From a virus: DNA of 37,363 bases. The stretch covers positions 1 to 37,363 of the IMG/VR virus record IMGVR_UViG_3300044691_000218; one strand, given 5' to 3'. Position 1 is the first letter of the stretch, and each line of letters begins with the position of its first letter. The translations under genes and the position numbers were made by a program. Positions 1 through 37,363 of this stretch are shown in pieces. The notes under the pieces were generated by a model. The model did no database searches. It was not told the origin of the DNA and saw only the letters and a program-made list of their open reading frames with translations.

Positions 1-125
1 TCTGCTCGCCATACTGATGATGCGCCGGCGGTTATAGCAATTAACACAACGCAATCTCCTAGATTTGTTCCGACGGCTGTTCCTGTTACTCCTACAGTTC
101 CTGAAGCTGAACCCATTACAATTTG
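1..125. repeat. Left copy of the 125-bp terminal direct repeat
   Basis: These bases are identical to 37239-37363 at the other end. The simplest reading is an assembly overlap of a circular or circularly permuted molecule, giving a 37238-bp unit. The open reading frame that enters the repeat from the right end continues in frame into bases 1-509, which supports closure. A true short terminal repeat cannot be excluded without read-depth data. Confidence 0.95.
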
Positions 126-509
126 TTGGTTTGCGTTAGGAGTTATTGTTGTTAATCCTAATTTTCCGACAATCTGGATCTCATCACCTAATGTTGCTGA
201 TGCAGGTAAAGTATAGACAACCCCACCACTGCGGTCGGTAACATAACCGTTTGATGCAAGTAATGCTTGTGTTGCCGAAGTAACATCTGTCCATGTAGTA
301 TTTGCAGCATTTGACCAAACAGGATCTAAACCTGTTACAGCCGTTAACACCTGTCCTGTAGTTCCATTAGTAACACTTACTAAAGTGCTTGTTGTAGAAC
401 CACCCACTTGAACACAATGCTGTGTTGCTGGTGAACCTACGAAAGCCGTGCTTGTAAATCCACAAATCCCTGTGGTTGATTCATTAATTGTATTTGCTGG
501 TGTTGGCAT
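1..509 (-). CDS. Tail-fibre-like protein, N-terminal part (gene crosses the contig ends)
   Basis: The ATG is at 509-507, with the Shine-Dalgarno-like ATAGGAATAAA just upstream. The frame stays open to base 1 and, when the ends are joined, stops at TAG 37210-37208, giving 179 aa. The product is rich in Thr, Ala, Gly and Val. It contains the fibre-type phrase GQVLTAVTGLDPVW and ends in FVGNWTLN, a close relative of the IGTWTLS ending of the next gene (525-1013). It is probably a distal tail-fibre or appendage subunit expressed with its neighbours. The exact receptor role is not visible. Confidence 0.75.
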   Translation of the reverse strand, partial: MPTPANTINESTTGICGFTSTAFVGSPATQHCVQVGGSTTSTLVSVTNGTTGQVLTAVTGLDPVWSNAANTTWTDVTSATQALLASNGYVTDRSGGVVYTLPASATLGDEIQIVGKLGLTTITPNANQQIVMGSASGTVGVTGTAVGTNLGDCVVLIAITAGASSVWRA

Positions 510-524
510 TTTATTCCTATATTA

Positions 525-1013
525 TTATGATAAAGTCCAAGTTCCTATTGCTGACACAGCATAGAAAAATCCATCTGTACCATTAAATCGCAGAGTCAAA
601 GAATCTCCTATCGCGTTACTTGTGGCTGTTCCTGCTACCGCTGATATGGCCGCTCCTACACGAATTCTTTGTGCCCCTACAGACTGGATGACAAGCGCTC
701 CGGCTGTTGTGCATACGTATATGAAAAGATCACCATCAGCTAAACCCGCGCTAACTGGTAAAGTTCTAGTCGCTGCTACAGTAACAAATTCACCTGTATT
801 TAATGAGCTAGTTGCACTTGCCCCTATTTGGGAAAATGGGGGGCTTTTTACAGTTACAACATTTAGATTGCCGAATGTTTTGCTTCCTGATCGACCCAAA
901 ATATCTAAAACATTAGCTATTGGTGTAGCTATTCCGCTATCCGTAACAAAACTTGTTGGTACATCTGGAGGCAGTATGTGATCTGTTAGACTAATTATTC
1001 CCGCTTGTGACAT
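525..1013 (-). CDS. Small tail-fibre-like structural protein
   Basis: This 162-aa protein is preceded by a good GGGG Shine-Dalgarno site. The N-terminal third (SLTDHILPPDVPTSFVTDSG) is followed by a Thr/Ala/Gly/Val-rich beta-type segment. The C-terminus (GTWTLS) resembles that of the downstream gene that crosses the contig ends (FVGNWTLN), so the two probably share an appendage module. The genes are 15 bp apart and lie in a fibre cluster. I recognise no enzymatic motif. Tail-fibre assignment rests on composition and position. Confidence 0.65.
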   Translation of the reverse strand: MSQAGIISLTDHILPPDVPTSFVTDSGIATPIANVLDILGRSGSKTFGNLNVVTVKSPPFSQIGASATSSLNTGEFVTVAATRTLPVSAGLADGDLFIYVCTTAGALVIQSVGAQRIRVGAAISAVAGTATSNAIGDSLTLRFNGTDGFFYAVSAIGTWTLS

Positions 1014-1016
1014 GTT

Positions 1017-1361
1017 TTACCCCAGGTTTGTTTGAACATATTGCACTGCTAGATAAACCAGTCCTACCCCTGCTGCTCCATCTGTAGTTTCAACATAGTA
1101 TTGACGCCCTTCATCACAAAAAATATGATTGGTATGAGGAGAATTAGTGGTGATATCATATAACCAAAAACCACCTGAGGGACACACGTCAACTGAGGTT
1201 GAACCGTCTATAGAAACTAAAAGATCTTTATTACTTAAATTCACCATTTTTATGAGAGATGTCGGATGTAATAATGGTCCGCCTAATACTAAGAATGTAG
1301 ATGCAGAAGCAGTATTAGCAGACCTTAAAGTTTCGTATAAAAGTCTTTGCGTAAATGACAT
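1017..1361 (-). CDS. Small tail-associated protein
   Basis: This 114-aa protein starts from an ATG with an AGAGG Shine-Dalgarno site and sits 3 bp upstream of the next gene. It is mostly beta-like sequence (LLVSIDGSTSVDVCPSGGFWLYDI), typical of small phage collar, adaptor or fibre-attachment proteins. No named domain is recognised. Tight spacing on both sides shows it is part of the fibre operon. Confidence 0.6.
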   Translation of the reverse strand: MSFTQRLLYETLRSANTASASTFLVLGGPLLHPTSLIKMVNLSNKDLLVSIDGSTSVDVCPSGGFWLYDITTNSPHTNHIFCDEGRQYYVETTDGAAGVGLVYLAVQYVQTNLG

Positions 1362-1369
1362 GTTTACCT

Positions 1370-2401
1370 CTAGTTAACGATTTCCCAGCCAATAACTGAA
1401 ACATCCGTAGTCTGATTAGCTACCGCACTTGCCGCAGTCACTGCGTTAATGATGAATGATACGCCAGCAGAAACAGTACCCAAAGAGAGAATACCTAATG
1501 CAGCCGCTCCAGTTGCACCAACACTTTGTCTATAGAGTCGAACCTGAGATGATGCTGTGATAGCTGTTGTTGATACTGTGGCTGTTCCATTCACTAATGT
1601 AACTGTACCAGCTGAGTTAGCGCCTGCTGTTGTGGTAGATGCAACGGAGGAGTAAATATCTTTATTGCCTGCTGTTCCTCTTACTATGTTACCATTTGTT
1701 GCCGTGATGGCTCCTGCTGTAGCCGTAATTGTCGTAGCTGCCGTCAATGAACCAGAAACAGAAGGAGAACCGCTATAAGCAGGCACGACACCCACACCAC
1801 CAGACATCAAAACTTGACCTGTTGCAACATCGGATAACTGACCTACAACGTTTGTTGCGGTAGCAAGAAGAATAGAACCTGCTACAACAGTATCTGGAAA
1901 TGTATCTGTTGATGCTACCCAGTTAGTGCCATTAGAACGAAGGATTGTTCCGGTTACTCCTGCGGTGGCTGGAAAAGTTGCCGTTGTCCACGTTGGATCA
2001 GCCGATGCACCTCCAGACGTTAACACCTGTCCTGCTGTTCCTGCGCTAGTAGCTGTCATTGCGGAAGTTCCTTCGCCAATAACCACACCATGAGCCGTGA
2101 GTGTTGTTACGTTAGCGGGTCCCGTCATTGAAACTGTTGCAACGCCTGCTGTAGTTGATACAGCGATAGGAGCAGTTCCATTAACGCCAACAATAGTTCC
2201 TGAGCTAATATCTAAAAGCTCCCAGACACCTGCTCCTGCATATATGTAGAATGTGAATGACCCAGATGTGCCTGTGTAAGCTATTTGACCAACTTCATAA
2301 TTATCTTGTGCTGATGTTGGTGCATTTACAAATAAAACAGGCGGAGGTAAAGAACTAATTAAGGCTTGACCGATCCCATAGACTTGATTCATCTTTGACA
2401 T
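1370..2401 (-). CDS. Tail fibre protein with low-complexity repeat body
   Basis: The protein has 343 aa. An N-terminal region of about 80 residues (MSKMNQVYGIGQALISSLPP) may anchor it to the virion. The body is Ala/Thr/Gly/Val-rich and contains phage-fibre phrases such as GTAGQVLTSGGASADPTW (about residue 120) and the related GQVLMSGGVGVVPAY. The C-terminus is beta-rich. Its start lies inside an 8-bp inverted repeat that could mask initiation. It leads the cluster 2401 to 37208 and probably contributes to host recognition. Confidence 0.75.
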   Translation of the reverse strand: MSKMNQVYGIGQALISSLPPPVLFVNAPTSAQDNYEVGQIAYTGTSGSFTFYIYAGAGVWELLDISSGTIVGVNGTAPIAVSTTAGVATVSMTGPANVTTLTAHGVVIGEGTSAMTATSAGTAGQVLTSGGASADPTWTTATFPATAGVTGTILRSNGTNWVASTDTFPDTVVAGSILLATATNVVGQLSDVATGQVLMSGGVGVVPAYSGSPSVSGSLTAATTITATAGAITATNGNIVRGTAGNKDIYSSVASTTTAGANSAGTVTLVNGTATVSTTAITASSQVRLYRQSVGATGAAALGILSLGTVSAGVSFIINAVTAASAVANQTTDVSVIGWEIVN

Positions 2402-2429
2402 AGTTTACTCCATATTGGTGTGTAAACTA
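2401..2429 (-). promoter_or_regulatory. Inverted repeat around the fibre-gene start codon
   Basis: In the leftward transcript, TAGTTTAC (2429-2422) pairs perfectly with GTAAACTA (2408-2401) across a 13-nt loop. The right arm runs from the Shine-Dalgarno GGAG into the first base of the ATG of the 343-aa fibre gene. Folding would partly hide the ribosome site, which suggests translational control. Function is inferred from the sequence only. Confidence 0.5.
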
Positions 2430-2521
2430 CACGTTGAGGAAAAAATTTACGGAATGTCAAAGGAAAAAGTTTATTTTTTTAGAATATATGAATAAGAAAA
2501 CTCATTGATAAATTTGTTAAA

Positions 2522-2531
2522 GATACGTATC
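2522..2531. promoter_or_regulatory. 10-bp perfect palindrome GATACGTATC
   Basis: A perfect palindrome in the gap between the ejection genes and the fibre cluster, 32 bp downstream (leftward sense) of an extended -10 element. It could be a regulator site. No second copy was noticed. Confidence 0.3.
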
Positions 2532-2562
2532 ATTTCCAAGTGATAAAGGATAAAAAATGGAA

Positions 2563-2571
2563 ATTATAGCA
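2563..2571 (-). promoter_or_regulatory. Possible extended -10 promoter for the fibre cluster
   Basis: On the minus strand the sequence TGCTATAAT has a consensus -10 and the TGn extension, but no good -35 box at 17 bp. It overlaps the upstream part of a 180-bp gap just after the 455-aa ejection-protein gene. It would give a leader of about 150 nt before the fibre gene at 2401. AT-rich DNA makes chance matches likely. Confidence 0.4.
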
Positions 2572-2581
2572 TTTATTTTGA

Positions 2582-3949
2582 TTATTTTGATTGCTTCTTG
2601 TTTTGAGGATGTTTCTGATCCTCTTCCTTAAGTTTATCTTCTAGCGCATTCATGTTTCTTAATGCAGCCACCTTATTCTCATTTAATGCGGCAGAAACCA
2701 TATTCACATAATATTTGCGCATGGTAGGGTTTGCATTTACTCTTTGAGTTAATTCATATGCCTTAACCAATGAAAACCCGGTTGCTAATCCAGCTATAGA
2801 CGGGACAAGAGCTTCTGGGTAATGGATAGCTTCAATCATAGCACCCACTAGTGATGATTTAACAGGGTGAAGTTTAGCAAGAAATCTTGAAGCCTTCTTG
2901 CTTTGATGTAGTGCTGCATAAGCTTGATCAGCTTCTAAATATGTTTTTTTGAAATCTTTACTTAATGCTGGTGAACTCTGAATAGATCCATTAATAGCTT
3001 TGCTAAGTTTTGGAAATTGATGTTTCCCATACTTCAATAACTCAGGATCTCCCATGAGATTATTTATGTCGAATCTAGCTTGAACAAGATCTTCTGCGGG
3101 TATTGAGCCATTTTTAATTTTACTCTTTAATTCTTCAATAGGTTTCAAAACTGCTGTTTTAGTAGGAACAGAGACACCCTTCTGTAATGTGGTTTCCAAT
3201 GCAGAAAGATCTTTTTCCAATCCAGGAACATGTAAATTTATATTAGGCGTTGTCTTTTTTACGATGTCATATTTTTTTTTGTAATAGTTCTGAACACCTT
3301 TTGGATTTACCATAGAGAGAGCAAATAAAGTTCCTAACTTACCAACATTTTGTTTATTTTCATCGGCGCCTATCGTATTTAAACCTTGTTTCACTGCATT
3401 AGCTCCTAGAGATAAGTATAAAGCCCTCTTAAACTTACCTGGTCCTACCAATGAAGCAAAATCTTCGACCACTTCATCGACTATCTTTTCTGTTTCATTT
3501 TGTGGTTCTGTAAACCCTTTGAAGTAGTCTTTTGTAAATTCTCGAATCTCTTGACTTCCAGGAATCTTTTCTAAAAGTTCTTTCCCTTTCTTTTGAATGA
3601 AACTAGGTTCTCTTTTTGCGAATTCAGGAGTTTCTGGAAGTGATTCTCCGACAGACTTAGCTAGTTTTACTACATCACCAGGGATTCCACCTATTGTTTC
3701 TGCAACACGAGAAGCGCTTCTAGCTATATGTCTACCTGTTTTTTGTAGAAAACCTTCTTCTTTTTCAGGTTGTTTATTCTGAACTGGTTCAAATTGATCC
3801 CAATTAAATTGTGTATTCTTTTGTTCTTGTGGGTTTTGCTGGATATTTTGAGGGTTTAAATTTTCTTGGGATTCAATAGAAGATTGTTTAGGATAGGAGT
3901 TTTTAGAATTTACTGGTTCAAATTGATCCCAATTAAATTGTGCTGTCAT
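2582..3949 (-). CDS. Probable internal virion / DNA-ejection protein (455 aa)
   Basis: The N-terminus carries the same decapeptide QFNWDQFEPV twice (residues 4-13 and about 47-56), encoded by a 31-bp perfect direct repeat. A basic amphipathic region follows (about 65-150), then a mainly helical body with a hydrophobic stretch near residues 365-395 (AMIEAIHYPEALVPSIAGLA). The C-terminal tail is charged (EEDQKHPQNKKQSK). Long helical proteins encoded after the tail hub in podophages are usually injected with the DNA. The start ATG overlaps the stop of the 415-aa gene by 4 bp. Exact family unrecognised. Confidence 0.65.
   Translation of the reverse strand: MTAQFNWDQFEPVNSKNSYPKQSSIESQENLNPQNIQQNPQEQKNTQFNWDQFEPVQNKQPEKEEGFLQKTGRHIARSASRVAETIGGIPGDVVKLAKSVGESLPETPEFAKREPSFIQKKGKELLEKIPGSQEIREFTKDYFKGFTEPQNETEKIVDEVVEDFASLVGPGKFKRALYLSLGANAVKQGLNTIGADENKQNVGKLGTLFALSMVNPKGVQNYYKKKYDIVKKTTPNINLHVPGLEKDLSALETTLQKGVSVPTKTAVLKPIEELKSKIKNGSIPAEDLVQARFDINNLMGDPELLKYGKHQFPKLSKAINGSIQSSPALSKDFKKTYLEADQAYAALHQSKKASRFLAKLHPVKSSLVGAMIEAIHYPEALVPSIAGLATGFSLVKAYELTQRVNANPTMRKYYVNMVSAALNENKVAALRNMNALEDKLKEEDQKHPQNKKQSK
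3783..3813. repeat. 31-bp direct repeat, copy in codons about 47-56 of the ejection gene
   Basis: Identical to 3912-3942. Both copies encode QFNWDQFEPV in the same frame, so the duplication is kept at DNA as well as protein level. That points to a recent or homogenised event. Confidence 0.95.
3912..3942. repeat. 31-bp direct repeat, copy at the ejection-gene N-terminus
   Basis: Identical to 3783-3813, lying 129 bp away. It covers codons 3-13 of the 455-aa protein. Confidence 0.95.
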
Positions 3950-5193
3950 TGTAAACGCCCACCATTTTTTAACACTTCTTCAACCATATCTTCTGGAACT
4001 AATCTTTCAATTCCATTCGGGTCTATAAATGTTTTAAACATATTCATTGATGAAAATTCTTTTGCCATTCTCTCAAGTTTCGGTTCAGCTCTTTCTAATA
4101 CTTGCTCATGAAGGTCTGCGGGTAATCTTTTTGGATTCGATTTCTGAACTTCTTTATACGAATCATAATAAGCTTTTTTCCCTTCATTCAGTATTTGCCA
4201 TTGTTTTATTAATCGTTTTTGACCCTCAGGGCTATTTAAAAGGGTTGGAATGGATTTCATGAAACTTACTACTTCGCTTTGCAAAATCCTGCTTCCGTAA
4301 GTTCCCATGATATTCTTCATTAATTCTTGAGAAAGCTTCTCAAATTGTTCGGCGTCAGGATTCTCAAGAAGCCCTAGAGGTAAACCTAGTTTTTGTAATA
4401 AACTTGCTGCTAATGGTTTAGGTAAATTTCCTTTTTCCTGAATTTGTTGCATTTGATTTAAGACACCTTTATCTCTCTCATACGCTTCTTTCCCATTTAG
4501 AATCTTTTCTCTATACTCTTTCTGATTGGCATAAGACTGCATATCTGTTTTTTCTGCTTCATCTGCTTTCTTAGCTCGCGTATCATCGTCACGACGTCTG
4601 TTCTCTACATATGCATTAGAATAAGCTCTAGGAACCCCTTCTGCATCAAATTCTTGTGTTAATTGATCAGCATTTAAATCTTGGCTCTTAGAAAGAACAT
4701 TCTGAATCTTACTTGAAACTTCCGGTGGTACTGATTGACCAGAAATGCCTCCTGCAGGGGTTCTTCCTTCATTCTTCAATTGTTGGATCTTCAAAGCCTG
4801 TTCTAATTTAGCAATACCCATTTCTTCTTGGCTGCTAAAAACTCCTTGTTCTTCCTTACTTAATTTTTCACCTGATAATCTCTTTTTTAGAACTTCAGCC
4901 TTTTTTCTATCTTGTTGCATCTGTCTTTCATTTTGGGCTTGCTGTTCTACCATCATTCTATTCTTAAATATTTCTTCACCTCTAGGTCCGTGTGGCCTCA
5001 TAGCTTCTTCCAAACGAGACATTTTAACAGACATAGGAGCATTATCTAGTGATTTATCTTTCAAAACACTATCTAGAGATCTAGAGGCAAAATAGTTTCC
5101 TAATGCATTTCCAATGCCTCCGCCTAAAGATTGGCCAAATTGGGCATAGTGAGCATCTCTTGGATCTGGAAGACCTTGAGTGACTTGAACCAT
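3946..5193 (-). CDS. Probable internal virion / DNA-ejection protein (415 aa)
   Basis: This is a long, highly charged, mostly helical protein. Its N-terminal region (FGQSLGGGIGNALGNYFASR) is Gly-rich and membrane-active-like. Coiled-coil-prone sequence (NERQMQQDRKKAEVLKKRLS) follows at about residues 90-130. A Shine-Dalgarno AAGGA lies upstream of the ATG. It is the middle of three adjacent genes (5209, 3946, 2582) arranged like the P22 gp7-gp20-gp16 ejection set. No sequence-level homology to those is claimed. Confidence 0.6.
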   Translation of the reverse strand: MVQVTQGLPDPRDAHYAQFGQSLGGGIGNALGNYFASRSLDSVLKDKSLDNAPMSVKMSRLEEAMRPHGPRGEEIFKNRMMVEQQAQNERQMQQDRKKAEVLKKRLSGEKLSKEEQGVFSSQEEMGIAKLEQALKIQQLKNEGRTPAGGISGQSVPPEVSSKIQNVLSKSQDLNADQLTQEFDAEGVPRAYSNAYVENRRRDDDTRAKKADEAEKTDMQSYANQKEYREKILNGKEAYERDKGVLNQMQQIQEKGNLPKPLAASLLQKLGLPLGLLENPDAEQFEKLSQELMKNIMGTYGSRILQSEVVSFMKSIPTLLNSPEGQKRLIKQWQILNEGKKAYYDSYKEVQKSNPKRLPADLHEQVLERAEPKLERMAKEFSSMNMFKTFIDPNGIERLVPEDMVEEVLKNGGRLQ

Positions 5194-5208
5194 ATAACTT
5201 TCCTTTTA

Positions 5209-5808
5209 TTATCCACCAAACATTGAAGACATTGCGCCGCCAAACATATTTCCTGCTGCAGCACCCATAGGACCACCAAACGCTCCACCTAGAGCTCCTA
5301 ACATTGGTGCAGCGATGCCTGATTTACCAGGTTGTTGCATGTATTGGAATGGCTGGTAATTTAGCGCTTGCTGAGACTGAGTATTGAAATTGTTTGATAA
5401 TTGGCCAGCACCTTGCATTTGTAATTGAGAGAACATTTGCGCTAATTTAGACTGTAGATCGGATGCCCCTTGCGCTCCTGCACCACTCAAAGCTTGCCCA
5501 AATCCGCTAGAAGACAATGCTCCGCCACTATTACCAAAACCAGCAAATTTTTCTGCTATCATAGGCATAATGTTTTGTTCAAACTGTTGTTCAAACTGTT
5601 GCATATGTGGCTGTGCAAATTGATTAAAGGCATCTTTCCCGTATAATCCTTGCATCCAGTCTTGAGATTGTCCGTATCCACCACCCTGCATTTGTTGCAT
5701 GAGTTGATCGATTAAACTTTCCCCGTATCGTTGTTGGTTTTTAGTCCCTGTATCTAATTTTTTCATTTTTGGACCACTACCGAAAAGAATATCGCCCATT
5801 CCGCCCAT
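5209..5808 (-). CDS. Gln/Gly-rich ejection-type protein
   Basis: This 199-aa protein is very rich in Gln, Gly, Met and Ala. Its central part (about 85-145) is amphipathic helix, and the C-terminal 40 residues form a Gly/Ala/Met hydrophobic segment (APMLGALGGAFGGPMGAAAG) that could insert into membranes. Small proteins of this make-up occur next to ejection proteins in podophages with N4-gp56-type capsids. It lies 14 bp from its upstream neighbour, in the same operon. Confidence 0.65.
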   Translation of the reverse strand: MGGMGDILFGSGPKMKKLDTGTKNQQRYGESLIDQLMQQMQGGGYGQSQDWMQGLYGKDAFNQFAQPHMQQFEQQFEQNIMPMIAEKFAGFGNSGGALSSSGFGQALSGAGAQGASDLQSKLAQMFSQLQMQGAGQLSNNFNTQSQQALNYQPFQYMQQPGKSGIAAPMLGALGGAFGGPMGAAAGNMFGGAMSSMFGG

Positions 5809-5821
5809 AAAGACCTCTAAA

Positions 5822-6358
5822 TCAATTTTTCAGATATTCCATGACCCAGTAAAATTGAGTCAGTGCATTTCCTGTATTATTTATAATAGTAAATGTATTT
5901 GTCGAGCTCATAAATGTAACAGTAATATTTGGATCGCTAGGAAAATACGAAGTGCCTCCGGTGTCAAGAGCTCCACCAAATCCACGTGTAGGAAACATGT
6001 ATCCTCGAATCGGAGGGGGCTGTGTTATTGGAGCGGTCGCAGTCAATTGAAGTGTAGTTGTTCCGGCTGGTATTGTTGTTACGGCATTGATCAATAGATT
6101 CAGAGCCACCATATCCACAGTCAATCTATAACCGTTTCTATTTTCTGACACTTTTACAGGGGTTGCATCATTGAACCATTGCTGAAAGCTACCTGTTTCC
6201 TGAAGTACGTAAATCGCTTGATCTTTCGTATTTACAGAGTTAGCCATACGACGCAAATAAAGCATTAATGTCTCTGCGTAGTTTTCCTCATCCGGATTAA
6301 CGTCTAATGAGACAGGAACCTGATTTGAAAGTATTGGATTGTCGCTTGAAAAGCTCAT
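5822..6358 (-). CDS. Small virion protein, tail-assembly type
   Basis: 178 aa. The N-terminus (NPILSNQVPVSLDVNPDEEN) precedes a helix (YAETLMLYLRRMANSVNTKD). The rest is beta-rich and ends YWVMEYLKN. It sits 1 bp after the stop of the large hub-like gene. The fold looks like a small fibre/adaptor attached to the tail, but I do not recognise a family. Confidence 0.6.
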   Translation of the reverse strand: MSFSSDNPILSNQVPVSLDVNPDEENYAETLMLYLRRMANSVNTKDQAIYVLQETGSFQQWFNDATPVKVSENRNGYRLTVDMVALNLLINAVTTIPAGTTTLQLTATAPITQPPPIRGYMFPTRGFGGALDTGGTSYFPSDPNITVTFMSSTNTFTIINNTGNALTQFYWVMEYLKN

Positions 6359-6359
6359 A

Positions 6360-9197
6360 TTATGGTCCTGTTAGTCTTCCACCCGGCCTGAAGAAAAAAT
6401 TCATTCCATGCAGCTCAAATCCTGTTTGATGCGTGCATAATTGATTCATTAAGATATCGTCATAAGTAATACCTAATCTTAAATATTGTCCGTAGGAGGT
6501 AGCAAAGAATCTGTACCATCGATAATCGGACAATTGAGATCCGCTAACGATTAGAGGATTTATAGTCAGATTCCAAGCACCCCCGCTAATATAGGGAGTG
6601 AATCCTGTGGAATCTACCCCATCTAGACTAAAGGTATTTGCATCAATCACGGTGATAGTTTGATAAGAACTATTTAATTCTACAGTACCTAGTATTCCAG
6701 AAATATAGATCTGTGATCCTGTAGGAAGTGAGTAGTTTACGCTTGTTATCACGCAGGGATTTGTTAAAGAAACCCCGGAAATAATGGATGAGGCAGCGGA
6801 GTTTAAGAGATCCTGATTGCTAACGAATACGTTTGACTGCGCATCTGGCCCGGCATAAGTATTTGTGAATAGTTGAATATTAAAACCAGTGATCCCATTT
6901 TCTCGGGAAGAATCGAAAAGGAAGTCCACATAAGAAAGCTTGTATCCATAGCCTTTATTTTGGAATGGATTAAAATCTTTAGTCACAATATTGATTACTG
7001 GGAGTAAAGACAAAGCTCCTGCACCTAGATATGTAGGAGGCCCAACAACCGCAGGCACAGGAGAGTAAATCAAAGTAACTGGATTCCACGCGGAAAGAGC
7101 TAGCGTATTGTTATCTATCACTGCAATTTCATAGATTCTGTTATTCAATCCTGGATCTGATGCGGACCATTGCATATTTACAATATAGATAACCTCTCCA
7201 TCTATCAAGTTATGATTTAAAACGGTTATCTGTATAGGTTCTAAGGTAAGATCTACAGCAGTTATAGATAAGCTAGGATCGAATTCAAGAAGCGATGGAT
7301 AGACTGTATTTAAAGCCGGATTATCTCCACCATATTCATAAGCGTGAATAAATCCTTGTTGGTTTCCTGAAACAGTGTAATTGGTATCCACTTGGCTATC
7401 TTGTGAATCCCATAAAATTGAAGAATCCCACATAGCCGTGAAACTATCCCACGTTACTCCAGTCAAGAATTGAGCAACTCCGAAACAAGTAATATTGTCT
7501 CTAAATGTAGCCCAGGTATTATTTTTATAGTTAAAAAGTAGTGTTGTATTTGGGAAAATTGGATTTGCTGCAACAATCACGGGCGAGATCTTTGCTGAAT
7601 CAATATAGTTCCAATAAACAACCTCTTTTTCAAAATCTCTAATGCCATGTACGAAGTTCTGATTGTTAGTACCTGCAATTGCACTATTAATCTGCATACT
7701 GAATGCAGTTTCAGGTATGTTTTCATCAATACGATCTAAACCACCTGCGGAAGCGCTTACAATTCCTCTATCACTGACAGCAAGGACACCTTTATCAAAA
7801 ACAACGGTTGAGAATGTTGAATTACACCCAAAGTCTGAAGATATACGCTCCCATATAAACGGAAGGCCGTATTCACCCACATATCGTAATTGCCAAGTGG
7901 AATATTCGAAGTCGACAATTAAAGTATTTCTAAAGAAAGCGGCACTAACGATACTTTCATTTGTAGGCGCATCGATAAACCCACCTTTTCCAAATACATC
8001 GGTTGCCCATGAACCAGGGACGTAAGGGGGCCCGTGCGCTCCTTGTTGTGTTGGATCACCTAATTGACTAAATCGGCAACGTGCATAAAAGTTTGTAGAA
8101 TTTACTACAGAATTTCCTTCCCACGTATTTAATGCAAGTAGTCTTCCGTAATATGGAACAAGTATTAATGCTTGATATAACCTTGTAGGTGGCGCACCAT
8201 CTGCTAAAATCGGCTGTAAATCCGTCCAAACATTATTGAAGAAATATCTAATTGGATCATAAGGAGTAGCAGAATTAAGGGTAATATTATTATTAGTAAC
8301 AAAAAAAGCTTTTTGGCTTGCATCTGACGCTTGATAGTTTGTGGCCCAAAAAAAATCTGTTTGATTACCTGTCCAAATCGTAGGTGGTGACAATTCCTGA
8401 AATCCACCAGCAGTAAATTGATACGCGTAGACTTCGTCAAAATAAATTGTGTTATCAATTCCCTCACTAAATATATCTCGTTTTGATATCCCCATAACAG
8501 GCAAAGCAGGATAATAATTGAAAGATAGGACGGTTGAGACACCGCCTGCACCAGTATTTGTAAGGGTAACCGCTCCAGTCGCATAGTTTATCGATCCTAC
8601 TACAGTAAAAGGGGAAACGCTAAGCGTAATTACTCCGGCGCCATTATCTATATATGTATTTCCTCCAAATGTTATTCTAAAAGAACCTGGTGCAACTTCT
8701 GCGCCTGGTTGAAGTGTTCCCCATAATCTATTTGATATGAAGAAACCACCCGAAGTATAACCACCAAAACCTGCTGCATTTACACCAATGGTAAATGTTT
8801 TCGACGTTACATTTCCGATAGTAAAGGTAACATTGTTATAACCTACAGCGCCTGCAATTCCTGTGATAATTACTTTATCACCATTACTTAAACCATGTGG
8901 GGTTGCAGTCGTAATTTGTCCAGGATTTGCATTGTCGGCAGCAGTAACATAACCTGATCGAGTGAGTAAATTGAATGTCCAAGGTGCTACGCCTGTTAAA
9001 AAGAAATTTATTAAACTGAAAACTCTTTGAAGTCTGCCAATAAGTTTGATCCCTTCACGCTTTTTAACACGTTCGCGCCAAACATATGCGTTTTCAAGTG
9101 TAGTAAAAGCATTATCAGGAACAAGAAAAGGTTTCTTATTATTAATCAAGCCACCTGTGGGATAGCCTCCAATATAGACTTGATGGAATGCAGACAT
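6360..9197 (-). CDS. Large tail hub / DNA-stabilisation-like protein with FCCH-type repeats
   Basis: The start at 9197 (MSAFHQVYIGGYPTGG) is chosen over the upstream ATG because of its AAAAGG Shine-Dalgarno; it gives 945 aa. The N-terminus (NAFTTLENAYVWRERVKKREG) resembles the entry segment of podophage stabilisation/tail-hub proteins. At least three modules of the type called ubiquitin-activating E1 FCCH-like in phage tail proteins are visible: about 76-150 (ITTATPHGLSNGDKVIITG), 645-715 (ITVLNHNLIDGEVIYI) and 811-875 (VITSVNYSLPTGSQIYISG). It is probably a tail-tube closure or hub protein. The family assignment is by pattern, not alignment. Confidence 0.7.
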   Translation of the reverse strand: MSAFHQVYIGGYPTGGLINNKKPFLVPDNAFTTLENAYVWRERVKKREGIKLIGRLQRVFSLINFFLTGVAPWTFNLLTRSGYVTAADNANPGQITTATPHGLSNGDKVIITGIAGAVGYNNVTFTIGNVTSKTFTIGVNAAGFGGYTSGGFFISNRLWGTLQPGAEVAPGSFRITFGGNTYIDNGAGVITLSVSPFTVVGSINYATGAVTLTNTGAGGVSTVLSFNYYPALPVMGISKRDIFSEGIDNTIYFDEVYAYQFTAGGFQELSPPTIWTGNQTDFFWATNYQASDASQKAFFVTNNNITLNSATPYDPIRYFFNNVWTDLQPILADGAPPTRLYQALILVPYYGRLLALNTWEGNSVVNSTNFYARCRFSQLGDPTQQGAHGPPYVPGSWATDVFGKGGFIDAPTNESIVSAAFFRNTLIVDFEYSTWQLRYVGEYGLPFIWERISSDFGCNSTFSTVVFDKGVLAVSDRGIVSASAGGLDRIDENIPETAFSMQINSAIAGTNNQNFVHGIRDFEKEVVYWNYIDSAKISPVIVAANPIFPNTTLLFNYKNNTWATFRDNITCFGVAQFLTGVTWDSFTAMWDSSILWDSQDSQVDTNYTVSGNQQGFIHAYEYGGDNPALNTVYPSLLEFDPSLSITAVDLTLEPIQITVLNHNLIDGEVIYIVNMQWSASDPGLNNRIYEIAVIDNNTLALSAWNPVTLIYSPVPAVVGPPTYLGAGALSLLPVINIVTKDFNPFQNKGYGYKLSYVDFLFDSSRENGITGFNIQLFTNTYAGPDAQSNVFVSNQDLLNSAASSIISGVSLTNPCVITSVNYSLPTGSQIYISGILGTVELNSSYQTITVIDANTFSLDGVDSTGFTPYISGGAWNLTINPLIVSGSQLSDYRWYRFFATSYGQYLRLGITYDDILMNQLCTHQTGFELHGMNFFFRPGGRLTGP

Positions 9198-9208
9198 GAT
9201 ATATCCTT

Positions 9209-9841
9209 TTAAGATGGCGCGCCAATAGCAGTCCAATAATACCCAGTGCCCGGAAAACTTGTTGTATTAGTGATCGTAAAACCACTTACAAATTTAGCTC
9301 CTGTAGTAATTGAAAATCGAGAAGCAAAACCATAAGGCGTAACAGTAGTTATATAATTAACATTTGAAAAATTTGGTAGACTTAAACCTGGAAAATCGAC
9401 CGTAATTGACGATGTTTCTGATGTATCTGTAAAACCATAATTCATAATCAAACCACCAGGAAGATAGGTCCATCCTGCTACATTTGAAGATAGATCGTCT
9501 CCAAATCTGGAATTGAACGCATCAAGCATTGTAGTTTGTTGATACTTCTTATTCCCTGTAGATTTTAAAATTATCTGTTGTATTGAGTGCGTGTCTGTAT
9601 TGGTATACATTTGTGTAACATTAACAACATTGGATGGATTAGTTGGTAATGCACCTAAATCCTGAAAATGAATTACTCGATGATAACCAGGTGTTCCGCT
9701 TCCGGGTTGACCATTATTATTTATGTGATCAACACCTAGTGTTTGAAAAGTGCCATCTAAGTTTTTTCGTATTTGAGCTTTAGTACTTCCCAGGGAAGAA
9801 CCATCTTGAGGGTAGCCTTTTACATATGTAGGTATAGTCAT
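9209..9841 (-). CDS. Tail-fibre/knob-type virion protein
   Basis: 210 aa. The N-terminal half contains the phrase STKAQIRKNLDGTFQTLGVD followed by HINNNGQPGSGTPGYHRVIHF, a pattern I know from short phage fibre proteins. The C-terminal half (WTYLPGGLIMNYGFTDTS ... GYYWTAIGAPS) looks like a beta-structured knob. Start ATG 9841 overlaps the stop of the upstream 46-aa gene as ATGA. Confidence 0.7.
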   Translation of the reverse strand: MTIPTYVKGYPQDGSSLGSTKAQIRKNLDGTFQTLGVDHINNNGQPGSGTPGYHRVIHFQDLGALPTNPSNVVNVTQMYTNTDTHSIQQIILKSTGNKKYQQTTMLDAFNSRFGDDLSSNVAGWTYLPGGLIMNYGFTDTSETSSITVDFPGLSLPNFSNVNYITTVTPYGFASRFSITTGAKFVSGFTITNTTSFPGTGYYWTAIGAPS

Positions 9842-9978
9842 GGTGCTCCTGCTACGTATTGAACTGGTTGAGCGTCTTGTTTACGCTTTAGTGTTTTCTT
9901 TGCATGTTCGGATAATTTCGCTTGTGCAGGCTTAAGAACTTCTTTTAACTTGCGTTCTTTGCCTTTTATGACAACCAT
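9838..9978 (-). CDS. Tiny basic protein, 46 aa
   Basis: ATG 9978 with upstream GAGG; the sequence begins MVVIKGKERKLKEVLKPAQ and is Lys-rich. Its TGA overlaps the next ATG by 4 bp, so it is very likely translated. It is one of several Lys-rich small proteins interleaved with structural genes. Function unknown; nucleic-acid binding or virion packing is possible. Confidence 0.6.
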   Translation of the reverse strand: MVVIKGKERKLKEVLKPAQAKLSEHAKKTLKRKQDAQPVQYVAGAP

Positions 9979-9984
9979 ATTGCC

Positions 9985-10122
9985 TCAAGATACATTGTTA
10001 GATGAGATATAAATCTGATCTTTACCACGTTTTTTCAATTGTTTTATTGCTTTAGGCGTCATTCCATGTTTACTGCATGCGACATCTACGACTTTTTTCC
10101 GTTTATTTGATTTTACTGTCAT
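9985..10122 (-). CDS. Tiny basic protein, 45 aa
   Basis: It starts MTVKSNKRKKVVDVACSKHG, with a weak AAAG Shine-Dalgarno, and ends in YISSNNVS. It is Lys/Arg-rich with one Cys. It sits between two other tiny basic genes, with 2 bp and 6 bp of spacing, so it belongs to the same leftward operon. No family recognised. Confidence 0.55.
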   Translation of the reverse strand: MTVKSNKRKKVVDVACSKHGMTPKAIKQLKKRGKDQIYISSNNVS

Positions 10123-10124
10123 CT

Positions 10125-10232
10125 TTAACCTGTGGTATGTCGACCAACGAAATAGGCATTAGGCCCCATCTTTACTGCTTTATTTGGAGGTGTTTCAAGT
10201 TTCTTTTTCTTACTCTTAATAACCTTTTTCAT
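10125..10232 (-). CDS. Tiny basic protein, 35 aa
   Basis: It begins with MKKVIKSKKKKLETPP and ends with NAYFVGRHTTG. A strong GGAGG lies upstream, and the ATG overlaps the TGA of the 391-aa gene (ATGA). The start signals make it convincing despite the size. Function unknown. Confidence 0.6.
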   Translation of the reverse strand: MKKVIKSKKKKLETPPNKAVKMGPNAYFVGRHTTG

Positions 10233-11404
10233 ACTCCTCCAAAACCTGCTCCAAAACCATTGCCAGAATAGTTATAAGTGAGCTGATCGGTATAGATAGT
10301 ATTAATTCTTTGCTGTCCAAGTTGAGCGTAGGTTCGTGTTTCGATGATGTCATATCTTTCCTTCAGCATCTTATCTATGAAGATTACTCCATCGCTATCA
10401 AGTCTATCTTCGAATATCTTCTTAGCTGCTCCAACAGAGAGTATTTCCCACCATTCACTAAGTTCAGGATTACCAGTCTGAGAAGCTGCAATCAATGCTT
10501 TAATAGGTTGACGGTAGCATGTCAATTCGACAGTATAACCTTTATCTGGCACAGGTGCGAAAGTAAAACTATTTTGATAGAACATCACAGCTAAAGGAAT
10601 CGAATATTGCTTAGGATTGTAAGCAACGGTGATCGGGGTTCCCTGTGGAATCACTTGATCAAAATATAGGTCTGTAATCTCACCAGTCTGATAGTTGATT
10701 GTTGCAAAACCTGGCGCTAGTGTGTTTATAGACGCATATTGTTGGTAGTATGTCCAGCCGTATTTCTGCCTTTGTTCTTCACCGACAAGTTTACTGGTAT
10801 CAAATATCTGTATTAAATTTCCTACGCCGTCATCGGTTACGTTCTGTGTGTTTCCAATTCCATTTACGCCGAATGTATTGGCTGAGATTAAAAAGTTTTG
10901 TATACGTCCCATTGGAAAGCTTAAGTTCGATCCTACTTGTAAACCACTCGCTGTATTCTCAACTAATTGACCAGGGTCATTGTTAACGCTAGGTATAAGC
11001 GGATGAGATATCGTAAAACCGCTATACGGACCCTTGGTTCCATTTCCTGTTGCAAAGGTATCCACTTGCTGCCAATTAAAATTAACACCGTAGAAGTTCC
11101 AAGGGTCCGTATAGAATTTTGTCTCTCGCTTATCGACATAACAAGGTTGATCAACCGTCGTATAAAGTTCACTATTGAAAGGGTAGGTAGCTTGGCCGAT
11201 ATTTGTAGTAAATGTATAAAAATCTTTTAATTTTAGCGATCTGAATTTAGCTGGAAGATCGTACGAATAGAAAGAATTCATGTACGTGACGATTTGAGAA
11301 TCTGTAATCTGAAAGCTGTTAGTAGATCCGGTAAGTCGTCGCGCTTTAGCGATTGAGTCTGCCAACGTGGGAAAAGTAGGGAATGTTGCAACAAATGTAC
11401 TCAT
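10229..11404 (-). CDS. Head-tail connector / tail-tube-like protein (391 aa)
   Basis: The N-terminal part (LADSIAKARRLTGSTNSFQITDSQ) resembles the helical opening of small phage connector proteins. The rest is aromatic-rich (DFYTFTTNIGQATYPF, YGWTYYQQYASINTL) and beta-like, with a helical C-terminal segment (about 320-370, LSEWWEILSVGAAKKIFEDR). It lies between the capsid accessory genes and the fibre/hub genes, where podophages encode gatekeeper or tail-tubular proteins. Name tentative. Confidence 0.6.
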   Translation of the reverse strand: MSTFVATFPTFPTLADSIAKARRLTGSTNSFQITDSQIVTYMNSFYSYDLPAKFRSLKLKDFYTFTTNIGQATYPFNSELYTTVDQPCYVDKRETKFYTDPWNFYGVNFNWQQVDTFATGNGTKGPYSGFTISHPLIPSVNNDPGQLVENTASGLQVGSNLSFPMGRIQNFLISANTFGVNGIGNTQNVTDDGVGNLIQIFDTSKLVGEEQRQKYGWTYYQQYASINTLAPGFATINYQTGEITDLYFDQVIPQGTPITVAYNPKQYSIPLAVMFYQNSFTFAPVPDKGYTVELTCYRQPIKALIAASQTGNPELSEWWEILSVGAAKKIFEDRLDSDGVIFIDKMLKERYDIIETRTYAQLGQQRINTIYTDQLTYNYSGNGFGAGFGGV

Positions 11405-11407
11405 GTC

Positions 11408-11791
11408 CTACTCCAACGGTTTATTATCAAAAGCATCTGCCAAAGTTACCACGTTTGTACCCGGAATTATGCCTGAAGCTACGCCAACGGCGATACATGG
11501 GAATTGTGGGTCTGAGTATGATATAAAAGGAAAAAAACCAAGAGTGTCAATGTCTATTTTGATATTTACATCATTGATTTCTAAGATTCTAGCTTGCTGA
11601 TTATTTAGCTGCACCATTCCATTGGAAGGGGGGATACGAAAACCTATCCACTCCCCTACAAAGAAATTTGTTGTAGTCACAAAAGTAACAATAGCTTGCT
11701 GTGCCTGAGAAATATTCTCGATATACTGCAAGTTAGGGATAAAATTAGCTCCAAAAGGAGGTCCATAGTTTGAATTATATGGATTGGTCAT
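11408..11791 (-). CDS. Short paralogue of the 372-aa capsid/tail accessory protein
   Basis: The start at 11791 (MTNPYNSN, 127 aa) is preferred because its ATG overlaps the previous stop as ATGA; an upstream in-frame ATG at 11818 is possible. Its C-terminal 90 residues match the end of the 12199-13317 product: GEWIGFRIPPSNGMVQL against GELVDFQIPAAYGMTQL, then IDIDTLGF against IDVDTTGF, and TLADAFDN against NLADAFDN. The shared ending is conserved even in DNA. It is probably a duplicated domain of the same virion protein. Confidence 0.7.
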   Translation of the reverse strand: MTNPYNSNYGPPFGANFIPNLQYIENISQAQQAIVTFVTTTNFFVGEWIGFRIPPSNGMVQLNNQQARILEINDVNIKIDIDTLGFFPFISYSDPQFPCIAVGVASGIIPGTNVVTLADAFDNKPLE

Positions 11792-12150
11792 AGAACATCC
11801 ATAGGAGTAAACCGACATCTTGAAACAGTTTCAAATGAACGTACTGGTCTTCCACCCGCTGGTGCTAATTCCATACTATAACGTCTAACTTTTCTTTTTG
11901 TATTATTGATATGTTTAACAATACCCATAGGGAGGTCACAAATCTCACCATGTATTAACTTGATCATCTGTATTGGCTCACCTGGATATTTGCGGTACGC
12001 GAACTCTAACCACCCTCCTTGAGCATCTAGAAATTCAAACATTCCTTTCTTGATGCGATCGTCTTCTTTTCTATTCTTTTTCACCAATTCATCTCTCTCG
12101 GTGGCAAGCATAGTATTAGTTTTTTTCTTATGTAGTTCTCTAATTTCCAT
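11788..12150 (-). CDS. Conserved virion-region protein, 120 aa
   Basis: A charged N-terminal helix (ELHKKKTNTMLATERDELVKKNRKEDDR) leads into a small domain with LEFAYRKYPGEPIQMIKLIHGE, and a basic C-terminus (KRKVRRYSMELAPAGGRP). The start has a reasonable Shine-Dalgarno (GAGAGGAT). It lies between the two paralogous structural genes. No family recognised. Confidence 0.6.
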   Translation of the reverse strand: MEIRELHKKKTNTMLATERDELVKKNRKEDDRIKKGMFEFLDAQGGWLEFAYRKYPGEPIQMIKLIHGEICDLPMGIVKHINNTKRKVRRYSMELAPAGGRPVRSFETVSRCRFTPMDVL

Positions 12151-12168
12151 TTGATCCTCTCTTTTTAA

Positions 12169-12190
12169 GGAGAGAGGTTTCCCTCTCCCC
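12169..12190 (-). promoter_or_regulatory. Intercistronic hairpin with GAAA tetraloop
   Basis: In the leftward transcript, GGGGAGAGG (12190-12182) pairs with CCTCTCTCC (12177-12169) around a GAAA loop: nine pairs with one G-U. There is no U-run, so it is more likely an RNA-stability or partial termination element after the abundant upstream gene than a full terminator. Confidence 0.6.
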
Positions 12191-12198
12191 TAAATTAA

Positions 12199-13317
12199 TT
12201 ATGCATTAGTTATTGAATTATTAGGAAAATCCGCTTTGAACGCCATTACAACCATACTAGCACTTGCAACGCCTACAGCGCTTGTGCCAATTTGCATGAT
12301 GTATTGTGATCTATTATCAAAAGCATCTGCCAAGTTAGTACCTGGAGGTGATGCTGGTATTGTTGCACTACCGGTTTGAATACCTGTACCTGTGCTTAGA
12401 AGTAGCGGAACTACTCCAGAACCAGCAGGAATACAAACAGGGGGAGAACCTCCCAATTGATAACTAGCTGAAACAGGGTATTGGAATGCTGTAAATCCTG
12501 TTGTGTCTACATCAATTGTAATTGATGAAACAGTTGCAGAATTGGTCACAGCAATTACCCTTGCAGCTCCAGCTGGATTGCTACTAAATGGACCTTGACC
12601 TGAATGACCAGTTAAATTACTTAACTGAGTCATCCCATACGCAGCAGGAATTTGGAAATCTACCAATTCACCTAAAGTATATGGATTTTGTCTAAAGAAA
12701 TAGACAACTGCAGGACTTGCTTGAGTAATATACGCAACTGTTAAGGTAGTTGGATAAAATGCAGTAGGGTAAACCTTCTGATAGAATCCTGTTGTACCAT
12801 TAGCAATCACTAAACCAGCAGAAGCCGCAGAAGCCGCATAACCTAAAGTAATGCTAACACCCGCACTAACCGCAGTGACTTGATAAAGCGTTGATCCGCT
12901 AACTTCAAGTGCACCTGTGATATTAATTAGACGAATAGTATCGCCTACGTTAATACCTGTGGTCGTAGCAGTTAACAAAACAAAAGTTGTACCGTTAAGA
13001 GCTGTAGAAGCCACTTTTGCAAATACAGGAGGGTTTGTTTGATCAATAAAGGTAAAACCATTACTTGTACCTTTAGAAGCGTAAGTAGCTACGCCTGATC
13101 CAGTAGAAGACGGTTGACCTAATGCCAAATATGAACCTGCAGCCATATTGCTAAACCACTCTGAATAAATAGGGTTTGCAGCTGTAGACTGAGCACCCCA
13201 GTTAGTCAAGTCTTTAACAAATACCCAATCTGGTTTGTCCGTCATAGGGATTTGTTGAGCAACCGGTGTTGCGGCATTGGTATAGCTCCACATGCCAATA
13301 AAACTGTATGGTAACAT
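12199..13317 (-). CDS. Capsid/tail accessory structural protein (372 aa)
   Basis: The start MLPYSFIGMWSYTN has a strong AGGAGG site. The protein is Ala/Gly/Thr-rich, beta-type, with a C-terminal domain (about 210-345) repeated in the smaller protein at 11408-11791. It is the first structural gene after the capsid gene, apart from an inserted HNH gene. Decoration, head-fibre or major tail subunit are all possible. Confidence 0.6.
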   Translation of the reverse strand: MLPYSFIGMWSYTNAATPVAQQIPMTDKPDWVFVKDLTNWGAQSTAANPIYSEWFSNMAAGSYLALGQPSSTGSGVATYASKGTSNGFTFIDQTNPPVFAKVASTALNGTTFVLLTATTTGINVGDTIRLINITGALEVSGSTLYQVTAVSAGVSITLGYAASAASAGLVIANGTTGFYQKVYPTAFYPTTLTVAYITQASPAVVYFFRQNPYTLGELVDFQIPAAYGMTQLSNLTGHSGQGPFSSNPAGAARVIAVTNSATVSSITIDVDTTGFTAFQYPVSASYQLGGSPPVCIPAGSGVVPLLLSTGTGIQTGSATIPASPPGTNLADAFDNRSQYIMQIGTSAVGVASASMVVMAFKADFPNNSITNA

Positions 13318-13389
13318 GTTAGCCTCCTATATACCGGTTGAGCGTAGGTTTTGGATCCAAAGGTCATTTGTAATCATTTCTGTTACTTC

Positions 13390-13500
13390 GGCTTACCTTT
13401 ATAAGCCTTAGGACCTAGTTCACTAGGCGGAAGAGTATTTCGCCTCTTCTCACGTACTTTCGTTACGTGTTCAGGCCATCGCATACGTCATGTTTGACGT
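13390..13500 (-). ncRNA. Candidate structured RNA: five hairpins next to an HNH gene
   Basis: Within 111 nt there are five perfect or near-perfect hairpins. In plus coordinates the arms are 13390-13395/13402-13407, 13414-13419/13422-13427, 13430-13435/13444-13449, 13451-13456/13464-13469 and 13485-13490/13495-13500, each 6 bp. They span the last codons of the HNH gene and the leader of the next gene. The minus strand contains the phrase CCTGAAC followed by a GAAAG-loop hairpin, reminiscent of group I intron P7-P8 regions. Neither flanking gene is split, so this could be an intron relic, a mobile RNA or a leader element. Confidence 0.4.
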
Positions 13501-14032
13501 CCCGAGAGTTTGGTCGTTCAGGCTGCACACAATTTTCCAACCTTTTATGAATTGCCACATGACATTTTTTGCATATCCATACAACTTCCAAGGGTTTTGT
13601 ATAGTCAGCATGATGTGCTTCAATCCATTGCGTTGAATTACAAATAGAGCAGTTAGAAGGTTTAATAATATTTCCTCTTTTGACATGATCTCTAAGAACA
13701 TTTTGCGCATTAATTTTTTCACGATTGTTTTCTCTATAACGTTTAAGAGTATCTTTATTTTGTTTCCTGTTTTCACGAAGTCTGTCCAAATATTTATTTG
13801 GATTTTTTTCGTAATCTTCCTTTACTCTTTCATTAATGCCTTGTCTATTTTCCTTAGCCCATTTAGAAGCGTTCTCATAACATTTCTCTTTGTTGGCCAA
13901 AAAATAAGCCCTTCCAGATTTTTGATATTTACACTTCTTACATTGAGCATCATGTCCAAATTTACCCTTACTGCTCTTTCCAAATTCTTCTAAAAGTTTT
14001 TCTTGCTTACATATTGTACATTCTCGTTGCAT
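13463..14032 (-). CDS. HNH endonuclease with N-terminal zinc finger (probable homing endonuclease)
   Basis: 189 aa. The N-terminal finger is C5-x2-C8 and C31-x2-C34. A long Lys/Arg/Asn/Glu-rich helix spans about 40-115. The HNH-like nuclease core comprises C128, C131, the H140-H141 pair, C154, C157, H158 and H162. It has its own consensus promoter and a GGAGG site, so it is a free-standing unit inserted between the capsid gene and the next structural gene. It would cut DNA and promote its own spread. A hairpin cluster overlaps its 3' end. Confidence 0.85.
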   Translation of the reverse strand: MQRECTICKQEKLLEEFGKSSKGKFGHDAQCKKCKYQKSGRAYFLANKEKCYENASKWAKENRQGINERVKEDYEKNPNKYLDRLRENRKQNKDTLKRYRENNREKINAQNVLRDHVKRGNIIKPSNCSICNSTQWIEAHHADYTKPLEVVWICKKCHVAIHKRLENCVQPERPNSRDVKHDVCDGLNT

Positions 14033-14063
14033 ACAAATCCTCCTATGTATTAAGGTTTGATCT

Positions 14064-14092
14064 ATTATACAACCGAATTATATGTTATGCAA
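14064..14092 (-). promoter_or_regulatory. Sigma70-type promoter of the HNH gene
   Basis: TTGCAT (14092-14087), 17-bp spacer, TATAAT (14069-14064) on the minus strand. It lies between the capsid stop and the HNH start at 14032. The spacing and the perfect -10 make it credible. Confidence 0.75.
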
Positions 14093-14126
14093 TATAAAAA
14101 ATCATTGCTTGCCCCTTGTAACCATA

Positions 14127-15095
14127 TTATGCTGCTTTAGCATAACTATAGGCGTCCAAGTCAATTATCTCAGGTTTAATCAGTGCACTCATTTGACACT
14201 GACCTTGGTAGAAACTTGCTCCTGCCGTATGTCTCAACATACAAGGATCATTATTATATCCAGGAGGCAGATAAATAAATCTAGCCTTACCTCCAGCCTG
14301 CCACACTACCTTGTAAGACTCTTTAGCTGCTACAAAACAGTTTGCAATATCATTACCTAACATACTTGCATTCTGTGATACCGAACCTTGTTCAGAGATA
14401 AAGAAGCGGATGTTATTAGCTCCTCCAAGTTCTGTACTCAAAGTCTGATCTATATTTGGATACTGGAATTTTTTAATGAATCCAGTCATTCCATATAGAA
14501 CAGGGATCATTCTACTAGTGCACATACAACCGTACGCATCACCGATAGGACTTGTACCAAATTTCAGATCAGCTTCTACGATATTTGTGATGTATTCAGC
14601 AGAGTTGTTTTGCAACACTGTGAAAACGTCATCCACATCTGAGATTGACATCTCAGTAGGAATATCGCCATTGTTTCCGCCTACGCAGTTAATAATTGAA
14701 GCACTGGACTCCAAATTGTCACGTTGTAGAGCATCTTGAGTCTCACGAAGTGATTGACCAAGACGAGCTGCTGCCGAATTAAGCACAGGGTCCTCATTAG
14801 TGATCGTGACCTGTCTTGTCAATACAATGTAGGTCGCATAAACTCTAACTCGGCAATCCACATCAACGCGATTAAGCTGTTGTGGTGGTGGGTTGTTTTG
14901 GCTATCATCAAGAGGCACTTCGAATAGATCTAGTCTATCGTATCTGCTTTGACGATCGATAAAGCCATTGTTGTCCGGAAGCTCAACTGGAGTTGCAAAT
15001 AATTGGTGTATCAAGTTGTGTTCTGGAGTAGACAATAGCTTTGCGTTATACCTCTGTTGTATTTGAGGAGGTAATGAAGCAATAGAAACGGTCAT
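14127..15095 (-). CDS. Major capsid protein, N4-gp56-like
   Basis: 322 aa. It has the layout of N4-gp56-type major capsid proteins: a short N-terminal arm (LPPQIQQRYNAKLLSTPEHNL), DRQSRYDRLDLFEVPL, and then the VRVYATYIVLTRQVTITNEDP segment near residues 82-105. Later parts include EYITNIVEADLKFG and a C-terminal IDLDAYSYAKAA. It follows the scaffold gene by 17 bp, which is the expected order. It would polymerise into the icosahedral shell. Confidence 0.85.
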   Translation of the reverse strand: MTVSIASLPPQIQQRYNAKLLSTPEHNLIHQLFATPVELPDNNGFIDRQSRYDRLDLFEVPLDDSQNNPPPQQLNRVDVDCRVRVYATYIVLTRQVTITNEDPVLNSAAARLGQSLRETQDALQRDNLESSASIINCVGGNNGDIPTEMSISDVDDVFTVLQNNSAEYITNIVEADLKFGTSPIGDAYGCMCTSRMIPVLYGMTGFIKKFQYPNIDQTLSTELGGANNIRFFISEQGSVSQNASMLGNDIANCFVAAKESYKVVWQAGGKARFIYLPPGYNNDPCMLRHTAGASFYQGQCQMSALIKPEIIDLDAYSYAKAA

Positions 15096-15112
15096 TTTAA
15101 TCCCTTTATGTC

Positions 15113-15862
15113 CTAAGACATTTCGGGAACCCCACTTGCTTGTGATGCATAGCCAGTCATTTCACGATAAAGATCTTTCTTCATTGCATCCGTCATCTTG
15201 AAGGCTTGTGCGATTGGTCGTTTATCAAACGCCATAGGTGACTGTGTTGATTTACTAGACTTATCAATCGCTTTTTCAATTTCTTTTTCCCGTCTAGATT
15301 CCGGAACTTTAGAAGAAATACCCATCGCTTTCATGTACTTGTAGCTTTGCAATCCTATCTTATACGGATCTTTTAGTTCCGAGATAGTTTGAGCGAGTTC
15401 GGGTTCCTTTTCTTCAAATAAAGATAAAGTTTCTGGATTGACGATGTCGGAAAAATCAGAATATTGACGATTGAGACGATCCATGAATTGGCTGTCATTC
15501 TGCTGTTTGATATGTTTTTCAACTTCTCTTTTAGCAATTGACTCGGCGTACTGTTGAGCTTTCTTTTCAACAAGTTTTGAAATCTTGCCTTTAGAAATGT
15601 ACTCATCCTCACCGATAGAATCCAATTCATCTAACTCTTTAGGTGCTTGAACAGATGCTTGCGACTGCAAGATCTTCTCAAACATAGCGTCTCGATCTCT
15701 TAGCTGTCTTTCCAACTCGGCATTTTTGATGCGCATTTGCTTCCAATTCCGCTCGTCAGCTTCTTTTTTTGCTTGTGCTACATCATTTACTTCATTGACT
15801 GGTGTTTCTCCCTGAGTTGCTACCTCGTAATTTTCGCTGATAGGGTTTGTTTCATCTGTCAT
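15113..15862 (-). CDS. Capsid scaffolding protein
   Basis: 249 aa, acidic at the N-terminus (TDETNPISENYEVATQGE), followed by a coiled-coil segment (about 30-70, NWKQMRIKNAELERQLRDRD), a charged helical middle and a basic C-terminal region (about 205-240). This composition and its position directly before the capsid gene identify an assembly scaffold. No protease motif is seen. Confidence 0.8.
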   Translation of the reverse strand: MTDETNPISENYEVATQGETPVNEVNDVAQAKKEADERNWKQMRIKNAELERQLRDRDAMFEKILQSQASVQAPKELDELDSIGEDEYISKGKISKLVEKKAQQYAESIAKREVEKHIKQQNDSQFMDRLNRQYSDFSDIVNPETLSLFEEKEPELAQTISELKDPYKIGLQSYKYMKAMGISSKVPESRREKEIEKAIDKSSKSTQSPMAFDKRPIAQAFKMTDAMKKDLYREMTGYASQASGVPEMS

Positions 15863-16027
15863 GAATTATTCCTTTTGGTTTGTGCGGTCGGCTAACTCGC
15901 GATACGCCGATGACATTGGGCTAAGAAGTCGTTTGTACGCCCGATTTGACAATGAAAAAAAATATTGTTATATGTCTAGTAAAAAATGAAGAAATGTATT
16001 TATATTCTGATAAAAAAGGCGTTCTAT

Positions 16028-16315
16028 ATGATCTGTGGGGAATGTAATGAAGATCATTCTGATGATGATTTTCTAATGAAAAGTCTTATTTGTTATCATT
16101 GTATATATAAAAGAAAGATTGAATTATCACATTTCAAAGAAGGAAAAAAAGCTTGTGCCTGTAAAGAATGTAATAAATCCTTTATTATAGATAAAACAAA
16201 GAAAATCAGGCAAAGAAACGTTTATTGTTCTAAAGAATGTGCGCACACGGCACATAAGAAACAGATGCAAGATTTCTGGACTAACAAGGTGACTTGCGAT
16301 TATTTTGTTAAATGA
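16028..16315 (+). CDS. Small double zinc-finger protein on the opposite strand
   Basis: The start ATG 16028 (MICGECNEDHSD) with AAGG upstream is preferred; ATG 15986 is an alternative. The first zinc unit is CGEC with CYHC. The second is CKECNKSF...YCSKEC, a pattern common in zinc ribbons attached to phage HNH endonucleases. No nuclease core follows. It runs against all neighbours and its stop overlaps the convergent gene by 8 bp. It is probably a mobile-gene fragment or a stand-alone DNA-binding module. Confidence 0.6.
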   Translation: MICGECNEDHSDDDFLMKSLICYHCIYKRKIELSHFKEGKKACACKECNKSFIIDKTKKIRQRNVYCSKECAHTAHKKQMQDFWTNKVTCDYFVK

Positions 16316-16856
16316 CTGCTACTTGTGCTTCTTTTGGTTTTAAAGAGACAAGTTTATCACCAAGGTAGGATGGGTTTTCAACCCAGTTTCCCTCTTGGTT
16401 CTTTTTGAAACCAAAATGCTCTAATTGCATATTTTCCCATCTTCTAAGCAATTGGAGTTGCTCAGGGGGAAATAAATCAGGGCAATTGAGCATATTTAGC
16501 ATGTTTGATCGGTGAGGAAGTTCCCAACAAAAATATATCTCGTTGGTGTATGGAATTACTCTAAAAACTAATGTGTCGTCTTCTGGATATGGTCTATAGA
16601 TTGTTTTAAGCATTCTGCGAATAAATGCATTTTTCATTTGAAGATCGCGCTTTTCATGCACGGTTATATAGAAGGGTCTTTTCTCGAAGTCTACACTTCC
16701 TTGAACTACTGTATCATTGAGATCTTCGACAAGGCTTTTTCTAAGCTCATAATTCATATCACCAGTGATAATTTGCTTCTCACCATTGAATTGAGCGTCG
16801 CGGTAAATTGCCCCTACAGTTTTTCTAGTTGGATCGTATTTACTTTGATTGATCAT
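16308..16856 (-). CDS. Conserved structural-region protein (182 aa)
   Basis: The start MINQSKYDPTRKTVGAIYRD is selected for its AAAGG site at 16856, rather than the upstream ATG. The middle (KRPFYITVHEKRDLQMKNAF) and C-terminal parts (LPHRSNMLNMLNCPDLFPPE; ENMQLEHFGFKKNQEGNWV) look like a folded globular protein. It lies between the portal and scaffold genes, where related podophages carry a conserved hypothetical protein. Function unknown. Confidence 0.65.
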   Translation of the reverse strand: MINQSKYDPTRKTVGAIYRDAQFNGEKQIITGDMNYELRKSLVEDLNDTVVQGSVDFEKRPFYITVHEKRDLQMKNAFIRRMLKTIYRPYPEDDTLVFRVIPYTNEIYFCWELPHRSNMLNMLNCPDLFPPEQLQLLRRWENMQLEHFGFKKNQEGNWVENPSYLGDKLVSLKPKEAQVAVI

Positions 16857-16965
16857 GAATACCTTTCTTAGGTCTAAGACGTTCTTTGTAGGGCATTTGT
16901 TGTACAAATGGTGCTTTAAAACTTGTCTTTAAAGTCTTATTATGCGATTGTGGTTTGTTTTTCAT
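16840..16965 (-). CDS. Tiny basic protein, 41 aa
   Basis: MKNKPQSHNKTLKTSFKAPF at the start; Lys/Gln-rich throughout. The stop lies 17 bp inside the next gene. No strong Shine-Dalgarno is seen and a hairpin precedes it. It resembles the 57-aa product upstream in having a short SH(N)K-type basic opening. Tentative gene. Confidence 0.45.
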   Translation of the reverse strand: MKNKPQSHNKTLKTSFKAPFVQQMPYKERLRPKKGIHDQSK

Positions 16966-16982
16966 AGAACTAATCCAATTAA

Positions 16983-17007
16983 GGGTGGGGACAACGTGTC
17001 CCTACCC
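16983..17007. terminator. Strong GC-rich hairpin between two tiny genes
   Basis: The plus-strand arms GGGTGGGGACA (16983-16993) and TGTCCCTACCC (16997-17007) pair over 11 bp with one G-U and a 3-nt loop. On the leftward transcript there is one A-C mismatch. No U-run follows on either side, so it may act as an RNA-processing or attenuation structure. Confidence 0.45.
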
Positions 17008-17029
17008 AGTTGCTAACCCATAGCAAGAA

Positions 17030-17203
17030 TTATTGTTTTGGCTCATGTAGCGTCAATGTTCTATAATCCATTCTCAATTCATTATTGCGAATATCACGCA
17101 TAGTCATTTCCGGCTCACGCTGAAAATTTCCGTTATACTGATCACGCATGCTAATGGGGCCTTTCTGAATTTCTACCTTATGAGATTGGTGTTTTTTAGA
17201 CAT
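17030..17203 (-). CDS. Small basic protein, 57 aa
   Basis: MSKKHQSHKVEIQKGPISMR starts at 17203. The ATG overlaps the stop of the upstream gene as TAATG, indicating coupled translation. The tail MRDIRNNELRMDYRTL is charged and probably helical. Function unknown; it is next to the portal and may be virion-associated. Confidence 0.6.
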   Translation of the reverse strand: MSKKHQSHKVEIQKGPISMRDQYNGNFQREPEMTMRDIRNNELRMDYRTLTLHEPKQ

Positions 17204-17478
17204 TAAGAATACCTGCCGTTATATGACTGTTTATTTAAATCTTTAGCCATTCCAGATTGCATCTTATCTTGTCTTTCAATGTATTCTAGAGTCTTTGAAA
17301 AACCACGTTCTGCAAATTCAGCTTCAGGTTTCTGGTAGTCATGAACTTTAGGAGACATATCTCCTTGACTATAGCCAGCGTGTGCCATAGAAGTCTCATG
17401 CCCTTTGTTCTTAGACTTAGATTCATGCATAGGGTGTTTCCCTTCATGCTTAGGATGTTTTGATTTCTCATGTGCCAT
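17203..17478 (-). CDS. His/Lys-rich small protein, 91 aa
   Basis: Start 17478 (MAHEKSKHPKHEGKHPMHES) has a strong AGGAG site. The first 40 residues are unusually rich in His and Lys, which could bind metal or DNA. The C-terminal half (PEAEFAERGFSKTLEYIERQ) is helical. It follows the portal gene by 33 bp. No family recognised. Confidence 0.65.
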   Translation of the reverse strand: MAHEKSKHPKHEGKHPMHESKSKNKGHETSMAHAGYSQGDMSPKVHDYQKPEAEFAERGFSKTLEYIERQDKMQSGMAKDLNKQSYNGRYS

Positions 17479-17511
17479 AATGTTTCTCCTCGTTATGGTC
17501 AAATTAAATAT

Positions 17512-19530
17512 TTACGCAACATTCTCATTGTTTGCAACAACTTCTTTTTCAGGATTTGCAGCAGGACTCAAAGAGTTTAAGATCTCCACTTGCTGCATGA
17601 TATGCTCTAGATCCATTCCCTTGAGTTCTTTAAGAGCTTTAACTACATTCAGAAGGCTTGCAGTGTCCTCTTGGTGTGCTCTACGTAACTTATCTTGAGC
17701 AATAGCTGTATCTGTTGTGATTTTAGCGACTCTTTCTTTAGCTAATCCTTCTTGTGAATGAGCATATGCAACTTTAGTCATATTATCGACTTGCATTTGC
17801 TGCATCTGCATCTCAGCCATTTTCTGTTGTTGTTCCTGCATTCCTTTTTCTTTAGCTTCGATTTGTTCAATCAACTCATCTTTATTTTGAATTGTCATAG
17901 CTTTTATGATTGATTGGATCGGTACACTCTCAGGAGCGATAGTTTTAAGGTGAAGAAGTTGAGCAAGCTCAAGTTGTTGTTGCATCTCTGTCAATGGCGC
18001 TTGAACAACTTTGCAACCATATTTGAAGAATATTTTGTTATCAAACTCAGGTGACGGCTCTTCTCCAGTGACTTGTTTGATCTTTCCGTATGTCCAGTTC
18101 TTTTGCATGAATCTAATTTCAAGATCGCCACATAATCTCTGCGCTTCATCTGCTTGGTCAAATAAACGCGTTAGATTGCGTGAGGTTGCAGCTTGTCGCA
18201 TCATTGATATAATGCCTGCCTTGTCATCTACATCCATACCCATAGATGCAGGATCAACGCCAGATACACGATAAATAACATCCTTCAACATTTCTTCCAT
18301 CTGCAGCATAACAGGCGACGGAGGAACAATCGGCATAGGCTGCACATCGTCCATGCTCATTTCTGGATCGATGAATAACGCGCGACCATGCCCTTGATTA
18401 AATGCATCGTCAGGTGTAACCAGAGCGCCTTTCTTGATCTTAAGACCTTGTTGCTGAGCATCCAAAATTTCTAAATTAGACACTTTCAAACGATTGAAAA
18501 GGTATTGCGGGTCGCGAAGGTCCCTACAGATGCCTCTGAACTTGTATGCGTAGTATGGGGTGTCTGCCGTAAAATAGGCCAATAAGGGAACCACAGGGTA
18601 AGAATCCAAGCCGTATGGGTTTGGTTCATCTACGATCACACGGTCATTAAGAATAATTGAGCGCCTAACGGTAGGAATCTGTCGCTTGATGATTGCGAGT
18701 TTTCCCTTAAATGCTTGCATGATGCCTTTTAAGTCTTCTTCGCTTCCAGTAAACTCTTGCGTTTCTTCTGTTTTCTTATCAACTAAGAATTTAGCTTCTC
18801 GGTTTGTTAGATACCAATATTCATCGAAGGCAATAAGATTAGGGAATTGTATTTGATAAACTTCCGGCATGTAGAAAAACTTATCATCTCTATAAGTGCC
18901 TTTAGGTAGGCTTAAGATATCATCTGCAAACTGAGGGTATAGCAATGCCGCTTCTTCACGGTCAAAAAATGTGCGAAGCCACCAGAAACGAGCGTCACTC
19001 ATATCGTGCTTTCTGAAATAAGGATCCCACAGAGCTGCTTTCATATCAACATAGCGCCATTTAGGATCTGGAGAGATAGGATCGCAACTATTATCTCCAT
19101 AGAGATACATGAACCCTAAGCCTTGAACGAGCGCGCCTAATTCAAACGCATCACTGAAAGTCTGATAAAAACCTTGTTTGTGATTATGATATAAACATTT
19201 TGTAAATTGATCAGCTGTCTTTTGACCCTGTGCATGAATAGGAACGCAGGCCGTAGACTTTCTCGTCATCCTTTGCTGCCCAGAAATAGCCTGGACAATA
19301 GGGTTCATGATATTAAAGTTCCACACTTTACGACGATATGTGGCTACACCTGGGAAGATAAGACCCCAAATGTCTTGATCACCCATGCAAAAGCGCTGAT
19401 CAACATCGGCTTGATACCATTGTGTTTGCAGAATATTGATGCAGTCAGAGTAGTTTTTCTCCATTGATTGACGGAGAGACGTATTCAAGCCTTCTTCGGG
19501 CCAAAAAATCGGATCTGAGTTTCTAGGCAT
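17512..19530 (-). CDS. Portal protein, P22-type
   Basis: Start 19530 (MPRNSDPIFWPEEG) is used because GGAG precedes it; 672 aa. Typical P22-like portal sequence is NFNIMNPIVQAISGQQR (about 71-87), followed by the long wing/stem region and YPVVPLLAYFTADTPYYAYK. A Gln-rich coiled-coil C-terminus (about 560-615) matches the barrel/crown extension. It forms the dodecameric DNA-entry ring and docks terminase. It lies two genes downstream of terL, with an HNH gene inserted between. Confidence 0.88.
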   Translation of the reverse strand: MPRNSDPIFWPEEGLNTSLRQSMEKNYSDCINILQTQWYQADVDQRFCMGDQDIWGLIFPGVATYRRKVWNFNIMNPIVQAISGQQRMTRKSTACVPIHAQGQKTADQFTKCLYHNHKQGFYQTFSDAFELGALVQGLGFMYLYGDNSCDPISPDPKWRYVDMKAALWDPYFRKHDMSDARFWWLRTFFDREEAALLYPQFADDILSLPKGTYRDDKFFYMPEVYQIQFPNLIAFDEYWYLTNREAKFLVDKKTEETQEFTGSEEDLKGIMQAFKGKLAIIKRQIPTVRRSIILNDRVIVDEPNPYGLDSYPVVPLLAYFTADTPYYAYKFRGICRDLRDPQYLFNRLKVSNLEILDAQQQGLKIKKGALVTPDDAFNQGHGRALFIDPEMSMDDVQPMPIVPPSPVMLQMEEMLKDVIYRVSGVDPASMGMDVDDKAGIISMMRQAATSRNLTRLFDQADEAQRLCGDLEIRFMQKNWTYGKIKQVTGEEPSPEFDNKIFFKYGCKVVQAPLTEMQQQLELAQLLHLKTIAPESVPIQSIIKAMTIQNKDELIEQIEAKEKGMQEQQQKMAEMQMQQMQVDNMTKVAYAHSQEGLAKERVAKITTDTAIAQDKLRRAHQEDTASLLNVVKALKELKGMDLEHIMQQVEILNSLSPAANPEKEVVANNENVA

Positions 19531-19581
19531 ATTCTCCAATCTTTTCTTGTGATAAATTATGATCCGTGATATCATTTGTCC

Positions 19582-20076
19582 ATGATAAAAATGACACCGA
19601 TAGATATTGCGAAATTCTGGATGAAATCAAAAGAGGATTCTTCCTCAAAGATAATCCGAGATGCGAAAAAGTGGTATGGGCGTTGTTGGATATGGCAAGG
19701 AAACTTATGGGAAAGTGGGTATGCCCGTTATATCTTGAGACAAAAAGAATATAGAGCTCATCGAATATCTTATTTCTTAACGTATGGAATTTTTGATGAA
19801 TCTTTGTTTGTTTGTCATAAATGCGATAATCCTTCTTGCATAAACCCCCAACACCTTTTTTTAGGTACTCCAAAAGAAAACACACAAGATATGATTGATA
19901 AAGGTAGGTTAGTCCGAAATAGAGGGGAAAATAAAGGTGTTTCTTTACGAAAATCGACTGGAAAATGGCGAGCAAGGTATATGAATAATTATAAGAGCAT
20001 GCTTGTAGGAGATTTTGAAACCAAAGAAGAAGCTTTGGAAGCCTTACGTATAGCAAAATATCACCTCGAGTTATAA
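19582..20076 (+). CDS. HNH homing endonuclease with AP2-like C-terminal domain
   Basis: 164 aa from ATG 19582 (a TTG six bases upstream is also possible). The HNH core has H60 in RAHRISYFLTYG, then CHKCDNPSCINPQHLFLGTP (78-97) with C78, C81, C86 and H91. The C-terminal VSLRKSTGKWRARY (120-133) is an AP2-like DNA-binding strand set. It is transcribed against the structural operon and ends with its own terminator at 20182-20220. It is an inserted mobile gene between terminase and portal. Confidence 0.88.
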   Translation: MIKMTPIDIAKFWMKSKEDSSSKIIRDAKKWYGRCWIWQGNLWESGYARYILRQKEYRAHRISYFLTYGIFDESLFVCHKCDNPSCINPQHLFLGTPKENTQDMIDKGRLVRNRGENKGVSLRKSTGKWRARYMNNYKSMLVGDFETKEEALEALRIAKYHLEL

Positions 20077-20181
20077 GGCTTATCTTGAGTAAAAGATTTT
20101 GTTTATTTCAATGCTAAAAGAATTGACACAATTTAAAATGAGGTGGTAGATTTCTGCCAGAGAAAAGAGACATTAGAGAAT

Positions 20182-20220
20182 GCATCCAAAATTATGTGAG
20201 TGGTTTTGGGTGCTTTTTTA
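20182..20220 (+). terminator. Rho-independent terminator after the rightward HNH gene
   Basis: GCATCCAAAA (20182-20191) pairs with TTTTGGGTGC (20204-20213), ten pairs with one G-U, and is followed by T6. It insulates the leftward structural operon from the inserted gene. Confidence 0.8.
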
Positions 20221-20254
20221 TTTTCTTCAGCTCTGGATATTTAGGCATTGGAAA

Positions 20255-20383
20255 TCAGTATTTAGCATCATAAAAATCGAATGCATTAAATCCCACAGTT
20301 ACAACATCGTCTTCATCTGAGAGTAAAAATTCTTTTTCTTTAGGCATTTCTGTTGATGAGTTTATTTTTATCCATTCATTCAT
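20255..20383 (-). CDS. Small acidic protein after terL, 42 aa
   Basis: MNEWIKINSSTEMPKEKEFL begins at 20383, and the ATG overlaps the terminase stop (ATGA). The opening (W-I-K...S-x-E-M-P) is like the start of DUF551 proteins, but it is far too short for the full domain. It may be a truncated relative. Probably translated because of the overlap. Confidence 0.5.
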   Translation of the reverse strand: MNEWIKINSSTEMPKEKEFLLSDEDDVVTVGFNAFDFYDAKY

Positions 20384-21882
20384 GAAAAATACCTGTTAAT
20401 AGCTTTTAAATCGTTTTCTATACTTCCACCCTGCGAAGCTTCCATCCCTTTCAATCCAATAGCTAGCATACGGAATGCATCGCTTGCGTGACTATGCATA
20501 TCGTGAAGTGGGGTGTTGTGGTAGCATCCAAGTTTATCATCCCATAGTTTACGGTAGGACTCTAGATGCATCAGACCTTTACGGCAATTCTTTTCATCGA
20601 ACACACAGCGACCTAATATAGATCGTACAATGTTGATTCCATCAAATATTCCTTTACTCTCTCTAGGAAGCACTACGTATTTCCCATGTAAAACCGCTTT
20701 ACATAGGTCAACCCATGTTGTCATTTGTGCATCGTGGTTCAGTCCGTCGTGAGGGAATATGTGACGACCAAACTTATATTTCTGAAACTCTAGCCAATCG
20801 CAATAAAAGGTGGCTTTCTCTCCATGGTTCTCATAGAAATTTATGATCTTAATCTGTCCACCCATGCCTAATTGGAAGCACCAAATACTCGTATAATCAT
20901 GAACTCCAATATCCCACGCAGTATGAACCAATTGAGAATCATCATAAGGAACAGTACAAATAGCGCCTTTTTCACGGAGTTTTGAGATCTGGCTTCCATA
21001 ATACAGTCCTTCATTTGCGGATTCGAATGCTTCTTGTGGATTGCTAGGGTATTCTTGCTTCATCGCATCACCTAACAACCTCTGTTTCATTTCATACCAA
21101 CGACGCTGTTCCTCATCAATTACTCTTTCGCGCTCTGCCTGAATACGATCCAAATAATCATTAGTTTCTTTACTCACAACTATCTCCGGGCTGTTTAATC
21201 TGTATGATGGTTCATCGTTCCAACTTAGAAAGTGAAATTTGAAGTCCATATTTGATAGTTTGCGATGACTCTCTTTAACTTTCCTTGCTTCTTGGCACAT
21301 AGAAAAGAAATTGCCTTCACGACCTTCTGCTGTGCTCTCAACAACTACGACTTGGTCTTCTGCTACCGTGTTTAAACTTCCTGTCATGATCTCTTTAGCT
21401 ACGTCAGGCGACTGGCAGCATATCTTTCCATATTCACTCACTAACAGCCTATTGCATGTTCCAGAACGAAACCCAGTACTCACTCGATAGTTAGAGCCAT
21501 TTTCAAACATTAATTCGCCTGCACGATCATTCCTAGCTTTATTTATATATCGTGTCCATTCAGGCATATTGTCGTAGGCGAACTTAACTTTTGATCTGAA
21601 TATGTTCTCGGCATCTTCTCGACGGTGTGCGATAATTCCACATGTCATATTCTGTTGCCAAAAACAATCATCTAAAAAATCTATTACCCAAAATGTTGTA
21701 CAGCCTAATTGACGAGCTTTAAGAATAACTGTTTTGTTCCAACGTTGCTCATGGAGCTGTAATTGAGCCCAATTTAGGGAGAAAGGAACTTTATTTCCTG
21801 ATTTATCGATGAGATAATAGAGATTTTCAAGACGGGCTTTCTTATTGAGAAGCAGTTCAAGAGAAGGAGGTACATCCCACAT
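20380..21882 (-). CDS. terL: Terminase large subunit
   Basis: 500 aa. The ATPase half has the deviant Walker A ARQLGCTT (56-63), Walker B-like LLVSEYGK (146-153) and the coupling motif VVVVESTAEG (178-187). The nuclease half has the acidic residue of TAWDIGVHDYTSIW (D324, D329), HDGLNHD near 395, and the final DMHSHASDAFRML near 463-473. It cuts concatemers and pumps DNA through the portal. It overlaps the small-subunit stop (TAATG). Confidence 0.93.
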   Translation of the reverse strand: MWDVPPSLELLLNKKARLENLYYLIDKSGNKVPFSLNWAQLQLHEQRWNKTVILKARQLGCTTFWVIDFLDDCFWQQNMTCGIIAHRREDAENIFRSKVKFAYDNMPEWTRYINKARNDRAGELMFENGSNYRVSTGFRSGTCNRLLVSEYGKICCQSPDVAKEIMTGSLNTVAEDQVVVVESTAEGREGNFFSMCQEARKVKESHRKLSNMDFKFHFLSWNDEPSYRLNSPEIVVSKETNDYLDRIQAERERVIDEEQRRWYEMKQRLLGDAMKQEYPSNPQEAFESANEGLYYGSQISKLREKGAICTVPYDDSQLVHTAWDIGVHDYTSIWCFQLGMGGQIKIINFYENHGEKATFYCDWLEFQKYKFGRHIFPHDGLNHDAQMTTWVDLCKAVLHGKYVVLPRESKGIFDGINIVRSILGRCVFDEKNCRKGLMHLESYRKLWDDKLGCYHNTPLHDMHSHASDAFRMLAIGLKGMEASQGGSIENDLKAINRYFS

Positions 21883-22337
21883 TATGCATTGTCTTTTCGT
21901 TGTTCTTTGATTTTTGTCAAATCAGAAAGCAGCTCAGCCATTTCAGGAGTCATCTGCTTAGATTTATCTTGTTCTATATTTTTATATTTATCATGTGAGT
22001 TCGTTAAAACAAATCTAGCTACATTCCAGTCTGCTTTTTTCCAAAATGGATATTTGTGCAGTCTTCCTTCTTGTATTTCTTTTGCCGTAGCATAGTATTC
22101 ATGAAAAACAGGATATCTCCTTATAAAAGAATCAATAATACTTTTTTTTATTCCTCGGTAGGTGAAGAAATCTTCGAACCAGATTTCCATCGGATTTTCT
22201 GTAAACCATGTGACAAGTTCTTCTCCAATTTTCCTAACTTGTTCATCTGTATAGGCATCTTCTGGTTTCCCACGATACCCAAACAGCGCCCCCTTTTCAC
22301 ATCCTGCATAGGGTAAATGTCCTTTTGGAGCTGCCAT
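21882..22337 (-). CDS. terS: Probable terminase small subunit
   Basis: 151 aa. The N-terminal region (GKPEDAYTDEQVRKIGEELV) is followed by an HTH-like segment (FEDFFTYRGIKKSIIDSFIR) and a helical C-terminus ending in KEQRKDNA. It sits directly upstream of terL with an overlapping stop/start, the usual place of the DNA-recognition subunit. An AAGG site precedes the ATG. Confidence 0.8.
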   Translation of the reverse strand: MAAPKGHLPYAGCEKGALFGYRGKPEDAYTDEQVRKIGEELVTWFTENPMEIWFEDFFTYRGIKKSIIDSFIRRYPVFHEYYATAKEIQEGRLHKYPFWKKADWNVARFVLTNSHDKYKNIEQDKSKQMTPEMAELLSDLTKIKEQRKDNA

Positions 22338-22439
22338 ATTTCAACCTTTTGTTTAAAACACAGCGTACACAATTAAAAATTTAACGTAAATATTTAGCTG
22401 CTAGATAGCACACAAAAGCGCAGAGGCAGTAGAAAATTA

Positions 22440-22673
22440 TTAGGGTCTCGTCCATCCAGATTTTGCCGATGTTATATGTTTTAGCTTAGATATTTCTTCA
22501 GCCATAATACCGAGTGCATGGGCTATGTTGAAGTCGCATGAAAAATGTTCAGGTAAACTTTCATTTGGATAGTTCTCTCTAAAAGATTCTATGGATTTTT
22601 GCCTTTGCTCATCGGCCTTAATAGCATGTTCTTGAAATAAAGCGCACAAGGATTCGATCGAGTAGTCTGTCAT
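22440..22673 (-). CDS. Small phage protein, 77 aa
   Basis: MTDYSIESLCALFQEHAIKA opens a helical acidic protein ending in KSGWTRP. The ATG overlaps the upstream stop (ATGA). It is the last gene of the early-type leftward chain before the terminase genes, 102 bp away. No family recognised. Confidence 0.6.
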   Translation of the reverse strand: MTDYSIESLCALFQEHAIKADEQRQKSIESFRENYPNESLPEHFSCDFNIAHALGIMAEEISKLKHITSAKSGWTRP

Positions 22674-22843
22674 AGTTTTCCCTTAAATTCATTGGTAAAT
22701 GTAATCCTAAATGTATCTGGTGGAATATCCTGAACTCTAATTTCATAAACTTCTTTATTATCTACACCTTCCATTATCATTCGAAGGGAAACTTTTTTTC
22801 CAGTTTCGGAATAGGCATCTATATAAGTTATAATTTCAGTCAT
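22670..22843 (-). CDS. Small phage protein, 57 aa
   Basis: MTEIITYIDAYSETGKKVSL, start 22843 with an AAAGGGAAAA Shine-Dalgarno; ends EFKGKL. It is beta-like with no known motif. Its TGA overlaps the next ATG, so translation is likely coupled. Confidence 0.6.
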   Translation of the reverse strand: MTEIITYIDAYSETGKKVSLRMIMEGVDNKEVYEIRVQDIPPDTFRITFTNEFKGKL

Positions 22844-22908
22844 GATTTTCCCTTTTTTTTTGTCGTTGATAATGGTATACAGAATGAGAAAAAAACTAGA
22901 AAGGAAAA

Positions 22909-23160
22909 ATGGATAAAGATCAAGTGCAGGAACTTTTAAATAAAACTCCAGATGAACTCAACAAAATGACTAAAAATTCTGTTCACGAGGGGTATAAAGG
23001 GATATTGCGCTACATGTTAATGGATTTTTTTAAAGATATCACTTCGCGTTGTGAGCCATTTGAAAATAAAAGTGAGGTAGCTCAATATATCTTTGATTGG
23101 GTAGAAAATCATTCGAAGCCTGCTAGTGAGGACTGGAAACCTGGTGATCAGTATGAGTAG
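22909..23160 (+). CDS. Small rightward helical protein, 83 aa (in-frame amber then 20 more codons)
   Basis: The ATG has a good AAAGGA site. The product (MDKDQVQELLNKTPDELNKM...) is helical and acidic and ends PGDQYE at TAG 23158-23160. The same frame continues for 20 codons as RIEKLEEKCKAVLHLIEYTP, a natural-looking coiled coil, to TAA 23221-23223. The tail has no ATG or GTG start of its own. Either the amber is read through or the gene was recently shortened. It lies alone on the plus strand between leftward genes. Confidence 0.65.
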   Translation: MDKDQVQELLNKTPDELNKMTKNSVHEGYKGILRYMLMDFFKDITSRCEPFENKSEVAQYIFDWVENHSKPASEDWKPGDQYE

Positions 23161-23214
23161 CGAATCGAAAAGTTGGAAGAGAAATGTAAAGCGGTTTTAC
23201 ATCTAATTGAATAC

Positions 23215-23241
23215 ACCCCCTAAAGTTTCCTATTCGGGGGT
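23215..23241. terminator. Possible terminator between convergent genes
   Basis: ACCCCC (23215-23220) pairs with GGGGGT (23236-23241) over a 15-nt loop. It lies between the ends of a rightward and a leftward gene. It has no clear T-run and a large loop, so it is weak. Confidence 0.35.
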
Positions 23242-23247
23242 TAATCA

Positions 23248-23460
23248 TTACGCTCTACTTGCTTTTTCGGAGCGCACAGAATTCTCTTTAGGAGATTTTT
23301 CCTTCTTGTCTTTCTTAGGTCTTTTAACTTTTGATCCATGGTCAACACATCCTGACCCATCGATCTCATATGTGCCCTTACCTGTATTTACTGTAACGCA
23401 GGCATCTAGTGCATTGATCATTGCAATTGATACGCATAGGGCTAAAATTGTTTTTTTCAT
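23248..23460 (-). CDS. Small probable lipoprotein / secreted basic protein, 70 aa
   Basis: MKKTILALCVSIAMINALDAC is a signal peptide, and the LDAC end resembles a lipobox with Cys21 as the modified residue. The mature part is short and Lys-rich (KVKRPKKDKKEKSPKE). AAGGAG precedes the start. Outer-membrane spanin-like or superinfection-exclusion proteins can look like this, but neither can be shown. Confidence 0.6.
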   Translation of the reverse strand: MKKTILALCVSIAMINALDACVTVNTGKGTYEIDGSGCVDHGSKVKRPKKDKKEKSPKENSVRSEKASRA

Positions 23461-23738
23461 TGTTGTTTCTCCTTGATGATTGTGTCTAATCGGTCATATA
23501 GATATTTTAATATTGGCAATTGGCTTGCTTCGTATTCTGTTTTGATGAATTCTTTCAGGTCTAACAGTTTTCTGAAAAATTTGTCTAAATCAGGAGTTGT
23601 TTGATATTCAATAATTTTAGGCGCATCATATTTTTGACTGCTACAACATTCTTTATCTACCATTGCATTTCCTTTTTTGTTAGTTGGTGAATTTATCACG
23701 TCATTAATATATGCATTAAAAAATTCGTCTATGGTCAT
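23457..23738 (-). CDS. Small helical phage protein, 93 or 68 aa
   Basis: Two starts are possible: ATG 23738 overlapping the upstream stop (ATGA), or ATG 23663 (MVDKECCSSQKYD) with an AAAGGA site. The C-terminal half (DLDKFFRKLLDLKEFIKTEY) is helical. Unknown function. Confidence 0.55.
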   Translation of the reverse strand: MTIDEFFNAYINDVINSPTNKKGNAMVDKECCSSQKYDAPKIIEYQTTPDLDKFFRKLLDLKEFIKTEYEASQLPILKYLYDRLDTIIKEKQQ

Positions 23739-23956
23739 TTCTGTCTATCTTCGCAAACACGGCATTTTGAACTTTGCACAAACCTAACATATTCGATAAA
23801 TTGAATGCCCATACCGATAGCCATTGCTACACTTTCAGGGTTTAGCTCATATTGAGCATGGCATTTAGTGCATGCAATCACAAGAACTAGATCGCCGTCC
23901 GCGTCTAAACATTTTTCTAATTCGTCTTTTAATCTGTTCACGTCAAAATTAATCAT
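23735..23956 (-). CDS. Small four-cysteine zinc-binding-type protein, 73 aa
   Basis: Start 23956 (MINFDVNRLKDELEKC) has GAGGG upstream and overlaps the previous stop as ATGA. CTKCHAQYELN and the terminal CRVCEDRQK give two C-x2-C pairs, likely one zinc site. Function unknown. Confidence 0.6.
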   Translation of the reverse strand: MINFDVNRLKDELEKCLDADGDLVLVIACTKCHAQYELNPESVAMAIGMGIQFIEYVRFVQSSKCRVCEDRQK

Positions 23957-24153
23957 TTTTCCCTCACCCACTTTGTTCCTTTCGCGTCCACGTAAAAATC
24001 AGGCTGTTTGACCTGGATGGTGATTGTGTATTCAGGCTCTTCGATCGCTTCGTTAAACGTTGCAGTTATCGGGAAATTATCGATTGGTGTCGCTTTAATC
24101 TGCTGTGAAACCCACGTTTTTAGATGCAAAAGTTTTGTGATTTTTTGTGTCAT
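23953..24153 (-). CDS. Small beta-type phage protein, 66 aa
   Basis: MTQKITKLLHLKTWVSQQIK followed by beta-like EYTITIQVKQPDFYVD. The ATG overlaps the recombinase stop (ATGA) and its stop overlaps the next start. No family recognised. Confidence 0.6.
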   Translation of the reverse strand: MTQKITKLLHLKTWVSQQIKATPIDNFPITATFNEAIEEPEYTITIQVKQPDFYVDAKGTKWVREK

Positions 24154-24710
24154 GCGTTAGATTCCTTTAAATATTTGTACAATGTAAACCGTGAAATGCC
24201 CAATTCTTTAGCTATCTGTGTTTTGGTTTTTCGTGTTTGCATTTGCTGCTTCATCTCAACGATTTTTTCTTTCGCTATGGCTTTTCTACCCTTGTATTTG
24301 CCGAGCTTCTTAGCAACTGCGATTCCCTCGCGCTGTCTCTCTAGAATAAATGCATGCTCAAACTCCGCGAATGCGCCCATCATATGCAGCATTAGGTTAG
24401 ATAAGGCTGAGTTCTCGTCACTGAATACGAGGCCCTCTTTAATGAATCTCACTTTTACTTTTCTGGCAATGAGTCCACTCACTATCTCTTTTAGGTCTGC
24501 CACTCGACGAGAAAGCCTATCCATGCTGTGCACGATTAGAGTGTCATCTTCACGGATAAACTCTAGCAAATTCGTGAGCTGTGGTCTATCCATATTTCTA
24601 GCAGTTGCGTAGTCAACGAAAACTTTGTCAAGCTTAACATTTTCAAGCTGCCTATCAGGGTTTTGGTCTGGTCCACTTACCCGTTTGTATCCGATGTTTT
24701 TTCCTGTCAT
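24150..24710 (-). CDS. Serine recombinase, resolvase/invertase family
   Basis: 186 aa, the usual size for Tn3-type resolvases. The catalytic Ser12 lies in IGYKRVSGPDQ (with Arg10), and the second active-site element is HSMDRLSRR (61-69). The long E helix includes ERQREGIAVAK (124-134), and a C-terminal HTH spans about 163-182 (KTQIAKELGISRFTLYKYL). It cuts and rejoins DNA at a two-fold site, typically to resolve dimers or invert a segment. It is embedded in the early operon. No invertible segment was seen. Confidence 0.92.
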   Translation of the reverse strand: MTGKNIGYKRVSGPDQNPDRQLENVKLDKVFVDYATARNMDRPQLTNLLEFIREDDTLIVHSMDRLSRRVADLKEIVSGLIARKVKVRFIKEGLVFSDENSALSNLMLHMMGAFAEFEHAFILERQREGIAVAKKLGKYKGRKAIAKEKIVEMKQQMQTRKTKTQIAKELGISRFTLYKYLKESNA

Positions 24711-24900
24711 TTTTTCGTCCTAAAAGTTCTTCGTTTACGCCTGATATATCTATAATGGATTGTAAAAAATCATTATAACTATATGGGTCGCCTATATTTT
24801 CCCCTGTTTCTTCATCGGTATGATGGAATATTTTATCATCTGGTGAAAAAGGAAGCGCTACGGGTATAATTGGCTTAATGGGATTATCTTTACCTGTCAT
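24655..24900 (-). CDS. Small protein sharing an MTGKDN start, 81 aa
   Basis: It opens MTGKDNPIKPIIPVALPFSP and ends RIQTGKWTRPKP. The last 56 bp overlap the recombinase gene in another frame. Its first codons copy those of the genes before and after it. There is no good Shine-Dalgarno, so translation may be coupled to the upstream gene, whose stop overlaps the ATG. Confidence 0.55.
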   Translation of the reverse strand: MTGKDNPIKPIIPVALPFSPDDKIFHHTDEETGENIGDPYSYNDFLQSIIDISGVNEELLGRKNDRKKHRIQTGKWTRPKP

Positions 24901-25103
24901 TCGTCAACTTCCTCGTCAACTTCCTCGTCAAAAATATCTTCAAAAAAACTAAAAAAAGTTAATCCATGTAGTTCTTCTGGAACTTTAAAATGAGAATTTT
25001 CCATAAGTTCCAGAAGATGTTTATCCATGTCTTCACATGAAATTCCCTGAAATTTTTTTAGTAATTCTTCTTGGTTGGGTTGTATGTTGTCTTTACCTGT
25101 CAT
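24897..25103 (-). CDS. Small acidic protein sharing an MTGKDN start, 68 aa
   Basis: MTGKDNIQPNQEELLKKFQG at the start and an acidic tandem ending EEVDEEVDE, coded by a 12-bp tandem repeat. A GGGG Shine-Dalgarno lies upstream. Small acidic phage early proteins can inhibit host DNA-binding proteins, but this is only a possibility. Confidence 0.55.
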   Translation of the reverse strand: MTGKDNIQPNQEELLKKFQGISCEDMDKHLLELMENSHFKVPEELHGLTFFSFFEDIFDEEVDEEVDE

Positions 25104-25227
25104 TTATTTCCCCAGCTATTTCTTTTAATATTTGAATGCTTCGGTTTATTCCACATCTAAATCCGAAATAAAAACTACACGAAGTTACTACGAATGAAAT
25201 CACGAAAACAAAAATAAAATGTAACAT
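25093..25227 (-). CDS. Single-pass membrane or lipoprotein-like peptide, 44 aa
   Basis: MLHFIFVFVISFVVTSCSFY is a hydrophobic N-terminus with a lipobox-like VTSC, then FGFRCGINRSIQILKEIAGE. The coding end overlaps the next gene by 11 bp. It could be a small inner-membrane protein or holin-like peptide. Confidence 0.5.
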   Translation of the reverse strand: MLHFIFVFVISFVVTSCSFYFGFRCGINRSIQILKEIAGEINDR

Positions 25228-25233
25228 TATTTC

Positions 25234-25482
25234 TTATTCCTTTAATGTCTCAGATTGAATTTCTTTCTTTATTTCTTCACTAAACGTATCCAAAAGATTA
25301 TTTACATTATGATCCCACGCGTTTACCATTTGCTGAAACAAGACTTCTTTTGCTATGCCGTTGGTGAGGACTTTCCACACCAGAAGATTGAGTAACGCTG
25401 AACATGTGTGCTCTAGTGGGAATTCTTTAGTTGATTCATCAATAAATTTCAGTAGCTTGGCTACTTCTTCTTGATCAGTCAT
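25234..25482 (-). CDS. Small helical early protein, 82 aa
   Basis: Opens MTDQEEVAKLLKFIDESTKE. The middle (CSALLNLLVWKVLTNGIAKE, then VNAWDHNVNN) follows a hydrophobic spacing similar to the products of 27138-27368 and 27365-27571, suggesting a small paralogue set. Function unknown. Confidence 0.6.
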   Translation of the reverse strand: MTDQEEVAKLLKFIDESTKEFPLEHTCSALLNLLVWKVLTNGIAKEVLFQQMVNAWDHNVNNLLDTFSEEIKKEIQSETLKE

Positions 25483-25490
25483 TTTGTTCC

Positions 25491-25679
25491 TTATTTCGTA
25501 AGTTCTAGTAGTCTTTTCTTCAAAGCTTCAATCTCAGCTTTTTTCGAATTGTCATACTTAGATTTTGATTCTTCAAGTATTTGTTTTAAAATAATTTCGT
25601 CCAGGATAGCTTTTTGCTTTTTCACCTTGTTTCGTATCCAGATTTCGAAGGGGAGTAATTCCTTTTTCCCATTTAACAT
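25491..25679 (-). CDS. Small coiled-coil-type protein, 62 aa
   Basis: MLNGKKELLPFEIWIRNKVK followed by ILDEIILKQILEESKSK and a Lys/Glu helix ending in LLELTK. ATG 25679 overlaps the upstream stop as TAATG. No family recognised. Confidence 0.55.
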   Translation of the reverse strand: MLNGKKELLPFEIWIRNKVKKQKAILDEIILKQILEESKSKYDNSKKAEIEALKKRLLELTK

Positions 25680-25897
25680 TATTCCTCATAAATTTTATTT
25701 AAGTTTTCTTGCTTCATTAAATCAGGATATGAATGTATATAACATTTTATTGCAAAAATCAAATCACTATCGCTATTTGTTTGAAAGCACATAGAGATTA
25801 ATTTAATCATGTCGTTTAGTGATAAATTTTTAAGATACGGAAATTTATCGTACAATTCTGCTCTAGTGATTTTTTTATGTGGTGTTTTTTGGTCCAT
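25679..25897 (-). CDS. First gene of the promoter-led early segment, 72 aa
   Basis: MDQKTPHKKITRAELYDKFP then YLKNLSLNDMIKLISMCFQT; helical. It is the first gene downstream of the consensus promoter at 25919-25948, so it should be strongly transcribed. An AGG triplet precedes the ATG. Function unknown. Confidence 0.6.
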   Translation of the reverse strand: MDQKTPHKKITRAELYDKFPYLKNLSLNDMIKLISMCFQTNSDSDLIFAIKCYIHSYPDLMKQENLNKIYEE

Positions 25898-25918
25898 ACT
25901 ACCTGGTTTGTAAGAAAC

Positions 25919-25948
25919 ATTATAGAATATGGCATAACATTATGTCAA
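25919..25948 (-). promoter_or_regulatory. Consensus sigma70 promoter
   Basis: Perfect TTGACA (25948-25943), 18-bp spacer and perfect TATAAT (25924-25919) on the minus strand. It would start transcription near 25912 and drive 25897 leftward through the serine recombinase region. It is the strongest promoter seen in the window. Confidence 0.88.
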
Positions 25949-26035
25949 CACTTAAATCATATATCTAAAAACACATGCTCACATAAACTTTAGGTTTTAC
26001 GTGTTTGCGATTGAGGGGAGTACCTTATTCAGACA

Positions 26036-26323
26036 TTAAAAATTCATCCAGTCTGCCTTTTGAAATCTATCTCCGTAAGGTATCCAATCATCATCCCTTT
26101 CGGAAACAAATCTAAAATTTAAATTATGTTGATATTTATCGTAACATGAATTTATTATTTCTTTTGCGGCTTTTTCATCTTCGGCTTTGATTGCAGCACA
26201 AATAATATCGATTTCATCGTCATTTTTGTCATAACACCATCCGCTAATCCACCATGGGAAATTTAACATGAATGGTTCATCAATTGGACAATACCAACTA
26301 ATCCAAAAGTTTTTCATATGCAT
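26036..26323 (-). CDS. Conserved small phage protein with FWISWY start, 95 aa
   Basis: The opening FWISWYCPIDEPFMLNFPWW, the ICAAIKAEDEKAAKEII helix and the closing DDWIPYGDRFQKADWM form a pattern I associate with conserved phage hypotheticals. GAAGG lies upstream. The gene ends about 90 bp before the consensus promoter. Function unknown. Confidence 0.65.
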   Translation of the reverse strand: MHMKNFWISWYCPIDEPFMLNFPWWISGWCYDKNDDEIDIICAAIKAEDEKAAKEIINSCYDKYQHNLNFRFVSERDDDWIPYGDRFQKADWMNF

Positions 26324-26332
26324 TTCTAACCT

Positions 26333-26701
26333 TCATATTAGATGACATTTTTGATATGCGTTTATCGGACCTTTCGAAGCGCATTTAGGGAAACATTCAT
26401 CGCATACAGAATCACTAAGTTTAACCTCATAAAGATTAGAGCAATATTTGCATCTTTTTTTATCGTTATTACTTTTTATTTTTTCAAAAATCCATGTAAA
26501 ATCTTTCATATTTTCAGTTTCTGCTACGGCATTCATAACTATTTTATTTTCAAAAACAATATGCGCCCAGTTATAATGTGGCTCTTTATTTTTGATATAT
26601 TCTATAGCTTCTTCAATTGTATTAAATTCGTCTTCAAAATCTTCCCAGCCACCACGCGGATAGAAATGATATCCATAAAAAACTAAATATTTACTTTTCA
26701 T
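26333..26701 (-). CDS. Small protein with C-terminal zinc ribbon, 122 aa
   Basis: Start 26701 (MKSKYLVFYGYHFYPRGGWE) is chosen over the upstream ATG for its AAGGAA site. The N-terminal domain (about 1-75) resembles a conserved phage family with the YLVFxGYxxYPxGGW phrase. The C-terminus has CKYCSNLYE and CDECFPKC, a probable zinc ribbon. Function unknown. Confidence 0.6.
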   Translation of the reverse strand: MKSKYLVFYGYHFYPRGGWEDFEDEFNTIEEAIEYIKNKEPHYNWAHIVFENKIVMNAVAETENMKDFTWIFEKIKSNNDKKRCKYCSNLYEVKLSDSVCDECFPKCASKGPINAYQKCHLI

Positions 26702-26930
26702 TATTTTTTTCCTTCGGTGGTTCAGGGAGCGGCATCCAGTAATGAATATCGTTGCAAATCCCTTGACCATCCCACGCGATTAAATTGTGTCTATCTGGAC
26801 TATCTGGATAATATTCGTGTGTACGGTATGCTATATCGACTTCATTTCCTCCAAACACACCATTTTTTTGAAAAACCAACACTCGTTCTCCAATTTCCGG
26901 AAATCTATCCGTAATTCTAATCCATTCCAT
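26691..26930 (-). CDS. DUF551-family protein, 79 aa
   Basis: MEWIRITDRFPEIGERVLVF and the ending HYWMPLPEPPKEK are the two signatures of DUF551, a family frequent in phage accessory regions. Its biochemical role is unknown. Overlaps its neighbours slightly on both sides. Confidence 0.82.
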   Translation of the reverse strand: MEWIRITDRFPEIGERVLVFQKNGVFGGNEVDIAYRTHEYYPDSPDRHNLIAWDGQGICNDIHYWMPLPEPPKEKNNEK

Positions 26931-27138
26931 CTTTTTCCTTCCTTTTCTCCATCCATTTTTCTAGACATCCAAACCCACAGAAAAAAACATCTGCATCTAA
27001 AAGAGGGTACATGTAGTAATCAACAACTGCGCTGCTATCTGGTCCGAAATGTCTGTTTTTTAGGCATAGGCAATGATCATAACCACCTCGTGAGTAAGTT
27101 AAATCTGCATCGCAATTATCACACAATATTTTAATCAT
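26917..27138 (-). CDS. Small zinc-finger-like protein, 73 aa
   Basis: CDNCDADLTYSRGGYDHCLCLK near the N-terminus and FFCGFGCLEKWMEKR near the C-terminus supply at least two cysteine pairs. The last ten residues are charged. ATG 27138 overlaps the upstream stop. Probably a metal-stabilised small domain. Confidence 0.6.
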   Translation of the reverse strand: MIKILCDNCDADLTYSRGGYDHCLCLKNRHFGPDSSAVVDYYMYPLLDADVFFCGFGCLEKWMEKRKEKDGMD

Positions 27139-27368
27139 TATTTTCCCTCTTTTTTAGCTTTCTCTATCAACCTCCATGCGCCCCTAACCTTTTCAATAAA
27201 TGTTTCTTCGTTGAATCCTTCATACATATTTAAATCTATTAGCAACATGGACAGCACAGTGCTAACTTCTGTATCAGAAAAATTGTCATTACGGATCACA
27301 TCGACAATTGCATCGGTCAATTTTTTTGTGCGCTCTAAAATTTCTAGAGATTGCTCTTGATAAATCAC
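27138..27368 (-). CDS. Small helical early protein, 76 aa
   Basis: MIYQEQSLEILERTKKLTDA then TEVSTVLSMLLIDLNMYEGF and KVRGAWRLIEKAKK. The spacing of hydrophobic residues is like that of the next gene and of 25234-25482. Its ATG overlaps the upstream stop (ATGA). Unknown function. Confidence 0.6.
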   Translation of the reverse strand: MIYQEQSLEILERTKKLTDAIVDVIRNDNFSDTEVSTVLSMLLIDLNMYEGFNEETFIEKVRGAWRLIEKAKKEGK

Positions 27369-27571
27369 TCTGTTTTTTCCATTTTTACTCTAAATTGTTT
27401 TTTCATAAGTTCGCAGGTAAAATCAAAATCTGCCTCTGAAACTTCATGTTGCTTGCAGTACGCTACTAGCATACAATTTAAAAAAGTCATGACTTCATTC
27501 GGCATGACTTTTTTTTCTTCGCAAGCTTTTAATAAAATATCTTTAACATCATCTAAATCGTTATAATCCAT
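27365..27571 (-). CDS. Small helical early protein, 68 aa
   Basis: MDYNDLDDVKDILLKACEEK, then NEVMTFLNCMLVAYCKQHEV and FTCELMKKQFRVKM. It is likely a relative of the 76-aa product next to it. ATG 27571 overlaps the ParB-like stop as TAATG. Unknown function. Confidence 0.6.
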   Translation of the reverse strand: MDYNDLDDVKDILLKACEEKKVMPNEVMTFLNCMLVAYCKQHEVSEADFDFTCELMKKQFRVKMEKTE

Positions 27572-28029
27572 TATAATAATTCTCCACAGTTAGGGCAGCT
27601 CTTTTTTTTCTTGCTGCTGCCTTTTTCTTTTTGTTCACCTTCTTCTTGGCATGAGCCTAAAAGTTGCTCTTCGGTAAATCCATATGATAAAAGCTCGAGA
27701 GGATCAAATTCGTTGGCTAGGATATCATAGTCAAAACTTCCCTGATGCAAGTTCAATCCAATCATTAATTCTTCTACTTCTTCGTCTAACAACTCACGAT
27801 CAGCTACCCAGCATTCTACCGTCTTAACCTTTTTCTTTTTGAGAGCGCGAATCCTTTGATGTCCTCCAATGATTGTCATGTCCGTATTGATAATGGGTTT
27901 ATCGATGAGCCCGAACTTATCTATCAAATTGGATAATCTGTCAAATTGATCTTTTTTGATCTGTCTTGGATTTTTTGGATGTTCTTTTAAAGACTTTATT
28001 AGCAGTTCTTCTAGTTTCCATTTAATCAT
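27571..28029 (-). CDS. ParB/sulfiredoxin-fold protein with C-terminal zinc-ribbon half
   Basis: 152 aa. HPKNPRQI (17-24) and GGHQRIRAL (54-62) are the conserved ParB-N motifs. A helical segment (SFDYDILANEFDPLELLSYG) follows. A Lys-rich linker leads to CPNCGELL, half of a zinc ribbon. In phages such proteins often bind DNA or nucleotides and accompany DNA-modification genes. No ParA partner and no methyltransferase are present here. Confidence 0.85.
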   Translation of the reverse strand: MIKWKLEELLIKSLKEHPKNPRQIKKDQFDRLSNLIDKFGLIDKPIINTDMTIIGGHQRIRALKKKKVKTVECWVADRELLDEEVEELMIGLNLHQGSFDYDILANEFDPLELLSYGFTEEQLLGSCQEEGEQKEKGSSKKKKSCPNCGELL

Positions 28030-28253
28030 TATTCACCCCTTAATTGACACAGTCTTAATCGTAACTCAGAAATATCAATATCATATTCTCTATGCACAGT
28101 GCGTTTTGCATCTGAAAATAGATATATTTGTTCTTTAGTTGCTTCATCCATTAAGTTATCGAACTTATTTCTAAAATGTTTTGTTAACTCAATCTTAGTT
28201 ATAATTCTTTTTATTTGCTCTTCATCTATTTTTTCATCTATTTTTTCTTCCAT
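28029..28253 (-). CDS. Small charged helical protein, 74 aa
   Basis: The N-terminus repeats EKIDEKIDE, coded by a short tandem repeat. IELTKHFRNKFDNLMDEATK follows and the end is LRLRLCQLRGE. It overlaps the ParB-like start by one base. Unknown function. Confidence 0.55.
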   Translation of the reverse strand: MEEKIDEKIDEEQIKRIITKIELTKHFRNKFDNLMDEATKEQIYLFSDAKRTVHREYDIDISELRLRLCQLRGE

Positions 28254-28293
28254 TTTATTCTCCCTATATTTATAGTCCTCATCCGAGGTAACG

Positions 28294-28578
28294 ATGAGCG
28301 AACATATTCAGTTAGAATTAAATTTTCAAGAAAAAACGCCAGAAGAAATGACTTTATCTTTGATGCAGAAACAAATTAACGAAATGCATGAGAGCATGGG
28401 GAAAGTTCGCCGCAAAATGTTTGCGGAATTGGGTGAGGTCAAGAAAATGCATGACAGACTCATAAAAGAGCACGCTGATTTGCAGAGTTCGATTAGCGCT
28501 ATGCTGAATCAAAAAACTGAGTGGCTCTATCAAAGTGTCGACACTCTCTTTGAGATAGCGGACAAAAAACAAGCGTAA
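28294..28578 (+). CDS. Rightward coiled-coil protein, 94 aa
   Basis: ATG with a strong GAGG site. The protein (MSEHIQLELNFQEKTPEEMT...) is almost entirely helix, with heptad-like spacing between 25 and 75 (NEMHESMGKVRRKMFAELGE). It is isolated on the plus strand, diverging from 28253 and converging on 28595, so it splits the leftward chain. Unknown function. Confidence 0.7.
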   Translation: MSEHIQLELNFQEKTPEEMTLSLMQKQINEMHESMGKVRRKMFAELGEVKKMHDRLIKEHADLQSSISAMLNQKTEWLYQSVDTLFEIADKKQA

Positions 28579-28594
28579 TTCGGACATATTTCGT

Positions 28595-29005
28595 TTATTC
28601 GGACAAAATTGACTCAATCTCAATCCTAATCCCTAGCGTTTTGCTTTTCTCTTGAGCGTATTTCCACGTGATGCGAAGGTCTGAGTCGGCGCGTCCTTTT
28701 ATTGATCGCAGTTTCCCTTCTTTGGTCATGTAGGACTTTCTCTTTTCAGGAAATATACACTCGCTAATCTCGTCTGTTATCCATTTAAAACTCATAGGTA
28801 AATTTTCCTGCATATCTAACGATCTAGTACTGAGCCTAGTCATCGTCACTGTGCATGGTAATGGTATCTCATGCTTTAGAGCGTGAAATAGCGCCCTAAT
28901 GAAAAATTGCTGCTGCCTATGCCTTCTACTTGACACTGTCCAATGTTCAGAGCTGTTTGCTTCGCTTACGGTTTTTAGTGGGATCTCCCAGGTGATCTTT
29001 TCCAT
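28595..29005 (-). CDS. RusA-like Holliday-junction resolvase (probable)
   Basis: 136 aa with a GGAGG site. The early CTVTMTRLSTRSLDMQENLP (about 54-73) and the later GRADSDLRITWKYAQEK fit the spaced acidic residues (D69, D-E pair, D116) of RusA-fold endonucleases found in phages. The C-terminus ends GIRIEIESIL. It would cut branched recombination intermediates, matching the Bet/exonuclease pair on the other strand. Assignment by motif spacing only. Confidence 0.6.
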   Translation of the reverse strand: MEKITWEIPLKTVSEANSSEHWTVSSRRHRQQQFFIRALFHALKHEIPLPCTVTMTRLSTRSLDMQENLPMSFKWITDEISECIFPEKRKSYMTKEGKLRSIKGRADSDLRITWKYAQEKSKTLGIRIEIESILSE

Positions 29006-29363
29006 TCAATCCTCCGCAGCAATCGTTTTCGGGTTCGGGCAATGTGTGTTTTGCGCATTTTTTGTAGGCAAACCCCATTAGTAACTTTTTCTCTTCCTCT
29101 TTCATTTTCACGTATTTATCACACATTTCCGTATTGTAAATATTAATCGCATACTTCAGGCAATCGTTGTAGCTATCAAACGCAGGGGAAACTGTCTCAT
29201 CATGATGGAAACACCCGAATAAAAAACGGTCCTCGTCTGCTATATCTAATAGGTAGATGTAGATCTGGAACGCCAATTGACCTATCAGGAGCTCTTCCCT
29301 AAATGTGCAGGTGACGAAATATTTGCTGGCTGTAATCTCATCGGTGTTTTTGTACTTTTTCAT
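28947..29363 (-). CDS. Unrecognised early protein, 138 aa
   Basis: MKKYKNTDEITASKYFVTCT then LAFQIYIYLLDIADEDRFLF. A Cys-containing basic C-terminus (YKKCAKHTLPEPENDCCGGL) may bind metal. The last 59 bp overlap the RusA-like gene. Two bases separate it from the upstream gene. Function unknown. Confidence 0.6.
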   Translation of the reverse strand: MKKYKNTDEITASKYFVTCTFREELLIGQLAFQIYIYLLDIADEDRFLFGCFHHDETVSPAFDSYNDCLKYAINIYNTEMCDKYVKMKEEEKKLLMGFAYKKCAKHTLPEPENDCCGGLNGKDHLGDPTKNRKRSKQL

Positions 29364-29364
29364 A

Positions 29365-29703
29365 TTACATTCCCATATCTACTTTATCGAAATCATCCGC
29401 AAATATTTTCTTTCCCGCAAAATGAGATCCTGGAGGATTAATAGGTCGATTTCCATCACTCCATTCAATCACTTCAGAAATTTTTAAATCAGGATTATTT
29501 TTTGCTGCTGCGAAACCTTGCCTATATCCTCTACGATAAGCTCGCTCTTCGTCGCTATCAATGAAATCTTTTTGCCTTTGAGAAAGGAGATTATATTCAT
29601 CATCGCATTCAGTAATTTCTTTTACCCACTTAAAATAGTCTTTTTCGTCCATGACTTCACCGGAGTAACTGCTTTCATATTTTCCGTCTTCTCTCTTTCT
29701 CAT
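29365..29703 (-). CDS. Unrecognised early protein, 112 aa
   Basis: A charged protein opening MRKREDGKYESSYSGEVMDE, with ERAYRRGYRQGFAAAK near 55-70 and ending DDFDKVDMGM. The Arg/Gly repeat-like helix resembles short sequences in phage early proteins of unknown function. ATG overlaps the replication-gene stop (ATGA). Confidence 0.6.
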   Translation of the reverse strand: MRKREDGKYESSYSGEVMDEKDYFKWVKEITECDDEYNLLSQRQKDFIDSDEERAYRRGYRQGFAAAKNNPDLKISEVIEWSDGNRPINPPGSHFAGKKIFADDFDKVDMGM

Positions 29704-30626
29704 TCTAAAATCCTAAATTTATTAGTTTTAAGCGCTTCCTTGAATTTCTCCATGAAACCTTTCTCCTCGTATTTGATAAAAACACCTGCTGCGGAAGCGC
29801 CACCATGTACGATTTCTACATGTTTACTGCAACATTCTATTTTAGCAATCTTATTTTTTAGACCATCGTATTTTGCTGCGTATTTTCGGTTATCGTCCTC
29901 AACTTCTTCCTTGTTCTTCGAAACTTCAGGTTTATCTTTACATGCCCATTTAATCGAGGCAGCTAGGCAATTCGTCGGAGGATGATCTTTGTGTGTAGAA
30001 TAAACTACTGCGTTCCTAACGGTTGATTCGTCATAGCGTGAAGTAATCCAAACTTTATCGCTCTGTGGAATATCAATATCATTGAGGCATTCATGTATCA
30101 CAGGCTCTTTCTGAATCTTCTTTTTTGATGCAGAAAAAACAGCAGCAGCCGGCGCAGCCTGTTGTTGTTTCTTTTCTTTTGTAATAGTTTCTTTTGTGTG
30201 CGTCCTAGGAACGTGGGTTTGTAGATCTAAAGACGCGGGTTGTGGGACTTTAGGACGCGGGTAGGAATTATTTGAAAGCATCTCCATTTCTTCTTCGCTG
30301 ATCTCGTCGTCATCGAAATTTTCCGCTTTCATTTCCTCCATGACAAGACGAAAATATAGTCTTTCATTTCCATTTTTTCCGAATCTTTTCTCTTCGATTA
30401 ATCCTTTTTCTATCAAGGATTTTAATGACCTATATACCGATTTACGCTCCATTCCAGTTTTTTTTGCTAAAATCCCGATAGTTATTCTATCCCATTCCTT
30501 ATGCCAACCGAAAGTTTGTCTTATCAATACAAGAACAATTCGAAGTTCTCCCTCTTTCAAAGTCTTAAAGATTTCATCGAATAGGATATTTGGACTTTGC
30601 GTATAATTTGGGGCTTGAATTTTCAT
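29700..30626 (-). CDS. Replication initiator, phage O-type replisome organiser
   Basis: 308 aa. The N-terminal winged helix (about 1-95) reads SPNILFDEIFKTLKEGELRI, then TFGWHKEWDRITIGILAKKTG and RKSVYRSLKSLIEKGLIEEK, the signature of phage replication-O N-terminal domains. A flexible Lys/Gln/Ala linker (about 120-170) follows. The C-terminal part (CLAASIKWACKDKPE; FKEALKTNKFRILE) may contact host helicase loader. It would bind the origin and recruit host replication proteins. No phage helicase or polymerase is encoded. Confidence 0.82.
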   Translation of the reverse strand: MKIQAPNYTQSPNILFDEIFKTLKEGELRIVLVLIRQTFGWHKEWDRITIGILAKKTGMERKSVYRSLKSLIEKGLIEEKRFGKNGNERLYFRLVMEEMKAENFDDDEISEEEMEMLSNNSYPRPKVPQPASLDLQTHVPRTHTKETITKEKKQQQAAPAAAVFSASKKKIQKEPVIHECLNDIDIPQSDKVWITSRYDESTVRNAVVYSTHKDHPPTNCLAASIKWACKDKPEVSKNKEEVEDDNRKYAAKYDGLKNKIAKIECCSKHVEIVHGGASAAGVFIKYEEKGFMEKFKEALKTNKFRILE

Positions 30627-30895
30627 TCTTCACCCCCTTTTACAAGATCTCCTGATTCAATTAATTCATTGACAAGTTCTTCTAATCTTTTTTCGGGGAT
30701 ATATTTGAAATGAGAGCTTAATCCTTTCAAATTTTTATTTGGTGCATCGTCAATATTAGCAAGAATACAGGCTCTTTCTAAGCCAATGACTTTAGCCATT
30801 TCGGGAGAGAAATTGTGACAATCTTTAACCCCTTTTATTACCGTAAAGGTGGAGTTTTCAAAATCTTTAGGTGGTTTTTTCTTCGACATGGACAT
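30623..30895 (-). CDS. Small winged-helix replication-associated protein, 90 aa
   Basis: ATG 30895 or 30889 (AAGGG upstream). The domain NFSPEMAKVIGLERACILAN, then YIPEKRLEELVNELIESGDL resembles the winged helix seen in phage and plasmid replication proteins. The stop overlaps the initiator start (ATGA), so they are made together. It probably helps recognise the origin or regulates the operon. Confidence 0.6.
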   Translation of the reverse strand: MSMSKKKPPKDFENSTFTVIKGVKDCHNFSPEMAKVIGLERACILANIDDAPNKNLKGLSSHFKYIPEKRLEELVNELIESGDLVKGGEE

Positions 30896-30901
30896 TATCC
30901 C

Positions 30902-31034
30902 TTGTTGTTAAAGTTTACTTTAATCAACAAAGAGCTGGATCGAAATGTATCAAAATGATAAGCTGTGGATATTATCGTGTTACATTAGTGAGCTCTAACT
31001 CACTTTGATACTTTTCTTTTTCAGTTCTTTGTTG
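30902..31034. other. Origin/operator candidate: nested dyad with a DnaA-box-like site
   Basis: The outer arms CAACAAAGAGCTG (30925-30937) and CAGTTCTTTGTTG (31022-31034) match at 12 of 13 positions in inverted order. The inner arms GTATCAAA (30947-30954) and TTTGATAC (31004-31011) are perfect. Both pairs centre on about 30979. TGTGGATAT (30964-30972) is one base from a DnaA box. A further 29-bp imperfect palindrome covers 30902-30930, next to the replication genes. The layout fits an origin or a looping operator. Confidence 0.55.
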
Positions 31035-31071
31035 GGGTGTTGTGAGTAAAAGCATAACACCCTTTCTTTTT
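31035..31071 (+). terminator. Rho-independent terminator with no gene upstream
   Basis: GGGTGTT (31035-31041) pairs with AACACCC (31056-31062) over a 14-nt loop, followed by TTTCTTTTT. It is oriented rightward although the nearest upstream rightward gene is more than 2 kb away. It may end a small RNA from the dyad region. Confidence 0.7.
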
Positions 31072-31171
31072 AAGCCGTTTTGTTTCGTAGATATGACGCG
31101 AACGAGAATTTATTCCGACATAGCCGGAACGGCTCATTCACTTTTGCTTTCTCAAAATTACGTCGTATCAT
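31070..31171 (-). CDS. Tiny basic leftward protein, 33 aa
   Basis: ATG 31171 preceded by AGGAG; MIRRNFEKAKVNEPFRLCRN at the start and Arg/Lys/Phe-rich throughout. It overlaps a rightward promoter. A good start signal is the main support. Function unknown. Confidence 0.4.
   Translation of the reverse strand: MIRRNFEKAKVNEPFRLCRNKFSFASYLRNKTA
31144..31171 (+). promoter_or_regulatory. Possible promoter of the 50-aa membrane protein
   Basis: TTGCTT (31144-31149), 16-bp spacer, TATCAT (31166-31171). It is followed by a TAGGT/ACCTA inverted repeat at 31195-31208 and then the gene at 31246. Moderately good match. Confidence 0.45.
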
Positions 31172-31245
31172 GCTGAAATCTCCTAGCAATGTTATAGGTT
31201 TACACCTAAAATAAAGTTTTAAGCAACATATTTCGGAGGTTTCGT

Positions 31246-31398
31246 ATGCGCATGATGCAATATGAGAGCAAACGGATATTTAGTCCATATACTCGCGAGC
31301 GATTCAGCCCTCACAAAAAACCGCCAAGATCAACCGTCGCTATTTTGATTCTGCTCTTGATTCTGATGCTTTTGGCAGTCTTTAGCTTTGGTCTGTAG
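31246..31398 (+). CDS. Small C-tail-anchored membrane protein, 50 aa
   Basis: A strong GGAGG site precedes the ATG. The first 28 residues are basic (MRMMQYESKRIFSPYTRERF); the last 20 are one hydrophobic helix (AILILLLILMLLAVFSFGL). The final 69 bp overlap antisense to the end of the HTH gene. Holin-like, toxin-like or immunity roles are possible. Confidence 0.6.
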   Translation: MRMMQYESKRIFSPYTRERFSPHKKPPRSTVAILILLLILMLLAVFSFGL

Positions 31399-31572
31399 AT
31401 TTATGATACCCTTGGTTGCTTCAAAAATATCCTTTGCAAGTCTGCGACCAGGTAATTTTTTTCCCGATGCAATGCCAGACATATAAGCCCTATTGCAATC
31501 TAGTTTGTTGCAAAATTCTGTTATAGTCATTCCTACATTAGCCAAGTAAGCTTTTAAATTAATATTATCCAT
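31330..31572 (-). CDS. Cro/CI-like HTH regulator, 80 aa
   Basis: Start 31572 (MDNINLKAYLANVG) is chosen for the AGAGG site. An HTH of the Cro/CI type spans about 13-36 (TITEFCNKLDCNRAYMSGIA), with a further helix and a Gln/Asn-rich tail. It has its own consensus promoter and faces the rightward recombination operon, the normal place for a phage repressor or Cro. Too short for a CI with a cleavage/dimer domain. Confidence 0.78.
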   Translation of the reverse strand: MDNINLKAYLANVGMTITEFCNKLDCNRAYMSGIASGKKLPGRRLAKDIFEATKGIINLQTKAKDCQKHQNQEQNQNSDG

Positions 31573-31601
31573 TTTCTTACCTCTTTTAGATTTTATCATA
31601 C

Positions 31602-31630
31602 ATTATAGTTAAAGTAGGATTATTTTGCAA
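31602..31630 (-). promoter_or_regulatory. Promoter of the HTH regulator
   Basis: TTGCAA (31630-31625), 17-bp spacer, TATAAT (31607-31602) on the minus strand. It diverges from the rightward promoter at 31666. Confidence 0.78.
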
Positions 31631-31644
31631 TCGATGAAAAAAAC

Positions 31645-31652
31645 AAACGTTT
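31645..31652. promoter_or_regulatory. Candidate operator AAACGTTT between divergent promoters
   Basis: A perfect 8-bp palindrome at the midpoint between the two -35 elements. Its location suits the HTH regulator, but one short site is weak evidence. Confidence 0.3.
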
Positions 31653-31665
31653 TTTACTTTTCTTC

Positions 31666-31694
31666 TTGTTTAAATTCATCACATCTGTTATATT
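31666..31694 (+). promoter_or_regulatory. Rightward early promoter
   Basis: TTGTTT (31666-31671), 17-bp spacer, TATATT (31689-31694). It would drive the Cys-rich gene, Bet, the HTH protein and the exonuclease. Confidence 0.55.
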
Positions 31695-31783
31695 TGGACA
31701 CATAAACGATCACTAGTCTCGCTAGGTGACCTGTTAAATCAGGCTAGTTTGTAGCAGGTGACGTAAACAACATGGAGATTAAG

Positions 31784-31909
31784 ATGAACGAAACAGATTA
31801 CGACGAGTTTGAGCCTGATGTAGATTATGAATGCGATGAATGCCAAGAGCAATGCTGCCCTTGTTGTTCAGGTCACGGATGCAACTTTTGCCTAATGTTG
31901 GAGAGGTAA
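31784..31909 (+). CDS. Cysteine-rich acidic small protein, 41 aa
   Basis: MNETDYDEFEPDVDYECDEC followed by QCCPCCSGHGCNFC: nine cysteines in 41 residues. A GGAG site supports the start at 31784. It may hold one or two metal ions. First gene of the rightward operon; unknown role. Confidence 0.65.
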   Translation: MNETDYDEFEPDVDYECDECQEQCCPCCSGHGCNFCLMLER

Positions 31910-31910
31910 C

Positions 31911-32075
31911 ATGGATATAACAATGACAGTCGTTAGATTGGGATTATATTATGCACGGAAAAAATATCGTGTGGATACAAATGATCAGCTTTGGCAGAAA
32001 CTTAGAGACGAGTCTAGAAATACGGGCGAACAGATAGAAATGAGACAATTTGAATCAAAATCACTCTCAATTTGA
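31911..32075 (+). CDS. Small basic protein, 54 aa
   Basis: MDITMTVVRLGLYYARKKYR... then DNDQLW-like helical sequence ending ESKSLSI. A GAGAGG site lies upstream. The last codons lie inside an 11-bp hairpin. Function unknown. Confidence 0.6.
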   Translation: MDITMTVVRLGLYYARKKYRVDTNDQLWQKLRDESRNTGEQIEMRQFESKSLSI

Positions 32076-32088
32076 CGATTGAGAGTGA
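32061..32088 (+). promoter_or_regulatory. Strong hairpin between early leader genes and bet
   Basis: TCACTCTCAAT (32061-32071) pairs perfectly with ATTGAGAGTGA (32078-32088) over a 6-nt loop. It covers the stop codon of the 54-aa gene. No U-run follows on the plus strand, so attenuation or mRNA processing is more likely than full termination. Confidence 0.5.
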
Positions 32089-32123
32089 CATAAAAAAACT
32101 TTATTTTACAATATGGGGATAAC

Positions 32124-33116
32124 ATGCAAGCTTATAGTAGAGAGCCAACACCACAGATAAACCAACAACGTCCACAACGCTATCAACAAATTCAAGATCA
32201 ACGCGGCAATAATCATATTGCTGCGCCTGGTTTAAATCAACACATTCCTAATAAGGGAGCTGCGAATATGAATAAAGTTGCCGTTATGCCCAATAGCTAC
32301 GAAACCGCAAATGTCGACTCACACTTTAACGCTAAACAGATTGACATACTCAAAAACTCTATCTGTCGAGGTGTAACTAATGATGAGTTTGAAGTGTTTC
32401 TGATGGCCTGTGTTAAAACTAAGTTAGATCCGTTCATGCGCCAAATCTACGCTGTTAAGCGTAAAGCTAAGTTGCCTAATGGTTCATGGGGTGAGACTAT
32501 GACTATTCAAACAGGCATAGATGGCTATAGATTGATCGCTGAGCGCACAGAAAGATATGCGCCAGGGGTTGAGCCAACCTACACGTATGATGAGAAAGGA
32601 GGCCTTCTATCTGCGACGGCATATATTAAAAAACAGACTGCGGACGGAACTTGGCATTTGGTTTCTTCGAGTGCTTATATTGATGAGTATTGTCAAACTT
32701 TCACAGATAGGGCCACAGGAGAGAAGAAAGCTTCGGGGATGTGGGGTAACATGCCTCGTACCATGTTAGCTAAATGCGCAGAAGCCCAGGCCCTAAGAAA
32801 GGCATTCCCTGCGGAGATGTCCGGAGTTTACACAAAAGAGGAAATGCAGCAAGCTGACCCGATTGATGTCACACCTAAAATTTCTCTTGAGCAAGCGTCT
32901 GATCTTGAAATGATTCTTGACGAATGCGATGCCAGATATAAAACGTTAGTCTATGAATACATAAAAAAATCCTACAACACTGAAAACCTATGCGACTTGC
33001 CTGCGGAGATATTCACTAGAATGAAAACGGCTGCCGTTAAAAACATGGAGCAAAACCATGCGAAACAGAAAGAATCGTATGAACAACCAGAAACCATTAA
33101 TGTCGAGGCTCTATGA
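32124..33116 (+). CDS. bet: Single-strand annealing protein, lambda Bet family
   Basis: 330 aa from ATG 32124; an internal ATG at 32268 with GGGAG could be the true start, because the first 48 residues are a Gln-rich tail. The core includes FNAKQIDILKNSICRG (about 68-83), FMRQIYAVKRK (about 104-114) and TIQTGIDGYRLIAERT (about 129-144), then AEAQALRKAFPAEMSG. It anneals complementary strands with the downstream exonuclease in phage recombination. Confidence 0.88.
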   Translation: MQAYSREPTPQINQQRPQRYQQIQDQRGNNHIAAPGLNQHIPNKGAANMNKVAVMPNSYETANVDSHFNAKQIDILKNSICRGVTNDEFEVFLMACVKTKLDPFMRQIYAVKRKAKLPNGSWGETMTIQTGIDGYRLIAERTERYAPGVEPTYTYDEKGGLLSATAYIKKQTADGTWHLVSSSAYIDEYCQTFTDRATGEKKASGMWGNMPRTMLAKCAEAQALRKAFPAEMSGVYTKEEMQQADPIDVTPKISLEQASDLEMILDECDARYKTLVYEYIKKSYNTENLCDLPAEIFTRMKTAAVKNMEQNHAKQKESYEQPETINVEAL

Positions 33117-33283
33117 ATTCACAAGATCTAATTAGACAAGTTCAAGAGAGCTGTGGCGAATGGCTAGAAATGACAGAATCCCCTGATGCGCTAGTATCGG
33201 GGATTCTCGCAAATAAAGTGATTGCATTGCAAGACCACATTGAGTATTTAGAGAGGAGGCTGGAATATGCAAGAGTCAAATAG
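33113..33283 (+). CDS. Small helical protein in the recombination operon, 56 aa
   Basis: MNSQDLIRQVQESCGEWLEM and the ending HIEYLERRLEYARVK. The ATG overlaps the bet stop (ATGA) and its end overlaps the next gene by 17 bp. Function unknown. Confidence 0.65.
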   Translation: MNSQDLIRQVQESCGEWLEMTESPDALVSGILANKVIALQDHIEYLERRLEYARVK

Positions 33284-33593
33284 TTTCTTAGACGATTTTC
33301 AGCAAAACCAGATTCTCGTACTACACAGAAACGGTTTTACACAAAAGTTCATCGCGGATTTATTGAAAGTGTCTCAAAAAACTATATGGAGACACCTTCA
33401 TAAACAGATGCCTATATCGGACCTACACGGTGAAGGAAACGGTAATTGTAAGCTCACAGATAAACAGGTTCTTGAGATTAGATCAATTTACGTGCCTTTC
33501 GAAACTACTTACAAAGAAATCGCAGAAAAATACGACGTTAGCATTTCAACGATAAAATCAATCATACTGAGGCAAACATGGAAGCACATTTAA
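33267..33593 (+). CDS. Double helix-turn-helix protein, 108 aa
   Basis: ATG after GAGAGGAGG. The first HTH is LHRNGFTQKFIADLLKVSQK (about 18-37). The second (about 75-106), with ETTYKEIAEKYDVSISTIKS then TWKHI, is like the C-terminal HTH of phage HNH homing endonucleases. It overlaps the exonuclease by 16 bp. It could be a DNA-binding partner or regulator of the recombination genes. Confidence 0.68.
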   Translation: MQESNSFLDDFQQNQILVLHRNGFTQKFIADLLKVSQKTIWRHLHKQMPISDLHGEGNGNCKLTDKQVLEIRSIYVPFETTYKEIAEKYDVSISTIKSIILRQTWKHI

Positions 33594-34423
33594 TTCAAGG
33601 AACGGACGAATGGTTGCATTATAGGACTGGCAAAATAACGGCGACTGACGCTTGCGTGATTATGGGGTTCTCTAAATGGAAAACAAAGCTTGAGCTTTAC
33701 CACGACAAGATTAACGAAAACACTGCTAATTTTGTTAATGACAGAATGAAAAGAGGTAACGATCTTGAACCTATGGCCCGAGAGCTTTTCTGTATTCAAA
33801 ATGCGTTGGAAGTGTCGCCTAGAGTTGTTATCAAAGATTGGGCGATGGCATCGCTAGATGGTATGAGCGAATGCGGTAACTATATCGTGGAAATCAAATG
33901 CCCTGGCGAGAAAGACCACGCGACTGCATTAGCCGGGAAAGTGCCTGATCACTATTACCCTCAGATACAACACCAGTTATATGTTACCGGGTTAGAATGG
34001 GCGTTCTACTACAGTTTTGACGGCATCGATGGGGTGACCATATACGTACCTAGAAATGAGGAGTATATTGAAAAGATGGTCCAGGAAGAACAAAAGTTCT
34101 TCGCATGTTTAGAAAGCAAAACGCCTCCAGAATTATCTGAGAGTGACTATAAAGAAAGGGATGATGACCTATGGAAACAGTGCGCTTTTCGATGGAAATC
34201 GGTGTCAGAGGAAATAAAATACTTAGAAAAAGAACAGGAAGAACTTCGAAACCATCTATTGTTTTTATCTGGAGAATCAAATACGAAGGGATGCGGTATA
34301 TCACTATGCAAGGTTCAGCGAAAAGGAAATATCGAGTACTCTAAGGTTGATGAATTGAAGGGGGTTGACCTTGAGAAATACAGAAAGCCTTCTATAGATA
34401 CATGGCGAATAACGTCTCAATAA
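33578..34423 (+). CDS. YqaJ/lambda-type exonuclease
   Basis: 281 aa. It opens MEAHLIQGTDEWLHYRTGKI, typical of the YqaJ fold. Acidic catalytic elements are E64 in GNDLEPMARELF, D94 in SLDG, and E105-x-K107 in VEIKCPG. QIQHQLYVTG (129-138) completes the motif set. It resects 5' strands so that Bet can load. Last gene of the rightward early operon. Confidence 0.9.
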   Translation: MEAHLIQGTDEWLHYRTGKITATDACVIMGFSKWKTKLELYHDKINENTANFVNDRMKRGNDLEPMARELFCIQNALEVSPRVVIKDWAMASLDGMSECGNYIVEIKCPGEKDHATALAGKVPDHYYPQIQHQLYVTGLEWAFYYSFDGIDGVTIYVPRNEEYIEKMVQEEQKFFACLESKTPPELSESDYKERDDDLWKQCAFRWKSVSEEIKYLEKEQEELRNHLLFLSGESNTKGCGISLCKVQRKGNIEYSKVDELKGVDLEKYRKPSIDTWRITSQ

Positions 34424-34428
34424 ATAAA

Positions 34429-34454
34429 GGGTCAATCCCTGACAGGATTGACCC
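34429..34454 (+). terminator. Hairpin at the end of the recombination operon
   Basis: GGGTCAATCC (34429-34438) pairs perfectly with GGATTGACCC (34445-34454) over a 6-nt loop, 6 bp after the exonuclease stop. No T-run follows, so termination may be partial or factor-assisted. Confidence 0.55.
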
Positions 34455-34606
34455 AACCTTCCTTGGAGTCAAACAAATCGTATCACGTCAATGATTTTAT
34501 GTAACGCGATGTATTTATATAGACTAATACATGGTTATACTCAGTTTGAGATATAACTTGAGTTGGCTACGATGTGTAACGATGTAATTTTTAATAGGAT
34601 ATTTTA

Positions 34607-34918
34607 ATGGTACGACTATCAAAAGAATTAGATAGAAAATATGCGAATGATAGGTATTTTAAAATGTGTACATTAGTTTTAGATACTTTGGGAGGTCGCT
34701 GTTGCATATGTGGACAATCAGATTATGATGTTCTACAAATTGATCACATAATACCAATATTAAAGTCATCTTACAAAAGAAAACCTAATATACAACTTTT
34801 TTTTCATATTTTGAATGGTAAAGAAAATAAATAAAACTTACAAATTCTTTGCGCTAACTGTCATATGAAAAAAACTGTCATTCAATTAAGAGGTCAATTG
34901 CAACCGACTGAAAATTAA
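34607..34918 (+). pseudogene. HNH endonuclease interrupted by an in-frame TAA
   Basis: The frame starts MVRLSKELDRKYANDRYFKM and includes CCICGQSDYDVLQIDHIIPI (about 32-51), the first half of an HNH motif. TAA 34832-34834 follows KENK. The same frame then reads NLQILCANCHMKKTVIQLRG, the second Cys-pair half of the domain, to TAA 34916-34918. There is no frameshift: a single base change would restore 103 aa. It is probably a decayed homing endonuclease. Confidence 0.82.
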
Positions 34919-35017
34919 GTTTTTTTATTAGGAAAACCCGAAAACCCAGATATTTATGCTTTGGATATCATTCCGCCCTGCATATATTTAAAGTCTAGGC
35001 AGTTCCTACAACTGAAT

Positions 35018-35084
35018 TTTGGGCTGAGGAATTTGAACCCTCTATATCCTAACTAGTAGGCGCCTCGCCATCGGCCTAGCCCAA
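35018..35084 (-). tRNA. tRNA-like element with a shortened anticodon arm
   Basis: On the minus strand, 7-bp acceptor arms TTGGGCT/AGCCCAA pair perfectly. The D-arm is GCC/GGC around GATGGCGA (A14 and GG present), and the T-arm is GAGGG TTCAAAT TCCTC. The anticodon arm has only 13 nt: stem CCT/AGG with loop ACTAGTT, so the positional triplet is TAG (it would read CUA, Leu) but U33 is missing. No CCA is encoded. It starts at the base after the stop of the 60-aa gene. It may be degenerate, or a mimic. Confidence 0.5.
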
Positions 35085-35267
35085 TCAATATTCGTGTGCT
35101 TTCGATGCTCGTTTTTTCATATCTTTAGCTGCGGAAGAGGCCTCTTTCATTTCGACTTTATCATGCTTTTTTTTGATTGGAGATTTTGTTTTGTTCTCAT
35201 CTTTTTTGTACTTCATCGCATCTTTTTCAAGAGCTTTAGATGACTTTTCCATAATTTTTTTGTGCAT
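35085..35267 (-). CDS. Lys-rich small protein, 60 aa
   Basis: MHKKIMEKSSKALEKDAMKY, then KSPIKKKHDKVEMKEASSAA; over a third of residues are Lys or His. AAAGG lies upstream. One of several basic small proteins near the structural genes; probably DNA- or virion-associated. Confidence 0.6.
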   Translation of the reverse strand: MHKKIMEKSSKALEKDAMKYKKDENKTKSPIKKKHDKVEMKEASSAAKDMKKRASKAHEY

Positions 35268-35268
35268 G

Positions 35269-35418
35269 TTATTTACCTTTCTTTTTCATAGGAATCTTAG
35301 CGCCTGACTCACGAGCGACATTCAAGGCTATTGCAATACTTTGTTTTTTACCTTTTCCGCTTTTTTCTTCTTCTTTGATATTATGACCGATATTTTTCTT
35401 ACCTTTAAGTAATGGCAT
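35269..35418 (-). CDS. DUF6496-like small basic protein, 49 aa
   Basis: MPLLKGKKNIGHNIKEEEKS and QSIAIALNVARESGAKIPMK match the pattern of DUF6496 proteins common in phage genomes (MP-LKG start, S-N-I, A-I-A-L-x-x-A-R). GGAG precedes the ATG. Function unknown; possibly virion-linked. Confidence 0.68.
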   Translation of the reverse strand: MPLLKGKKNIGHNIKEEEKSGKGKKQSIAIALNVARESGAKIPMKKKGK

Positions 35419-35427
35419 GAATTTCTC

Positions 35428-35622
35428 CTAAAGCGCTGTTGCTGGTATACTTAATTTTGGACTAACTGTTGTGCTAGGTGTATTCGTTGCTGTCTCGTCT
35501 ACGACGTCAGAAGCTGTGCCCTCCGTAGCTACCATAGTAATTGAGTATGTGCACGACATTAGACCTATTATCGTCAGTACAAACAATACGGCGAATGCGA
35601 TTGCTGCGTATGGTGTTTTCAT
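35428..35622 (-). CDS. Small membrane or lipoprotein-like protein, 64 aa
   Basis: Start 35622 (MKTPYAAIAFAVLFVLTIIG) is selected for its AAGGGG site. One hydrophobic helix leads to LMSC, a possible lipobox, then a Thr/Ser-rich mature part. It diverges from a secreted-protein gene at 35645 with 22 bp between starts. Lysis or exclusion functions are possible but not shown. Confidence 0.55.
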   Translation of the reverse strand: MKTPYAAIAFAVLFVLTIIGLMSCTYSITMVATEGTASDVVDETATNTPSTTVSPKLSIPATAL

Positions 35623-35644
35623 TTTTATAACCCCTTGAGGTTTT

Positions 35645-35872
35645 ATGAAATATTTTCTGCTTTCTATCACTTTATTTTCTTCTTGTTTATTTGCTCAAGA
35701 AGATTATCCCGAGAAACTATTGCAAGAGCATATTCAAATTTGCATGACCTATATTGATAACGTTATTCAAAGTCATTCGCATGAAAACGATTATCAGAGA
35801 GGCTATCAACAAGGTCTCTATGAGGCATATAGGGATATCAATGACCTCATAGAGCTATTATACATTGATTAG
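35645..35872 (+). CDS. Small secreted helical protein, 75 aa
   Basis: A signal peptide (MKYFLLSITLFSSCLFAQ) with a likely cut before EDYPEK. The mature 57 residues are acidic and helical, with QRGYQQGLYEAYRDINDLIE. GAGG lies upstream. It is rightward and its stop overlaps the fibre stop by 3 bp. Periplasmic role possible. Confidence 0.65.
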   Translation: MKYFLLSITLFSSCLFAQEDYPEKLLQEHIQICMTYIDNVIQSHSHENDYQRGYQQGLYEAYRDINDLIELLYID

Positions 35873-37200
35873 GCTACTCTAACGGCTGAGATCCTTCCAT
35901 AAGCGTTTTGAGTTCCAGCAAATGTGGATTGGACTGTTAGATAATATATTGTTGTTGTGCTTATTGCTACGGTTACTCTAAATGCAGGTATAGAAATCAT
36001 ATTATCTGAAGAACTATTTGAAGATGTAGGAGTCGAAACTTGACTATCTCCAGCGACCCCTGTTAACACGTTGTTAGTTATACCTATATCAGCAACTGTT
36101 TGTGTGGCAACAGCTGCTCCATTAAATGCACCAATGACGCTTATATCCCATATACCAGGGGTTAAAGTAATATTTGTAAGCGATTTTGGTGTCGCACTTA
36201 CAAGCGCTTGTTTAGCACCAAATGCAACACTTGCTACTATTTGTTGGCCTATCATTCCTAATGAGGGTGCTGTGCTTGTGTTTCGGCCTTTGTATTCTCC
36301 GCCATCAAGTACTTGCCTGTTGACTGTAGTCGTGTTGATTAGGCTGCTAGTGTTCTCATAGGTTAAACCTGAATAGGTGATAGTTCCAGCGCCTGTAATT
36401 GCATTCGTATTAGTACTGTTAATTGAAGATTGATATGCTATAAAATTACTTGTTGATATAGAAATTGCTGATGCAGAACCACTTACCAGACGTGAGAATA
36501 ATATAGCATGTAAAAGGGAACCGCCCGCTGTTAATGTCGTTGTATTTGTTACTGCTGTATCCATATTCACATAGGTAAGACTACAAGCTGCTGTTCCAGT
36601 TGTAGTGATAGGAGAAAGGAAGTCGCAGTATTCTATTGTTAAAACTCCAGAAGAAATTGAGTTTGTTGTAGATGAACTGCCTGAATTTGTATGTCTACCT
36701 GCTCTGATCTGTAAATTTCCAGTACCGCTTTTAACAAATAATGCAATTCCAGTTGTAGAAATATCTGAATTACAATTTAGAATTCGAATTTCTCCACCAC
36801 CTGATGATGTTTGTGATATACCAGTATTATTAGTACAATTTAATGTACAATTATCTAGGTTTACAACAGATGATACTGTTCCTGTGACAGATAAAAAGAA
36901 ATCACTATTTGTTTGAAGTTTTATATTAGCAATAGAAAATGATCCAGCCGTTGTAAATGTACATTTACCTATGATAGTAACGTTCGGCTCCTCATCGTCA
37001 TCTACCCATGCGGTTAGAGACACTCCCGCTTTAGCTGTGTAGTTTTCGGTGTACGTACCCGGTCTTAATACAATAGTATCTCCGCTAGAAGCTGAAGCAA
37101 TAGCGCCGGCAATGGTTGTATGAGTGCCTTGCGTTGCATCCGAAGATACAACCCATTTTGCCTCACAAAATGTGTTAGTACTGAGAATTTGTTGTGCCAT
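35869..37200 (-). CDS. Tail spike/fibre with beta-helix-like body, 443 aa
   Basis: It opens MAQQILSTNTFCEAKWVVSS, then AIASASSGDTIVLRPGTYTE, a hallmark of right-handed beta-helix (pectin-lyase-like) spike proteins. Repeated rungs of Asn/Thr/Ser fill about 90-290. The C-terminal 130 residues form a different beta domain (LTPGIWDISVIGAFNG...). It probably binds or degrades host surface glycans; no catalytic pair is obvious. It is the last gene before the contig-spanning fibre. Confidence 0.75.
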   Translation of the reverse strand: MAQQILSTNTFCEAKWVVSSDATQGTHTTIAGAIASASSGDTIVLRPGTYTENYTAKAGVSLTAWVDDDEEPNVTIIGKCTFTTAGSFSIANIKLQTNSDFFLSVTGTVSSVVNLDNCTLNCTNNTGISQTSSGGGEIRILNCNSDISTTGIALFVKSGTGNLQIRAGRHTNSGSSSTTNSISSGVLTIEYCDFLSPITTTGTAACSLTYVNMDTAVTNTTTLTAGGSLLHAILFSRLVSGSASAISISTSNFIAYQSSINSTNTNAITGAGTITYSGLTYENTSSLINTTTVNRQVLDGGEYKGRNTSTAPSLGMIGQQIVASVAFGAKQALVSATPKSLTNITLTPGIWDISVIGAFNGAAVATQTVADIGITNNVLTGVAGDSQVSTPTSSNSSSDNMISIPAFRVTVAISTTTIYYLTVQSTFAGTQNAYGRISAVRVA

Positions 37201-37207
37201 AATAATC

Positions 37208-37363
37208 CTAGTTTAAAGTCCAGTTCCCAACAAATGACTCTGCTCGCCATACTGATGATGCGCCGGCGGTTATAGCAATTAACACAACGCAATCTCCTAG
37301 ATTTGTTCCGACGGCTGTTCCTGTTACTCCTACAGTTCCTGAAGCTGAACCCATTACAATTTG
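37208..37363 (-). CDS. C-terminal end of the contig-spanning tail-fibre-like gene
   Basis: Stop TAG 37210-37208. Bases 37238-37208 hold the last 9 codons and stop (SFVGNWTLN region); 37239-37363 duplicates bases 1-125. Read with 1-509 the product is 179 aa. It should not be counted as a second gene. Confidence 0.8.
   Translation of the reverse strand, partial: QIVMGSASGTVGVTGTAVGTNLGDCVVLIAITAGASSVWRAESFVGNWTLN
37239..37363. repeat. Right copy of the 125-bp terminal direct repeat
   Basis: Identical to bases 1-125. It lies inside the fibre-like gene that crosses the ends. Confidence 0.95.

Follow-up and report, generated by a model that had tools for sequence, protein, structure and literature searches.

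A candidate antisense-RNA attenuator of plasmid type before a phage O-like replication initiator gene

A nested dyad in front of the replication genes of a phage is likely to be a plasmid-style antisense-RNA attenuator of the replication initiator, as judged by comparison of related leaders and by thermodynamic modelling. The dyad lies in a viral DNA of 37,363 nucleotides (IMG/VR record IMGVR_UViG_3300044691_000218), the whole of which is called the window here. According to profile searches the window also encodes a portal protein, RecT/RecE and an O-like initiator. Three mutually complementary segments make up the leader of the leftward mRNA for this initiator: segment 1 is the right arm of the dyad, segment 2 the left arm and segment 3 the SD region. 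The features are collected in Table 1.

Table 1. Features of the putative attenuator and its surroundings (window coordinates)
Feature	Position	Strand	Basis
O-like replication initiator gene	29700-30626	-	PF04492 Phage_rep_O 3e-11; phrog_678 O-like 9e-26
Three iteron-like repeats within O, period 22 bp	30202-30267	-	codon-shuffle test
90-aa gene, first behind the leader	30623-30895	-	ORF; without Pfam or PHROG match
Segment 3, SD region CAACAAGGG of the leftward mRNA	30899-30907	-	pairing, shuffle and leader comparisons
Segment 2:3 hairpin hiding the SD (side palindrome)	30902-30930	-	inverted-repeat search; 0/200 shuffles
Segment 2, left arm, with the anti-SD CAGCUCUUUGUUG in its outer part	30925-30958	-	inverted repeats, helix tests
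Antisense promoter, -35 TGGATC (TAGACA-like in relatives)	30936-30941	+	promoter scoring
Antisense promoter, extended -10 TGATAAGCT	30956-30964	+	invariant motif of relatives; promoter scoring
Predicted antisense RNA, about 100 nt	30971-31071	+	start inferred 7 nt after the -10
Hairpin GTGAG...CTCAC in the predicted antisense RNA	30988-31003	+	kept in L002, L004, L013, L016, L022
Segment 1, right arm; pre-emptor of segment 2 and target of the predicted antisense RNA	31000-31034	-	
Intrinsic terminator of the predicted antisense RNA	31034-31071	+	hairpin 31034-31063, then T-run TTTCTTTTT
33-aa ORF with SD, ends at the terminator	31070-31171	-	sequence
Best leftward promoter TTGCAA-17-TATAAT, before the HTH gene	31602-31630	-	promoter scan

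An inverted-repeat search bore out the two nested inverted pairs with a common centre near 30979 that a sequence-only reading of the region had described. The outer arms (30925-30937/31022-31034; 13 nt, 92% complementary) are centred on 30979.5, the inner arms (30942-30958/31000-31016; 17 nt, 88% complementary) on 30979. The gaps between them, given as equal at 9-10 bp, agree with this only approximately and amount to 4 and 5 nt when the full arms are taken. The imperfect palindrome said to abut the dyad is present (30902-30912/30920-30930, 82% complementary) and coincides with the 2:3 hairpin. That such symmetry exceeds chance also held. The + strand of the dyad region folds with -55.2 kcal/mol, i.e. 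z -8.0 against dinucleotide shuffles, the - strand with z -6.0, and the 1:2 and 2:3 duplexes were each matched by 0 of 200 shuffles. The intrinsic terminator and the promoter within the left arm had been overlooked. The proposed link to the replication genes was confirmed: the gene at 29700-30626 matches the O-type initiators PF04492 and phrog_678, and an O-like initiator gene lies downstream of the dyad in the window and in about 20 related IMG/VR contigs. The 90-aa gene between leader and initiator probably starts at its second ATG (30887-30889), which is better spaced, 9 nt from the SD.

A motif within this region, TTAAAGTTTACTTTAA, was considered as a repressor operator. No second copy with up to 2 mismatches was present in the window, and two matches with 3 mismatches were within chance. 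Its altered form in L013 and L016 makes a role in the 2:3 hairpin the better explanation.

Does an mRNA cross the dyad? The next well-supported gene on the right side of the dyad is oppositely oriented in the window and in L002, L004 and L016, where leftward transcription across the dyad is therefore no more than presumed. From its sequence, the promoter in front of the HTH gene is a candidate source. In many relatives a 91-95-aa gene (MIIRQDF..., without Pfam match) lies directly upstream of the attenuator, e.g. in L029 (3894-4169) and L031 (3550-3831, - strand); the window has the 33-aa ORF at this place.

Across the leaders a segment complementary to the SD is located about 35-60 nt upstream of the start codon. 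The SD region pairs as UCUUUGUUG:CAACAAGGG in the window, UCUAUCCUUU:AAAGGAUAGA in L031, GUGCCUCUUGU:ACAAGAGGCAU in L037 and CUUUUUUCUCGG:CCGAGGAGAGAG in L026. The 22 initiator leaders had a median SD:anti-SD helix score of 19; for 117 further leaders from these phages it was 11 (p = 1e-11; because the leaders are mutually related and not fully independent, this and the other p-values of leader tests overstate independence). The side palindrome of the window is this SD:anti-SD relation. The anti-SD segment has a second complementary partner farther upstream, and this pair is the large dyad. Segment 1:2 helices exceeded those of shuffles in most leaders, often overlapping the nucleotides which pair with the SD. 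In many relatives the same nucleotides of segment 2 are contested by 1:2 and 2:3 pairing. In 18 leaders, own partners paired better than swapped partners for 2:3, for 1:2 and for antisense RNA with SD (0 of 20000 permutations were as good). An inhibitory stem-loop containing the SD, as in pSK41-type attenuators, was found in the window and in relatives.

The invariant TGATAAG in the left arm corresponds to an extended -10 (TGA-TAnnnT), preceded at a distance of about 17 bp by a TAGACA-like -35. This promoter is directed rightward, away from the initiator gene. An unbiased promoter score detected a signal on the antisense strand only (mean z 0.95, p = 1e-5, with related leaders counted as independent; other strand -0.03), and in 20 of the 22 leaders the -10 ended 68-86 nt from the start codon. 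The window's own antisense promoter is weak (p = 0.44 against shuffles). An intrinsic terminator likewise lies on the antisense strand in nearly all relatives. Its end usually coincides with the stop codon of the upstream gene, which in most of them reads toward the initiator. With a promoter in the left arm and a terminator behind the right arm, the RNA would be antisense to segment 1 and not to segment 2. The predicted transcript is exactly antisense to segment 1 and the loop and stops short of segment 2. It folds into a hairpin, a single-stranded U-rich stretch and the terminator. A mini-ORF in the junction (ATG ATA AGC...) was discarded; it is not conserved and stops after three codons in L002.

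The consequences of these pairings were modelled thermodynamically. SD openness had a median of 0.40 with the real upstream part vs 0.13 with a shuffled one (p = 4e-5), and it dropped when the antisense target was blocked (p = 2e-5, full vs blocked), both p-values being subject to the same relatedness of leaders. In the window it fell from 0.54 to 0.02. An alternative pairing that opens the SD and is disrupted by the antisense RNA was thus obtained in the models, with L021, L026 and L030 as exceptions. We propose that with few genomes the antisense RNA would be scarce, 1:2 would form, the SD would be open and initiator would be made. As the antisense RNA accumulates with genome number it would occupy segment 1, segment 2 would close on the SD, and initiator synthesis would stop. 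Since segment 1 resembles segment 3, the antisense RNA might in addition bind the SD itself, with the same result. Genome copy number would thereby feed back negatively on the initiation of replication. Production and binding of the antisense RNA and the limitation of copy number are inferred. Because the 2:3 hairpin lacks a U-run and holds the SD, control would be translational.

Direct pairing with the SD, in trans or in cis, might be the sole action of the antisense RNA, and the dyad then a byproduct of a shared anti-SD. The complementarity between antisense RNA and SD is specific, own pairs being superior to swapped ones in 20000 of 20000 permutations, and several copies of segment 1 are present in L014, L024, L042, L048 and L062. 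We nevertheless consider this unlikely, as it leaves unexplained the long, conserved 1:2 pairing that opens the SD in the models and why the antisense RNA ends short of segment 2. Still less probable is that the rightward promoter acts through collision of polymerases with leftward transcription, the RNA being incidental. Its map position is that of lambda pO/oop, and such interference, proposed for lambda pR and pO, is reported for lambda by PMC3985674; yet SD:anti-SD pairing and its co-variation are not predicted by it.

We first modelled the region as a small RNA of about 150 nt, structured and acting in trans, that comprises both arms (6S-like or protein-binding). This was in line with the z of -8 for the fold of dyad plus terminator, which L002 shows as well. 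It was dropped after about 20 more relatives had been inspected, because the invariant 'junction' AUGAUAAG turned out to be the extended -10 inside the left arm. The best-supported promoter thus lies within the left arm, so that this arm is absent from the transcript. In addition, no Rfam family matched at or above gathering score. We now hold this model to be very improbable.

A RecT search yielded 80 loci, roughly 20 of which have a comparable dyad before the initiator gene. In L002 and L004 the dyad is kept almost letter for letter; in L016, L022 and L013 it is kept with heavily changed arms. Generally, the arms of relatives differ in sequence and nonetheless still match one another and the SD as complements. 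The sequence-only reading had taken arms that are not conserved beside conserved genes as evidence against its proposal; this situation exists for the arm sequences, but not for the pairing of the arms. The initiators of the relatives match several different PHROG families, i.e. the leader was kept although the N-terminal domain of the initiator was exchanged. Segment 1 is repeated in 3-5 copies in L014, L024, L042, L048 (3841-3989) and L062, where the anti-SD would thus occur several times in the predicted antisense RNA. Individual relatives deviate. L030 has dyad, promoter and terminator and lacks the SD pairing; in L021 the SD-openness model runs in the opposite direction; L026 and L040 have weak 1:2 helices, and L048 has no clear antisense promoter. 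Seven relatives beyond the test set were scored as well: L062, L057 and L014 fit, and L053, L034, L045 and L043 were weak or mixed; in L045 and L053 pairing which the automatic score missed is visible by eye. We give about even chances to the broader proposal of a widespread, modular copy-number switch of phages, in which the attenuator cassette is kept across the phage group while arm sequences, the N-terminal domain of the initiator and the upstream gene are exchanged, and some versions have tandem competing segments.

L014 is a 10.6-kb phage-like contig in a genome bin of about 0.8 Mb with a RecT that is 41-44% identical; it carries a matching attenuator layout and could be either a prophage or a phage contig binned by mistake. 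Among relatives of the genome bin G001 there were no further RecT loci of value. The exact pattern GTATCAAA...TTTGATACTTTTC was absent from the cellular genome collection, and its occurrences in L006-L012 were chance matches without a comparable fold.

The sequence-only reading had suggested a replication origin or a looping operator. The DnaA-box-like TGTGGATAT near the centre of the dyad is present (30964-30972) and overlaps the -10/start site of the predicted antisense RNA. The site reads TAACGAGTA in L002, TGTGCATAT in L004 and TGACGGGCG in L016, and comparison with these three revealed no conserved initiator or DnaA sites within the dyad. Instead, initiator genes of many relatives carry iterons of lambda type, three copies spaced 22-24 bp. 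Over the initiator genes as a whole, the period of these direct repeats is 21-24 bp and their place near nt 290-460; in lambda, too, iteron repeats are located within O. They are clear in L021, L022, L029, L031, L037, L042, L044 and L048, eight relatives with iterons at the same relative place for which 0 of 40 codon shuffles were as good. The repeats of the window are marginal (2 of 40 codon shuffles equally good). By sequence, the origin is more likely inside O than in the dyad. A looping operator is disfavoured because between relatives the arms are wholly replaced and yet go on pairing with one another and with the SD, a pattern that suggests base pairing at the RNA level; moreover, a promoter is enclosed by the arms and an intrinsic terminator marks their end. 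The dyad is probably neither origin nor looping operator, and a DNA-level element of either kind is the least probable explanation: the dyad adjoins the replication genes and has TGTGGATAT near its centre, but the iterons lie within O, TGTGGATAT is not conserved, and arm sequences vary freely while pairing, including that with the SD, is kept.

Several further features of the neighbourhood were noted. CTAGTCTCGCTAGGTGACCTGTTAAATCAGGCTAGTTTGTAGCAGGTGAC (31712-31763, + strand), at the start of the rightward recT transcript, is near-identical in L002, L004, L013 and L016. Possibly it is a leader element for antitermination or translation control; the fold of the region is unremarkable (z -1.8). 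A conserved 50-aa ORF without Pfam match (31246-31398, + strand) has a C-terminal membrane segment and overlaps the HTH gene in antisense; L002, L004, L016 and L013 have similar short ORFs. A protein with a U-box-like domain is encoded beside recE/recT in L004 (5451-6347) and L002 (1064-1960); in the L004 protein, profile searches found PF04564 (4e-5) and zf-Nse (1e-6). This eukaryote-like domain might point to a host that lives inside eukaryotic cells. The window encodes a serine recombinase (24150-24710, - strand) and a ParB-like protein (27571-28029, - strand). Together with a control of copy-number type they raise the question of a plasmid-like stage, of which neither is proof.

The proposed attenuator most closely recalls pSK41 and other staphylococcal RepA_N plasmids. 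There, an RNAI of about 83 nt is counter-transcribed to the rep leader about 100 nt upstream of the start, its binding induces a stem-loop which hides the ribosome-binding site, and the origin is within rep (PMC5703833). Shared, by prediction, are the antisense promoter in the initiator leader, the stem-loop hiding the ribosome-binding site, the translational output and the probable origin within the initiator gene. The likeness is one of layout. Here we deal with an O-like initiator in a phage genome, the leader lies between two genes in many relatives, and segment 1 doubles as an SD mimic that is repeated in some of them. The three-segment logic, with a pre-emptor competing for the 5' arm of the inhibitory stem-loop, is that of pT181 RNAI/repC. 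pT181, however, works mainly by transcription termination, unlike a 2:3 hairpin that has no U-run and holds the SD. With lambda oop/pO the proposed system shares a short antisense RNA with an intrinsic terminator and a promoter just upstream of O, reading away from it. In lambda, pO is within a few bp of the O start, whereas here the predicted start site is 75-93 nt away, and oop targets cII, whereas the predicted target here is the initiator leader. oop was reported to be without effect on O-P mRNA (PMC3985674). In the same tests the lambda O leader had an SD helix score of 12 and an accessibility of 0.33 vs 0.35, and so showed neither the SD helix nor the switch. P1/P7 c4 and P22 sar are phage antisense RNAs that likewise block translation starts (see also PMC12197685); they regulate antirepressors, not a replication initiator, and were likened by description only. 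The open-access literature searched contained no phage O gene under such an attenuator. Relative to these papers the phage case would be new, a possibility that the first reading had raised for the region, while the copy-number brake itself is known from plasmids.

Antisense attenuators are classic copy-number controls of plasmids. Replication control in lambda-type phages is usually ascribed to repressors, transcriptional activation of the origin and turnover of the initiator. If our interpretation is true, a conserved attenuator before O-like genes would constitute a plasmid-like brake for a phage family and a natural counterpart to lambda oop/pO, whose part in replication has long been debated. 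Its recognisable signature of SD, anti-SD, outward promoter and terminator may serve to find more cases in metagenomes. If the modular switch is also true, genome copy number would be a regulated quantity during phage replication.
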